64,000 nt of DNA from Haemophilus parahaemolyticus. GTDB lineage: Bacteria; Pseudomonadota; Gammaproteobacteria; Enterobacterales; Pasteurellaceae. The stretch covers positions 757,723 to 821,722 of the forward strand of contig NZ_MUXY01000001.1 of NCBI RefSeq assembly GCF_002015035.1. The letters are read 5' to 3'. Below, one piece after another: positions 1 through 64,000 of this stretch. The notes below the pieces were generated by a model that was not told the DNA's origin, ran no database searches, and saw only the letters and a program-made list of their open reading frames with translations. The translations under genes and the position numbers were made by a program. The stretch's first letter is position 1. The number at the start of each line of letters is the position of its first letter.

Positions 1-1610
1 TGCATCGTCGCGTGTTCAATACCACCAATATATTGATCCACCGGTAACCAGTAGTTTGCTTCGTCTTTGTCAAGCATTGCTTCGGCAAATTTTGGTGACG
101 TATAACGAGCGTAGTACCAAGAAGACTCCATAAAGGTGTCGAAAGTATCCGTTTCTTTTAACGCAGGCACACCGTTGAAAGTGGTTTTCGCCCAGTTTGG
201 ATCAGCCTTGATTGGGCTTTTCACACCGTCCATCACCACATCTTCAGGCAAAATAATCGGTAAATCTTCTAATGGAGCTGGCACTACATCACCGTTTTCA
301 AGGGTAAGCATTGGAATTGGTGCCCCCCAATAACGTTGGCGAGAAACGCCCCAGTCACGCAGACGGTAATTCACTTGGCGTTTGCCCACACCTAATTGTT
401 CGAGTTTATCCGCAATGCCGTTGAATGCACCGTCAAAATCTAAACCATCAAATTCTGCAGAGTTTACTAATTCACCGTGTTCGGTAAACGCTTCTTTGCT
501 TAAGTCAATTTCTTGTCCTGCAAGCGGTGCAATGACTTGTTTGATTTGTAAACCGTATTTATTGGCAAATTCGTAGTCGCGTTGATCATGTGCAGGCACA
601 GCCATCACCGCACCTGTACCGTAATGCATTAATACAAAGTTCGCCACCCAAATTGGTAATTTTTCACCTGTGAGTGGATGAATAGCGAACAAGCCTGTTG
701 CCATTCCTTTTTTCTCCATGGTCGCGAGATCAGCTTCTGCTACTTTGGCGTTTTTCGCTTCTTGAATGAAAGCCGCGAGTTCAGGATTATTTTGAGCTGC
801 GAGTCCAGCTAATGGGTGCGCTGCGGCAATGCCTAAATAGCTCACACCATAGAAAGTGTCAGGGCGAGTCGTGTAAACCGCCACATTTTCATTGGTATCC
901 GCCACGTCAAAGGTGATTTCGACCCCTTCAGAACGACCGATCCAATTGCGTTGCATGGTTTTCACCATATCCGGCCATTGCGGAAGATTGTCTAAACCGC
1001 CTAATAATTGCTCGGCATAATCGGTGATTTTAATGAACCATTGTGGAATCTCTTTTTGTTCCACTGGGGTATCACAACGCCAGCAACAACCGTCGTGCAC
1101 TTGCTCGTTCGCAAGCACAGTTACATCGTTCGGACACCAGTTTACGGTTGAGTTTTTTTTGTACACCAAACCTTTTTTATAAAGCTCCGTGAAGAACCAT
1201 TGTTCCCATTTGTAGTAATCGGGTTTGCAAGTCGCAATTTCGCGATCCCAGTCAAAACCAAAGCCTAAAAGTTGAAGTTGTTTCTTCATATAGGCGATGT
1301 TTTCGTAAGTCCATTTTGCTGGTGCGGTTTTGTTTTTAATTGCTGCCCCTTCAGCAGGTAAACCAAATGCATCCCAACCAAAGGGTTGCAACACGTTTTT
1401 ACCCAGCATACGTTGATAGCGTGAAACCACATCGCCGATAGTGTAGTTACGTACGTGTCCCATATGCAGGCGACCTGATGGGTAAGGGAACATAGAAAGA
1501 CAGTAATATTTCTCTTTTGATTCGTCTTTGATCGCTTTGAAAACTTTATTTTCTGCCCAGTATTGTTGAACCTTCGGTTCAATTTCACTTGGATTATATT
1601 GCTGTTGCAT
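1..1610 (-). CDS. leuS: Leucyl-tRNA synthetase, N-terminal part (cut by window edge)
   Basis: Charges tRNA-Leu with leucine in the cytoplasm. The first 536 codons are present and the C-terminal third, including the KMSKS loop, lies beyond position 1. The start ATG at 1608-1610 gives [15 protein letters not shown]. The class I HIGH box reads HMGH at residues 49-52 inside [17 protein letters not shown] cysteine-rich zinc-type stretch (CPND ... CCWRCD) and the CP1 editing domain (TTRPDTFYG, then [16 protein letters not shown]) follow in the usual order. No frameshift is visible. The spacing to sbcB and the weak upstream sequence suggest it is transcribed alone or from a nearby promoter. Confidence 0.97.
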
Positions 1611-1740
1611 AAACTTTAACCTTTACTTTAAATTAGAAAAAATTGCCGTGATTCTACCGTAAAAACGTAGGTTTTTAAATTAGTAATTTTCCGTATAAGA
1701 TTTGTTTCAAAATAGGATTCACCAATGTGGCAAAACTAAA

Positions 1741-3285
1741 CTACTTAATCAATGCCTTAAGCTGCTTTAACTTCTCTTCTTTACTCATTGCCTGTTCAGC
1801 AACTTTATTTAAATCATCCACCAAATGCGGTTGCATGGTTTCTCCCTGTACATAAACAGGTTTCGCTTCTGAAATTTCTTCAGCATATGCCATGAGTTGC
1901 TCAAGCCATTGCAGTTTTTCTGGGTCATCGTGATAAGTTTGAGATAACGTTTCGATTGATTGGGCGAACTGCTCTGCTTTGGCATCAATCTGCTGATTGC
2001 AATATTTCTGCCATTTGACTTGCTCTGCTCGAGTTAGGGTTTCAGGATAATGGCGAGCACGATAATGGAATAACAATTGTTCCACACGCGGATCGGCAAA
2101 TTTTAAACCGTGATGTGCTAACTCTTCGGGCTTAAGTGTACGTAAAATTGCCATATTATTTTTATCTGCAGGCGAGAAAAAACCATCATAAAGCGTGGTT
2201 TCCACATTCTCACTTGGTGCAAAAGTGCGTTCATCGCTAAAAATTTCGCTCACTTTTTGGCGTAATAAACTTTTATGCTGTTTTAATACTTTTAAATTTT
2301 GCAGACAAAGTTCGCGATCGATACCTAAACGAGCTGCGTTTTCGGGTAAAAGTACTTTCGCAGGGGCTAAAATTGGGCATTTATTAATATGCACTAATTT
2401 CAACGGTACAGGCAATTCGCCTTCGGCTAAATTTTCACGCTTGGTGTAAAGACGAGTTTTGAGGGCTTCAGCATCATCATTCAGTAAACCTTGAATATCG
2501 CCCGATAAATCGCACACAATGACGGCGTTTTTATTGGTTGGATGCCACTCAATCGGCACTACCCACGCAGTATTACCACGATAATTACCAAGCATACCTG
2601 ATACGTGTACAAGCGGTGTCATTTCGCCCGTATCTATCAAACTTTCTACTTCTTTTTTGCCACGATGTTCAAAGAAATAATTGAACAATTTAGGTTGTTT
2701 CTCTTTAAGTAATTTCGTCATTGCGATAGTTGCATACACATCCGCCATCGCATCGTGGGCATTTTCGTGCTCAATCCCATTCGCTTTGGTAAGATTTTCC
2801 AATTTAAAATTAGGAATCCCCTCTTCATCAGTAACCCAATTGATGCCATCTGGACGTAACGCATAGCACGCTCGTACCACATCTAACAAATCCCAACGCG
2901 AATTGCCGTTTTTATAGCTGTATTCATAAGGATCAAAAAAATTACGAAAGAAGGTATAACGTGTCATTTCATCATCATAACGGATATTGTTATACCCCAT
3001 CACACAAGTATTAGGCTGGCTAAATTCAGCGTGAATTTTTGCAGAAAATTCGGGCTCTGACAAACCCTCTGCATTGCATTGTTGAGGCAAAATCCCCGTT
3101 ACCATAACTGCTTCAGGGGCTGGCAGATAATCAGGTGTTTGTTTGCAATAAAACATGACAGGTTCGCCAATGATGTTGAAATCGCTATCGGTGCGAATGC
3201 CTGCAAATTGGGCGGGACGATCCGAGGCAGGATTAACGCCAAAACTCTCGTAATCGTAGAAAAAGAAGGTTTGGTTTTTGTTCAT
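1741..3285 (-). CDS. sbcB: Exodeoxyribonuclease I
   Basis: A 3'-5' single-strand DNA exonuclease used in recombination and mismatch repair. The DEDDh catalytic set is visible: D11 and E13 (FYDYESFG), D104 (GYNNIRYDDE), and H177 with D182 (HDAMAD). The Exo I C-terminal domain follows. At 514 residues it is longer than the roughly 475 usual in enterobacteria. The excess is mostly a charged tail of about 43 residues after the family's normal end (LMAYAEEI), ending in a Lys/Glu-rich helix. The tail looks real because it is in frame and free of stops, but its role is unknown. A terminator at 3358-3384 separates the gene from the upstream chloride transporter. Confidence 0.96.
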   Translation of the reverse strand: MNKNQTFFFYDYESFGVNPASDRPAQFAGIRTDSDFNIIGEPVMFYCKQTPDYLPAPEAVMVTGILPQQCNAEGLSEPEFSAKIHAEFSQPNTCVMGYNNIRYDDEMTRYTFFRNFFDPYEYSYKNGNSRWDLLDVVRACYALRPDGINWVTDEEGIPNFKLENLTKANGIEHENAHDAMADVYATIAMTKLLKEKQPKLFNYFFEHRGKKEVESLIDTGEMTPLVHVSGMLGNYRGNTAWVVPIEWHPTNKNAVIVCDLSGDIQGLLNDDAEALKTRLYTKRENLAEGELPVPLKLVHINKCPILAPAKVLLPENAARLGIDRELCLQNLKVLKQHKSLLRQKVSEIFSDERTFAPSENVETTLYDGFFSPADKNNMAILRTLKPEELAHHGLKFADPRVEQLLFHYRARHYPETLTRAEQVKWQKYCNQQIDAKAEQFAQSIETLSQTYHDDPEKLQWLEQLMAYAEEISEAKPVYVQGETMQPHLVDDLNKVAEQAMSKEEKLKQLKALIK

Positions 3286-3357
3286 AGAATGTCACTTGCT
3301 TAAAATAATTGGCATTATTGTAACATATTGAAATCACGATGAAATACGCAAAAAAAA

Positions 3358-3390
3358 GCCCGTAATCAAAAATCGAAAACGGGCGGAGGT
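3358..3390 (-). terminator. Terminator after the ClC transporter gene
   Basis: GCCCGT (3358-3363) pairs with ACGGGC (3379-3384). On the minus strand the stem is followed by a run of seven T, so it fits a rho-independent terminator for the gene at 3530-4927. Confidence 0.7.
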
Positions 3391-3529
3391 CTTATTAAGA
3401 AAATGAAAAAAACTTTGCTGATAATTTCAATCAGTTAGCGATTTATCTGACTAAGTCATTTTTATAAAGTTCACTATTTTTTCAAAAAATGTAAAAAAAT
3501 TTTTAAACTTGCAATAAGTGATTGTTTTA

Positions 3530-4927
3530 TCAACAATCTTTTTGTTCTTTCGCCTCTTCTTGCACGCGTTGGCGGAAACGTCCTGCGGCGAAGTGATAGA
3601 ACGGTTTCGGGCAGAAATAACGAGAGACCATTGAAGCGATAAGGCTACCAACCAATACCCAAAACAATACGGGCTGACTTCCTGTCATTTCCATCACAAC
3701 GACACTGGCGGTAATTGGGGATTGCGTTCCGCCTGCAAGAAAAGCAGCCATACAGAGCAACACCAACAAACGCTGATCGACAATCCCGCCTGTAAGCGTT
3801 GCAATTTCCGCCCCAATGCCTGCACCAACAGTTAAAGATGGTGTGAAAATCCCGCCTGCAATGCCCGTCCAGTAAGTGGTTACCGTTGCAAAAAGTTTGG
3901 CAATTCCAACCGCTTGTGGTTCGATAGTTTCGCCACTTAATGCTCTGCTCACGACTTCATAGCCTGTGCCATAGGTTTGCCCGTTGGTGTAACTGCCAAG
4001 CCCTGCCAATACCAAGCCTAAAATTAATGCCATATAAATAGGATGGCGACGAACCCAACCACGAATTTTAGCAGGCGAAACGCCTGCCACGCCTTTTGCC
4101 AACAAGCGGGCAAATAATCCCCCTATAATGCCACAAATCACCCCGCACAATGCAACCCATAAAATCATTTTAGGCACAGTTGTAGCCCCTTGATATTGCG
4201 GGAAATAGGGGTTATTTCCTTCAATCGCCACCAAAATAAAACCTGAGGCAAGCACGCCAAGTACAACACGTCTACCCCAACGGAGCACCATTCCTCGACC
4301 TAATTCTTCAATCGCAAAAATCACACCTGCAAGCGGTGCATTAAATGCCGCCGCTAAACCACCGCCTGCCCCCGCTGCCATCAGTTCGTTTGCCGTTAAA
4401 CCTTTAAACGCATAGCCATGCTTATGACAAAAATTTCCCCAAGCTAACATGACAGCAGCACCTACTTGCACTGAAGGACCTTCACGCCCTACCGATGCAC
4501 CAATTAACATTGCCAAAAAAGTAAGTGGAATTTTCCAAATCGTCTGCCAAAAAATCACCAAACGACTTTTAAGCGAACCGTGCGGCAGGCTCATTGAAGC
4601 AATCACTTGCGGAATACCACTGCCCGATACATAAGGTGTATATTTTGCGGTAAACCACGCAAGTAACGCCATTCCAAGCGGTAAAATAAACCAAACCGCT
4701 AGCGGATATTTTGCTGCCCAAATGCTATTCCAATGCAAACCAAGTTCGGCTAATTTAGCGAAACCCAATGCCGAAAGCGAAACAAAACTTGCTCCGATAA
4801 GCAGACAAGCAAATTCAATGCTTTTACGTGAAATGCGATTCGTTTGGCGAAGTTTTTTGTGTAATCCTCGCCGAAATTTTGTGATAAAGGATTTTAGATA
4901 CTGGGTCATCATATTCGTGAATACCAT
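3530..4927 (-). CDS. clcA: ClC-family chloride transporter/channel
   Basis: A multi-spanning inner-membrane protein of the ClC family; bacterial members are mostly 2Cl-/H+ antiporters. The anion-selectivity motifs appear in order: GSGIPQV (residues 102-108), GREGP with the gating glutamate at E149, then LAGVIFAIEE, where the proton-pathway glutamate is expected, and GIFTPSL late in the protein. The length, 465 residues, is typical. It resembles ClcA rather than ClcB, which has GREGA instead of GREGP. The exact start is uncertain: Met1, Met6 and Met7 are all possible and none has a strong ribosome binding site. The gene stands alone between asnS (divergent) and sbcB. Confidence 0.85.
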   Translation of the reverse strand: MVFTNMMTQYLKSFITKFRRGLHKKLRQTNRISRKSIEFACLLIGASFVSLSALGFAKLAELGLHWNSIWAAKYPLAVWFILPLGMALLAWFTAKYTPYVSGSGIPQVIASMSLPHGSLKSRLVIFWQTIWKIPLTFLAMLIGASVGREGPSVQVGAAVMLAWGNFCHKHGYAFKGLTANELMAAGAGGGLAAAFNAPLAGVIFAIEELGRGMVLRWGRRVVLGVLASGFILVAIEGNNPYFPQYQGATTVPKMILWVALCGVICGIIGGLFARLLAKGVAGVSPAKIRGWVRRHPIYMALILGLVLAGLGSYTNGQTYGTGYEVVSRALSGETIEPQAVGIAKLFATVTTYWTGIAGGIFTPSLTVGAGIGAEIATLTGGIVDQRLLVLLCMAAFLAGGTQSPITASVVVMEMTGSQPVLFWVLVGSLIASMVSRYFCPKPFYHFAAGRFRQRVQEEAKEQKDC

Positions 4928-5105
4928 AACGAGAAGAATTTAGGCTTTAGCATAAAACGAATAGCAAAATTTTCTAGTTAATTCGATCAAATTTCTAGCA
5001 TTTTTGTAAGAAAATGTAAAAAATCCCCCATTCATTGCGGAATTTCTTGTAAAATAAGCAACGATTTTTTATTAAAAATTGATCAAAATAATTTTGAGGT
5101 ATTCA

Positions 5106-6509
5106 ATGTCTAAATTTCCATCAATTTCAGAAATTCTTTCAGGCAACGTTGCCGTAGGAGAAGAAGTTTCTGTGCACGGTTGGGTGCGTACCCGTCGCGA
5201 TTCAAAAGCAGGTTTATCATTCTTAGCTGTATATGACGGTTCTTGTTTCGATCCAATCCAAGCAATCATCAATAACGATTTACCAAATTATCAAGATGAA
5301 GTGTTACGCTTAACAGCAGGTTGTTCTGTGATTGTGACTGGTAAAATCGTAGAATCACCTGCAGAAGGTCAAGCGGTTGAATTACAAGCAACCAATGTTG
5401 AAGTGGTTGGTTGGGTTGAAGATCCCGACACTTACCCAATGGCAGCAAAACGCCACTCTATCGAATACTTACGCGAAGTGGCTCACCTTCGCCCACGCAC
5501 AAACTTAATCGGTGCAGTGGCACGTGTTCGTCACTGCTTGGCACAAGCGATTCACCGCTTCTTCCACGAACAAGGTTTCTACTGGGTGGCAACCCCGTTA
5601 ATTACGGCATCTGATACAGAAGGTGCGGGCGAAATGTTCCGCGTTTCTACCCTTGATTTAGAAAACTTACCACGCACAGAAGAAGGCAAAGTAGATTTTA
5701 GCCAAGATTTCTTCGGTAAAGAGTCTTTCTTGACCGTATCAGGTCAGTTAAATGGTGAAACTTATGCGTGTGCATTGAGCAAAGTTTATACCTTCGGACC
5801 TACATTCCGTGCTGAAAATTCAAATACAACCCGCCACTTAGCGGAATTCTGGATGGTTGAACCTGAATTTGCATTCGCTACTTTAGCGGACAACGCAAAA
5901 TTAGCGGAAGATATGTTGAAATATGTATTCAAAACGGTATTAGCAGAACGCCCTGACGATATGGCATTCTTCGCAAAACATATCGACAAAGAGGTAATTA
6001 CTCGTCTTGAGAACTTCATCGCTTCGCCATTTGCACAAGTAGATTACACCGATGCAATCGAGATCTTATTAAAATCAGGCAAAGAGTTTGAATTCCCAGT
6101 GTCTTGGGGTATCGATCTCTCTTCTGAACACGAACGTTTCTTGGCGGAAGAATACTTTAAATCGCCAGTAGTGGTGAAAAACTATCCGAAAGATATCAAA
6201 GCGTTCTATATGCGTTTGAATGACGACGGCAAAACTGTGGCGGCAATGGACGTATTAGCACCAGGAATCGGTGAGATCATCGGTGGTTCACAACGTGAAG
6301 AGCGTTTAGATGTGTTAGATAAGCGTATGGTGGAAATGGGCTTAAATCCTGAAGATTACTGGTGGTATCGCGATCTTCGCAAATACGGTACCGTGCCACA
6401 CGCTGGCTTTGGTTTAGGTTTCGAGCGTTTAATCGTGTATGTAACGGGCTTACAAAACATTCGTGAAGTAATCCCATTCCCACGTGCTCCGCGTAATGCG
6501 AACTTCTAA
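5106..6509 (+). CDS. asnS: Asparaginyl-tRNA synthetase
   Basis: A class IIb synthetase that charges tRNA-Asn. The start ATG at 5106 ([13 protein letters not shown]) is preceded by a TGAGG ribosome binding site and gives 467 residues, against 466 in E. coli. The N-terminal OB-fold anticodon-binding domain ([14 protein letters not shown]) is followed by the catalytic core. Motif 2 lies around [25 protein letters not shown], which includes the Asn-specific signature, and motif 3 is [12 protein letters not shown] near the C-terminus. An in-frame extension to 5079 exists but lacks a ribosome binding site. Confidence 0.97.
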
Positions 6510-6570
6510 TTTTGCTTATTAACAAGCGATAAAGAATCCTATTTAAAAAGGAAACGGCGGAAATTTAATC

Positions 6571-7338
6571 TACTCCCCAAAAGTTAGACTTATTTAGTTC
6601 AAGGACTGAGTTCTGCATTCACAGGGCTCAGTCCTTTTAGTTTTCCCTGAATGCACTTATGGTTGTAATAATGAATATACTCGTGGATTGTTTTTTCCAG
6701 TTGTTCTAATGTCTCAAATCATTTACCGTAATAACATTCCGTTAATCGTCCAAAGCAACGTTCCATCGCACTGTTATCTAAACAATTCATACTCTGTTGA
6801 ATACCATTCTCCATGAGTATATTTTGATAGCCTATCATCTGATACTGCCAACCTTGGTCGGAATGTAAAGGGTTGTCGATTTTTCATTATGGTTGTGTTG
6901 CCGTAAAATTGCGTTGTAATAGATTATCCACTTTTAGGATTAGGCGATATTTTAGGGTATTTCGGTTTCATGGTTGGGCGACCTTTAGCTTTGGGCAATA
7001 AACCGTTTATACCTTGTTTTTCAAAGACTTGAAACCATCGGTTAATCACACTTGAATTGGTAATGCCAAAGTATAAATAGGCAGTTCTGCAGAAAATTGC
7101 CTATTTTTAACCGCTTGTATCACGTTAAGTTTAAATTCAGGTGAGTAATTTTGCTTCTTACCTAGCACCACTAACCCACTGATTCCACTATGATAAAATT
7201 AGTTAAAACGTTCTAATGTTGTTTCGGCAAATTGAAAATGCCTGCGGGTAAGTGAACGATTTTTACCATTTCGAAGATAAAATTCGATGACTTGTTGTTT
7301 GAAAAGAAAATTGTATTTGGTCATAAAAAATCTGCACC
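6571..7338 (-). mobile_element. Degenerate IS3-family (IS150-type) insertion sequence
   Basis: Conceptual minus-strand translation gives pieces of both IS150-type reading frames. The orfA piece starts at 7324 (MTKYNFLFKQQVIEFY), hits a stop after about 40 codons and is then frameshifted. The orfB piece (6599 to about 6935) keeps the end of the DDE domain, including [23 protein letters not shown] and YNHKCIQGKLKGLSPV. It has an in-frame TGA, a frameshift after FTATQP and a large internal deletion that removes most of the catalytic domain. The left tip (TACTCCCCAAAAGTTAGACT at 6571) looks like a terminal repeat, but no matching right copy is visible. It cannot encode an active transposase. It directly abuts the broken integrase gene. 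Confidence 0.85.
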
Positions 7339-7652
7339 TTAGTGAGTTGGTTGTTTAGTTCTACCTGTTTGCGGTGTGATTGCGGATCAACATTTTGAAC
7401 AAGTAACGCCAGATCTTCAGCCCGTCTCTCCCTTGCCTGTGCTAAAAATATATCGGGATATTTCCCCACGCCTAATAAAACTCGTTTTTTTGGATTAGTG
7501 AAAGGTTGGTAATAGTTGAACCGCCATAATTTCGAACCATTGAATTTAATCAGCAAATAAAGCCCTTGCCCATCTGATAATGTGTAATCTTTATCTCTGG
7601 GTTTTGCTTTTTCTATTTCGGTATTTGTAAGCGGTTTAGTTATACGTGCTAT
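7339..7652 (-). pseudogene. P4-type tyrosine integrase, N-terminal fragment
   Basis: The minus strand reads ARITKPLTNTEIEKAK, then YTLSDGQGLYLLIKFNGSKLW, then RVLLGVGKYPDIFLAQARERR and DPQSHRKQ. This is the arm-DNA-binding domain (DUF4102 type) that opens P4-like tRNA-targeting integrases. Only about 100 codons remain before the IS remnant, and the catalytic domain is absent. The codon expected to be the start (7650-7652) reads ATA rather than ATG, so translation is probably lost too. It lies just beyond the 3' end of tRNA-Val in the same orientation, the classic place for an integrase that uses a tRNA gene as its attachment site. Confidence 0.85.
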
Positions 7653-7708
7653 TTTTTAGTTATACGACTATTACGACGACCTCATCAGTATAACTAAACG
7701 TATAACTA
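7637..7708. repeat. Four copies of TAGTTATAC in two inverted pairs
   Basis: TAGTTATAC occurs at 7637-7645 and 7657-7665, and its reverse complement GTATAACTA at 7688-7696 and 7700-7708. The cluster overlaps the 5' end and promoter side of the integrase remnant. It could be integrase arm-type sites or an autoregulatory operator; the sequence alone cannot say which. Confidence 0.6.
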
Positions 7709-7757
7709 AAAATCTAGGCTTTCATAGGTTTTGTTAGGTATAATTAGGGCAATAAAA

Positions 7758-7786
7758 AAGCCCTGAACCGTTGTGGTTCAAGGCTT
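7758..7786 (-). terminator. Terminator after tRNA-Val
   Basis: AAGCC-TGAACC pairs with GGTTCA-GGCTT around a GTTGT loop. On the minus strand the stem is followed by a T-rich run, consistent with termination of the tRNA-Val transcript. Confidence 0.65.
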
Positions 7787-7821
7787 TATAGGTTCTTTTC
7801 AAACCGCTTAGGTACAGTGTA

Positions 7822-7898
7822 TGGTGCGACTAGCTGGACTCGAACCAGTGACCCCCACCATGTCAAGGTGGTGCTCTAACCAACTGAGCTATAGTCGC
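7822..7898 (-). tRNA. tRNA-Val (anticodon GAC)
   Basis: A complete 77-nt cloverleaf including an encoded CCA. The acceptor stem is GCGACTA/TAGTCGC, the D-loop reads AGCTCAGTTGGTTAGAGC, the anticodon arm is CCACC-TTGACAT-GGTGG, giving anticodon GAC, and the T-loop is GGTTCGAGTCC. It is close to the E. coli tRNA-Val(GAC) sequence. It is the apparent integration target of the relic element immediately downstream. Confidence 0.97.
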
Positions 7899-8009
7899 AT
7901 GGATGCCATATATTCTATTGAAAAAGAGATTTGAATGCAAGCCTTTTCTGTTACAAGCGGTGCTTTTTAGAGCAAATCTTGCATCCTGTTAGTTCTTAAA
8001 TAGATCGCT

Positions 8010-8708
8010 TTATAGATCGTCAATTACCACATAGATTTTTGACACTGGGCCATGTACGCCAACAACTTTGATCAACTCAATATCTGCGGTCGCACTTGGA
8101 CCAGAGATGATATTGATACAAGACGGCATACGTTCGCCTGCTTGTGCTTTTTCGTGCAGAATTTGGGCTAATTGTGCCACACGCGGTAATACTTTGCTTT
8201 TACGCACAACTACTATAGAAGTGGTTGGGAGCAAGCTAGTTGAACGTCCGTTATCTTTGGTGGCAAATAACACTATACCGCCCGATTCCGCTAAACCATA
8301 TTCGCCGTGGACAATACCGATGTTGGCTGCAGCGGATTTTTCGATATTCTCTTCATCTTTGCTAAAATTCCATACATAGCTGTCGAAGTTTGCTTTTACA
8401 GCATCAGTAATGCCAAGCTCTGTCAAGCGTACATCGTTATTTAACACTACGCTACCGCCGCCATATTTTTGGCAGACATCTAGCACTGCTTGTGCTACAT
8501 CAGCTTCTTTGGTTTCCACTACATCAACCAACAATACTTTAGCAAAACTTATAAATTCGTTACACAACTCTTGTTGTGAAAGGTGCGTTAAGCGGGTTGT
8601 TGGGTGATCGTTTACTGGAGCTTCCATTTGATCTGGTACGAGTTTGCGTTCACGCCCCATTTTCGCCGCTAATTTATTTAAGAAATTCTCTCTGTTTTCT
8701 AGGTTCAT
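8010..8708 (-). CDS. lutC: Lactate utilization protein C (LUD domain)
   Basis: The LutC/YkgG subunit of the LutABC L-lactate oxidation system. LutABC is an iron-sulfur complex that oxidises lactate to pyruvate independently of the flavin enzyme LldD. The start is at 8708 (MNLENRENFLNKLAAKMGRER), with AAGGA upstream, giving 232 residues; the longer in-frame ORF to 8780 reads through an intergenic hairpin. LUD-domain features include GIADTGT-like residues in the form GLAESGGIVLF, plus GPSATADIELIKVVGVHGP near the C-terminus. It is the last gene of lutA-lutB-lutC. Confidence 0.93.
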   Translation of the reverse strand: MNLENRENFLNKLAAKMGRERKLVPDQMEAPVNDHPTTRLTHLSQQELCNEFISFAKVLLVDVVETKEADVAQAVLDVCQKYGGGSVVLNNDVRLTELGITDAVKANFDSYVWNFSKDEENIEKSAAANIGIVHGEYGLAESGGIVLFATKDNGRSTSLLPTTSIVVVRKSKVLPRVAQLAQILHEKAQAGERMPSCINIISGPSATADIELIKVVGVHGPVSKIYVVIDDL

Positions 8709-8748
8709 TTTTATGTCCTTAGTTATGATGAAAATAGATGCAAAGTTT

Positions 8749-8771
8749 CTCTCTCCCATAAGGGGAGAGAG
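8749..8771 (-). promoter_or_regulatory. Intergenic hairpin between lutB and lutC
   Basis: CTCTCTCCC (8749-8757) pairs perfectly with GGGAGAGAG (8763-8771) in the 76-nt gap upstream of lutC. No T-run follows on the minus strand, so it is more likely an mRNA stability or processing element, or a small palindromic repeat, than a terminator. Confidence 0.5.
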
Positions 8772-8784
8772 CTTGAGCATCTAA

Positions 8785-10194
8785 TTACTTACGTTTCGCA
8801 AACCACTCGCGGAAGCTTTCGCCTTCAGGGGTTGGTAAATCACGTGCTTTTGTCCATTCACCTAATGCACCTGCTTGAATTGGCGCTTTACCATTGCGGA
8901 TCAGTTTACCCATCAATTTGGCACCCACTTTCACACTGGCATTCCACACGGCTGGGTGTGAGTTAGCAAAGGTGAAGCCTTTAATTTCAATTTGTTCAAG
9001 TTTCGGTGTGCGACCTTCTTCCACTAATTTCTCACGGTGTTTTAAGATAAGTTGTGCCAGTGGAATTTTTACAGGACAAACGCTATTACACGCATTACAA
9101 AGCGAACAAGCATAAGGTAACTCTTTAAATTCATCATAACCACCAAGTAACGGAGATATTACCGCTCCGATTGGTCCTGGATAGATTGAACCATAGCCGT
9201 GACCGCCGATTTGGCGATACGCAGGGCATGTATTCAAGCACGCTCCACAACGGATACAACGTAAAACTTCTTCAAATTCGCTTTCTAAAATTTTTGAACG
9301 ACCGTTATCAACAATCACTAAGTGAAAATCTTCAGGGCCATCAACTTCACCTTCTAAGCGAGGGCCAGTTAACCAAGTGTTATATGCTGTTAATTTTGCA
9401 CCTACCGCACTACGGCAAAGCATGGTGATTAACACGTCCACTTCTTTGAACGTTGGGGCAATACGCTCCATCCCCATTACTGCGATATGTGTTTTTGGCA
9501 CTGTGGTGGCTAAACGTAAGTTACCTTCATTCGTTACCAAGCAGACAGAACCTGTTTCTGGCACAGCAAAGTTACAACCTGAAATCCCAATATCGGCTTC
9601 TAAAAAATCTTTGCGTAAAGTTTTACGCACAAAAGCGTTCATCTCTTCTGGTTGTTCACTGCCTTCATAGCCTAAAACTTCATGCAATTCTTTGCGAATA
9701 CGGTGACGATCTTTGTGGATTGCAGGTACAACGATATGCGATGGTTTATCACCCACGATTTGTAGTAAGTATTCGCCCAAGTCGGTTTCCACCACTTTGA
9801 TGCCTTCTGCTTCTAAAACGTGGTTCATCCCGATTTCTTCAGTCACCATTGATTTTGATTTCACAATGGTTTTCGCCTTTTTTTCTAATGCAACTTGGCG
9901 AATATAAGCGGTCGCTTCTTCTGCGGTTTCTGCAAAAAAAACTTTCCCACCATTTTGAGTCACTTTTTCGCTTAATTGGTAAAGGTATGCGTCTAAGTTC
10001 GCTAAAACATGGTTACGGAATTGTTTAGAAAGCTCTCGCCACTCTTCCCAGTTGCCTAATTCGTCCACCATTTTTTGGCGGTTTGCACCGATAGTTTCTT
10101 GTGCTTTTACTACCGCTTTACGCATAATTTCGTTATTAACTTGTTGTTCCACACGTTGTTTAAACGGCAAGTGACTGGTTTGTAAATGTGACAT
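8785..10194 (-). CDS. lutB: Lactate utilization protein B (iron-sulfur protein)
   Basis: The LutB/YkgF subunit of the lactate-oxidising complex, 469 residues. The N-terminal LUD domain spans roughly residues 60-290 (DIGISGCNFAVPETGSVCL). It is followed by two 4Fe-4S motifs, CIRCGACLNTCP and CSLCNACNSVCP, then a C-terminal domain ending GESFREWFAKRK. It starts one base after the lutA stop, so the two are almost certainly co-transcribed and translationally coupled. Expected substrate and product are L-lactate and pyruvate; the electron acceptor is not shown by the sequence. Confidence 0.95.
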   Translation of the reverse strand: MSHLQTSHLPFKQRVEQQVNNEIMRKAVVKAQETIGANRQKMVDELGNWEEWRELSKQFRNHVLANLDAYLYQLSEKVTQNGGKVFFAETAEEATAYIRQVALEKKAKTIVKSKSMVTEEIGMNHVLEAEGIKVVETDLGEYLLQIVGDKPSHIVVPAIHKDRHRIRKELHEVLGYEGSEQPEEMNAFVRKTLRKDFLEADIGISGCNFAVPETGSVCLVTNEGNLRLATTVPKTHIAVMGMERIAPTFKEVDVLITMLCRSAVGAKLTAYNTWLTGPRLEGEVDGPEDFHLVIVDNGRSKILESEFEEVLRCIRCGACLNTCPAYRQIGGHGYGSIYPGPIGAVISPLLGGYDEFKELPYACSLCNACNSVCPVKIPLAQLILKHREKLVEEGRTPKLEQIEIKGFTFANSHPAVWNASVKVGAKLMGKLIRNGKAPIQAGALGEWTKARDLPTPEGESFREWFAKRK

Positions 10195-10195
10195 C

Positions 10196-10933
10196 TTACG
10201 CTTCTCCCTCTTCTTGCATTAGCACTTCTGCGATATGCATTACTTTTACGTTTTTACCTTCACGACTTAAACGACCTGCAATGTTCATTAAGCAGCTGAC
10301 ATCTGCACCGACTAAATAGTCTGGCGCTACTTCTGAGATATTCACGACTTTTTCTGTTACCATTTCACCTGAAATCTCTGCCATTTTTACCGAGAATGTG
10401 CCGCCGAAACCGCAGCAAGTTTGTTGGTTGTGAATTGGCATTAACTCTAACCCTTTTACATTTTGAAGCAGGGTTAATGGCTCATTCACCACGCCTAATT
10501 TACGCGTTAAGCTGCAAGATGGGTGATAAACGGCTTTGCCTGTTAAGCGTGCCCCCACGTTGGTTTTGCCTAAAACATTCACAATAAAAGCGGTTAAATC
10601 GTGGAAACGATTTGCAACTTTTTCTGCACGTTTTGCCCATTCAGGTTCACCAAAACGAGTGAAATATTCTGAGTAGTTTTTGATTGCATATACGCAAGAA
10701 CCCGCAGGGGCTACAATTGGATAATCATTCACTTCAAAAGTTTCAACTAATTTTTTCATTCCTGCTACGGCATCCTTTGCATATCCGCTGTTAATTGCAG
10801 GTTGTCCACAACATCCTTGTTTTTCAAGGAAAATAACATTACATCCAAGTTTTTCGAGTAATAACACGCTGTTTTTCGCCACATTACTTTTCACAATGTC
10901 GGCGATACAGGTTACATAAAAATTCACGTTCAT
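10196..10933 (-). CDS. lutA: Lactate utilization protein A (cysteine-rich domain)
   Basis: The LutA/YkgE subunit with two CCG-type cysteine-rich domains, related to the heterodisulfide reductase/GlpC family. The pairs are GCCGQPAINSGY near the N-terminus and CCGFGGTFSVK in the second half, with a single Cys (YHPSC) before it. The ATG at 10931-10933 (MNVNFYVTC) sits 8 nt after AGGTGG, giving 245 residues; a GTG four codons upstream is possible but overlaps the ribosome binding site. First gene of the lutABC operon. lldP lies upstream in the same direction, beyond several hairpins. Confidence 0.94.
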   Translation of the reverse strand: MNVNFYVTCIADIVKSNVAKNSVLLLEKLGCNVIFLEKQGCCGQPAINSGYAKDAVAGMKKLVETFEVNDYPIVAPAGSCVYAIKNYSEYFTRFGEPEWAKRAEKVANRFHDLTAFIVNVLGKTNVGARLTGKAVYHPSCSLTRKLGVVNEPLTLLQNVKGLELMPIHNQQTCCGFGGTFSVKMAEISGEMVTEKVVNISEVAPDYLVGADVSCLMNIAGRLSREGKNVKVMHIAEVLMQEEGEA

Positions 10934-10994
10934 TTGAATTCCCACCTAATAAATAAAAATAAGAAATAATCGTATTTAGAAAGCCATAAATGAC

Positions 10995-11018
10995 AAAAGG
11001 AAGCAAATGCTTCCTTTT
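10995..11018. terminator. Perfect hairpin upstream of lutA
   Basis: AAAAGGAAGCA (10995-11005) pairs with TGCTTCCTTTT (11008-11018) with a two-base gap. It could end the lldP transcript, or lie in the lutA leader. It is the third hairpin in a row after lldP. Confidence 0.55.
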
Positions 11019-11030
11019 GATTTCTGGGGT

Positions 11031-11099
11031 AGGTGTGTGAATTGAAAATCCACGCATAAATTTTACTTCTGCGTGCGTGAATCAAAGGTTCACACACCT
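11031..11099. repeat. Nested 11-bp inverted repeat in the lldP-lutA gap
   Basis: The outer arms AGGTGTGTGAA (11031-11041) and TTCACACACCT (11089-11099) enclose inner arms CACGCA (11051-11056) and TGCGTG (11070-11075). The whole 69 nt could fold as one long hairpin. Without a T-run it is not an obvious terminator; an operator pair or a small palindromic repeat element are alternatives. Confidence 0.5.
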
Positions 11100-11100
11100 T

Positions 11101-11147
11101 ACAAGCGGTTATATTTTACAAAACGTTTGCAGATTTCGACCGCTTGT
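11101..11147 (-). terminator. Inverted uptake-signal pair after lldP
   Basis: ACAAGCGGT (11101-11109) and ACCGCTTGT (11139-11147) face each other just beyond the lldP stop and would form a stem-loop. It fits the common Pasteurellaceae arrangement of paired uptake-signal sequences acting as a terminator. Confidence 0.6.
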
Positions 11148-11152
11148 TTTCG

Positions 11153-12757
11153 TTATATATTAAAGAATAACGGGATAATTGTTAATGCTACCACTGCAGC
11201 AATGACACCATAGATAAACATTGGTACGACGGTTTTCTTAATGATTGCACCTTCTTGGTTTTCGATGCCTAATACAGAGTTTACCGCTACAATGTTATTG
11301 ATACATACCATATTACCCATCGCACCACCAACAGATTGTAATGCAAGAACCAATGTTGCTGAAATACCGGTTATTTCTGCTGTCGATAATTGTACACTAC
11401 CGAATGTTAAGTTCGAAACGGTATTTGAACCTGAGAAGAATGCACCCACTGCACCTAAATATGATGCGAAGATTGTCCAATATTCCCCTGTTGCGTGAGC
11501 AAAGCTACGACCGATGATTTTCACCATTGACTCATCGCCACCCACTAACATTAAGTTCACCATAATTAACGCACCGATTAGAGCGATGAATGGGTTACGA
11601 ACTTGTTTTAAGCTGCTTGAGAAAATACCTTTCACATTGCTTGCAGACATTGAGAACACAGGAATTGCAATTAATACTGTGATTACAAATGGAATCAACG
11701 CTGGTACATAAAGCAATTTATAGCTTGCATTCATACCTGTGCCGAAGATATTTTTCAGGCTGAAAATTAAACCTTCACTGATCTCAAAGTGACCTAATGA
11801 ACCTAATTGCATACCGACCCATTCAGTTGCATTGTTCATCATTGCTTTGAGTGGTAATTGTTTAACACGAGTTAAGATTAAGAAAACAATTAATAAACCT
11901 GTTGGTAACAATGCTTTTGCAACTTCCTTACCTGTTACGGCGGTATTATCTAAAGTATTTTCTACTTTCGCTAAACCAACGCCTTTATTTGCTAAGAAGA
12001 TTGATAAGAACATACCGATTGCACCACCTACTAATGATGGGAATTCGTAGTTTACTTGAGCAAGTAAGAAATAAGGTACTACACAAGCTAATACGCTTAA
12101 GTAGATGAAAATGATATTTTGACGAATTTCTTTCCAAGTTACGATAAAACTTAACGCAATCACAGGAATGACAAATGCCGCAATCGAGTGAATAGTTGCT
12201 GTCATAGAACCAATCTCTAAGATTTTATCTTCTGGAAGGTTCAATGGACCGAAACCGAACCATGTTGGTGTACCTACTGCACCAAATGAAACTGGCACTG
12301 AGTTCATAATTAACGCAAGAATCGCCACACGAATTGGGTTAAACCCTAAACCAACTAAGATTGGTGCTGCGATGGCTGCTGGGGTACCGAAGCCACTTGC
12401 CCCCTCAATCATAAAAGCAAACGCCCAACCGATAATCATCAACTGTGCTACAGGGTTTGGGTTAATGTTACCTAACCATTTACGCAGTGTGTTTGTTACG
12501 CCAGACACTTCCGAGAAGCGGTTAAAGAGAATCGCACCGAAAATAACCGTTACAGGCGTTAATACATCAACCACCGCTGATGCAATTTTTGCACTAATAA
12601 TGGAAACATCAGTTGCAAAGAAGACCAAATGAATAATTAATACTACTGCTGCAATCCAAGGTAGAGCAACATAAGATGGAAGAGCATTACGTTTTACCAT
12701 TAGGTAAATCAATAATACTATTGGGAAAATACTAAGAAATAGAGCCATAAGGTTCAC
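11153..12757 (-). CDS. lldP: L-lactate permease
   Basis: An inner-membrane lactate/proton symporter of the LctP family, 534 residues with about a dozen hydrophobic segments. Family landmarks include FMIEGASGFGTPAAIAAPILVGLGF near residue 115 and SVGGAMGNMVCINNIVAV near residue 475. It imports lactate, which the LutABC complex encoded just downstream in the same direction would oxidise. A CRP-type operator lies about 95 bp upstream of the start, fitting catabolite control. The gene is separated from lutA by about 200 nt with hairpins, so it may be transcribed separately. Confidence 0.95.
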   Translation of the reverse strand: MNLMALFLSIFPIVLLIYLMVKRNALPSYVALPWIAAVVLIIHLVFFATDVSIISAKIASAVVDVLTPVTVIFGAILFNRFSEVSGVTNTLRKWLGNINPNPVAQLMIIGWAFAFMIEGASGFGTPAAIAAPILVGLGFNPIRVAILALIMNSVPVSFGAVGTPTWFGFGPLNLPEDKILEIGSMTATIHSIAAFVIPVIALSFIVTWKEIRQNIIFIYLSVLACVVPYFLLAQVNYEFPSLVGGAIGMFLSIFLANKGVGLAKVENTLDNTAVTGKEVAKALLPTGLLIVFLILTRVKQLPLKAMMNNATEWVGMQLGSLGHFEISEGLIFSLKNIFGTGMNASYKLLYVPALIPFVITVLIAIPVFSMSASNVKGIFSSSLKQVRNPFIALIGALIMVNLMLVGGDESMVKIIGRSFAHATGEYWTIFASYLGAVGAFFSGSNTVSNLTFGSVQLSTAEITGISATLVLALQSVGGAMGNMVCINNIVAVNSVLGIENQEGAIIKKTVVPMFIYGVIAAVVALTIIPLFFNI

Positions 12758-12851
12758 CTACAAAAAAGAAATATTTTTTTCTGATAGCAATTGCTAGTCG
12801 GGCTTGATTGTAAACAACTTATTAAATAAAGATAGGATAATGTTACAGTTT

Positions 12852-12867
12852 TGTGAATTAGATCACG
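12852..12867. promoter_or_regulatory. CRP-binding site upstream of lldP
   Basis: TGTGA-ATTAGA-TCACG matches the TGTGA-N6-TCACA consensus at 9 of 10 core bases. It lies between divergent lldP and the methionine-synthase-like gene. It is closer to lldP, whose product takes up a carbon source, so lldP is the likelier target. Confidence 0.65.
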
Positions 12868-12925
12868 CTTTTTAAGTTTAATTGATTAAAAAATAGATGA
12901 ACTATTTTCGAGATAATCCAAAAGA

Positions 12926-12967
12926 GGTAGCGGTTTTTAGCCCAACTACCCAACTAAAGGCGTTTAG
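12926..12967. other. Two small stem-loops in the divergent lldP/methyltransferase spacer
   Basis: GGTAG (12926-12930) can pair with CTACC (12946-12950), and CTAAA (12954-12958) with TTTAG (12963-12967). The block is less AT-rich than the surrounding 336-nt spacer. I do not recognise a known riboswitch. It could be a leader element of the downstream methyltransferase gene. Confidence 0.3.
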
Positions 12968-13093
12968 CGTGCTTTTTAGTATAGATTTAAAATGAAAGTT
13001 ATTTATAATAAAGAAAAGAAATTTTCAACTTGAATAAAGTGAAAGTTTGTTACAATTCTTATAACAGATTTAAATAATAACAAAGGATTTTTT

Positions 13094-14239
13094 ATGTCTC
13101 ACCTTTTTCCCAATGCACAACCTCGCACTTCTGCACCATTTCGTTTTGATATTGTTGGCAGTTTCTTACGCCCTGAAGCATTAAAACATGCTCGTCATCA
13201 ATGCAGTTGTGGCGATATTTCTTGTGCAGATTTAACTCAGGTAGAAGATCATGAGATTGCAAAATTAGTTGAACAGCAAAAAGCGGTAGGTTTACACGCA
13301 ATAAGCGACGGCGAATTTCGCCGTACATTCTGGCACTTAGATTTCTTGAGTGCCCTTGATGGTGTAGAAGAAGTGGATGCTGAAAAATTCTCGGTACAAT
13401 TCAAACACCACAATGTTCGCCCAAAAACGTTAAAAATTGTGGATAAAATCGACTTCTCTGAATCGCATCCATTTGTAGAGCACTTCCGTTCATTACAAAA
13501 ATTAGCGGGCGAAACAGAAGTGAAATTAACTATTCCTTCGCCATCAATGTTGCATTTAATCACCAACGTGCGAGCAACTGACTACGTGGCAATCCCTCGT
13601 TATGAAAATAACAACCAACAATTATTAGACGATATTGCGGATGCGTATATCAAAGCGATGCACATTTTCTACGATCTTGGCTGTCGCAATCTTCAATTAG
13701 ATGACACAAGCTGGGGCGAATTCTGTGCCGAAGATAAACGCGAAGCCTACCAAGCTCGCGGTTTTGATCTTGACCAAATCGCCAAAGATTACGTTTATAT
13801 GGTCAATAAAATCATTGACGCAAAACCTGCTGATTTAGCCATTACAATGCACATTTGTCGTGGTAACTTCCGTTCAACGTGGTTCTCATCAGGTGGTTAC
13901 GAACCTGTTGCAGAAACGCTATTCGGCACTTGCCGTGTAGATGGTTTCTTCTTGGAATATGACAGCGATCGTTCAGGCGATTTCAAACCACTACGTTTTA
14001 TTAAAGATCAGCAAGTGGTGCTTGGCTTAGTGACTTCCAAAAGCGGCGAATTAGAAAATCGCGATGAAATCATTGCCCGCATTAAAGAAGCAACGCAATA
14101 TGTGGATATCAACCAACTTTGCTTAAGCCCGCAATGTGGCTTTGCTTCCACCGAAGAAGGAAATATCTTGACCGAAGAACAACAATGGGCGAAACTTGCG
14201 TTTATTCGAGAGATTGCCCGCGACGTTTGGGGCGAATAA
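13094..14239 (+). CDS. MetE C-terminal-like cobalamin-independent methyltransferase
   Basis: A 381-residue protein of the YxjG/YxjH type, equal to the catalytic half of cobalamin-independent methionine synthase. The zinc ligands of MetE are all visible: H253 and C255 (MHICRGN), E288 (FFLEYDSDRSGDF) and C348 (LSPQCGFAST). The N-terminal half of full-length MetE, which binds polyglutamylated folate, is missing. The methyl donor may therefore differ from methyltetrahydrofolate, and methionine synthesis from homocysteine is inference. The AAAGGA ribosome binding site lies upstream of ATG 13094. It is divergent from lldP and followed by a strong terminator. Confidence 0.88.
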   Translation: MSHLFPNAQPRTSAPFRFDIVGSFLRPEALKHARHQCSCGDISCADLTQVEDHEIAKLVEQQKAVGLHAISDGEFRRTFWHLDFLSALDGVEEVDAEKFSVQFKHHNVRPKTLKIVDKIDFSESHPFVEHFRSLQKLAGETEVKLTIPSPSMLHLITNVRATDYVAIPRYENNNQQLLDDIADAYIKAMHIFYDLGCRNLQLDDTSWGEFCAEDKREAYQARGFDLDQIAKDYVYMVNKIIDAKPADLAITMHICRGNFRSTWFSSGGYEPVAETLFGTCRVDGFFLEYDSDRSGDFKPLRFIKDQQVVLGLVTSKSGELENRDEIIARIKEATQYVDINQLCLSPQCGFASTEEGNILTEEQQWAKLAFIREIARDVWGE

Positions 14240-14250
14240 TTTGTTCAATG

Positions 14251-14278
14251 AAAACGCACTTCGGTGCGTTTTCTTTTT
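14251..14278 (+). terminator. Terminator after the MetE-like gene
   Basis: AAAACGCAC-TTCG-GTGCGTTTT (14251-14272), a 9-bp stem with a stable TTCG tetraloop, followed by CTTTTT. A textbook rho-independent terminator. Confidence 0.9.
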
Positions 14279-14288
14279 AAGGTCAATT

Positions 14289-15446
14289 ATGCAATTAACC
14301 CTCCCACCGCTTAGCTTATACATTCACATTCCTTGGTGCGTGCAAAAATGCCCTTATTGCGATTTCAACTCGCACGCACAAAAAGGCATCATTCCTGAAG
14401 CTGAATATATCGAACACCTACTTGCAGATTTATCGCAAGATTTAACCGCTTACCGTGAAGCAATCGGCAACCGCAAAATCCATTCCATCTTTATCGGAGG
14501 CGGCACGCCAAGCCTTTTTTCTGCAGAAGGAATTGGGCATCTATTGTATAAAATTCAACAACAAATCCCGTTTGAAGAGGGCTTAGAAATTACACTTGAA
14601 GCCAATCCAGGCACAGCCGAAGCTGAGCGTTTTATTGGCTATGCCAAAGCAGGCGTAACGCGTATTTCAATGGGAGTTCAGAGCTTTGAGCCAGAAAAAC
14701 TGCTCAAACTTGGTCGAATTCACGATAGCCAAGAGGCAAAACAAGCGGTCAAATTTGCACAAAACGCTGCAAATGCAGGGTTAAAAAGTTTTAACATCGA
14801 CTTAATGCACGGTTTACCTAACCAATCGGTTCAACAAGCGTTGGAAGATTTGAAGCAAGGAATTGCGTTAAACCCACCGCATCTTTCTTGGTATCAGCTG
14901 ACCATCGAGCCTAATACGATGTTCTATTACCGCCAACCAACTTTGCCCGACGATGATGAATTGTGGGATATTTTTGAGCAAGGACATCAACTTTTAACTG
15001 AAGCAGGCTACGAGCAGTATGAAACCTCCGCTTATGCGAAAAAAGGCTTTCAATGCCAACATAATTTAAACTATTGGCGTTTTGGCGATTACCTAGCGAT
15101 TGGCTGCGGTGCTCATGGTAAAATTAGTTACCCAACGGGCGAAATTTACCGCTTCAGCAAAACCAAACACCCGAAAGGCTATATGCGAGGCGAATACCGT
15201 TATTCGCAAGAGCAGATTGCTCCAGAAGATCGCCCATTCGAGTTCTTTATGAACCGATTCCGTTTGCTTGAGGCTGTACCTAAAGCGGAATTTGAGCAAT
15301 ACACGGGGTTGTCTGCTGAGCTGGTTAAACCTAAAATGGATTGGGCATTAAGTCAAAATTACATTACCGAAACAGCAACTCACTGGCAAATTACTCAGCA
15401 CGGTAAGTTATTCTTAAATGAACTGCTGGAGAAGTTTTTGGATTAA
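14289..15446 (+). CDS. hemW: HemW, radical-SAM heme chaperone
   Basis: A radical SAM protein related to HemN. HemW proteins bind heme and act as heme chaperones rather than coproporphyrinogen oxidases. The iron-sulfur motif CVQKCPYC places the cysteines at residues 17, 21 and 24. GGGTPS and the HemN C-terminal region follow. I chose ATG 14289 (MQLTLPPLSLYIHIPWC, 385 residues), because it puts the cysteine motif at the normal distance from the N-terminus. An in-frame extension to 14196 would run back through the terminator and the upstream gene. Confidence 0.92.
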   Translation: MQLTLPPLSLYIHIPWCVQKCPYCDFNSHAQKGIIPEAEYIEHLLADLSQDLTAYREAIGNRKIHSIFIGGGTPSLFSAEGIGHLLYKIQQQIPFEEGLEITLEANPGTAEAERFIGYAKAGVTRISMGVQSFEPEKLLKLGRIHDSQEAKQAVKFAQNAANAGLKSFNIDLMHGLPNQSVQQALEDLKQGIALNPPHLSWYQLTIEPNTMFYYRQPTLPDDDELWDIFEQGHQLLTEAGYEQYETSAYAKKGFQCQHNLNYWRFGDYLAIGCGAHGKISYPTGEIYRFSKTKHPKGYMRGEYRYSQEQIAPEDRPFEFFMNRFRLLEAVPKAEFEQYTGLSAELVKPKMDWALSQNYITETATHWQITQHGKLFLNELLEKFLD

Positions 15447-15468
15447 TTGACAAAAAATTTAAGAAAAT

Positions 15469-15496
15469 AACCGCTTGTGATAAGATACAAGCGGTT
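15469..15496 (+). terminator. Inverted uptake-signal terminator after hemW
   Basis: AACCGCTTGT and ACAAGCGGTT (15469-15478 and 15487-15496) form a perfect 10-bp stem with an 8-nt loop, followed by TTATTTA. Confidence 0.75.
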
Positions 15497-15587
15497 TATT
15501 TATGGCTGGAATTTACAAATATCTACTTAGCTTCCTTCTTTGCCTAAAGCGTTTTTTACAGAAGGGAGTGATACGGAACTCAAAAAA

Positions 15588-16058
15588 ATGAACACACTAC
15601 AAGCAGGCGATTTAGCGCCACAATTTACTCTTCTTAATCAAAACGAACAGTCTGTTTCTCTTGCTCAGTTTGCGGGCAAAAAAGTCCTTGTTTATTTTTA
15701 TCCTAAAGCCCTTACTCCAGGTTGTACTACTCAGGCTTGCGGATTGCGTGATAGTCATACGGAACTTTCTAAATTGAATGTAGAAGTGCTCGGCATTAGC
15801 CCCGATCTTCCCAAAAAATTGACTCAATTTATCGAGAAAAAAGAGCTGAATTTTACTTTACTTTCCGATCCTGATCACCAAGTTGCTGAGGCTTTTGGCG
15901 TATGGGGTGAGAAAAAATTTATGGGCAAAATCTATGATGGTATCCACCGCATTAGCTTTTTAGTAAACGAACAAGGCGTAATTGAAAAAGTGTTCGATAA
16001 ATTCAAAACCAGCGAACACCACCAAATTGTGGTCGATTACCTAAAAGGAGCAAAATAA
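15588..16058 (+). CDS. bcp: Thioredoxin-dependent thiol peroxidase (Bcp/PrxQ)
   Basis: A cytoplasmic peroxiredoxin that reduces hydrogen peroxide and organic peroxides using thioredoxin. PGCTTQAC gives the peroxidatic Cys46 and resolving Cys51, the standard Bcp spacing. Length from ATG 15588 is 156 residues, equal to E. coli Bcp; the in-frame extension to 15540 is not needed. The stop overlaps the gmhB start (TAATG at 16056-16060), so the two are translationally coupled although functionally unrelated. Confidence 0.95.
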
Positions 16059-16606
16059 TGGCACATAAAGCGATTTTTCTCGACCGCGACGGCACAATCA
16101 ATATCGACCACGGTTATGTACATAAAATCGATGATTTTCAATTTATTGAAGGTGTGGGCAAAGCGTTAAAACAATTGCAAGATAAAGGTTATTTACTCGT
16201 GTTAGTGACTAACCAATCGGGCATTGCCCGCGGTTATTTCACTGAAGAACAATTTACCCAATTGACAGAATGGATGGATTGGTCATTAGACGAAGATTAT
16301 GGCGTGGTACTAGATGGCATTTATTACTGCCCACATCACCCAGAGGGTAAAGGCGAATATCGTGAAGATTGCAATTGCCGTAAACCGAAAGCGGGAATGT
16401 TCTTACAGGCGATTAAAGATTTAAATATTGATCCTGAAAAATCTTATATGGTGGGCGATAAATTAGAAGATCTGCTCGCTGCTGAAAATGCGGGCGTAAA
16501 AACAAAAGTACTGGTAAAAACAGGCAAAGAGATCACCGAAGCCGGGTACGAAAAAGCCGATTTAGTGCTTGATAGTTTGGTGGATTTAGTCAGGTTTGTG
16601 AAATAA
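16058..16606 (+). CDS. gmhB: D-glycero-beta-D-manno-heptose-1,7-bisphosphate 7-phosphatase
   Basis: A HAD-superfamily phosphatase of the ADP-heptose pathway that feeds the LPS inner core. The catalytic DRDGT motif has the nucleophile D9 and acid/base D11. The zinc-binding loop that marks GmhB is present ([20 protein letters not shown]), as are TNQSG and MVGDKLEDL. Length is 182 residues against 191 in E. coli. Coupled to bcp by a one-base overlap. Confidence 0.95.
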
Positions 16607-16608
16607 CC

Positions 16609-16654
16609 ACAAGCGGTAAGATTTACAAAATAATTTGCAGATCTTGCCGCTTGT
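16609..16654. terminator. Inverted uptake-signal terminator after gmhB
   Basis: ACAAGCGGTAAGAT (16609-16622) faces ATCTTGCCGCTTGT (16641-16654), a 14-bp stem with one mismatch followed by a T-rich stretch. It lies between convergent gmhB and prmB and could serve both. Confidence 0.65.
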
Positions 16655-16724
16655 GTTTTGTTGCTTATTTATCTGCTATGTTATTTAACTTCAAGTAGTG
16701 ATGTTTTATATAATGTTCTCAAAA

Positions 16725-17672
16725 CTAGCAACAAAATAAATGACGGCATTCATCCAACTGTGCTTTAGTTAAACTAAACACGCCCAAACCGCCTTGTTTA
16801 AATTCAATCCAATTAAATGGTACGGTGGAATATTGTGCGATTAAGTGAATCATACTATTGCCAACTTCACAAATTAACGTGCCATCTTCCGATAAATAAT
16901 CAGAAGCCTCGGCTAAAATACGTTTAGTAATATCCAACCCATCTTCGCCTGAACCAAGTGCTAATTCTGGCTCAAAATGGAACTCTTCTGGCATATCATC
17001 TAAATCTTCCTGATCCACATAAGGGGGGTTGGTCACAATTAGATCGTATTTGTCTTTCGGAATATCATTAAAAAGGTCCGAACTAATTGGGAACACACGA
17101 TCTGATAATTGATAACGATCAATATTAAGCTGAGCCACATCTAACGCATCAAGCGATAAATCTACCGCATCAACCTCCGCTTCTGGGAACGTTTCTGCAC
17201 AAGCGATTGCTATACAACCGCTACCAGTACAAAGATCTAGAATACGTTTGGGGTTATGGTTAATAAAGCCTGCAAATTGGTCACGAATAAGTTCACCAAT
17301 TGGTGAGCGAGGTACAATCACGCGTTCATCGACATAAAATTCTAAGCCACAGAACCACGCGGAGTTGGTTAAATAAGCGACAGGCTTACGCGTACCTAAA
17401 CGAGCTTGAATAAGCTCAACTACACGCATTTTTTCTACATCGGTTAAGCGTGACGCGTACATTGCTTCGGGCACATCTGCGGGCAAGTATAGTGCACTCA
17501 AAACAAGCTGCTGTGCTTCTTGCCAACCGTTCTCATAGCCGTGTCCGTAATAAAGATCAGAAGCATTAAAATAGCTATACGCCCAACGCATCATATCTTG
17601 AATGGTTTTTAAATCTTGCAATGCACTTGAAGCAGAAATCTCTTCAAGCAACTCTAAATTGTGTTGATACAT
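16725..17672 (-). CDS. prmB: Ribosomal protein L3 N5-glutamine methyltransferase
   Basis: An AdoMet-dependent methyltransferase that modifies a glutamine of ribosomal protein L3. The AdoMet motif [12 protein letters not shown] and the substrate-binding NPPY ([11 protein letters not shown]) are clear. PrmB is told from PrmC by its longer N-terminal domain and the CTGSG form; a PrmC-type paralogue is also present at 63020-63898. 315 residues, with the start at 17672 ([15 protein letters not shown]). Divergent from smrB. Confidence 0.94.
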
Positions 17673-17767
17673 ACTATCCCCTTAAAAATAACGGGCATTA
17701 TCCCTTTTTAGCTTGGATGTATCAACTTTTTTATTGTGCTAAAATAGCCCCAAACAAGGAGAAAATA

Positions 17768-18307
17768 ATGACAGAGACAGATGATTTCGCACTATTCCGT
17801 GAAGCGATTAAAGGCACAAAAAAAATCAAGCAAGATACTTTTATCCCAAGCCAACCACCACGTAAAAAAATCAACGAACTGCGTGAAGTGCAAGAACAAA
17901 AAGATACCGAATTTTTCTTTTCAGATGAATATGAACCACTTTTGAAAGAAGAAAATGAAAAAGTTCGCTATTTACGTGAAGATGTTGATCCTTATATTTT
18001 AAAACAGCTTCGCCGAGGCGATTTCCAACCAGAACTGTTCTTAGATCTGCACGGTCTAACCAAAGAAAAAGCGAAAAAAGAGTTAGCCGCTTTAATTTTA
18101 GCTTGCGAACGTGAACACGTTTATTGTGCGAGCATTATGACAGGGTTTGGTACTCGAACGCTTAAAGATCAAATCCCTCGCTGGTTAGTCCAACATCCGA
18201 AAGTATTAGCTTTGCATCAAGCACCAAAAGAGTGGGGTGGAGATGCGGCTATTCTGATTTTAGTGGAACAACAAGAGAGTTTGGAACGTCGATTGTTTGA
18301 GCGTTAA
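17768..18307 (+). CDS. smrB: Smr-domain endonuclease SmrB
   Basis: A 179-residue protein with a basic N-terminal region and a C-terminal Smr domain (DLHGLTKEKAKKEL, then MTGFGTRTLKDQIPRWL). SmrB proteins cleave mRNA at collided ribosomes to start ribosome rescue. The start ATG at 17768 follows AAGGAGAAA. It is convergent with modB, with only 12 nt between the stop codons and no room for a terminator, so some transcriptional overlap is likely. Confidence 0.93.
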   Translation: MTETDDFALFREAIKGTKKIKQDTFIPSQPPRKKINELREVQEQKDTEFFFSDEYEPLLKEENEKVRYLREDVDPYILKQLRRGDFQPELFLDLHGLTKEKAKKELAALILACEREHVYCASIMTGFGTRTLKDQIPRWLVQHPKVLALHQAPKEWGGDAAILILVEQQESLERRLFER

Positions 18308-18319
18308 GAGTTATTGTTC

Positions 18320-19009
18320 CTACTTCGCATACCGCTTTTGTCTTTCTGCTAACCACTCTGATGCGGAAAGGGCGATTAAAGAAATTACAATCGCAATCGC
18401 ACAAAGGCGGGCTGCGGCGAGTTCTCCATCAGGCGTTTCGATAAAGGTGAAAAGAGCTGCTGGAATCGTTTGAGTTTGATTTGGAATATTAGATACGAAA
18501 GTAATAGTTGCCCCAAATTCTCCAAGCGAACGGGCAAAACCTAATACTGCTCCTGCAATGACGCCTGAAAATGAGAGTGGAAGATTAAGCGTAAAAAAGA
18601 CTTTAAGTGGGCTTGCACCTAATGTTCTAGCTGCTTGTTCAAGTTTAGGATCAATTGCATCAAAGGCTTGTTTGATAGAACGCACCATCAGCGGAAAAGC
18701 CATTACCGCAGAGGATAATACCGCACCTCGCCAAGAAAAACTGAAAGAAAAGCCGAACCACTCCCACAAATATTGCCCAATCGCCCCACGTTTTGCCATC
18801 ACAATAAGCAAGAGATAGCCAATCACTACAGGGGGTAAAACAAGCGGTAGATGCACAATACCATTTAGCAATTGCTTGCCCCAGAATTGTTTGCGTGAAA
18901 GTATCCAAGCAATAAAAATGGCAACAGGTAGAGCAAAAAGAATCGCAATCGTGGCGACTTTAAGGCTCAAATAAATAGCATTGAGTTCGGGTTGAGAAAA
19001 GAAAAACAT
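18320..19009 (-). CDS. modB: Molybdate ABC transporter permease
   Basis: An inner-membrane permease of the molybdate importer with about five membrane spans. The EAA-type loop, which contacts the ATPase, is in LEQAARTLGASPLKVFF. Start 19009 (MFFFSQPELNAIYLSLKV) gives 229 residues, equal to E. coli ModB. An in-frame ATG at 19057 would add 16 residues encoded by an intergenic hairpin. No modC follows: smrB converges 12 nt after the stop. The ATPase must be encoded elsewhere or be supplied by another transporter. Confidence 0.92.
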   Translation of the reverse strand: MFFFSQPELNAIYLSLKVATIAILFALPVAIFIAWILSRKQFWGKQLLNGIVHLPLVLPPVVIGYLLLIVMAKRGAIGQYLWEWFGFSFSFSWRGAVLSSAVMAFPLMVRSIKQAFDAIDPKLEQAARTLGASPLKVFFTLNLPLSFSGVIAGAVLGFARSLGEFGATITFVSNIPNQTQTIPAALFTFIETPDGELAAARLCAIAIVISLIALSASEWLAERQKRYAK

Positions 19010-19027
19010 AGACAGTTTCAGTTGTTG

Positions 19028-19081
19028 CCGAGGGTATAAATACCCTCGGTTAGGCATAATTCAACCTTATTGGGGTTGAAA
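19028..19081 (-). promoter_or_regulatory. Two hairpins between modA and modB
   Basis: CCGAGGGTA-TAAA-TACCCTCGG (about 19028-19049) and TTCAACC ... GGTTGAA (about 19061-19081) lie in the modA-modB spacer. Neither is followed by a T-run on the minus strand. Such hairpins often protect the upstream message and lower expression of the downstream permease relative to the binding protein. Confidence 0.5.
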
Positions 19082-19089
19082 GTTACAAA

Positions 19090-19848
19090 TTATTGTACTG
19101 GATAAAAGCCAGCTTCTTTAAATTTCGCTTGAGCTGCAGGTGTTTTTAAGAAATCGAGGAATTTTTTCGCTTCCGCTTTATCACTTACTGTTGCAGCAGG
19201 ATAAACCACTTCGCCATAACTTTCATTTGGGAACGTTGCCACGATTTTCACTTTAGTTGCAGAAACTTTCGCATCAGTTGCATAAACAATCCCTAATGGG
19301 GCCTCGTTGCGTTCTACATAAGATAACGCATCACGCACATTTTTTGCTCGAACTAACTTGCTTTCTAAGACATCCCAGAGTTTATAATACTCAAGTGCTT
19401 TTTTTGCATATTTGCCCGCAGGCACGTGTGATGGATCGCCTACCGATAAATACCCCCCTGCTAATTCCTTGTTAAAATCGACCGCTTGAATGCTTTTTGC
19501 TTCGATTTTACTTTCAATCGGTGCAATCAACACAAGGTCGTTTTTCACTAAATTATGCACATTTTGGGTTTTTGCAGGTTGTTTTTCTTTAACGTAATCC
19601 ATCCATTTTGTATCAGCTGAAATAAATACATCCGCTGGGGCGTCTTGTTCAATTTGTTTCGCAAGCACAGAAGAAGAGGCAAACGAGAATGTAACTTTAT
19701 CTTGCGGGTTGGCTTTTTCAAAATCTTTGTTGATTTCTTGAAGCACGTTGGTCATTGAGGCAGCAGCAAAAACGGTAATATCTTGTGCGAAGCTAGAGGC
19801 TGAGAAAAGAGAGAGTGCACTTACAAAGCAGAGTTTTTTGAATTTCAT
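19090..19848 (-). CDS. modA: Molybdate-binding periplasmic protein
   Basis: The periplasmic substrate-binding protein of the molybdate importer, 252 residues from ATG 19848 (AAAGGAACCC upstream). The signal peptide MKFKKLCFVSALSLFSASSFA should be cut before QDITVFAAASMTNVLQ, the usual ModA mature start. SFASSSVLAKQIEQDAPADVF and DPSHVPAGKYAKKAL carry the conserved oxyanion-contact regions. First gene of a modAB unit. A longer in-frame start at 19884 would place residues before the signal peptide and is unlikely. Confidence 0.95.
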   Translation of the reverse strand: MKFKKLCFVSALSLFSASSFAQDITVFAAASMTNVLQEINKDFEKANPQDKVTFSFASSSVLAKQIEQDAPADVFISADTKWMDYVKEKQPAKTQNVHNLVKNDLVLIAPIESKIEAKSIQAVDFNKELAGGYLSVGDPSHVPAGKYAKKALEYYKLWDVLESKLVRAKNVRDALSYVERNEAPLGIVYATDAKVSATKVKIVATFPNESYGEVVYPAATVSDKAEAKKFLDFLKTPAAQAKFKEAGFYPVQ

Positions 19849-19867
19849 TTTGGGTTCCTTTTGAGAT

Positions 19868-19922
19868 GAGCACGAGAGCAACAAGCGGTAGAATTTTTCC
19901 TAATTTTAGCAAAACTCTCGTG
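19868..19922 (-). terminator. Hairpin between the ABC-2 permease gene and modA
   Basis: GCACGAGAG and CTCTCGTGC flank an uptake-signal word over about 55 nt. It may end the upstream ABC-2 unit or lie in the modA leader. The loop is long and there is no clear T-run. Confidence 0.35.
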
Positions 19923-19941
19923 CAATCCGTGGCAAAGAAAA

Positions 19942-20703
19942 TTAGGAACGTAATCCTACACCTTTCTCAATCAGTGAAAAGGCAAACCAGTATAACATAA
20001 TACATAACGATCCCAATACCAAAAATGTGTAAAAAATGGGCATATCACTGATACCTAAAAATCCATAACGGAAACCATTGATCATATATACAATGGGGTT
20101 GAACTTGGACACTGCTTGCCAGAAATCAGGCAGTAATGAGATCGAATAAAACACACCACCCAAGTATGTAAGTGGTGTTAAAACGAAAGTGGGGATTAAA
20201 CCTACATCGTCAAATGTTTTCGCATACACCGCATTGATTAGCCCACCTAGTGCGAAACTAATCGTTGTCAGTAAAAGCGTTGAAAAAATCATCAACCAAG
20301 AGTGGATATCAAAGGTGATAAACAACAAAGCAACCAGCATTACTAAAATACCAGCCAGCCCACCGCGAACAACACTGCCTACGACATAACCCCAAATAAT
20401 GTTATGCGTTGAAAGAGGGGAAATGAGCATCTCTTCATAAGTTTTGGTAAATTTGCTCAAGAAAAATGATGAGGCGGAATTGACATAAGAGGCTGTGATT
20501 GCGCTCATCATCACAAGTCCAGGAGCAATAAACTGCATATAGCTTACCCCGTGCATATCACCAATACGTCCACCAATTAATTGCCCGAAAATCAAGAAAT
20601 AGAGCGTGGTAGTAATAACCGGTGGCACGAGTGTCTGTCTCCAAATGCGAATAACGCGTTTGCTCTCTTTAGTTGCGAGCGTAAAAAATCCAGTTAAATT
20701 CAT
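19942..20703 (-). CDS. yadH: ABC-2 type transporter permease (YadH-like)
   Basis: An inner-membrane subunit of a two-gene ABC exporter, 253 residues with six predicted spans. The ABC-2 signature region is near LTPLTYLGGVFYSISLLPDFW. It resembles E. coli YadH in length and order. It starts one base after the stop of its ATPase partner, so it is coupled to it. The exported substrate is unknown for this family. Confidence 0.87.
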   Translation of the reverse strand: MNLTGFFTLATKESKRVIRIWRQTLVPPVITTTLYFLIFGQLIGGRIGDMHGVSYMQFIAPGLVMMSAITASYVNSASSFFLSKFTKTYEEMLISPLSTHNIIWGYVVGSVVRGGLAGILVMLVALLFITFDIHSWLMIFSTLLLTTISFALGGLINAVYAKTFDDVGLIPTFVLTPLTYLGGVFYSISLLPDFWQAVSKFNPIVYMINGFRYGFLGISDMPIFYTFLVLGSLCIMLYWFAFSLIEKGVGLRS

Positions 20704-20704
20704 A

Positions 20705-21613
20705 TTAATTAGCCATTTTGAGGAAAAGTTCTTCCAAGCGGTTCGATTTATTTCGCATACTTAACACTTCCACATTTTGTGCAGTCAATTGCGTAAATAA
20801 GTTAGTTAAGCCTTGAGCACGCTGTACTTCCACTTCTAGCGTGTTTTCATCCAATAATTTATGCGGATAATGCTCAATCACAAGCGGCCTATTTTGAGGC
20901 ATATTTTGCAAATCCAGCACGAAAATTTCGGTCTCCAATTTTGCCAGCAAAGACTTCATTGATGTATTTTCAATCAATTTTCCGTGCTGAATAATGCCTA
21001 TATTTCGGCAGAGGTTTTCCGCTTCTTCAAGATAGTGCGTGGTAAGAATAATAGTGGTGCCTTGTTGATTGAGTTCCCGTAAAAAATCCCACAGCGAACG
21101 GCGAAGTTCAATATCTACGCCCGCAGTAGGTTCATCTAAAATCAGCAATTTTGGGTTATGCATTAAAGCCCGAGCAATCATTACCCGACGTTTCATCCCA
21201 CCCGACAATTCGCGAGTTAAATGCGTACGTTTTTCCCATAAATCCAATTTTTTCAGCCATATTTCTGCACGTGCTTTGGCTTCTTTTAATGGAATGCCAT
21301 AAAATCCCGCTTGCTGCGTGAGCACATCCACCACTTTCTCAAATTGATTGAAGTTGAACTCTTGCGGCACTAAGCCGATTTGCTGTTTGAGCTGTGTTTT
21401 TTGGGTATCTAAATCATAGCCGAAGACTTTTACCGAACCACTGGTTTTATTCACGAGTGAACTAATAATGCCAATGGTCGTTGATTTACCCGCCCCGTTA
21501 TGCCCAAGCAAGGCATAAAAATCGCCCTGCTCGACGGTAAGATCAATGCCCTTTACCGCTTGAACGCCCGTAGCATAGGTTTTGATAAGATTTTTGATTT
21601 CTAATGCATGCAT
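20705..21613 (-). CDS. yadG: ABC transporter ATP-binding protein (YadG-like)
   Basis: The ATPase subunit of the exporter with the permease at 19942. Walker A is GHNGAGKST (about residue 37), the signature is LSGGMKRRV, and Walker B is LLILDEPTAGVD. A C-terminal domain of about 80 residues follows the nucleotide-binding domain, as in drug/polysaccharide-type ABC-2 ATPases. 302 residues against 308 in E. coli YadG. Substrate unknown. Confidence 0.88.
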   Translation of the reverse strand: MHALEIKNLIKTYATGVQAVKGIDLTVEQGDFYALLGHNGAGKSTTIGIISSLVNKTSGSVKVFGYDLDTQKTQLKQQIGLVPQEFNFNQFEKVVDVLTQQAGFYGIPLKEAKARAEIWLKKLDLWEKRTHLTRELSGGMKRRVMIARALMHNPKLLILDEPTAGVDIELRRSLWDFLRELNQQGTTIILTTHYLEEAENLCRNIGIIQHGKLIENTSMKSLLAKLETEIFVLDLQNMPQNRPLVIEHYPHKLLDENTLEVEVQRAQGLTNLFTQLTAQNVEVLSMRNKSNRLEELFLKMAN

Positions 21614-21633
21614 AGTTTTTTATATGTATATAT

Positions 21634-21652
21634 CTAGGGCTACACACCCTAG
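21634..21652. promoter_or_regulatory. Palindrome upstream of yadG
   Basis: CTAGGG-CTACACA-CCCTAG, a perfect 6-bp dyad 21 bp upstream of the yadG start. It may be an operator or one of the small intergenic palindromes seen in this window. No T-run argues against a terminator for dnaX. Confidence 0.35.
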
Positions 21653-21729
21653 GTTAATGATAAAAATGTACCTTATAGGACACAAATCCCTCAATAGCAC
21701 AAACGTACTTTATGCGTAGAACGGAAGCC

Positions 21730-23802
21730 CTAGGCTTTCGCTACCGCCCTAATCGTTGATTCATCCAGCTCGGCATCAAACGCTTCACGTAATAATTTCA
21801 ACTTAGCATCATTCAGCAAGGCATTTCTTGCTTCTTGGGTTAATCCCTCAAAAATAGCACGGCGAATTTCAAGCGGAGTTTTGCGTTCGGGATTATCGGC
21901 AATAGTGAGTTGATAAGTAAGCTCTTTTCCCGATAACGCATCAGCTAAACTTTGGCGTGCTTCTGGACTATCTAAATGTGCCATATTCGGTTTTAGCACT
22001 AAATGAAGCTCATGATCTTGCTTTTCTGCCAAGTAGCTATTTAATGCAATCTGGCGAGTCAATCCGCCTAATTTAAGCTCATTAACCAATGCTGCCCATT
22101 CATCTTGTTGGCAAGCTAACTCAATGGTTTTCGCTACTAATTCGGGGGTGCGTTCTTGTAAAATAGCTTGCTTAATATCGGAGGGTTTTGCTGTTTCTTC
22201 TTGATTTTCTAATTCGGGGTTGAGCCAAGTCCAGCGATACTCTTCGTCATTGGTAACGACCGTTTGCTTCGATTGTTTTTCGTGCTCAAGTTCGGCTTTT
22301 TCGGTTTCCGCCAAATACATAAACCGCTCTTGCAAATTCATTTTTTTGGCAGGAGCATGGTTTGGCATTGAAGGCATTACGGCATTATTCGGCTTTTTTT
22401 TTTCGGTTTGTGCTAGCTGATCTTGTGTCTGTTGTAGCTGTTTTCTCGCTTGCATTGCCGCTAATGCAGGTGACATCGTAGGCACAGAGACAGGAGGCGT
22501 TTGAACTTGAGGAGCTACAGCTGGAGTGTAAACGGTTGGGTTTTCTTGCGGTTTTGCAAATTGTGGTGAATTTTCTACCGCCTGTGCTGTTGACTGAGCC
22601 ACTTTTTCACTTGGTACTAAGCGTGCTTTAAGCTGAGCGATATTTTGCTCAGACGATGTCGAAGGTCGGCTTGCAGGGGGTATGTTAACTGTTTGGGTTT
22701 GCACCTGCACACAGTTAATCTCTTCCACTCGTTTTGGGTGGAAGGCTAATGCACGCAAGAAAGTCATTTCCACGCCTGCACGAGGTTCTGGTGAGAATGG
22801 TAACTCTTTTTTGCCCATCAACATCATTTGATAGAAAAACTGCACATCTTCAGGTGCAATCTGTTTTGCTAACAAGTGCAATGGTGTTTCGTCAGTTTCA
22901 GGCGATTTAACCAATTGCAATAGAGCGATTTTATGCAAGGTCTCTGCTACATCACTTAATAATTGCGACCAATCGACGCCTTTTTCCGCTACTTGTTGAA
23001 TGATAGAAAGTATTTTTTCACCGTTGGCTTGTGAAAGTGCCATCACCAATTCAAGCGGTTGATGATCGTCAATCAAACCAAGCATTTGGCTGACTGCTTC
23101 AAGCGTAATATTGGCATTGCTGACTGCAATCGCTTGGTCTGTCAAACTTAAAGAATCACGAATACTGCCTTGAGCAGCTTTGGCTAATTTCTCAACGGCA
23201 GGCAGTTCGTAAGGGATGTTTTCTTGTTTTAAAATAAACTCAAGATGATCAGCGATTTGATGCTGATCTAATGCACGCAAATGGAATTGCATACAACGTG
23301 ATAAGATCGTAATCGGCAATTTTTGCGGATCTGTCGTCGCTAACAAGAATTTGACATATTCAGGCGGTTCTTCCAACGTTTTCAATAATGCGTTGAAACT
23401 ATGACGAGAAAGCATATGCACTTCGTCAATCAAATAAACTTTAAACCGCCCAACGGTTGGCTTATATTGCACGTTATCAAGTAGTTCGCGGGTGTCTTCC
23501 ACTTTGGTGCGAGAGGCTGCATCGATCTCAATTAAGTCAATAAAACGCCCTTCTTCAATCGCTTTACAGTTCGCACACTCGCCACAAGGTGTTGCACTAA
23601 TGCCCGTTTCACAGTTTAATCCTTTCGCAAAAAGACGCGCAATTGAGGTTTTACCCACCCCGCGCGTGCCAGAGAAAAGATAAGCGTGGTGCAGGCGATT
23701 TTCACGTAATCCATTTTCTAATGCGGATAAAACGTGTTGTTGCCCCACCACTTCGGAAAAACGTTGCGGACGCCATTTACGTGCTAAAACTTGATAACTC
23801 AT
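21730..23802 (-). CDS. dnaX: DNA polymerase III subunits tau and gamma
   Basis: The clamp-loader ATPase of the replicative polymerase, 690 residues as tau. Walker A is GTRGVGKTSI near residue 45, followed by a four-cysteine zinc module (C-x8-C-x2-C-x2-C) and the SRC sensor (ILSRCMQF). Conserved domains I-III are followed by a Pro/Gln-rich linker and the tau-specific C-terminal domains IV-V. In the linker an A10 run (22394-22403 on the + strand as T10) encodes EKKK. A -1 slip there gives codons GCC GAA TAA, ending a gamma-like product of 472 residues. Confidence 0.97.
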   Translation of the reverse strand: MSYQVLARKWRPQRFSEVVGQQHVLSALENGLRENRLHHAYLFSGTRGVGKTSIARLFAKGLNCETGISATPCGECANCKAIEEGRFIDLIEIDAASRTKVEDTRELLDNVQYKPTVGRFKVYLIDEVHMLSRHSFNALLKTLEEPPEYVKFLLATTDPQKLPITILSRCMQFHLRALDQHQIADHLEFILKQENIPYELPAVEKLAKAAQGSIRDSLSLTDQAIAVSNANITLEAVSQMLGLIDDHQPLELVMALSQANGEKILSIIQQVAEKGVDWSQLLSDVAETLHKIALLQLVKSPETDETPLHLLAKQIAPEDVQFFYQMMLMGKKELPFSPEPRAGVEMTFLRALAFHPKRVEEINCVQVQTQTVNIPPASRPSTSSEQNIAQLKARLVPSEKVAQSTAQAVENSPQFAKPQENPTVYTPAVAPQVQTPPVSVPTMSPALAAMQARKQLQQTQDQLAQTEKKKPNNAVMPSMPNHAPAKKMNLQERFMYLAETEKAELEHEKQSKQTVVTNDEEYRWTWLNPELENQEETAKPSDIKQAILQERTPELVAKTIELACQQDEWAALVNELKLGGLTRQIALNSYLAEKQDHELHLVLKPNMAHLDSPEARQSLADALSGKELTYQLTIADNPERKTPLEIRRAIFEGLTQEARNALLNDAKLKLLREAFDAELDESTIRAVAKA
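22385..22404 (-). promoter_or_regulatory. dnaX -1 frameshift site and gamma stop codon
   Basis: The mRNA reads GAA AAA AAA AAG CCG, containing the A-AAA-AAG slippery heptamer at codons 467-470. In the -1 frame the next codons are GCC, GAA and TAA (22385-22387). E. coli dnaX makes gamma by the same logic, with A-AAA-AAG and a -1 stop two codons later. Confidence 0.8.
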
Positions 23803-23819
23803 TGATAATAATGACTCGA

Positions 23820-24359
23820 TTAGTGCCCTTCGAAATTCACTAAAGTGAATGATTTAATGCCTTCTTGCTCAAGTCGTTCACGACCGCCCAATTCTGGTAA
23901 GCAGATCACAAAAGCGGCGTGTTCGACTTTACCGCCTAATTTGCGGATAAGTTTTGCGGTTGCATCAATTGTACCGCCTGTTGCTAATAAATCGTCAATC
24001 ACCAAAACATTGTCGTTTGCATTCACAGAATCAGTGTGGATTTCAAGTGTATCTTCGCCATATTCTAATTGGTAAGATTGCGAAATCACTTCACGTGGTA
24101 ATTTTTTAGGCTTTCGAACTAAAACGAAAGGCACGCCTAAAGCTAAAGCCACAGGAGCACCAAAGATAAAACCACGTGATTCTGTACCAACAATTTTGGT
24201 AATCCCTTTATCTTTAAATTCATCTACAATCGCATCAATACTTGCTTTGAAGGCTTCTGGTACTTCAAGTAACGAAGTAATATCGCGGAAAATAATGCCT
24301 GCTTTTGGATAATCAGGAATAGATTTGATAGAAGATTTGATTAAATCTAATTGGCTCAT
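23820..24359 (-). CDS. apt: Adenine phosphoribosyltransferase
   Basis: A cytoplasmic purine salvage enzyme: adenine plus PRPP gives AMP. The PRPP-binding motif [13 protein letters not shown] is near residue 120, and the Apt pattern [17 protein letters not shown] is at the N-terminus. Start 24359 ([18 protein letters not shown]) follows AAGGTC and gives 179 residues; an 8-residue longer in-frame start lacks a good ribosome binding site. It is followed by dnaX 17 nt downstream, so the two are probably one transcript. Confidence 0.96.
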
Positions 24360-24452
24360 TTTTTGACCTTTTATAAATAACAAAATAACCTGAAGAATTT
24401 AGACAAAAATAGATGAAATTACAAGGAAAATTGCAATAAAGAAGCAAAAAAT

Positions 24453-24486
24453 AACCGCTTGTAAAAATTATTCATTATAAGCGGTT
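24453..24486 (-). terminator. Inverted uptake-signal terminator after tusE
   Basis: AACCGCTT (24453-24460) and AAGCGGTT (24479-24486) form an 8-bp stem; on the minus strand ATTTTTTGC follows. Downstream of the yccA-tusE unit. Confidence 0.6.
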
Positions 24487-24515
24487 GTTTTTTCAACATA
24501 ATTTGCAAATTACTG

Positions 24516-24851
24516 TTACAAACACTTCGCTGGTTTTGGCAAGCCTGCAAACTTTGTTGCTTGCTTAGCAGGCCCGTCGGGAAATAAACGTTGTAAATAA
24601 CGACTACTCCCCTTCTCTTCGCCAAATTTTTGCGACATTGCTTTAACTAGCATTCTAATTGCTGGAGAGGTTTTATATTCTTGATAAAACTCTCGCACCA
24701 GCTGAATAATTTCCCAATGCTCAGGCGTGAGCGTAATACCATCACGCTCCGCCATCAATGTTGCAAATGTTTCTGACCAATCATCAAGGTTTAACAAATA
24801 ACCATCGTTATCTACTTGATAAAATGTGCCATTCAGCTCAATTTGTGCCAT
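24516..24851 (-). CDS. tusE: Sulfurtransferase TusE (DsrC family)
   Basis: A 111-residue sulfur-relay protein that passes persulfide sulfur from TusBCD to MnmA for 2-thiouridine synthesis in tRNA wobble positions. The family's C-terminal arm is intact ([19 protein letters not shown]), with the essential penultimate cysteine C110. Its ATG overlaps the yccA stop (TAATG), indicating coupling with the membrane protein gene upstream. Confidence 0.93.
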
Positions 24852-25516
24852 TAGTCATCGTTTCCTAACACGCCAAAAATTTGTAAGAAACTCACAAAAA
24901 GGTTGTAAAGTGAAACGTAAAGATCAACGGTTGCACGAATATAGTTGGTTTCACCACCTTGAATGATGTTGCTAGTTGTCAGCAAAATCGCACCGCTTGA
25001 GAAAATCACAAATAAACCGCTTAATGCAAGGCTTAATGCGGGCATTGCTAAGAAAATATTTGCGATAACGCCCACTAAAACGACCACGAAAAGTGCCATC
25101 ATCATCCCGTTTAAGAATGACATATCTTTTTTGGTGGCTAATACATAAGCTGAACAAGCAAAAAACACTAATGCTGTAGCACCTAATGCTAATACAACTG
25201 CATCGCCTAAGCCTGCACCAACATAGCGGTTAAGAATTGGGCCTAAGGTATAGCCTAAAAAGCCAGTTAAGGCGAATACGCTCACTAGACCTGTGGCACT
25301 ATTTGCCGTTGCATTAGTTAAAAAAAGTAAGCCGTAAAAGCCTACTAATAACCCCCACCAAGGTAATGCGGGTGCGTTTGTGCTCATTGCAATAAAGGCA
25401 ACAAGAGAAGAAAAGACTAGTGTCATTCCTAATAATAAGTAGGTATTACGTAGCACTTTGTGTGTGCTAATCAACGATTGGCTACCCGCGTAGCCCTGTT
25501 CTAAACGGTTTTCCAT
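24851..25516 (-). CDS. yccA: YccA, Bax inhibitor-1 family membrane protein
   Basis: A 221-residue inner-membrane protein with seven predicted spans. E. coli YccA interacts with and modulates the FtsH protease. The charged N-terminus ([15 protein letters not shown] ... [18 protein letters not shown]) and the late hydrophobic helices followed by [21 protein letters not shown] match YccA. The gene overlaps tusE, and the pair also occurs adjacent in enterobacteria. Confidence 0.92.
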
Positions 25517-25682
25517 AAGTTCTCCTTTAACTTGTTTGAAAAACGAAATATTTTCTCTTATCTATGGGCAAAGAACCATAAATTAAATGCAAATTATCTA
25601 TAAATTATACGAAAGTCAATCGAAATCTACAGTGAAAATATGATACACTTTCGCTAATAAATTTTCCCAACCTGCAAACATA

Positions 25683-26231
25683 ATGAAATTAAACTTTCCA
25701 ACCTATCTAACCCTTTTCCGTTTGGCTTTAATTCCACTTTTTGTAGTTGTTTTTTATTTGCCAATCACATATTCCCCCGAAATCACAACATTCATCTTTT
25801 TTATTGCATCCATTACCGACTGGTTCGATGGCTATTTGGCAAGAAAATGGAACCAAACCACTCCACTTGGTGCATTTTTAGACCCCGTTGCAGATAAAGT
25901 TTTAGTCGCAGTTGCCTTTGTTTGCGTGGTGGAATATTACCACACTTGGTGGATTACCATCCCTGTTTGCATTATGATTGCCCGTGAAATTATTATTTCT
26001 GCTTTGCGTGAATGGATGGCTGAACTGGGTAAACGCACTAGCGTTGCTGTTTCTATTTGGGGAAAAATTAAAACCACTGCACAGATGCTTGCTTTAGGTG
26101 GAATGCTCTGGCGACAAAGCGATTTAATGGAAACGCTTGCGTTTATTCTACTTTATATTGCATCTGCATTAACAATTTGGTCGATGTTGCAATATCTGAA
26201 AGCGTCTAAGGGAAGTTTGTTGAAATCATAA
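25683..26231 (+). CDS. pgsA: CDP-diacylglycerol-glycerol-3-phosphate 3-phosphatidyltransferase
   Basis: An inner-membrane enzyme making phosphatidylglycerophosphate, the committed step to phosphatidylglycerol. The CDP-alcohol phosphotransferase motif (DG-x2-AR-x8-G-x3-D-x3-D) is intact as [19 protein letters not shown] followed by PVAD. 182 residues, about four to five spans. Divergent from yccA and convergent with hsdR across a shared terminator. Confidence 0.96.
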
Positions 26232-26258
26232 TTTTTTATTCTTTGAGAACAGAAAAAA

Positions 26259-26291
26259 ATGACTATCTTCTACTGATTCAGATAGTCATTA
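26259..26291. terminator. Bidirectional terminator between pgsA and hsdR
   Basis: AATGACTATC and GATAGTCATT form a 10-bp stem. A T-run of seven follows the stem on the minus strand (hsdR side); the plus side has TATTCTT. Confidence 0.75.
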
Positions 26292-26298
26292 TTCTTAC

Positions 26299-29200
26299 TT
26301 AAGCTGAAAGCTCATCCGCAATCTCTTCCGCTTGCTTCAACACATACTCCACTGCACCTTCTGCCTGATCAGGTGGATATTTATATTTTTGTAAGGCACG
26401 TCGAACGAGTAATCTAATTCTTGCCCGCACGGCTTCTTTGTGTTGCCAATCAATACTGACTGAGCGGCGTAAAATATCGGTAATCTCTTTAGCGAGTTTA
26501 GAAAGCACTTCATCGTTCATCAATTCTTTGGCGCTCTCATTTTGAGAAAGTGCATCGTAAAACGCTAATTCTGCCGTGCTTAAACCGAGTTTTTCGCCTC
26601 GCGATAAGCGTTCGGAGAAATCCCGCCCCATCTGCACAAGTGCATCAAGAATTTCCACCACGCTCAAGTTGTGATTGTGATATTGCGTGAGAGCTTCTTG
26701 CAAACGTTGCTCAAAATCTTTTTGTGCGGTCAGATTTCTGCTGGCTTTGGCTTTAATTTCCTGCTTTAAATAACGCTCCATCGCCAACACCCACAGGCTT
26801 TTAGTCTCGCTGTTTTTGATCGCTTGCAAAAATTCGTCGGAAAGCAAATTAATCTGAGTTTGTTCTTTGCCCAACAAATCAAATAAATCAATGGTACCTT
26901 CAGATATAATACTTTGATTGATTAATGCTTTAAGCTGAATTAAGCGTTCCGTTGTCCCTTTTCCGTTTTGTTCACGTTTGGCAAGCACAGCACGCACCGC
27001 ATCATAAAAAGCCACTTCTTGACTATATGGTTCGATTTCAGGTAATGCCCCGCATAAAGCGTAACCTTTTTTCAAGCTTCCTGCCGTTTTCAAAAAGGCT
27101 TTTTTACGTGGCTCAATATCATCTGCATTATGCCAATGTTGATCGTATGCTTTGCCTTCATTAGGCAGTTGGTCGAGCGTAGCAATATGGTTTGCTGCTG
27201 TCGCTATAGCTTTTAGCAACAATGCAGGTTCTTGTTCAGAAATTGCGATCTGAACATCAAATGCTTCGCCTTCAATTGGTATCGCAAACAAAATTCGGAT
27301 AAATTCAAGCTGTTCTTTCATTTTAAAGAACACGCTTTGCACATCTTCCGCTAATTGCCCTTTGCCGGTAGAGTTGGTGTATTGCTGTGTGGCTGCTCGT
27401 AATTCTTCTGCTAAACCAACATAATCCACGATAAGTCCACCGTTTTCGCGACTTTTGTTAGCGAATACACGGTTTACTCGTGCGATGGCTTGCATTAGGT
27501 TATGCCCCTTCATTGGCTTATCAAGATACATAGTGTTACAGCACGGTGCATCAAAGCCCGTCAGCCACATATCGCGCACAATCACCACTTTCAGCGGATC
27601 GTTCGGGTCTTTAAAACGGCGTTCCAGCGTTTGTTTTTCTTGTTTACTGTAAACGTGTTTCTGCATTTCCGGCGCATCGGAAGCAGAACCCGTCATCACA
27701 ATTTTAATCGCCCCTTCGTTAATATTGTCCGAATGCCATTCAGGACGCAGTTTGATGATTTCATTGTATAAGTCCACGCAAATCTGACGGCTGGAAACCA
27801 CCATCATCGCTTTGCTGTCCACCACTTCATTGCGTTTTGCAAAATGTTGCACAAAATCGACCGCTAAATCGTGCAATCGTGCTTCCGAACCAAGCAATTT
27901 TTCTCGCAAGCGTAATTTCGGGTTTTCTTCGCCTTCCAGCAGTTCATCAATTTCTGCAAATAATTCATCGTGATTAGCATTCTCCGCCAGCTTGATTTGG
28001 CGAGCTTCGTAAATAATCGGCACGGTTGCACCATCTTCCACCGCATCTTGCAAATCGTAAATAGATACATACTGACCGAAAACATCTTGTGTATCGCGAT
28101 CTTCAAGGCTAATTGGCGTACCCGTGAAGCCAATAAACGAAGCATTAGGCAGCGCATCGCGCAAATGGCGAGCATAACCTGCCTGAAATTTGCCGTTATG
28201 CAGCTTTTGTGTAAAGCCATATTGGCTGCGGTGTGCCTCATCGCTGATCACAATAATATTGCTGCGTTCATTTAACACAGGGAAGCGGCTTTCTTCTTCA
28301 TTTAGAGCGAATTTTTGAATGGTGGTAAAAAACACGCCGCCCACTTCATTTTGTGCGAGCAGTTGGCGCAGTTGTTCGCGATCTTCCACTTGTTGCGGTG
28401 TTTGTTTGATTAAATCTTTACCCGAAGAAAAAGTTTGGAACAACTGACCGTCCAAATCGTTGCGGTCGGTAACTACCACAATCGTCGGATTTTTCAATTC
28501 AGGTTGGGAGAGCAATTTGCCAGCATAAAACAGCATTGAAATGGATTTGCCCGAACCCTGCGTATGCCACATCACGCCAATGCGTTTATCGCCTTGCTCG
28601 CTTGTGGCAAAAATTGTGGATTCTACGGCTTCATTCACACCGTAATACTGATGATACGCCGCGATTTTCTTGATTAACGCTCCATTAGAACCGCGTTCAA
28701 ACAGCACAAAATAACGTACATAATCCAGCAGTTTTTGCGGTGTCATCAAGCCGTTTAATAGATTTTGCAATTCATCGCCAAAATCCAACCGCTTACTTTT
28801 TGCCTTTTCATCCACGACTTTCCACGGCGTAAAGCGTTGGAAATCTGCCGAAAGCGAACCCAAACGGGCAGCAATGCCGTCTGAAATAATTAAAGCTTGG
28901 TTGTAAACAAACAGCTCGGCAATTTCATCTTTATAGGTTTCAAACTGATTAAACGCCTGCAACAAATCCGCCGATTCACGCAGCGGATTTTTGAGCTCAA
29001 ATACCACCAACGGTAAGCCATTTACAAAGCCGATAATATCAGGAATCCGCTTGCTCCCTTTACGGCTGCGGATTTCCAATTGATTGACGGCGACAAAACG
29101 GTTGTTTCCCCAATGCTCGAAATCCACCAAACGCGCCATCTCGATTTTTTGCTCACCATTTAGCGTATATTCCACCCGTACACCATCACGCAACAGCTTA

Positions 29201-29463
29201 TAAAACGCCTGATTCCGTACCACCAAATCACCAATATCGCTTTTTGTCGCGGATTTCACTACAGAATCAACCGCACTTTCCGGCAGTTTTGGGTTGAGTT
29301 TACGCACTGCCGCACGCAGTTGTTCAATAAAGATTACACCGCCCAGATCGCCACGGGCAAACTCGCCTTCATGAACAGGCAAATCTTTACCGTAGCGATA
29401 TTCCCAACCGAGGGATTGCAGGCGTTGAAGGGTGAGTTGTTCGATGTCGTTTTCGTTGAGCAT
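26299..29463 (-). CDS. hsdR: Type I restriction enzyme, R (endonuclease/translocase) subunit
   Basis: A 1054-residue HsdR. The N-terminal PD-(D/E)xK nuclease has D142 (PDIIGF) and E156-x-K158 (VVFELKN). The SF2 translocase has Walker A GSGKS at 303-307 and DEAH at 408-411. Motif VI-type residues are in MQAIARVNR and a helical C-terminal domain follows. The start 29463 follows AAAGGAACAC. It is the last gene of the locus, separated from the upstream FRG gene by 321 nt containing a MITE-like repeat, so it may have its own promoter. Intact, with no visible lesions. Confidence 0.95.
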   Translation of the reverse strand: MLNENDIEQLTLQRLQSLGWEYRYGKDLPVHEGEFARGDLGGVIFIEQLRAAVRKLNPKLPESAVDSVVKSATKSDIGDLVVRNQAFYKLLRDGVRVEYTLNGEQKIEMARLVDFEHWGNNRFVAVNQLEIRSRKGSKRIPDIIGFVNGLPLVVFELKNPLRESADLLQAFNQFETYKDEIAELFVYNQALIISDGIAARLGSLSADFQRFTPWKVVDEKAKSKRLDFGDELQNLLNGLMTPQKLLDYVRYFVLFERGSNGALIKKIAAYHQYYGVNEAVESTIFATSEQGDKRIGVMWHTQGSGKSISMLFYAGKLLSQPELKNPTIVVVTDRNDLDGQLFQTFSSGKDLIKQTPQQVEDREQLRQLLAQNEVGGVFFTTIQKFALNEEESRFPVLNERSNIIVISDEAHRSQYGFTQKLHNGKFQAGYARHLRDALPNASFIGFTGTPISLEDRDTQDVFGQYVSIYDLQDAVEDGATVPIIYEARQIKLAENANHDELFAEIDELLEGEENPKLRLREKLLGSEARLHDLAVDFVQHFAKRNEVVDSKAMMVVSSRQICVDLYNEIIKLRPEWHSDNINEGAIKIVMTGSASDAPEMQKHVYSKQEKQTLERRFKDPNDPLKVVIVRDMWLTGFDAPCCNTMYLDKPMKGHNLMQAIARVNRVFANKSRENGGLIVDYVGLAEELRAATQQYTNSTGKGQLAEDVQSVFFKMKEQLEFIRILFAIPIEGEAFDVQIAISEQEPALLLKAIATAANHIATLDQLPNEGKAYDQHWHNADDIEPRKKAFLKTAGSLKKGYALCGALPEIEPYSQEVAFYDAVRAVLAKREQNGKGTTERLIQLKALINQSIISEGTIDLFDLLGKEQTQINLLSDEFLQAIKNSETKSLWVLAMERYLKQEIKAKASRNLTAQKDFEQRLQEALTQYHNHNLSVVEILDALVQMGRDFSERLSRGEKLGLSTAELAFYDALSQNESAKELMNDEVLSKLAKEITDILRRSVSIDWQHKEAVRARIRLLVRRALQKYKYPPDQAEGAVEYVLKQAEEIADELSA

Positions 29464-29533
29464 AAAGTGTTCCTTTTGTGTATTTGCTGTCTTTGGGGAG
29501 CTAATGGATTAATTTCTTCGTTTATTGATACTG

Positions 29534-29714
29534 CCAAATCTCCCCTACCCCTCTTTGCTAAAGAGGGGGATTTCTTGAGTAAATTGTCAGCAACTGGCTC
29601 ATTGTTAATCTAAGAAAATTTCAATTTCTTATCGCATATTAAAGTAGAAAGCCAAAATTTAAATTACCTTCGATCCAATCCCCTCTTTAGCAAAGAGGGG
29701 GAGGGGAGATTTGG
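29534..29714. repeat. MITE-like inverted repeat between the FRG gene and hsdR
   Basis: A 181-bp element with about 40-bp imperfect inverted ends. The left arm (29534-29573) begins CCAAATCTCCCC and the right arm (about 29675-29714) ends GGGGAGATTTGG. Each arm also contains an internal palindrome built on CCCTCTTT ... AAAGAGGG. No ORF and no clear target-site duplication are visible. It fills most of the 321-nt gap upstream of hsdR. Confidence 0.7.
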
Positions 29715-29784
29715 AAGAAGTGAAATAAACCTAATCATTTGCAAAACGCTCTGAAAAAAATAACCACTTGTGTGAGGATTGTTA

Positions 29785-30633
29785 CTATTCTTCCAAGTCT
29801 TGATATTCTAAATTAATCTCTGCAATCGCATTATCAATACCAATTTCACAAAGTTTTATTTTTCCTAATAAATCAGGATAAATTGTTGAAGCATCAATAT
29901 TAATTGAGGCAAGATAAGCTAAAACATCTTTTCTTAACTTACTGGAAATTAACATTTTACTTAATCTGTGAAAAACATGTCCATTGCCAAAATTTGTGTT
30001 CAGTTTGGCGATATCTTCAAGTTCAATCGATGATAATTTTGTAAAAACACCTTTTTGTGCATTAATCCGGTTTCCAATTTTAATTTCTGGCTCAATAATG
30101 AGTTTTTTACCAACATTAAAAAACTCATTTAATTCATAAATAACACGATATTGGTTTTCTTCCTGACTTTCAAAAGCAAAATAAAGTGCAACAAAGAAAG
30201 ATTTTGTCCAATCTAATAAAGGTGTTTTTAACTGATAATGTTGTGCAAATGCCCAAATATCATCATCTTTAAGATTACTTGGTAATAAAATATAACCATC
30301 AATACTTTGATTGAGAAGAATGCGTTTGCAATGCTCAAGATATTTTTCTTGCAGCCTTTCATAATCTTTTTCAATGTCAATTTGTTTACCAAACTTTTCT
30401 AAATATCGCTCTAAAGTTGATTGTAAGCGATAATCTTCACGGCTATGCCCGCGATAATACCGAGCGTAAATAGTATAACTTTCACTTGTTGATGGTATGC
30501 TTTTGTATATATCAGGCGTTTCTTCATCAAATATATAAGAGTGAGCAGATAAAAGGGATTTTAATTCATCTAATGTATTGATTTCTGCTAAAACAGGGAC
30601 TTTATCTTTTCCTATAAATTTAAAATCTTCCAT
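29785..30633 (-). CDS. FRG-domain protein within the type I RM operon
   Basis: A 282-residue protein of the FRG-domain family, whose biochemical function is not established. The FRG motif appears as YYRGHSREDYRLQSTLERY (about 59-77), with Tyr replacing Phe. The second conserved block is AQHYQLKTPLLDWTKSFFVALYFAF (about 130-154, given here in two parts: AQHYQLKTPLLDWT and KSFFVALYFAF). There is no signal peptide or membrane span. The ATG lies one base after the hsdS stop and its ribosome binding site (GGAG) is inside the last hsdS codons, so it is coupled to hsdS. A role accompanying restriction or another defence function is inference from position only. Its AT-rich composition resembles the hsdS target domains. 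Confidence 0.8.
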   Translation of the reverse strand: MEDFKFIGKDKVPVLAEINTLDELKSLLSAHSYIFDEETPDIYKSIPSTSESYTIYARYYRGHSREDYRLQSTLERYLEKFGKQIDIEKDYERLQEKYLEHCKRILLNQSIDGYILLPSNLKDDDIWAFAQHYQLKTPLLDWTKSFFVALYFAFESQEENQYRVIYELNEFFNVGKKLIIEPEIKIGNRINAQKGVFTKLSSIELEDIAKLNTNFGNGHVFHRLSKMLISSKLRKDVLAYLASINIDASTIYPDLLGKIKLCEIGIDNAIAEINLEYQDLEE

Positions 30634-30634
30634 T

Positions 30635-32008
30635 TTAAACTTCTCCGTTTAATAACTTAGGTAGTAATAAATCTCTTTTCCTCTCTAGATTATTGTTTTC
30701 TTTTAGGTTTTCTATTGTTTTGTTCATAATTGGTTTAGCTAATAAATTAAATTTTTTCAAAATTACTTTATTAGGTATTAGAACGGGTGTTTCTTCAATT
30801 ATTTTCTTACTAATGTTTTGCTGGGCGGAGCCACTAGCTTGATTTGCGAAGTATTTTTCTTGCAGCTGTAAGTGATAGTAATTAAAAAAAGTATATTCTT
30901 CTTTAGGTATTATTGCGCATACAGCTTGGTTTGTAGATGTTTCAAATCCTGAAAATGCACACTTCCCAGCTGTAGGAGAGGCATAAATAGCGACTAATGT
31001 TGAATATGGAGGAATAAGTTTTGCTGCAGAACCTTTTAAACCTAAATCTGTAATATATTCTTTAGATTGAACTAATACTTTGTTATTGCATACTTCGCCT
31101 GACGAAAGCCAAGATATATCTCCATTTTCCCAATACTCTAAATTTGATCTTTTAGGCGTTCCCCCGTTTTGAATTTTCAAACTGCATTCAGAGATAGTAC
31201 TTACCAGCCACCCCTTCGGCACCTCAACCCCATCAATCTCCACCATCTCACACGGAAACGCTTTGGCGGTTTTGGATAGTTCGGCGTAGCGGTCAGGCTG
31301 TGTTTGTGAAAGTGCGGTCAATTCTTCAGGTGTTTTTCCGCTGATTGCCTGCATAGCGGCAAGTTCTGCTTGTTCAAGGCTAAGACCGTCTGAAAGGGCT
31401 TGGACTTTGGCACGTACAGGATCAAAATCGACAAACCAGCTTTTAAACAGGGCTTGGGCGATTTGTTCCAAGGTTTGGTTGATTTGGGTATTAAGTTCGA
31501 TTTTGTCATCTAATGATCTTAATTTTTTAGATATATTTATTTGTAAGTCCAAATTTGGAATATCTAATTCTACTTTCTTAAAATCTTTTAGAACAATTCT
31601 CGGAACTCCAGAGCCTGATACATAGTTATTTAATATGTCTTCTTTTACTCTATTATTTTTCAAAGAGTAAACTAAAAAATCAGGATAAACTATTTCTTTA
31701 TTAGGTCTCAGAATTGCAATTGAAGATAGTAAAACGATATTATCTGCATTTCTTACTCTAAAGATATGCTTCATAACAGAACCATCTTTAGCTATAAGTA
31801 TGTCATCAACTTCTGGTTTACAGCCTTGTTTTACAAGTTTTTCAAAATCATTTTTAGAAATATGTTTTGCTTTTGATAAATCAAATCCAAATTCAGTCAT
31901 ATCTTTAACTGAAACCATCGGATAACCAGTTGGGTCTTCTTTAGGTGATTGATGAGACCCATCGGTAATTTTTTTGCATATTTGATCCAATGTGTATAAA
32001 TTATTCAT
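30635..32008 (-). CDS. hsdS: Type I restriction-modification specificity subunit
   Basis: A 457-residue HsdS that sets the DNA sequence read by the complex. Target recognition domain 1 spans about residues 1-160. A central conserved region follows (LDDKIELNTQINQTLEQIAQ, then FKSWFVDFDPVRAK). Target domain 2 (about 265-430) begins at GWLVSTISECSLKIQNGGTP, and the C-terminal conserved helix is NNLERKRDLLLPKLLNGEV. The recognition domains are visibly more AT-rich than the central region, as expected for recombining modules. It overlaps hsdM by 8 nt (32001-32008), so it is translated with it and should be affected by hsdM's frame. Confidence 0.94.
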   Translation of the reverse strand: MNNLYTLDQICKKITDGSHQSPKEDPTGYPMVSVKDMTEFGFDLSKAKHISKNDFEKLVKQGCKPEVDDILIAKDGSVMKHIFRVRNADNIVLLSSIAILRPNKEIVYPDFLVYSLKNNRVKEDILNNYVSGSGVPRIVLKDFKKVELDIPNLDLQINISKKLRSLDDKIELNTQINQTLEQIAQALFKSWFVDFDPVRAKVQALSDGLSLEQAELAAMQAISGKTPEELTALSQTQPDRYAELSKTAKAFPCEMVEIDGVEVPKGWLVSTISECSLKIQNGGTPKRSNLEYWENGDISWLSSGEVCNNKVLVQSKEYITDLGLKGSAAKLIPPYSTLVAIYASPTAGKCAFSGFETSTNQAVCAIIPKEEYTFFNYYHLQLQEKYFANQASGSAQQNISKKIIEETPVLIPNKVILKKFNLLAKPIMNKTIENLKENNNLERKRDLLLPKLLNGEV

Positions 32009-33706
32009 ACCCCAATCCCCCTAAATTCTTTTTAATCTCCGCTTCCAACTCTGCACTTTTCGCAAACTGCTCCTTCAAAAGAGCGGTCAGATTTTGCATT
32101 TTTTCTGCAAATGGTACGCCGTCGTCTTCTTGTTCTGCGGTGCCAACGTAGCGCCCCGGTGTGAGGACGAAGTCGTTATCTTTAATTTCTTCTAAAGTAA
32201 CAGATTTGCAGAAAGCGGCTTGGTCTTCATAGCTGTCTGATTTTTGCCAAGCGTGGAGGGTGTCGGCAATTTTGGCGATATCGTCAGCGGTGAAATCACG
32301 CAATACACGGTCTTTCATATAGCCGATTTGGCGGGCGTCGATAAATAACACTTCGCCTTTGCGTTTTTTGTTGCGGTTTAAAAACCAAATACAGGCGGGG
32401 ATTTGGGTGTTGGTAAAGAGCTGGCCGGGTAGTGCAACCATACATTCGACCAAGTCGGCATTGATGATGGCTTTGCGGATTTCGCCTTCGTTATTGGTTT
32501 GGCTGCTCATGGAGCCGTTGGCAAGCAACAATGCCATTTTGCCGTTGGGCGAGAGGTGGTAAATCATGTGTTGCAGCCAAGCGAAGTTGGCATTGCCTTT
32601 AGGCGGCGTGCCGTATGTCCAACGTGGATCATCGGCAAGGGATTCGCTCCACCAATCGCTGATGTTGAAGGGTGGGTTTGCCATGATGAAATCCATCTTT
32701 TTGTCGATGTGTTGCGGCTGCGTGAAGCTGTCGGCGTTGTGTTTGCCGAAGTCGTAATCAATGCCGCGAATCGCCATGTTCATGGCGGCGAGTTTCCATG
32801 TGGTGGGGTTGAATTCTTGCCCGTAGATGGAAACGTTGTTGATGTTGCCTTGATGGGCGGCGATAAAGCGTTCGGTTTGCACGAAAAATCCGCCGCTGCC
32901 CATGGCTGGGTCATATACTCGTCCTGAATAAGGTTCGAGCATTTCGACAATCAGGGAAACAATGGATTTCGGCGTGAAATATTGCCCACCTCGTTTGCCT
33001 TCTGCTTGGGCAAAGCGACCGAGGAAGTATTCGTAAACGTGGCCGAGAATGTCTTTTGCACCTAAATGCACGGGCTCGCCGTTGTAAGTCGGGCGGGTAA
33101 AGTTGGTATCGGAGAAGAGGATAATCAGCCCACGCAGGGTGTCTTCGTTTACCGCATAGCCGCTGATGCGTTGGAGGACGCCTTTGAGTTTTTCGTTGTC
33201 TTTTTCAATAGCATCAAAGGCATCGTCAATCAGTTTGGCGACGCCAGAAAATTTCCCACGCTCCTTTCCTATATTCCAAGGCAATTCTGCCCCAGTGTTG
33301 AGAATAGAGACTTCTTGTAAGGCTTGCCAACGGGCTGAAGCTGGCACCCAAAATACGTTATCCGCGGTGTAATAATCACGGTTTTCTAGTTCTGCAGTTA
33401 AGGCTTCTTGATACTCTTCTTCAGTATCAAAAAAAGTGCGGTCAAGATAGAGGGGGTTTTCCGCATCGGAGAGTTCTGCCTGAATTTTTTCCTGTTGATG
33501 GGTGAAATTATCAGAAATGTATTTTAAAAAGATAAGACCAAGAACGATATGTTTATAGTTAGCGGCATCAAGTTGTTGACGGAGTTTATCAGCAGATGAC
33601 CAGAGTTTTTCGTCTAATTCATTGAGAAAAGCCTGAACGGTTAAATTTTCAGCAAGATTGACGATTGACGATTGACGATTGACGATTGACGATTGACGAT
33701 TGACAT
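32001..33706 (-). CDS. hsdM: Type I RM methyltransferase subunit, phase-variable and currently out of frame
   Basis: The N6-adenine methyltransferase subunit. The AdoMet motif DPAMGSGG and the catalytic NPPF (MANPPFNISDWW) are intact, and the HsdM N-terminal domain (TVQAFLNELDEKLWSSADKL, KHIVLGLIFLKYISDNF) is encoded up to 33662. The only ATG with a ribosome binding site (AAAGG) is at 33704-33706, just before seven copies of a 7-bp repeat. In the present sequence that ATG reads 21 codons to TAA at 33641-33643, out of frame with the body. In the body's frame there is no ATG, GTG or TTG between the upstream TAG and the GTG at 33347. Five or eight repeats would yield about 563 or 570 residues. 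Confidence 0.9.
33656..33704. repeat. Seven perfect tandem copies of GATTGAC in the hsdM start region
   Basis: 49 bp of uninterrupted GATTGAC (GTCAATC on the coding strand). The first coding-strand base is the G of the ATG. Seven is not a multiple of three, so each gain or loss shifts the frame; the repeat itself is open in all frames used. A hallmark of slipped-strand phase variation. Confidence 0.97.
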
Positions 33707-33742
33707 TATACTAAACCTTTGAATAAAAAAGTAAAGAAAAAC
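33705..33742 (-). promoter_or_regulatory. Possible hsdM promoter or ribosome binding region
   Basis: On the minus strand TTTACT, 18 nt and TATAAT (33705-33710) resemble a -35/-10 pair, with the -10 box overlapping the start codon. AAAGG upstream of the ATG is a good ribosome binding site if transcription starts farther up. Both readings are possible. Confidence 0.35.
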
Positions 33743-33787
33743 AATGAGTTATAGTTTAAATGATGAAGTTTTGTTCATCTTATTAAA

Positions 33788-33818
33788 ATGGCGTGTTACT
33801 TATTCAACAACACGCCAT
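33788..33818 (-). terminator. Terminator after serC
   Basis: ATGGCGTGT and ACACGCCAT form a 9-bp stem; on the minus strand TTTTAAT follows. It separates serC from the hsd locus, so hsdM probably has its own promoter. Confidence 0.65.
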
Positions 33819-33837
33819 AACGAAAGTGATGATTTTA

Positions 33838-34926
33838 TTATGCGTTCTCTTTTGCAAATTTATCCATAAATGCAATTAAGGCATCTACACCTTCAATTGG
33901 CATTGCGTTGTAAATAGAAGCACGCATACCGCCTAATACTTTATGTCCTTTTAATGCTTGTAAACCACAAGCGGTCGCTTCAGCCACAAATTTTGCATTA
34001 AGCTCATCATTGTCAGTAGTGAAAGTTACGTTCATTACCGAACGGTTTTGTTCTGCAATGTAGTTACGATAGAACGTGCTTTGATTGAGGTAATCATATA
34101 GGCGTTTTGCTTTCGCTAAGTTGCGTTGTTCAACGGCTTCCAATCCGCCTGTGGCTAACAAGTGTTGGAATACCAGTGAACATAAATACCACGCAAAAGT
34201 AGGTGGTGTGTTGATCATTGAATCTGAGTTTGCTTGAATTTCATAGTTCCAGATAGAGGGGGTATCTTTGCGTGCTCTACCGATCAAATCTTCACGCACG
34301 ATGATAATGGTAATCCCCGCTGGCCCTAAGTTTTTCTGAGCACCTGCGTAAATCACACCGAATTTGCTGATGTCAATTTTGCTTGAAAGAATGTTAGATG
34401 ACATATCTGCCACTAACACCGCATTACCTACGTTTGGAATGTCTTTAATTTCCACACCTGAAATGGTTTCGTTGGTGCAATAATGCACATAATCATATTG
34501 TTCTGCGATGTCGCTGAAATCGGTACGATTGACTGAAATCACACCATTTTCATCCGTTTCAATGATAGAAACTTCATCTACTTCGCAGAAATTACGGGCT
34601 TCTTTCGCCGCTGTGCTCGACCAGTGACCACTATTTAAATAAAGTGCTTTGCCTTTTTCACCGATTAAATTCATCGGAATAGCGGCAAATTGTCCTCTCG
34701 CACCGCCTTGTAAAAAGAGGATTTTATAATTATCAGGGATGTGGAAAAGCTCACGGAAATCTTTATCTGCTTGAGTAATCAGCTCCATAAAGAGCTTACC
34801 GCGGTGGCTGACTTCCATTACCGAAGTGCCTTGCTCTTGCCAGTTTAAAAGTTCTTTTTGAGCCTGTTCTAACACCGCTTTCGGCATCATCGCAGGGCCT
34901 GCACTAAAATTGTAAACTTGTGTCAT
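33838..34926 (-). CDS. serC: Phosphoserine aminotransferase
   Basis: A PLP enzyme converting 3-phosphohydroxypyruvate to phosphoserine (serine synthesis) and serving pyridoxal phosphate synthesis. The PLP lysine is K198 in AGAQKNLGPAG, preceded by ADMSSNILS. The N-terminus NFSAGPAMMP and C-terminal GGMRASIYNAM match the family. 362 residues, the same as E. coli. The ATG at 34926 follows AAAGAGGCAAAC. Confidence 0.97.
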   Translation of the reverse strand: MTQVYNFSAGPAMMPKAVLEQAQKELLNWQEQGTSVMEVSHRGKLFMELITQADKDFRELFHIPDNYKILFLQGGARGQFAAIPMNLIGEKGKALYLNSGHWSSTAAKEARNFCEVDEVSIIETDENGVISVNRTDFSDIAEQYDYVHYCTNETISGVEIKDIPNVGNAVLVADMSSNILSSKIDISKFGVIYAGAQKNLGPAGITIIIVREDLIGRARKDTPSIWNYEIQANSDSMINTPPTFAWYLCSLVFQHLLATGGLEAVEQRNLAKAKRLYDYLNQSTFYRNYIAEQNRSVMNVTFTTDNDELNAKFVAEATACGLQALKGHKVLGGMRASIYNAMPIEGVDALIAFMDKFAKENA

Positions 34927-34991
34927 GTGTTTGCCTCTTTTTAATTAAAAGTCGTTTCATTCTAGCGAAAAGCGGAGTGCTTTCAACCTTC

Positions 34992-35032
34992 AAGCGGTGA
35001 AATTTGCAAAATTTTTTGCAAATCAGACCGCT
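34992..35032 (-). terminator. Inverted uptake-signal terminator after ppx/gppA
   Basis: AAGCGGT and ACCGCT arms with inner ATTTGCAAA/TTGCAAAT arms; the stem overlaps the stop codon of the upstream gene. Confidence 0.6.
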
Positions 35033-36548
35033 ATGCCATACTCAATTGAAGATCTATCATCGCTACCTGTTTTTGCTCATCCAATAAATCTGCTTGCACT
35101 AATGGATTTTGCACTAAATAATCTGCTTCAAATTGCAACGCCCAATCGTTTTGGTCAATGTGTAATTTCAATGTCTTTGGCATTACGCTGGCTTGACGTG
35201 AGCGGTTAAATAACACGGCCAAACGGAACAAACGCAACAGTGTTAAAATATCACGATATTGATAGCGGCTAGTACTGCGTAAATCACTCTTCTTAAAGCC
35301 TTTCAAATGGAAACGTATCAAGATTGCCAACAAGGCTTGTTGTTCATCATCAAAGCCCGCTAACGTTGCATTCGAAATAATATATGCCGAATGTTTGTTT
35401 ACATTATTGTGGTTAATGACGATCCCGATTTCGTGTAATAAACTTGCCCATTTAACCAGCTCGCGTAGCTCCGCCACTTGATGACGGTTTTTCCACATTT
35501 TTACTTGGTCAAAAAGCGAAAGTGCGGTATGTTCAACGCGGTGAGCTTGCGCTTTATCAATATTGAATTGAATAGCTAACGCCTGTGCAGTACGTTGGCG
35601 AATGTCGTCCACTTGGAAATATTTTTCCAAGCCGTACATCAACCCTTCACGTAATGCTCCATCAGAATAACGCATACTTTCAATTTTGAACGTGTGGAAT
35701 AATGCCAATAAAATCGCCAAACCTGGCACAAGCACATCCGCTCGTTCTTCAATCAAACCTTTAAGCTGAATTTCTTTTAGTGAATCAAATTTTAAGCAGG
35801 CTTGAATAATGTTTTTTAAGCGTTTTTCGGTAATCAAACCATCACGAAAACCGTTTGAAATTAACACTTTAGAAACGGTTTTGATTGTGCCAGATGATCC
35901 CAACACGTGTTGCCAGCCAAGTGAACAATATTCGGTTTCTAAATCTTCTAATTTTTCCATCGCCAGCTGATACGCTGATTGAAAGCGTGCTTCACTTAGC
36001 TTTCCTTGGGGGAAAAAACGCTTAGCAAAACTCACACAGCCCATATGTCGGCTTTCAGCACGAATTGGCGTGAAATCATCACCAATGGTCATTTCAGTTG
36101 AACCACCACCAATATCCACCACTAATTTTCTGCCTTTTTCTGGCTGGGTATGGCTGACGCCTGAATAGATAAGACGAGCTTCATCTTGTCCAGAAATGAT
36201 TTGAATAGGGAAGGGGAAAATAGCTTGAGCCTGTTTCAGAAATTCATCATTATTTAATGCACGGCGCAGGGTGTAGGTGCCGACAACCTTCACATTTTCA
36301 GCAGAAAAACCTTGCAAACGATCAGCAAAAAGCGATAAGCAAGCCAATCCACGATCCATTGCTTCTTGATTTAAAATACGATTTTCATCTAAGCCATCCG
36401 CCAAACGAACGCGGCGTTTTAGGCGAGAAAGTACTTGGATTGAACCGTTTACAATTCGAGCGACAATCATATGAAAGCTATTCGAACCAAGATCGATAGC
36501 AGCAAATTCGCGAGGCTGTTCGGCAGGCGTTCGGGTTTCCACAGGCAT
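35031..36548 (-). CDS. ppx: Exopolyphosphatase / guanosine pentaphosphate phosphohydrolase
   Basis: A 505-residue member of the Ppx/GppA family (ASKHA fold). It hydrolyses inorganic polyphosphate and/or pppGpp. The phosphate-1 motif is AIDLGSNSFHMIV near the N-terminus, followed by SGQDEARLIY, VVDIGGGSTEM and GSSGTIKTV. A C-terminal HD-like domain (LLHEIGIVINHNNVNKH) follows. Ppx and GppA cannot be told apart with certainty here. Divergent from tmaR. Confidence 0.88.
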   Translation of the reverse strand: MPVETRTPAEQPREFAAIDLGSNSFHMIVARIVNGSIQVLSRLKRRVRLADGLDENRILNQEAMDRGLACLSLFADRLQGFSAENVKVVGTYTLRRALNNDEFLKQAQAIFPFPIQIISGQDEARLIYSGVSHTQPEKGRKLVVDIGGGSTEMTIGDDFTPIRAESRHMGCVSFAKRFFPQGKLSEARFQSAYQLAMEKLEDLETEYCSLGWQHVLGSSGTIKTVSKVLISNGFRDGLITEKRLKNIIQACLKFDSLKEIQLKGLIEERADVLVPGLAILLALFHTFKIESMRYSDGALREGLMYGLEKYFQVDDIRQRTAQALAIQFNIDKAQAHRVEHTALSLFDQVKMWKNRHQVAELRELVKWASLLHEIGIVINHNNVNKHSAYIISNATLAGFDDEQQALLAILIRFHLKGFKKSDLRSTSRYQYRDILTLLRLFRLAVLFNRSRQASVMPKTLKLHIDQNDWALQFEADYLVQNPLVQADLLDEQKQVAMIDLQLSMA

Positions 36549-36772
36549 TAAACTTTCCTTAAAAGGTAAAATACAAAAAATATAGAAAATGGTTGGATTG
36601 TATCACTTTTTGCTCAAAACGGGCGAAAGTTCTCCCTTATAGTATAAAAATTTTGCTGATTATTTATTCAAACGCAGAAAGGTTTAGAAAAATTTTTGAC
36701 GAAAGAGCCTAAAAGGACTAGGATTTAGGCAGTTTTATCATCGTTCTTTCCATTAAGTTAGAGGATATTTTT

Positions 36773-37102
36773 ATGTCAGACGCACAAAAACGATCTTTCC
36801 AAGATATGTTGGACTACGTTCACCTATATCGCCTAAAAAACAAATTACACCGAGAAACCGCGGATAATGATCGCAAAATCCGCGATAACCAAAAACGTGT
36901 GTTATTGCTTGATAACTTATCGCAATATATCACTGATGAAATGAGCGTAACAGAAATTCGTGCGATTATTGCGAATATGCGTGATGACTACGAAAACCGT
37001 GTGGACGACTATATGATCCGCAATGCCGAGCTTTCAAAACAACGCCGTGAAATTCGTCAGAAAATGGCATTACATAAACAAGCACCTAAAGAAAAAGTAT
37101 AA
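36773..37102 (+). CDS. tmaR: TmaR, PTS regulator (formerly DUF496)
   Basis: A 109-residue coiled-coil protein very close to E. coli TmaR/YeeX; shared stretches include [16 protein letters not shown] and [15 protein letters not shown]. In E. coli TmaR clusters at a cell pole, is tyrosine-phosphorylated and sequesters enzyme I of the PTS. The tyrosine equivalent to E. coli Y72 is Y73 here (RDDYENRV). The ribosome binding site is AGAGGA. Monocistronic. Confidence 0.92.
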
Positions 37103-37239
37103 TTCTTTTTTCTTCCTAATAAGCATATGGTAATCCCATATGCTTTTCTTTTACGATATTTTATAAAAATAATCTCTAAGCTTGACGATATCGTTAAATC
37201 CATCGAAAATCGGACAATTTTTTAAAAATGTAACCGCTT

Positions 37240-40200
37240 ATGTACACAAACCTCCAATTCTCATTACCTAAAACCGACACAACATATCAAGATCATCAAA
37301 CGCTTGGCAATATTATCGGGCATTCTGACACGCTCGTTATCGCTCAATCTTCTGAGCAATTTCAAGGTGTTACCGTGGTGGTAACGCCTGATACTCGCAC
37401 AGCACTCCGCCTTGAAAAAGCATTGACAGCCTTTACCAAGCTACCTGTAGCAATGTTCCCCGATTGGGAAACTCTGCCTTACGATAATTTTTCTCCTCAT
37501 CAAGAGATTATTTCCGCTCGTCTTTCAGCTCTTTATCAATTGCAACAAGGCAAAAAACATATTTTTTTGCTACCGATTAGCACGCTTTTACAGAAAGTTT
37601 GCCCGCCAAGTTATTTGGCTAATCACGTTTTATTGATTAAAAAAGGCGACCAAACTAGCATTCAACAATTACGTTTGCAGCTTGAAAATGCAGGTTACCG
37701 CTCGGTAGAACAGGTCTTGGAACACGGCGAATATGCAGTGCGTGGTTCGTTGCTTGATCTTTACCCGATGGGGGCAAGTCAACCGTTTCGTTTAGATTTT
37801 TTTGGTGATGAGATTGACTCCATTCGCACCTTTGATGTGGACACGCAACGTACAATGAGTGAAATTCCCGAAATCAACCTGCTGCCTGCACACGAATTTC
37901 CGACCGACAGCAAAGGTATCGAGTTTTTCCGTGGCAAATTTCGCGAAACTTTCGCTAATATTCGCCACGAGCCTGAACACATTTATCATCAAGTGAGCAA
38001 AGGCATTTTGAATGCAGGCATTGAGTATTGGCAGCCGCTCTTTTTTGAGGAGATGGCAAGCCTGTTTGATTATCTGCCGAATCATTCGCTCTTTATAACC
38101 TTCGATGGCTTGCAAGAGAAAGCGGAACAATTCCGCCAAGATGCACAAAAACGCTTTGAAAATCGTATCGACCCGATGCGTCCGTTACTTGAACCAAGCA
38201 AACTTTGGTTTTCATTGGAAGAAATCAACCGCTTGTTGAAGGGCTATCCACGCTTAACGCTTACTTCAGAAAAAGTACGAAAAAGTGCAGCGAAAAGCAA
38301 TTTAAATGTAGCGAAATTACCCGATCTTGCAATTAATCCGCATTTGAAAAATCCATTTGCAAACTTTGAGGCATTCCGAGAAAAATTTAACGGCAATATC
38401 GTTTTTTCAGTGGAAACCGAAGGCAGACGCGAAACCTTGCTTGATTTGCTCGCACCGCTTAAGCTCAAACCCAAACAAATTAAAACGCTTAATGAGATCA
38501 AAGAGCCGATTTCATTGCTGATTTCAGCACTTGATCAAGGTTTTGTGATTGAAAATGCAGAAGAAACAAGCGGTGAAAATCTGGCAATCATTTGCGAAAC
38601 GGATTTATTGGGCGAACGTGTGCATCAACCAAAATCAGCCGATAAACGCAAAACAGTAAACCCTGATACGCTGATTCGTAATCTTGCCGAGCTTAAAATC
38701 GGGCAAGCAGTGGTGCATTTAGAAAATGGTGTGGGGCGTTATGCAGGCTTAACTGTGCTTGATGCGGGCGGAGTGAAAGCGGAATATGTGGTGCTGGAAT
38801 ATGCCAACGAAGCAAAACTTTATGTGCCTGTTGCCTCATTGCATCTGATTTCTCGCTACATTGGTGGGGCGGATGAAACTGCACCATTGCATAAATTAGG
38901 CTCAGAAGCGTGGGCGAAATCTCGCCAAAAAGCAGCAGAGAAAATCCGTGATGTAGCAGCAGAATTACTCGATGTTTACGCCAAACGTGAATCGCAAAAA
39001 GGCTTTGCCTTTGAATATAACCGAGAAGAATATGTGCGATTTAGCCAAACTTTCCCGTTTGAGGAAACCGAAGATCAGAAGTTGGCAATCAACGCTGTGG
39101 TCAGCGATATGTGCCAGCCGAAAGCGATGGATCGTCTTGTGTGTGGTGATGTTGGCTTTGGAAAAACGGAAGTCGCCATTCGTGCTGCTTTCCTTGCGGT
39201 GATGAACCATAAACAAGTGGCGATTTTAGTGCCGACCACACTGCTCGCTCAGCAACATTTTGATAATTTTAAAGATCGTTTTGCGAATTATCCAATCAAT
39301 ATCGAAGTACTCTCACGTTTTAAAACCGCAAAAGAGCAAAAAGAGATTTTGCAGAAAGTGGCAGAGGGGAAAATTGATATTTTGGTCGGTACGCATAAGT
39401 TATTGCAAGAAGACGTCCAATTCCACGATTTAGGCTTGCTGGTGATTGATGAAGAACACCGTTTTGGTGTGCGTCAGAAAGAGAAAATCAAGCAATTGCG
39501 TGCGAATATTGACATTCTTACGCTCACCGCAACGCCGATTCCGCGTACGCTCAATATGGCATTAAATGGTATGCGAGATTTATCAATTATCGCCAGCCCA
39601 CCAGCACGTCGCTTAACGATTAAAACCTTTGTACGACAAAGCGATGATTTGATTATTCGCGAGGCAATTCTACGTGAAATTCTACGTGGTGGACAAGTTT
39701 ATTATCTGCATAATGATGTAGCAACGATTGAAAATTGTGCCTCAAAATTGATGGAACTTGTACCTGAAGCACGTATTATCATCGGGCACGGACAGATGCG
39801 TGAACGTGAACTCGAACGGGTGATGAGTGATTTTTATCATCAGCGTTTTAATATTTTGGTCTGCTCGACCATTATTGAAACAGGGATCGATGTACCCACT
39901 GCAAATACCATTATTATTGAACGAGCAGATAAATTTGGCTTAGCACAATTGCATCAACTACGTGGACGAGTAGGACGTTCGCATCAACAGGCTTATGCTT
40001 ATTTGCTCACGCCGCATCCGAAAATGATGACCAAAGATGCACAGCAACGTTTAGAAGCCTTAAGTTCCATTGATAATTTAGGTGCTGGCTTTGTATTAGC
40101 AACGCACGATTTGGAAATCCGAGGTGCGGGCGAATTACTAGGGAGCGAACAGAGTGGGCAGATCGAATCTATCGGTTTCTCGCTTTATATGGACTTGCTC

Positions 40201-40698
40201 GAAAATGCAGTAAAAGCCTTGCAAGAAGGACGTGAGCCAAGTTTGGATGAGATTACGCAAAACCAAACAGAAATTGAGTTACGTATTCCTGCACTCTTAC
40301 CAGAGGATTACGTGCCAGATGTGAATATGCGATTATCGTTCTATAAACGCATTGCAAGTACAGAAAATGAGGAGGCATTGAAAGAGTTAAAAGTCGAACT
40401 TATCGACCGTTTCGGGTTATTACCAGAAGCGACAAAAAATCTATTCCAGATCACCCAAATTCGCCATTTAGCGAAAACATTAGGCTTGAAGAAAATCGAA
40501 GCAGGCATCAACGGTGGTTTCTTAGAATTTAAAGCAACCGCCACGCCTGACCCGATGAAATTCTTGCAATTGATTCAGCAAGATAAAACGGCTTATAAAT
40601 TTGATGGGCCGTTAAAATTTAAATTCACCAAGCCATTAGAAAACAATGAAGCACGCTTGCAGTTTGTTTCTGAGCTTATGGACACATTGGAGAAATAA
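37240..40698 (+). CDS. mfd: Transcription-repair coupling factor
   Basis: A 1152-residue DNA translocase that removes RNA polymerase stalled at lesions and recruits UvrA. The N-terminal UvrB-like domains (PDWETLPYDNFSPHQEIIS, RGSLLDLYPMG) are followed by the RNA-polymerase-interaction CarD-like domain (VVHLENGVGRYAGL). The SF2 motor follows, with Walker A GDVGFGKTE and DEEH (VIDEEHRFGVRQKEK), then the relay hairpin region (RGRVGRSHQQAYAYL) and the C-terminal TRCF domain. The start ATG 37240 overlaps an uptake-signal-like word and has no strong ribosome binding site. Confidence 0.97.
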   Translation: MYTNLQFSLPKTDTTYQDHQTLGNIIGHSDTLVIAQSSEQFQGVTVVVTPDTRTALRLEKALTAFTKLPVAMFPDWETLPYDNFSPHQEIISARLSALYQLQQGKKHIFLLPISTLLQKVCPPSYLANHVLLIKKGDQTSIQQLRLQLENAGYRSVEQVLEHGEYAVRGSLLDLYPMGASQPFRLDFFGDEIDSIRTFDVDTQRTMSEIPEINLLPAHEFPTDSKGIEFFRGKFRETFANIRHEPEHIYHQVSKGILNAGIEYWQPLFFEEMASLFDYLPNHSLFITFDGLQEKAEQFRQDAQKRFENRIDPMRPLLEPSKLWFSLEEINRLLKGYPRLTLTSEKVRKSAAKSNLNVAKLPDLAINPHLKNPFANFEAFREKFNGNIVFSVETEGRRETLLDLLAPLKLKPKQIKTLNEIKEPISLLISALDQGFVIENAEETSGENLAIICETDLLGERVHQPKSADKRKTVNPDTLIRNLAELKIGQAVVHLENGVGRYAGLTVLDAGGVKAEYVVLEYANEAKLYVPVASLHLISRYIGGADETAPLHKLGSEAWAKSRQKAAEKIRDVAAELLDVYAKRESQKGFAFEYNREEYVRFSQTFPFEETEDQKLAINAVVSDMCQPKAMDRLVCGDVGFGKTEVAIRAAFLAVMNHKQVAILVPTTLLAQQHFDNFKDRFANYPINIEVLSRFKTAKEQKEILQKVAEGKIDILVGTHKLLQEDVQFHDLGLLVIDEEHRFGVRQKEKIKQLRANIDILTLTATPIPRTLNMALNGMRDLSIIASPPARRLTIKTFVRQSDDLIIREAILREILRGGQVYYLHNDVATIENCASKLMELVPEARIIIGHGQMRERELERVMSDFYHQRFNILVCSTIIETGIDVPTANTIIIERADKFGLAQLHQLRGRVGRSHQQAYAYLLTPHPKMMTKDAQQRLEALSSIDNLGAGFVLATHDLEIRGAGELLGSEQSGQIESIGFSLYMDLLENAVKALQEGREPSLDEITQNQTEIELRIPALLPEDYVPDVNMRLSFYKRIASTENEEALKELKVELIDRFGLLPEATKNLFQITQIRHLAKTLGLKKIEAGINGGFLEFKATATPDPMKFLQLIQQDKTAYKFDGPLKFKFTKPLENNEARLQFVSELMDTLEK

Positions 40699-40706
40699 GA
40701 AAGTAC

Positions 40707-40770
40707 GCTTCAAGCGGTTGATTTTTGGCGAAAATTCGCAAGATATGACTAAAAACGAACCGCTTGAAGC
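40707..40770 (+). terminator. Inverted uptake-signal repeat after mfd
   Basis: GCTTCAAGCGGTT (40707-40719) and AACCGCTTGAAGC (40758-40770) are perfect 13-bp arms with a 38-nt loop, followed by ATTTTCT. Probable mfd terminator. Confidence 0.6.
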
Positions 40771-40799
40771 ATTTTCTAAAAAAATTAACAGAAATCTAT

Positions 40800-40827
40800 T
40801 TGACAGCAAAACGGAAATCTCTATAAT
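40800..40827 (+). promoter_or_regulatory. Sigma-70 promoter of the tRNA-Leu/tRNA-Gly unit
   Basis: TTGACA (40800-40805), 16 nt, TATAAT (40822-40827), then a GC-rich discriminator (CGCCCC) typical of stringently controlled stable-RNA promoters. Confidence 0.85.
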
Positions 40828-40865
40828 ACGCCCCATCAGTTCGCAACGCTGATAATTTAAACGTT

Positions 40866-40952
40866 GCCCGAGTGGCGGAATCGGTAGACGCAAGGGATTT
40901 AAAATCCCTCGCCTTTCGGGGCGTGCCAGTTCAAGTCTGGCCTCGGGCACCA
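40866..40952 (+). tRNA. tRNA-Leu (anticodon TAA)
   Basis: An 87-nt class II tRNA with a long variable arm (CTCGCCTTTCGGGGCGTG region) and encoded CCA. The acceptor stem is GCCCGAG/CTCGGGC, and the anticodon arm GGGAT-TTAAAAT-CCC gives TAA. First gene of a two-tRNA transcript. Confidence 0.96.
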
Positions 40953-40971
40953 TTTAAAATTACCCAAATAT

Positions 40972-41047
<76 letters not shown>

Positions 41048-41072
41048 TTTCTTACAATAGAAAATAAATGAT

Positions 41073-41094
41073 AGCACCTCAAGGTGCTTTTTTT
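41073..41094 (+). terminator. Terminator of the tRNA-Leu/Gly unit
   Basis: AGCACCT-CA-AGGTGCT (41073-41088) followed by TTTTTT. Confidence 0.9.
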
Positions 41095-41217
41095 ATATCA
41101 TTTTTTAATGATTTAATAGATTTTACGTTATTTAGCAAATGCACAAAACGTTTTAAAGTTATACCTGTGCTTATTTAAGAGTTGCTCAAGTATTCGTTTT
41201 GTGCAATAACTTTATGT

Positions 41218-43167
41218 CTAGCTATTCAACATTCCTTCCAATGCTTCCTGCACCTCTAGCCATTCTAGCTCAATCTCTTCTACTTTCTGTTTTGCAGAGA
41301 TCTGTTTGGCAAGCGTTTCTGTCAGTTGTGCTTTATTTTCCGCTTCGTAAATTTCACTGGTTGCGAGTAGCTCTTCGAGCTCATTTAACATTACTGTTGC
41401 CTTTTCTAGCTCTTTCTCAAGCTGAGTAATTTTTTTACGAAGTGGAGCGGTTTGTTGGCGAAGTTCTGCCTCTAAACGTTTTTGCTCTTTGCGATCTTGT
41501 GCTGAAAGATTACCGCTTGCATTCACAGTTTCATTTGACGTTTCTTCACTGTTAGCGGTCAAATTTTCTGTTTTTTTTGCAGAAGCTAACGCAAGAGCAT
41601 TTTGTTCGTTTAGCCATTTTTGATAATCTTCTAAATCGCCTTTAAACTCCTCCACTTTATGGTCGTGCACTAAATAAAATTCGTTCACGGTGCTACGTAA
41701 TAAGTGGCGATCGTGCGAAACTACTACGAGCGAGCCTTCATAATAGGTTAATGCATCAGTGAGGGCTTGTCGCATTTCTAAATCAAGATGGTTGGTCGGC
41801 TCATCCAATAAGAGTAAATTCGGGCGTTGCCATACAATTAAGGCAAGTACCAGACGGGCTTTTTCACCGCCTGAGAAAGATCCGATCGCTTGTTTCACTT
41901 TATCACCTTTGAAATCAAATCCTCCCAAATAATTGCGTAACTCCTGTTCCGTTTTTTCAGGAGCTAGCTTTTCCAGATGCCAGAGAGGGCTTTCATCAAA
42001 ACGTAGCGTATCAACTTGGTGCTGTGCGAAGTAGCCTAACTGTACGCCTTTTGCGAGTTGCACTTGCCCTGACTGAGCTACGATTTCCTCCGCCAGTAGT
42101 TTAATCAATGTGGATTTACCCGCACCGTTTCGCCCTAAAAGCCCGATGCGAGAACCTGGTACAAGGTTAAGTTTAACTGATTTCAGCACTGTTTTATCGC
42201 CATAACCCGCCTCAACATTTTCCATCATCAATAGCGGGCTTGGTAAGCTCAATGGTGGACGGAACTCAAATTCAAACGGGGAATCCGCATAGGCTGGAGC
42301 AATCAGTTCCATTTTTTCCAAGGCTTTAATACGGCTTTGAGCCTGCTTGGCTTTAGTGGCTTTAGCTTTGAAGCGGTCGATAAAACTTTGTAAATGAGCC
42401 ACCTTGCGTTGCTGTTGCTGATAAGCCGCATTTTGTTGACTGATTTTAGTCGCACGCTGAATTTCAAACGAGGTGTAATTACCTGTGTATTCATTCAATT
42501 TTTGGTGCTCAATATGAATAACGTGGTCTATGATTGGATCAAGAAAATCTCGGTCGTGGGAAATGAGTATGAGCGTGCCATGATAATTGGCGAGCCAGCG
42601 TTCTAGCCAAATGACGGCATCCAAATCCAAGTGATTGGTTGGTTCATCAAGAAGCAATAAATCGGAACGACAAATTAGTGCTTGTGCTAAGTTTAGACGC
42701 ATACGCCAACCGCCCGAAAAAGATTTCACAGGAAAATTGAGTTGTTCGGTGCTAAAACCTAGGCCATTTAATAATGTTGCTGCACGAGATTGAATTGTCC
42801 ACGCATCAATGGTGTCTAATTGGGCATGTGTGGTGGCGATTAAATGACCATCGTTATCGTGGTTGGCTTGTTCAAGTTGTGCCATGAGTTGTGTGTATTC
42901 ACGGTCGCCTTGAATGACATAATCGATTGCGGAAATATCTAACGCAGGCGTTTCTTGGTTTACCCATGAAATTACCCAGTTTTTAGGCAGGCTTACTTCG
43001 CCACCTTCTGGTTGTAATTCATTTTTTAAAAGGGCAAAAAGCGAAGATTTACCGCAACCATTTTTTCCCACAAGCCCGACTTTTTGACCTGTGTGAATGG
43101 TAGCGGAAGTATTTTCTAAAAGTGTATTTAAACCGCGTTTTAAAATTAAATCTGTAAAAAAAATCAT
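41218..43167 (-). CDS. yheS: ABC-F ATPase YheS
   Basis: A soluble ABC-F protein with two ATP-binding cassettes and no membrane domain; ABC-F proteins act on the ribosome. Cassette 1 has GKNGCGKSS (about 34-42), FSGGWRMRL and LLLLDEPTNHLD. The interdomain linker is long and charged (KAKATKAKQAQSRIKALEKM). Cassette 2 has GRNGAGKST, FSGGEKARL and LLLLDEPTNHLD. A C-terminal coiled-coil region rich in Glu/Lys/Gln covers the last 120 residues. 649 residues; E. coli YheS is 637 with the same order of motifs. Confidence 0.93.
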   Translation of the reverse strand: MIFFTDLILKRGLNTLLENTSATIHTGQKVGLVGKNGCGKSSLFALLKNELQPEGGEVSLPKNWVISWVNQETPALDISAIDYVIQGDREYTQLMAQLEQANHDNDGHLIATTHAQLDTIDAWTIQSRAATLLNGLGFSTEQLNFPVKSFSGGWRMRLNLAQALICRSDLLLLDEPTNHLDLDAVIWLERWLANYHGTLILISHDRDFLDPIIDHVIHIEHQKLNEYTGNYTSFEIQRATKISQQNAAYQQQQRKVAHLQSFIDRFKAKATKAKQAQSRIKALEKMELIAPAYADSPFEFEFRPPLSLPSPLLMMENVEAGYGDKTVLKSVKLNLVPGSRIGLLGRNGAGKSTLIKLLAEEIVAQSGQVQLAKGVQLGYFAQHQVDTLRFDESPLWHLEKLAPEKTEQELRNYLGGFDFKGDKVKQAIGSFSGGEKARLVLALIVWQRPNLLLLDEPTNHLDLEMRQALTDALTYYEGSLVVVSHDRHLLRSTVNEFYLVHDHKVEEFKGDLEDYQKWLNEQNALALASAKKTENLTANSEETSNETVNASGNLSAQDRKEQKRLEAELRQQTAPLRKKITQLEKELEKATVMLNELEELLATSEIYEAENKAQLTETLAKQISAKQKVEEIELEWLEVQEALEGMLNS

Positions 43168-43183
43168 AATAAATTATCTAAAT

Positions 43184-43212
43184 ATGCTAAAATTATTAGC
43201 ATATTTTAGCAT
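43184..43212. promoter_or_regulatory. Dyad between yheS and yajG
   Basis: ATGCTAAAAT (43184-43193) and ATTTTAGCAT (43203-43212) are perfect 10-bp inverted arms with a 9-nt spacer, 17 bp upstream of the yheS start. An operator-like dyad; the regulator is unknown. Confidence 0.4.
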
Positions 43213-43389
43213 AATCAAAGAAGAGATGTTTGATTCATTCGTTTTACAATTTGTTCTATATTGAGCAGTCATATGGTTGTGTAATAGACTTGACTTCAGC
43301 CTTCGTTGCAATTAATAATCTATATCTCAAATTGAGATTTTTATACAACAAACAACACCTCTTAGTTAATTTACTTTTAAGGAAACACT

Positions 43390-43977
43390 ATGAAATTCTC
43401 TAAAAAAGCACTCTTTTTAGCAACAGCATTAACCTCTGCTGTGCTTGTAGGCTGCCAAGCACAATCTAATGTCTTGGTATTTAATACGCCATCTCCAACG
43501 GCAACGTTTAATACCAATAACCAAACCGCTGCAGTGAGCGTAAATACGCGCGATTTACGTACTTCACGCGAAGTTTCTTCTTACACCAAAAATGGCGAAG
43601 TGATCCGTTTAACTTCAAGTCCTGAAGTAGTGCAACTTTTACAACAAGCGGTACAACAAGATTTAAATGCAAAAGGTTTCCAATTAGTGCAAGGTGCTGC
43701 TAATGCGAACGTAACTGTGAATGTAAAACGTTTCTTCGCAACGGTCGAACAAGGCAATCTTCGCCATAAAACTAATGCGGAAGTAAATGTTGATATTACC
43801 GTGCAAGGTGCGAAAGGTAACTTCAATAAATCCTTTAATGCTACCCGTGGTTATGAAGGTGCGTTGGGGGCAGACAATAAAGACATTCAAAAAATCTTAA
43901 ACCAAGCCTATCAAGATGTGATCAACGCCATTTATAACGACAATGAAGTGGCAAATGCGATTCATCAATATAAATAA
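43390..43977 (+). CDS. yajG: YajG-family lipoprotein
   Basis: A 195-residue lipoprotein: signal peptide MKFSKKALFLATALTSAVLVGC with the lipobox LVGC and modified C22. The residue after Cys is Gln, consistent with outer-membrane sorting. The rest matches the YajG/DUF family layout (VNTRDLRTSREVSSYTKNG near the start of the mature part, then a beta-rich domain). Function unknown. AAGGA upstream of ATG 43390. Confidence 0.87.
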   Translation: MKFSKKALFLATALTSAVLVGCQAQSNVLVFNTPSPTATFNTNNQTAAVSVNTRDLRTSREVSSYTKNGEVIRLTSSPEVVQLLQQAVQQDLNAKGFQLVQGAANANVTVNVKRFFATVEQGNLRHKTNAEVNVDITVQGAKGNFNKSFNATRGYEGALGADNKDIQKILNQAYQDVINAIYNDNEVANAIHQYK

Positions 43978-44005
43978 GAAATTAGTATTCAGCTACTCAT
44001 CACTT

Positions 44006-44033
44006 AAAGACCATATCTACTCATATGGTCTTT
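44006..44033. terminator. Terminator between yajG and rnhA
   Basis: AAAGACCATAT and ATATGGTCTTT form an 11-bp stem with a 6-nt loop between the two convergent genes; it could act in both directions. Confidence 0.75.
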
Positions 44034-44079
44034 AAATAATATCTGATAATTTGAAATCACTTTTAGCGACAATTTTTTA

Positions 44080-44541
44080 TTATACTGATTCATACCCAAT
44101 ATCTTCCAAACTAGGATTATTCGCCCCTTGTTTGGCAAGTTCATCACAAATTTCATTTTCACGATGCCCTGAATGTCCTTTTACCCAAGCCCACTCTATC
44201 TGATGGCGTTGAATTTCTTGATCTAAAGCCATCCATAAATCTTTATTTTTAACTGGTTTTTTATCGCTAGTTTTCCAGTCATTTTTCTTCCAGTTAAAAA
44301 TCCATTTTTGAATACCGTTCTTCATATATTGGCTATCAGAATTTAGTATGACCATACAAGGTTCTTTAAGCATTGATAAAGCTTCAATCACTGCACGCAA
44401 TTCCATTCGATTATTTGTGGTTTGAAAATATCCCTTGCTCACTGTTTTTTCGTGTAGTTGGTAGCGTAATAAAATCCCGATACCGCCTTTTCCTGGGTTG
44501 CCTAAGCAAGAGCCATCAGTAAAAATTTCGACTTTTTTCAT
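44080..44541 (-). CDS. rnhA: Ribonuclease HI
   Basis: Degrades RNA in RNA-DNA hybrids. Catalytic residues: D in [13 protein letters not shown] in [13 protein letters not shown] in ILNSDSQYM and the final D in [13 protein letters not shown]. Start 44541 ([11 protein letters not shown]) gives 153 residues, near the E. coli 155. An in-frame ATG at 44574 would add 11 residues inside the argG terminator hairpin and is unlikely. Confidence 0.96.
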
Positions 44542-44559
44542 TTTAGTTTTAAATACAAA

Positions 44560-44578
44560 GGGCGTGTTTAACACGCCC
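44560..44578 (-). terminator. Terminator hairpin after argG
   Basis: GGGCGTGT and ACACGCCC pair around TTA; TTTG follows on the minus strand. It sits just upstream of rnhA. Confidence 0.55.
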
Positions 44579-44616
44579 CTATATTATTGATTTTTATAAT
44601 AAATACCCTCTTTTAA

Positions 44617-46044
<1,428 letters not shown>

Positions 46045-46098
46045 TCATCTAAAATTTAGCGAAAATCGACCACATAAAATGAATAGAAAGAGTCTCAA

Positions 46099-47136
46099 AT
46101 GAAAAAAATCCTTGTTATCCGAAACGATAAAATTGGCGATTTTATGGTTTGCTTTCCTGCTTTTGCAATGCTCAAACAATCTTTATCAAATGTAGAAATT
46201 ACTGCCCTTGTGCCAAGCTACACTGCTCCACTTGCGGAACTTTGCCCTTCTATTGATAAGGTCATCATTGATGCCCCAAATAAAAAAGATCCTGTGGCAT
46301 TTCAAAGCGTATTACAAGCGGTCAAAAAAGAGCAATTTGATGCCGTAATTTCGTTTGTCTCCGATTGGTACAATGCTAAACTCACATGGAAAAGTGGAAT
46401 TCATTATCGCCTTGCACCTGCAACAAAGCTATTTCAATTTTTATATAACCATCGCTTAACACAACGCCGATCACAATCGGCAAAAGCGGAGTCAGCATAT
46501 AATTTAGACTTAGCTCGTGCATTTTTAGAAAAACAAGGTATTCCTGTTGTTGAACCTTCTGTGCCTTATTTGCAATTTAGTGAACAAGAGATTGCCACAC
46601 AAAAAACCAAATTAGCAAAACTTTTGGGCATTTCAACCGCTTGCAAATGGGTCTTTGTGCATAGCTCTACTGGTGGTTCAGCAACCAGTCTTTCGCTTGA
46701 ACAATATTCGACATTACTCAATAACTTAACCGAACACTTTGATTGCCAAGTAATTTTAACCGCGGGCAAAGGCGAGGAAGAACGAGCAAACGCATTGGCA
46801 TCTCTACTCACTCAAAATGCCGCAGTTTATGCCCAAAATGACGGCTTACAAGACTTTAGTCGTTCGATTGCCTGTGCCGATCTTTTTATTGCAGGCTCAA
46901 CAGGCCCGTTACATATTGCAGGGGCGTTAAATGTGCCAACTATCGGTTTCTACCCAAGCCGACTTTCTGCCCAACCACAACGTTGGCGACCAATTAACGC
47001 GGAGGGAAAACATCTTGCCTTTATGCCACCGTTGGCAAAAGATCGTGCTTCGCAGATGAATTTGAGCCTAATTTCTATTGAGAAAGCACTCAAAGAGATT
47101 ATCCCTTTTATGGCAAGAAATTGGCAAAAAGCCTAG
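46099..47136 (+). CDS. Glycosyltransferase family 9 protein (heptosyltransferase-like)
   Basis: A 345-residue GT9 protein. Family features are the N-terminal MKKILVIRNDKIGDFMVCFPAFAML and the C-terminal nucleotide-sugar region FIAGSTGPLHIAGALNVPTIGFY. GT9 enzymes mostly add heptose from ADP-heptose to LPS inner core. The acceptor and the exact sugar cannot be read from the sequence; it differs from typical WaaC/WaaF openings. Monocistronic start at 46099 after AAAGAG; divergent from argG. Confidence 0.85.
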   Translation: MKKILVIRNDKIGDFMVCFPAFAMLKQSLSNVEITALVPSYTAPLAELCPSIDKVIIDAPNKKDPVAFQSVLQAVKKEQFDAVISFVSDWYNAKLTWKSGIHYRLAPATKLFQFLYNHRLTQRRSQSAKAESAYNLDLARAFLEKQGIPVVEPSVPYLQFSEQEIATQKTKLAKLLGISTACKWVFVHSSTGGSATSLSLEQYSTLLNNLTEHFDCQVILTAGKGEEERANALASLLTQNAAVYAQNDGLQDFSRSIACADLFIAGSTGPLHIAGALNVPTIGFYPSRLSAQPQRWRPINAEGKHLAFMPPLAKDRASQMNLSLISIEKALKEIIPFMARNWQKA

Positions 47137-47212
47137 TTCTTTCAATGGTCTAGTCAAGAGAAATTTGTTAGACTAGACCTCTTTATTAGCCTGCAATATA
47201 TCCATTCAAATT

Positions 47213-48019
47213 ATGTTAAAAAGAACTCTACTTTCTTATTTAGCCTTGCCCAGCTTTGCATTAGCACAATCTTACGTTGTTTATGATTTTACTCACGATC
47301 GTGTGCTTGAAAGTCACAATCCGTATTCTACTCAGCCCATAGCATCTGTCACTAAATTGATGACAGCAAATATCTTTTTAGAAAATAATAAACAGAAAAA
47401 CTGTATGGCATCAATTACACGTGACGATGTGGATACCATTAAAGGCACCGGCACCAAACTGCCAAGAAACACGCCGATTTCGTGTGATGAATTATTAAAA
47501 GCGATGATCGTTCATTCTGATAATTATGCCGCTCACGCACTTTCACGTGCTGCAGGAATGAGCCGTGCTCAATTTATCCAAAAAATGAATGACAAAGCAC
47601 GCCAATTAGGTATGGCGACGACCCATTTTAAAGATAGTTCTGGTTTATCAAGTGGCAATGTGTCAAGTGCGATGGATTTAGTAAAGTTAGCTAAATATTC
47701 GATGAAAAAGCCCCTATTACAAACTTTATCAAATGAACGAGCCACCCTGATTACAGTCGGAAATCGTCAAATTTTTATGCAGAATACCAGTGCATTAGTA
47801 CGAGAAGAACTTTTTGATGCTGCGTTGAATAAAACGGGTTATCTCCGTGAATCTGGCTATAATTTAGTTTTCGTAAATAAACACCGTTGCAATAATAATG
47901 CGACCATTGGTGTGATTAGTTTGAATAACCGAAGCTCTGCTAAGAGATCATATTTTACCAAAACCAAACTAGAGCAATATGGTTGTACAAGTTTGGTGCT
48001 AAACCATCATTTTAAATGA
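47213..48019 (+). CDS. pbpG: D-alanyl-D-alanine endopeptidase (PBP7-like)
   Basis: A periplasmic serine peptidase that trims peptidoglycan cross-links. The signal peptide is MLKRTLLSYLALPSFALA. The three SxxK-family motifs are present: S45-V-T-K48, S102-D-N104 and K207-T-G209. 268 residues, shorter than E. coli PBP7 (310), with no C-terminal membrane anchor, as in PbpG rather than DacA/DacC. Substrate specificity (endo- versus carboxypeptidase) is inferred from similarity. Confidence 0.82.
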   Translation: MLKRTLLSYLALPSFALAQSYVVYDFTHDRVLESHNPYSTQPIASVTKLMTANIFLENNKQKNCMASITRDDVDTIKGTGTKLPRNTPISCDELLKAMIVHSDNYAAHALSRAAGMSRAQFIQKMNDKARQLGMATTHFKDSSGLSSGNVSSAMDLVKLAKYSMKKPLLQTLSNERATLITVGNRQIFMQNTSALVREELFDAALNKTGYLRESGYNLVFVNKHRCNNNATIGVISLNNRSSAKRSYFTKTKLEQYGCTSLVLNHHFK

Positions 48020-48058
48020 TGACGATAATTAACCAATTAAATGATTTTTTTATGCCTG

Positions 48059-48089
48059 CCCTTGAAAAGCAAATACCTACCCTTATTTA
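48059..48089 (+). promoter_or_regulatory. Heat-shock (sigma-32) promoter of groESL
   Basis: CCCTTGAAA (48059-48067) is followed after 12-13 nt by CCCTTATTTAT (from 48080), close to the sigma-32 consensus CCCTTGAA-N13-17-CCCCATTTA. No CIRCE element is visible, as expected for gamma-proteobacteria. Confidence 0.75.
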
Positions 48090-48150
48090 TGGAAACGTTG
48101 CCTCAACAACGGCATAAAAATTATTTCATTAAAACAGAGGAATTGAAACT

Positions 48151-48441
48151 ATGGCTCTTCGTCCATTACACGATAAAGTAATTTTAAAACGTGAAGAAGT
48201 AGAAACAAAATCAGCAGGCGGTATCGTTTTAACTGGTTCTGCCGCAACCAAATCTACCCGTGGTAAAGTGATTGCAGTGGGTACAGGTCGTTTATTAGAA
48301 AACGGCAATGTACAACCATTAGCAGTAAAAGTTGGCGATGTAGTGATCTTCAACGAAGGTTATGGCGTGAAATCAGAAAAAATTGACGGTGAAGAAGTGT
48401 TAATTCTTTCTGAAAACGATATTTTAGCGATTGTAGAATAA
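48151..48441 (+). CDS. groES: Co-chaperonin GroES
   Basis: A 96-residue heptameric lid of the GroEL chaperonin. The N-terminus [21 protein letters not shown] is followed by the mobile loop ([18 protein letters not shown]) that docks to GroEL. First gene of the groESL operon, transcribed from the sigma-32-type promoter upstream. Confidence 0.98.
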
Positions 48442-50109
<1,668 letters not shown>

Positions 50110-50130
50110 TTTCCCCTATTTTTAACAATA

Positions 50131-50159
50131 ACACCCGAGTGAAAACTCGGGTGTTTTTT
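50131..50159 (+). terminator. groESL terminator
   Basis: ACACCCGAGT-GAAA-ACTCGGGTGT (50131-50154) followed by TTTTT; a 10-bp stem with a GAAA tetraloop. Confidence 0.95.
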
Positions 50160-50204
50160 ATAGGGATATAGTAGATATCAACTTTTTTCTACTAATAATA
50201 TCAG

Positions 50205-51044
50205 TTACTGTCTCGCCATTCTCAAATTCACTGGAATACTCTCAAAATTAGAACGGAATGGATTAATGTCTAACCCACCACGGCGAGTATAACGAGCATA
50301 AACGGTGAGTTTTTCAGGTTTAGCGAATTGCATTAAATCGGTAAAAATGCGTTCTACGCATTGTTCGTGGAATTCATTATGCTCACGGAAAGAAACCAAA
50401 TATCGCAAAAGTTTTTCACGATTTAACCGCTTGCCAACATAGTGAATTTGCACGCTCCCCCAGTCTGGCTGTGAGGTAATCAAGCAATTAGATTTCAACA
50501 GGTGACTAACTAGCGTTTCTTCTACTATTTCATCTTCTGCAACATTTTCTAAATACTGATTTGAAAATGTGTAGCTCTCAATTTGAATCTCTTGCTCATC
50601 AATACACTCACCTGAGAAATTCACTATCGGTTGGTTAGTGTAATCGGCTAATTTGTGAGTTCTCACCGAAACTTGACCGCTTGCACATTGGCTTAAATCT
50701 CTCGTAAGTGTTTGTTCAACCTCTTCGATTGAAGCAAATTTGGTCTGATTAAAGCTGTTTAAATAGAGTTTAAAGCTCTTTGATTCGATTAAATTTTCGC
50801 TTTTAAAATCAATTTCTACATCAGCAATTGCGACTTGTGGTAAGCCATTTGAGTTTAACCATGAGAGTTCGTAGCAAGTCCATACATCCGCACCTTGATT
50901 GAACGGTTGTTGCTCTACAATCCCCAAACCTTCACGATTTAATCGGCGTGGTACGGGTTGCAAAAGCGAAGCATCATATTGACTTTTGTATTCAGTATTT
51001 TGCCCAAGTTTAAGGGCAGAAAGAGATTTATCTTGATAGTTCAT
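50205..51044 (-). CDS. queF: NADPH-dependent 7-cyano-7-deazaguanine reductase
   Basis: Reduces preQ0 to preQ1 in queuosine tRNA modification. A 279-residue two-domain QueF: the QueF motif ESKSFK (87-92) is in the N-terminal T-fold, and the catalytic Cys187 ([13 protein letters not shown]) with D194 is in the C-terminal one. No preQ1 riboswitch could be recognised upstream. The start is at 51044 ([15 protein letters not shown]). Confidence 0.95.
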
Positions 51045-51232
51045 AACATTTCCTCACAAAATAGGCAGGAAGTGTAGCATATTTCTGATTTAAACGAGAA
51101 ATGAGAAAACTTATAATAAAGGCAATTTTTAGCCATCACATTTTATTATGGAAACGGTCTTTCTATTTTATCAACCAGACATTGTGAGCAATGGTAAAGT
51201 AGGTAATCAGCAGAAATAACTCAAAAAAACAT

Positions 51233-51274
51233 AAGCGGTAAGATCTGCAAATTGTTTTGCAAATATTACCGCTT
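51233..51274 (-). terminator. Inverted uptake-signal terminator after deoC
   Basis: AAGCGGTAA (51233-51241) and TTACCGCTT (51266-51274) form a 9-bp stem with extra inner pairing; on the minus strand ATGTTTTTTT follows. The rest of the 249-nt gap between queF and deoC shows nothing recognisable. Confidence 0.7.
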
Positions 51275-51293
51275 TTATTTTTGTAATCGTTCG

Positions 51294-51965
51294 CTAATAC
51301 CCTTCACCTTCAGCCAAAATATCACTGACAATCGCAATCCCTGCACTTGCACCAATTCTCGTTGCACCTGCTTTTATCATGGCTAATGCAGTTTGTGTAT
51401 CACGAATGCCACCTGAAGCTTTTACACCGATTTCACCAACCGTCTGTTTCATTAACGACACATCTTCCACGGTTGCACCACCTTTGTTAAAGCCTGTTGA
51501 GGTTTTCACGAAAGCAACACCAATTGCTTTGCAGATTTCGCACGCTTTGACGATTTCTTCTTTGGTGAGTAAGCAAGTTTCCAAAATTACTTTAAGCGGT
51601 GTACCTTGGCAGGCATTAAACACGGCTTGAATATCAGCTTGCACTTTCTCCCACTGATTCGATTTGATCCAACCGACGTTAATCACCATATCAATTTCAC
51701 CCGCACCCGCTTGAATCGCTTGCTCGGTTTCAAAGGCTTTGACAGAGGTTGCATTTGCCCCGAGTGGGAAGCCAATAACGGTGCAGATTTTCACCGATGA
51801 ACCCGCCAGTTTTTGCTTGGCAAGTGGAATATGACAAGGATTGATGCAGACAGAATAGAAGCCATATTCAAGGGCTTCTTCACAGAGTTTTAAAATATCT
51901 TGTTCTGTTTTTTCAGCTGTGAGTGCTGTATGGTCGATATATTTAGCAAGTTGAGAGGCGTTCAT
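51294..51965 (-). CDS. deoC: Deoxyribose-phosphate aldolase
   Basis: Cleaves deoxyribose-5-phosphate to glyceraldehyde-3-phosphate and acetaldehyde. The Schiff-base lysine is K154 (AFVKTSTGF), and MVINVGWIKSNQW and KASGGIRDTQTA are conserved. Start 51965 (MNASQLAKYIDHTAL) follows AAAGGAGAT and gives 223 residues, the short (Bacillus-like) DeoC class rather than the 259-residue E. coli class. No other deo genes are adjacent. Confidence 0.95.
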   Translation of the reverse strand: MNASQLAKYIDHTALTAEKTEQDILKLCEEALEYGFYSVCINPCHIPLAKQKLAGSSVKICTVIGFPLGANATSVKAFETEQAIQAGAGEIDMVINVGWIKSNQWEKVQADIQAVFNACQGTPLKVILETCLLTKEEIVKACEICKAIGVAFVKTSTGFNKGGATVEDVSLMKQTVGEIGVKASGGIRDTQTALAMIKAGATRIGASAGIAIVSDILAEGEGY

Positions 51966-52010
51966 AAAATCTCCTTTGAATGAAAACAACATTGCCCCAC
52001 AATATACGCC

Positions 52011-52052
52011 AAGCGGTTAAATTTGCAAAAGATTTTACAATCTTAGCCGCTT
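52011..52052. terminator. Inverted uptake-signal pair between deoC and yidE
   Basis: AAGCGGTTAA (52011-52020) faces TTAGCCGCTT (52043-52052). Divergent genes flank it, so a terminator role is doubtful; it may simply be a paired uptake signal. Confidence 0.4.
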
Positions 52053-52166
52053 ACTTTTTCTTGATGAAGAAAAAATGTGACGCAGTTATCATTTTTGAAG
52101 TTTCACTCTGTTTTCAAAATATCATCTTGCTATAATCCGAAAGGGTTAATTGATTTCGAGGTTTAT

Positions 52167-53822
52167 ATGAGTGAAACAGCGATAACCATCGGTCTGCTTG
52201 CCCTTGTTGCTGTAATTGGACTTTGGGTAGGTCATTGGAAGATCAAAGGTGTAGGGCTTGGTATCGGTGGCGTATTATTTGGCGGGATTATTGTCGCCCA
52301 CTTCACCACGCAATACGGTATTCAGCTTGACAGTCACACGCTACATTTTGTACAAGAGTTTGGCTTAATTTTGTTTGTTTATACCATCGGCATCCAAGTC
52401 GGCCCAGGTTTTTTCTCCTCTTTGCGTAAATCGGGGCTGAAACTAAACGGCTTTGCGATTTTAATTGTTGTGCTTGGCTCGCTTGCGACCATTATCATCT
52501 ACAAACTCACTGGTATTCCGCTTGATGTAGCTATTGGAATTTACTCAGGTGCGGTAACCAACACACCAGCACTAGGTGCAGGGCAACAGGTTTTAACCGA
52601 GCTTGGAATGACAGGCGTAACCAGCACAATGGGGATCTCCTATGCAATGGCGTATCCTTTCGGGATCTGCGGTATTTTACTCTGTATGTGGCTACTTCGT
52701 CTCTTCTTTCGCGTAAAAATTGATGAAGAAGCACACAATTTCGTCAAAGAGAGGGGGCAAGATAAAGAGACACTCGACACCCTTGTGGTGCAAGTCTCCA
52801 ACCGCAATTTAGACGGCATTAATTTAACCGAAATCCCTGGGTTTAATGAAGAAGATGTCGTTTGTTCACACCTTAAACGGGGCGAAGAAACCTTTGTGCC
52901 GAAAGCAGATAGCGAAGTGCGTTTAGGCGATGTGTTGCATTTAGTCGGGGAAACTGGCTCGCTAAAAAAAATGCGACTAATTATTGGCGATGAAGTGGAT
53001 GTGCCTGTCACGACCTCAAGCGGAGAAATTCGTGCTGAACGCGTGGTAGTAACCAACGAAAAAGTGCTCGGAAAAAAAATCCGCAGCCTTGGCATTAACC
53101 AAAAATATGGCGTGGTAATTTCTCGCTTAAATCGTGCGGGAGTTGAGCTCGTACCAACTGGAAATACAACACTTCAATTTGGGGATGTATTACATATGGT
53201 GGGGTGTGCCGATGTGTTAAACAACGCCATTTCAGTGATCGGTAATGCACAACAAAAATTGCAGCAAGTACAAATGTTGCCTGTATTTATCGGGATTGGT
53301 TTAGGCGTGTTGCTCGGCTCATTGCCGTTAAGCATTCCTGGTTTCCCTGTTGCGTTGAAATTAGGGCTTGCAGGTGGCCCGCTTGTGGTTGCTCTCATAC
53401 TAGCCCGTATTGGCAGCATCGGCAAACTCTACTGGTTTATGCCGCCAAGTGCTAACCTTGCTTTGCGAGAAATCGGCATTGTACTTTTTCTCTCTGTTGT
53501 TGGCTTAAAATCAGGCGGAAGCTTTGTTGATACACTCACCAACGGTTCAGGTTTAGAGTGGATGGGTTACGGCATTTTCATTACCCTTATCCCATTATTG
53601 ATTGTCGGTGTGATTGCCCGTTGGTATGCAAAAATGAACTATCTCAGCCTTTGCGGTTTGCTTGCAGGTTCAATGACCGACCCGCCAGCACTTGCCTTCG
53701 CCAATGAAATGAAAGAAGAAAGCGGGGCTCAATCCCTTTCTTATGCCACCGTTTATCCGCTTGTGATGTTCTTACGGATCATCTCCCCACAATTGATAGC
53801 AATATTGTTGTTTGTAGCGTGA
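52167..53822 (+). CDS. yidE: YidE/YbjL-type putative transporter
   Basis: An inner-membrane protein of the aspartate:alanine-exchanger superfamily, 551 residues from ATG 52167 (GAGG upstream); E. coli YidE is 553. Two blocks of about five or six spans flank a cytoplasmic pair of RCK-C (TrkA-C) domains (about residues 190-370). The repeat signature appears in both halves ([14 protein letters not shown] and [14 protein letters not shown]). The substrate is unknown. Confidence 0.88.
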
Positions 53823-53834
53823 TTTATTAAATGA

Positions 53835-53875
53835 AAGCGGTCGATTTGTAAAACTATTTTGCAAATCGACCGCTT
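53835..53875. terminator. Inverted uptake-signal terminator between yidE and gss
   Basis: AAGCGGTCGATTTG (53835-53848) and CAAATCGACCGCTT (53862-53875) form a perfect 14-bp stem with a 13-nt loop between convergent genes. Confidence 0.75.
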
Positions 53876-53895
53876 GTCTTTACGCAATTTTTCCC

Positions 53896-55788
53896 TTAAA
53901 ACGCTCTATCCTTTACTACTCTCAACGGTTGCATATCGCTATTGCCCATAATCACGCGGCTTGGATCAGAACGTAAGCAAGTGCCGCCGTAATGACCGCC
54001 GACGGTGAAGGTACAAATTTGCAGGTATTGTTCTTCCACTTTTGGCAAGCACCAAAGTTGTTGGTAGATGTTTTCTTGTTTGCTGAATTGCCCATCGGTG
54101 GTATCGAGTGTAGCGTTGTTTTCACCGATCAATTTCACGTTATCACCACGGCGACCAGCAATCGGTTTTTGGGCGTAGCCGTTTTGAATCAGGTTTGGCG
54201 TGAGTTCAAAACTCGCTTCTAGCAAATAACGGTGATTTGGGAAGAGCGACCAAAGCACGGGCAAAATCGCTTTGTTGCTTGGAATCGCTGTCCAAAGTGG
54301 CTCATATACCAACACTTCTGGACGCAGTAGCACATCAATTAACCGTACTTTATCTTCGGGGTAACCTGTGCGAATCGGCGGAGCAACTTCCATGCCTGTG
54401 GCATCTTCGCGGAGCTGCTCAAGCATCGTTTCCCATGCCCACGTTTTCCAAACGGTTTGCACCAAATTATTATCATCGTCAATCAGCTGACCACGTTTGT
54501 CCCAATGTAGCCCTTCTGTGCCGTGAATAATTTTGGCTTGGAAACCAGCTTGCAACAAAGCTTGTCGCATAAACATCGCGTGGTAATCTTCCTCATCATC
54601 GTGATCTTGTAGAATGTGCACGAGCGAGCTGGCTTGGCTATGTTGCCAACAATCAGCTAAGGCATTGCGTAAGCCGTCCGCTGGGTTTTCACCTGTAAAT
54701 TTTCCCGTATTTCCCACCGCTTGTTTCGCCCAACGGCTCATAATATCGCCTGCTTCAGCGTGGCAAGAAGCGGAATCGGCGTTGTATTCATAGACTTTCA
54801 GCCCGCGCTCGCTCATACAAAAATCCAAACGTCCTGTGATGGTTTGATAACGGCGATTTTGCCAAGAGAGCCGCAAGCGTGGCCAAAGCAATTTCGGGAT
54901 GTTGAAATATTGCAACAAATTATCATCTTTCAGCACTTTATCGGTGGCGTGCAGGTACATCAAATGCAGTTCATTAGTCGCATGAATCAGCTCTTGTTGA
55001 GCACTTTCAGACATCGCAAAATAGCGATATTGGTCGGAATGACTCACTTTATGCCCGCCCATTGCTTTGATATAAGCTGCATCAAAAGGCGCATTTTCAT
55101 TGAGCCATTTGCCGTCAAATTGTCCGTGATTTTTCACGTGGCGAGCTTGAAGAGAAAGTGCGGTCGGTTTTGGGAAAGGTTGCGGCTCGGCAAATTCGGT
55201 ATCATCGGTTTGAATCATCCAGCCGAGAATGTGAGTGTCGTTGAAAGTATCGTGCAGAAGATAGCCTTGTTCGGTAACGCTCATCGGCAATTCACGCGTC
55301 CATTGCTGACCGCTTGGAAGACGCGAGTGAATCACATTTTGCTCCACAATACGCACCCGATCTTCTAACACATCAGTAATAATCGCCACGTGCCCCGTAT
55401 GCTTGAACTCGCCCCCTTCCTGCCAAATTAACAATGCACCCGCTTGTGGTTTGCGTTTGCAGCCATTAGCGAACGCCTGCAGCGGTAACAAGGCATCGTT
55501 AACCACTTGGCGAAGAAAACGCAGTGCGAAAATCTCATACGCCATCCCCACATCGGCAAACACCATACCGTGATTGAGATATAAATAACGGCGGGCAAAC
55601 TCTACGCACTGCCATTTGTAGCCCATATATTCCCGCCCGACATAACTACGAAACGCCGCATCATTGGGAAACTCCTTTTCATCGGCAGTGTTGTAATCCG
55701 ACGAATAAATCGCGACCCCACCCGGGGCATAACCGAGCAAGCTACCAAAGGGATCGTGGGTGGTGATGTTAGGGGAACGGTCTGACAT
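53896..55788 (-). CDS. gss: Bifunctional glutathionylspermidine synthetase/amidase
   Basis: Makes glutathionylspermidine from glutathione and spermidine (ATP-grasp C-terminal domain) and hydrolyses it (N-terminal CHAP amidase). The amidase has Cys61 (YKWQCVEFARR; C59 in E. coli) and the histidine in KHTGHVAIITDV. The synthetase half includes RLDFCMSERGLKVYEYNADS and the C-terminal VGGHYGGTCLRSDPSRVI. Start 55788 (MSDRSPNITTHDPFGSLLG) gives 630 residues. The GSP family is found in enterobacteria and some other gamma-proteobacteria. Confidence 0.93.
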   Translation of the reverse strand: MSDRSPNITTHDPFGSLLGYAPGGVAIYSSDYNTADEKEFPNDAAFRSYVGREYMGYKWQCVEFARRYLYLNHGMVFADVGMAYEIFALRFLRQVVNDALLPLQAFANGCKRKPQAGALLIWQEGGEFKHTGHVAIITDVLEDRVRIVEQNVIHSRLPSGQQWTRELPMSVTEQGYLLHDTFNDTHILGWMIQTDDTEFAEPQPFPKPTALSLQARHVKNHGQFDGKWLNENAPFDAAYIKAMGGHKVSHSDQYRYFAMSESAQQELIHATNELHLMYLHATDKVLKDDNLLQYFNIPKLLWPRLRLSWQNRRYQTITGRLDFCMSERGLKVYEYNADSASCHAEAGDIMSRWAKQAVGNTGKFTGENPADGLRNALADCWQHSQASSLVHILQDHDDEEDYHAMFMRQALLQAGFQAKIIHGTEGLHWDKRGQLIDDDNNLVQTVWKTWAWETMLEQLREDATGMEVAPPIRTGYPEDKVRLIDVLLRPEVLVYEPLWTAIPSNKAILPVLWSLFPNHRYLLEASFELTPNLIQNGYAQKPIAGRRGDNVKLIGENNATLDTTDGQFSKQENIYQQLWCLPKVEEQYLQICTFTVGGHYGGTCLRSDPSRVIMGNSDMQPLRVVKDRAF

Positions 55789-55941
55789 AAAAACTCCAAA
55801 CAATAGAAATAATTGGAGTTAGTATAGAACTTTTATTTGCTTAAAAAAACTGCTTTACGCTGTTTTTTCCAACAAATTCACTCAACCAGTATTAAGGGAA
55901 ATTTCCAACTGAATTTTTGGAAATATTCTTGAGATTCTACC

Positions 55942-56008
55942 AAATAGGTGTATTCTAATTTGAAATAATTTAGAGACACATAACCTATTTTGAAAAGATT
56001 ATTTCAAA
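55942..56008. other. Interleaved inverted repeats upstream of gss
   Basis: AAATAGGT (55942-55949), TTTGAAATAAT (55959-55969), ACCTATTT (55983-55990) and ATTATTTCAAA (55998-56008) occur in A-B-A'-B' order. The region is otherwise non-coding; the 468-nt gap between gss and the membrane-protein gene holds only this and a decayed ORF. Confidence 0.5.
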
Positions 56009-56079
56009 TAACAGGCTTGAAATTTCACCACTTTAACAGTATAAAGCAATTATCTTTTCATCAATGATAGAGGCTATTT

Positions 56080-56253
56080 ATGTATTTATTAGTTGGTATT
56101 TTCGTCATAAGAGCAAGAGAAAATCACTAAAGAACATGAAATGGAGTTAAACGCGTAGCGGAAGTAAAACAAGCAGAAATCTTGAAAGATGTAGAAATCG
56201 TAAAAGCGTTGATTGGGAATTTTTTAAGCAATCAGAAATTAGATAACACATAA
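56080..56253 (+). pseudogene. Possible small decayed gene
   Basis: ATG 56080 reads MYLLVGIFVIRARENH then stops. Two single-base shifts would join a hydrophobic N-terminus to EQEKITKEHEMEL and then RVAEVKQAEILKDVEIVKA, ending at TAA 56251. The layout (one membrane span plus a charged helix) looks like a small membrane-anchored coiled-coil protein. No family was recognised and the case is weak. Confidence 0.3.
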
Positions 56254-56271
56254 TTTATAAAGGAGAAAGAA

Positions 56272-56778
56272 ATGGCAGATCCGCACATTAAATCCCCGAT
56301 GGATTTCTGGGATTATCTTACCGTAATCATTTACCGCTCAGGCTTTGTCTTGGCGACACTTGCAATATTCTTGTTGCCTTATCAATCTGAAATAGCAATA
56401 AGAGGATTATTAATTGCGGGTACTATGCTTGCTTCATCTTTGCATTTGTACCTCAAACAATTTCGTCTTATTTTTCAATTTGCTGCATGGATAGGGTTAC
56501 TTTGTTTCATTTTCAACCTGCCAATGATTGCATTGGGAGCAATGTTGCTTGTAATTGGAGGATTAAGTTATAAAGAATATTTCTGTTTTAGAATATTTGG
56601 TTTAAATGCTCAACCGATTTTTGTTGCTATACTTTGGTTTGCTTTTGTTTTTGAGCAAGCTTTGCTAGTGCGAATTTTCTCAATCATTATTGGCATTTTA
56701 TTACTCATTCTGTCTATTCAAAAATGGCGAATGCCGTTGCACTTTGATATCGGAGACAAAACAAAATATCAGGTTTAG
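56272..56778 (+). CDS. Small integral membrane protein (DUF2301-like)
   Basis: A 168-residue protein with about five hydrophobic spans and a short cytoplasmic N-terminus ([16 protein letters not shown]). The [10 protein letters not shown] segment in the middle recalls DUF2301 (COG5413) membrane proteins, but I am not certain. Strong ribosome binding site (AAGGAGAAAG). No partner gene nearby suggests a function; it lies upstream of purT, beyond a terminator. Confidence 0.7.
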
Positions 56779-56794
56779 ACTTGAGCATTCTATT

Positions 56795-56837
56795 AAGCGG
56801 TAAGATTTTACAAAAAAATTACAAAATCTTACCGCTT
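56795..56837 (+). terminator. Inverted uptake-signal terminator before purT
   Basis: AAGCGGTAAGATTTT (56795-56809) and AAAATCTTACCGCTT (56823-56837) form a perfect 15-bp stem, followed by TTC. Confidence 0.7.
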
Positions 56838-56842
56838 TTCTG

Positions 56843-56866
56843 TATAATTCACGCAAACGTTTGCTT
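56843..56866 (+). promoter_or_regulatory. purT promoter -10 and PurR operator
   Basis: TATAAT (56843-56848) is followed at once by ACGCAAACGTTTGCTT (56851-56866), which fits the PurR consensus at all fixed positions. PurR bound here would block the purT promoter when hypoxanthine or guanine is abundant. Confidence 0.85.
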
Positions 56867-56894
56867 TTTTATTTTACTCAAAAGGATCAAAGAC

Positions 56895-59551
<2,657 letters not shown>

Positions 59552-59602
59552 TTGGTAAAACTTTATAAAAAATTACCGCTTGAAATTAAGACACCGTAGT
59601 AG

Positions 59603-59630
59603 AAAAAAGAGGCAAAAGCCTCTTTTTTCA
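59603..59630 (+). terminator. purB terminator
   Basis: AAAAAAGAGGC-AAAA-GCCTCTTTTTT; an 11-bp stem with a U-rich 3' arm, able to work in both directions between purB and dxr. Confidence 0.85.
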
Positions 59631-59694
59631 ACGATGATAAGGAGAAAGGAATAAAATTCGCTTTTCTATTTACTCGTCTAACCGTTTTAATATT

Positions 59695-60885
59695 TTATAT
59701 CTGTAATACAATTTGTTTTGCTAATTCTCTCGCCAGTTTATCGATATATAAAACATCATCAATTTCTTGAATATCAATTGGTGCCATATTTTCAACAACA
59801 CTTTGATTCACATTTACAATATCCGTAAAACGGATCTGCTCATTTAAAAATGCATCAACAGCAATTTCATTTGCAGCATTCATTGCGGTAGTTGCATATT
59901 GCCCAGCAGAGAAAGCATCAATCGCTAATTTAAGATTTGGATAACGTTCAAAATCAGGCTCAATAAAGGTTAATTCTTTAAGTTTAAAAAAATCAAGTGG
60001 TGGTACACCCGCATTGATGCGATCAGGGTACGCCATACTGTGTGCAATTGGCGTGCACATATCAGGATTTCCCATTTGAGCAATTACCGAACCATCAATA
60101 TAACGAACCATCGAATGGATTATGGATTGCGGATGAATAATAATTTCCATCTCTTCTGCGGTTGCATTAAACAACCAACGTGCTTCAATATATTCCAAGC
60201 CTTTGTTCATCATTGTTGCACTATCCACTGAGATTTTTTTACCCATCGACCAGTTTGGATGATCTACTGCTTGAGCAGGCGTAATCGCATCAAATTCATT
60301 TAATGGTTTAGTACGGAACGGGCCGCCTGAACCTGTTAAGATAATTTTGCTCACACCAAGCTCTGCAAGCGGGCAAAAACCGATCTTATTTTGCGCTTCC
60401 ACAGGCAAAGATTGGAAAATCGCATTATGTTCGCTATCAACAGGCAAGAGTTTTGCACCTGACTTTTTCGCTTCATCAATAAAAATCTGCCCGCAAGTGA
60501 CCAGCGCTTCTTTATTTGCAAGTAATACTCGTTTCCCCGCTTTAACAGCAGAAAGTGTAGGCAAAAGTCCCGCAGCCCCAACAATTGCAGCCATTACCAT
60601 ATCTACTTCAGGGTGAGAGGCAAGTTCACAAATTGCTTTTTGCCCGGCTAATACTTCCGTTTTGATGTTAAGTGTTATGAGGTGGGCTTTGAGCTGTGCG
60701 GCTGCATCTTCATTATCTAATGCCGCAAATTGAGGTTGGAATAATACGCATTGTGCTGCCATTAACTCCACATTTTTTCCGCCTACTAAAGCAAAAATTT
60801 GATAATCAGACGGATTATTTTGAATGACCGAAAGGGTGCTTTTGCCAATGGACCCTGTCGATCCTAGAATAACGATTTTTTTCAT
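59695..60885 (-). CDS. dxr: 1-deoxy-D-xylulose-5-phosphate reductoisomerase
   Basis: Converts DXP to MEP in the non-mevalonate isoprenoid pathway. The NADPH-binding loop [10 protein letters not shown] is at residues 8-17. The metal and substrate site is around [13 protein letters not shown] and the flexible loop with [17 protein letters not shown]; 396 residues against 398 in E. coli. Last gene of the run prmC-sirB1-kdsA-lipoprotein-dxr. Confidence 0.97.
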
Positions 60886-60932
60886 AGTAAGTTACCTTCA
60901 AGAAAAGACAGGGCATTTTAGCACAGATAAGA

Positions 60933-61193
60933 TTAGTAATACCAATGACCATAATGTACCGCAGGGTAAATCGCAGGAACAGCAGGATAATAATTTACTT
61001 CTCTTTTACGTGTATCACTTTGATTCAGAGCTTCTTGCTGTACAGGGTGGTTTTTATCAACAGTATTTTTAGTATTAATACGTTGTTGATATGCTTGAAC
61101 AGCTTGCGCATCCATTGGCACAGAGCTTTGTTGTTGAGGTAATGAACAAGCAGAAAGTGCCAAAATAGTACCAAATAACATTATTTTTTTCAT
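60933..61193 (-). CDS. Small lipoprotein
   Basis: An 86-residue product with signal peptide MKKIMLFGTILALSAC and lipobox LSAC (C16). The mature part is Gln/Tyr-rich (QQQSSVPMDAQAVQAYQ) and ends in aromatic residues (YPAVHYGHWYY). No family was recognised. The residue after Cys is Ser, compatible with the outer membrane. Lies in a tight same-strand run between kdsA and dxr. The ribosome binding site AAAGGAA precedes ATG 61193. Confidence 0.8.
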   Translation of the reverse strand: MKKIMLFGTILALSACSLPQQQSSVPMDAQAVQAYQQRINTKNTVDKNHPVQQEALNQSDTRKREVNYYPAVPAIYPAVHYGHWYY

Positions 61194-61223
61194 TTTATAT
61201 TCCTTTGGTAGATACTTATTAAA

Positions 61224-62081
<858 letters not shown>

Positions 62082-62111
62082 TTAGTCCTTACGGTAATAA
62101 AATAGGGAAAA

Positions 62112-62981
62112 CTAGTGTAAAACTATCTCTTTGCCTTTTTGCTCAAGCTGCTTAATATCCATCTTTATCATCACCGCAGAAGGATCATCAGGGCATTGGT
62201 CAACGAAATAGCTTAAATCTTCATAAGCAGCTTGGAAGCATTCCATCGTGGCAAAAATCATCCCGCGATCGCGAATTTCATACGGATCATCAGGCGAGAA
62301 AATGAGACGGAAGCTTATCATTTCTAGCACTTCTTGGAATTTTTTTTCTTTGGTTAATGCCATTTTAAAGAGCGTTTCGACCCGTTCTAATAGTTCAAAC
62401 GGCTTAGCTCGACGAATTAAAACAGGTGTAACCAACACACCAACCATTGGTGGTTCGCCATCTAGCCATTTTTCTAAATCTTCAATGCTTAAAAACTTAC
62501 CATCTGCAGGATTAATAAAAAGCGTTTCTTGGCGACCATCATAGTGAGTAATTTCCGCACGCAAAATGATTTGTGTAGGGAAATTCACCGCAAACAGCGG
62601 AATGCCACATTTCGCCGCTAAATAGAGCAAAATTGCCGCAAAAGAGACGGGCATTCCTTGCTTAGTTTGCAAAACTTTATGCAGCACCAAATTATCGCTG
62701 TTGAAATAGTCGGTGTAGCGATAAGAAAATTTCATTTGGCAATAAATCACATCTAGCAATTGATGCAATCTATCAAGCTCATTTTCGGCAGTAATGAGTG
62801 GTCTCACCTTGCGTACCAAAGCCGAAGTACGTGCACTACGTTGGCGAGGTGTTACGCTTTCATCCACAATTCCACCAATTCGCTCCATCTCTTCATACAA
62901 AAACGTCTGCAATTTTTCATCACTTATAGTGGTTTTCGGCGACTCCAGTTCTTGCAAAATTTCGTTAATAATATCGTCCAT
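62112..62981 (-). CDS. sirB1: SirB1-family protein (transglutaminase-like with TPR)
   Basis: A 289-residue protein of the SirB1 family: an N-terminal transglutaminase-like region (CQMKFSYRYTDYFNSDNLVLHKVL; QGMPVSFAAILLYLAAKCGIPLFAVNFP) and a C-terminal TPR-like part (ECFQAAYEDLSYFVDQCPDDP). Its biochemical role is not established. The prmC-sirB1-kdsA gene order is conserved in many gamma-proteobacteria. Confidence 0.9.
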   Translation of the reverse strand: MDDIINEILQELESPKTTISDEKLQTFLYEEMERIGGIVDESVTPRQRSARTSALVRKVRPLITAENELDRLHQLLDVIYCQMKFSYRYTDYFNSDNLVLHKVLQTKQGMPVSFAAILLYLAAKCGIPLFAVNFPTQIILRAEITHYDGRQETLFINPADGKFLSIEDLEKWLDGEPPMVGVLVTPVLIRRAKPFELLERVETLFKMALTKEKKFQEVLEMISFRLIFSPDDPYEIRDRGMIFATMECFQAAYEDLSYFVDQCPDDPSAVMIKMDIKQLEQKGKEIVLH

Positions 62982-63019
62982 TTTGTCCTTCTTTTTTATT
63001 CTTTTTTACTTTTCTAGCT

Positions 63020-63898
63020 TTATTTCTCAGCCTTAGTAATACGATCTAAATTGGCATAATCTTGGAAAGTTTCAACTGCTTGCCAATGATTTTGGCGGAA
63101 AATATGTTGCACATCGTGCGCTTGTTGCCAACCATGTTCTAAAAATAACGCCCCATTCGGCTTCAAATAAAGCGGTGCATTTTCGATAATCTTTTGCAAA
63201 TCGCTCAAACCATGATTATCTGCCACTAATGCGGTTAAAGGCTCAAACCGCACATCGCCAATCTGCAAATTTTCATCTTCCGCATCAATATAAGGCGGGT
63301 TACTTACAATCAAATCGAACTGCAGATTTCCTAATGTTGAAAACCAATCGCTTTGCTGAAAACGAGCATTTTCAATCTGCAACGTTTGGCGATTACTTTC
63401 CGCAAGTACTATCACTTCGGGCTTAAAATCGACACCTAATACTTGCACTTTCTGCTTTAATTCAGAAGCTAGTGCCAGTGCAATTGCTCCCGTCCCTGTC
63501 CCTAAATCTAAAATTTGCAAACTTTCTTGATTTTCCAACCGCTTGTTTGCCCAATCTAATGCGACTTCAACCAATCGTTCTGTATCTGGGCGGGGAATCA
63601 AAGTATCAGACGAAACTTTTAATGGCAACGACCAAAACTCTTTTTCACCTAAAATATACGCCATTGGCTCTCCTTTTGTGCGACGTTCCAACATCTGATT
63701 TAGCTGATTTTGCTCTGCTTCATTCAGCTCTGTTTCTCCAAATGCAAAAATCGCAGAGCGCGAGCGTTTTGTCACCGCTTGTAATAGCAAGTTCACATCT
63801 AATTTCGCATTCAGATAAGGATCTTGGCTTAATTTTTCGGTTAATAATTGGTTGGCATAAGTTAGCCAGTCGGAATAAGTCATATTAGATTTAGTCAA
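63020..63898 (-). CDS. prmC: Release factor N5-glutamine methyltransferase
   Basis: Methylates the GGQ glutamine of release factors RF1 and RF2, which improves termination. The AdoMet motif is DLGTGTGAIALALA and the catalytic NPPY is VSNPPYIDAEDENL; PrmC is told from PrmB by GTGTG and by the helical N-terminal domain (LLLQAVTKRSRSAIFAFGE). 292 residues against 277 in E. coli. First gene of the prmC-sirB1-kdsA run in this window; the expected upstream neighbour prfA is not visible before the window ends. Confidence 0.95.
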   Translation of the reverse strand: MTKSNMTYSDWLTYANQLLTEKLSQDPYLNAKLDVNLLLQAVTKRSRSAIFAFGETELNEAEQNQLNQMLERRTKGEPMAYILGEKEFWSLPLKVSSDTLIPRPDTERLVEVALDWANKRLENQESLQILDLGTGTGAIALALASELKQKVQVLGVDFKPEVIVLAESNRQTLQIENARFQQSDWFSTLGNLQFDLIVSNPPYIDAEDENLQIGDVRFEPLTALVADNHGLSDLQKIIENAPLYLKPNGALFLEHGWQQAHDVQHIFRQNHWQAVETFQDYANLDRITKAEK

Positions 63899-63940
63899 TA
63901 AAGAATAATGCTAGGATAGCACACTCACGCCCAAATAAAA

Positions 63941-63961
63941 AACCTAGCATGGGGCTAGGTT
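63941..63961 (-). terminator. Terminator at the right edge
   Basis: AACCTAGC and GCTAGGTT form an 8-bp stem; on the minus strand TTTTTTATT follows. It probably ends a minus-strand gene lying beyond 64000. Confidence 0.7.
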
Positions 63962-64000
63962 TGTGTGATTGGTAAAATTGATTTGTAGATACTGTCTCCC

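Follow-up and report, generated by a model that had tools for sequence, protein, structure and literature searches.

A seven-base repeat tract at the 5' end of a type I hsdM gene in Haemophilus parahaemolyticus: very probably a frame switch captured OFF

The 64 kb stretch of Haemophilus parahaemolyticus DNA analyzed here (the window) carries genes for the M, S and R subunits of a type I restriction-modification system in one locus, together with their domains (Pfam; PADLOC MTase_I, Specificity_I and REase_I). All features of the locus are on the minus strand. The methyltransferase gene hsdM has a body of 550 amino acids plus a stop codon (32001..33653) with HsdM_N and N6_Mtase domains, the HsdM_N match spanning body residues 14-162. 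Its closest solved relative by sequence is 3khk (E 3e-213). The specificity gene hsdS (30635..32008; Methylase_S, PADLOC Specificity_I) is open and shares 8 bases with the end of hsdM. Also open is hsdR (26299..29463), which encodes HSDR_N and SWI2/SNF2 domains and a HindI-like C-terminal domain (T1RH-like_C; Pfam; PADLOC REase_I). Between hsdS and hsdR lies an ORF with an FRG domain (29785..30633), a PADLOC candidate PDC-S15 (E 1e-140), for which tblastn returned matches in 8 fetched loci; some of these are partial, and the match in L003 is full-length at 88%. Upstream of hsdM is serC (33838-34926), and the repeat tract described below lies between serC and the hsdM body. The window's SerC shows 93% identity to P0136 (uncultured Haemophilus), the closest named protein among the matches listed, 99% to P0121 and 86% to the SerC of genome G003 (Haemophilus sputorum); together with the names of the HsdM proteins P0027 (uncultured Haemophilus) and P0028 described below, this is in keeping with the H. 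parahaemolyticus group. In two other genomes of the family, at L118 (genome G014) and L123/L156 (G070), hsdM likewise follows serC in the same orientation, with gaps of ~0.3 and 1.8 kb; this arrangement, together with the CACAG-type unit at these loci, suggests a shared insertion site. The identity profile is high inside hsdM and low upstream and in hsdS, except in the middle of hsdS.

The 5' end of hsdM contains seven perfect tandem copies of GTCAATC (33656..33704; GATTGAC on the plus strand). The initiator ATG (33704..33706), assigned from the sequence and from relatives' proteins that start MSIVN..., contributes its G as the first base of the tract. A probable Shine-Dalgarno sequence, AAAGG (33716..33720), is located 9 bases 5' of this ATG, and by eye GGAG/AGGA-like sequences occur at a comparable distance in several relatives. 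With seven copies, the ATG opens an out-of-frame product of 21 codons that ends at TAA 33643-33641 (33641..33706), and the frame of the hsdM body is not reached. The body frame itself reads CTT GCT GAA AAT TTA from 33656 and is open; its last upstream stop is the TAG at 33713-33711, and between this TAG and the GTG at 33347 it contains no ATG, GTG or TTG. The tract does contain ATC codons, formal table-11 starts, in this frame, so "no start" holds for ATG, GTG and TTG only. An ORF read from the GTG (32001..33347) is truncated and lacks the first ~102 residues of the body, which is most of HsdM_N. The earlier note had described the seven copies, the ATG overlapping the first of them, the 21-codon frame and the missing start codon in the body frame, and a check of the sequence and of the upstream frame confirmed all of these, with every coordinate correct.

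This tract is the sole one in the window with at least four copies of a 4-9 nt unit. A tract of even four copies appeared in 3 of 200 mononucleotide shuffles, and the six adjacent unit pairs observed compare with 0.00 expected from 100 dinucleotide shuffles; a chance repeat was rejected on these two sets of shuffles. The unit length of seven is not a multiple of three and the tract lies within the 5' coding region, as in SSR-switched hsdM genes. Minor repeats elsewhere in the window are CAGC x3.2 (58697-58709), T10 (22394-22403) and A9 (46030-46038).

A protein search with the HsdM body scored 7999 candidates, 3730 of which passed, and the best 120 were taken. Among these best 120 of 3730, eight proteins carry a repeat peptide with the period SIVNRQS and an AENLTV linker: six decode to n=5 (P0001, P0027 and P0029-P0032), P0028 from Haemophilus parahaemolyticus decodes to n=8, and P0002 is a two-copy variant in which one linker residue is altered. 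The earlier note had predicted that hsdM would be ON with 2, 5 or 8 copies, and these proteins bear the prediction out; a protein list can reveal in-frame alleles only. The eight are 91-97% identical to the window's HsdM body and are thus homologous alleles, not clonal variants. Among such alleles copy number varies and sets the frame (five, eight and the two-copy variant versus seven in the window). Ten of the best 120 (of 3730) proteins have their N-terminus within the body, close to or at the position of GTG 33347, as expected from the way gene callers handle out-of-frame alleles; other causes are possible.

The N-termini of P0004, P0005, P0045 and P0046 show the period TNDKRQT, which implies a sister 7-base tract. 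P0045 (558 aa) and P0046 (Haemophilus paraphrohaemolyticus, 565 aa) both begin MTNDKRQTTNDK...; their two lengths are a single seven-residue period apart, and a sister tract seems to be present close by. HsdM predictions of 712-844 aa, as opposed to the usual ~550, were also observed (P0004, P0005, P0056, P0057, P0060, P0074 and P0085), perhaps the result of fusion to a neighbour or of extension into it.

We therefore consider it very probable that hsdM is controlled by a slipped-strand frame switch that is OFF at n=7. The proposal of a phase-variable hsdM captured OFF, made in the earlier note, is supported as the best reading, as the predicted ON copy numbers were found in database proteins. 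Slipped-strand mispairing in (GTCAATC)n would add or remove 7 bases per step, and one copy-number class in three (n = 2, 5, 8 and so on) would bring the ATG into the methyltransferase frame. At n=7, the stop after 21 codons would leave no full-length HsdM, and activity would presumably be lost. In type I enzymes HsdM is a required subunit of the methyltransferase, M2S, and also of the nuclease complex, R2M2S. Because HsdM belongs to both, modification and restriction would be OFF together at n=7, and this joint shutdown would protect the OFF cell from cutting its own unmethylated DNA. A cell switching ON would have an unmethylated genome and an intact hsdR. Slipped-strand mispairing mostly changes n by one. 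Gain of one unit (n=8) would turn the gene ON, and loss of one (n=6) would leave it OFF; as n=8 is one step from seven and n=5 is two, the change from 7 to 8 would be the likelier route to ON. The early stop may also lower HsdS via coupling across the hsdM/hsdS overlap.

The same trait was surveyed in 140 genomes of the family to which G003 belongs (Haemophilus sputorum, the source of locus L003), taken as Pasteurellaceae on the basis of neighbours' names. An HsdM relative at E <= 1e-100 is present in 69 of the 140 (loci L085-L153), and 68 of these 69 loci were counted, L152 being dropped since its N-terminus could not be placed. A tract was scored when at least 3 copies of a 4-9 base unit occur inside 250 bases around the N-terminus. 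By this definition 44 of the 68 family relatives have a tract, versus 1 of 852 control stretches from the same loci. Units of five bases are the most common (25 tracts), followed by seven (13) and four (6), and none is a multiple of three. No tract was found among 57 relatives judged by record title to be outside the family (from 80 loci kept of 443), for which the control stretches gave 7 of 2341. The N-terminus of P0119, from Moraxella, is repetitive, and the trait may accordingly extend beyond the family. The HsdM encoded in L002, a record titled Pseudomonas stutzeri NCTC11607, is 94% identical to that of the window and has a Rodentibacter-like 5' end; this is perhaps a mislabelled Pasteurellaceae genome.

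A three-copy tract is absent from 24 of the 68 family relatives. Six of these are divergent, at 52-63% identity (L143, L144, L146, L147, L151 and L153), several others keep one or two unit remnants, and in L112 and L115 the sequence starts at a contig end within a repeat. An ATG lies close to the tract in 41 of the 44 tract loci, and it is in frame in 10 of them and out of frame in 31; the in-frame share is below one in three, but the difference is not significant (p = 0.25). The other three of the 44 tract loci have no nearby ATG, and two of them (L109 and L117) start inside the tract at a contig end. Several loci with collapsed tracts are out of frame as well, for example L087, L088 and L100-L102. 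At least three adjacent copies of GTCAATC itself occur in 1 of the 140 family genomes, G032, which has no hsdM match at E <= 1e-100. There, seven tandem copies of the window's own unit (L165, 1501-1549) lie between ORFs of at least 100 aa, and this tract could be at the 5' end of a gene on the same strand (841-1233). A search of viral contigs for the window's repeat together with its right flank gave no match.

Other explanations of the OFF frame must be weighed against the slipped-strand switch. In the window sequence a full-length HsdM has no possible ATG, GTG or TTG start, which is what a decaying pseudogene with the repeat as a passive relic would look like. We rejected this on dN/dS and regard it as highly improbable: all 550 body codons are open, and compared with ten relatives the body has a dN/dS of 0.034-0.095 (dS 0.3-2.0), the strong purifying selection of a maintained gene, which argues that hsdM is switched, not dead. 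Against decay there are also the ON alleles among relatives, the retention of the tract in place by the 44 family relatives, and the open hsdS and hsdR; the last of these, with the low dN/dS, indicate that the OFF state is probably recent or transient. A different objection is that the count of seven copies could stem from faulty assembly or consensus calling, or could represent a single phase within a mixed population, with the sequenced strain largely ON. We think this unlikely. Two points speak against it: the 49 bases of the tract are under the usual read length, and relatives are more often OFF than ON (31 of 41 OFF). A mixed population gains some support from the mixed tract lengths described for a sequenced H. 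influenzae isolate (PMC6646836).

It is also conceivable that at n=7 HsdM is still made, starting at GTG 33347 or at an ATC of the tract, in which case the switch would alter how much of the enzyme there is, or which form, instead of turning it ON or OFF. The ATC codons are in the body frame and the GTG ORF is open. Nevertheless, no Shine-Dalgarno-like sequence is apparent within the repeat, the GTG form would be without most of HsdM_N, and a published hsdM with an out-of-frame tract is reported to leave its motif unmethylated (PMC4996451), so we hold residual synthesis to be decidedly unlikely. Least credible is that the tract tunes transcription or features of the mRNA, and not the reading frame. 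A TATAAT overlaps the ATG and an effect on promoter spacing can be imagined, but the sole nearby promoter-like match called (33866-33837) is no more than chance gives. Units in the relatives are stop-free and never multiples of three, for which reason a promoter-spacing switch was rejected, and predicted proteins that start MSIVN... imply translation through the tract. These two properties of the units do fit a translated frame switch.

The repeat unit of this frame switch is itself variable across the family. With rotations merged, the 44 tracts represent 15 units, and that of the window is a 16th. In no frame does any of the 16 units contain a stop codon, or an ATG, GTG or TTG; for random units of 40% GC, treated as independent, the probability that all would be stop-free is ~0.001. 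A tree of 45 HsdM bodies implies at least 19 changes of unit and at least 12 changes of unit length, where the count of unit changes comes from a quick tree of a gene that may recombine and takes no account of transferred 5' ends. The at least 19 unit changes indicate that switchability was retained while the repeat was replaced. On this tree, the row nearest to the window's HsdM is L085, 98% identical and with a CGAGA unit.

The flanks of the tracts were compared as well. By eye, L129 (unit ACAGC) and L130 (CAAT) have identical or near-identical bases 3' of the tract, whereas their units and 5' flanks differ. L131 and L135 likewise have the same or nearly the same bases after the tract, with a different unit and 5' flank (again by eye). 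The ten bases before the tract, TAGTATAATG, are common to the window and to L113, L116, L118, L119 and L121-L123, relatives that carry CACAG-type or AACAG units. The sequence after the tract, GCTGAAAATTTA, is common to the window, L116, L118, L119 and L121-L123, and L113 is off by one base. We lean slightly towards the view that the selected trait is switchability itself. The place of the tract would be held while the unit is repeatedly replaced, within this sample always by a stop-free one of 4, 5 or 7 bases, never 6 or 9, and the tract would act as a junction where 5' flanks are swapped and the body is kept.

The paper by Zaleski et al. 2005 is reportedly the primary source on the tract of H. 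influenzae HI1287/hsdM3. This gene (also NTHI1838) has a GACGA/CGAGA tract (PMC2651432, PMC6646836). Like the locus described here, it is a type I hsdM in which a 5' tract alters the frame and leads to a truncated product (PMC2651432, PMC6646836); it differs in its five-base unit of another sequence, compared with seven bases in the window, and in its 5' flank. P0016, from H. influenzae, has RRDET repeats, the peptide expected from a CGAGA tract, and is 95% identical to the window's body. The hsdM3 CGAGA tract is described as changing between paired patient isolates, and as mixed in one (PMC6646836). Transcripts of hsdM and hsdS are reported to be up in the two H. influenzae pairs whose hsdM3 was OFF (PMC6646836), and thus a translational OFF state need not silence the operon. 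Bibersteinia trehalosi M.Btr188III is a second type I hsdM with a 5' tract: by the account available, the strain with 27 ACAGC copies is in frame and its motif is methylated, and the strain with 17 copies is out of frame and unmethylated, so that only the in-frame strain methylates (PMC4996451). By analogy, M.Btr188III supports the step from an in-frame tract to methylation. It differs from the window in its 5-base unit and in its longer tract (27 or 17 copies versus seven; PMC4996451).

Type III mod genes (modA and others) follow the same logic, from a 5' tract to the frame and to methylation (see also PMC7394358), but belong to another enzyme type with its own target recognition and without HsdS. 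The type I systems with SSRs in the survey of REBASE (Atack et al. 2020, as cited in PMC7394358) are of the same class as the window's hsdM. SSRs in type III or type I systems are cited for Glaesserella parasuis and Mannheimia haemolytica, among other species (Atack et al. 2020, via PMC7394358 and PMC9577141), and an SSR screen of R-M genes in two G. parasuis strains has been published (PMC6211672). The parts of PMC12456177, PMC12707154 and PMC3339403 accessible to us hold nothing further on the GTCAATC unit. Our literature search, based on partial texts, returned no paper on this unit or on turnover of the unit in hsdM, and the survey of Atack et al. 2020 may include some of the loci. An SSR-switched type I hsdM is a kind already known, and the window locus is a fresh example of it.

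For phase-variable type I methylation, the locus contributes a further repeat unit and, going by the relatives that carry names, a further species group, H. parahaemolyticus and its kin. It also carries a warning, since gene callers may truncate hsdM near the GTG and so mask the OFF state. The broad persistence of the switch with swapped units is the part worth following: a frame switch is present in 44 of 68 family relatives, versus the 2% of hsdM genes with SSRs given for REBASE overall (Atack et al. 2020, as cited in the available parts of PMC7394358 and PMC9577141). This family-wide pattern offers natural replicates for two questions: how tracts originate, and whether evolvability is maintained by selection. 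If switchability itself is the selected trait, such loci could show how new switches arise.
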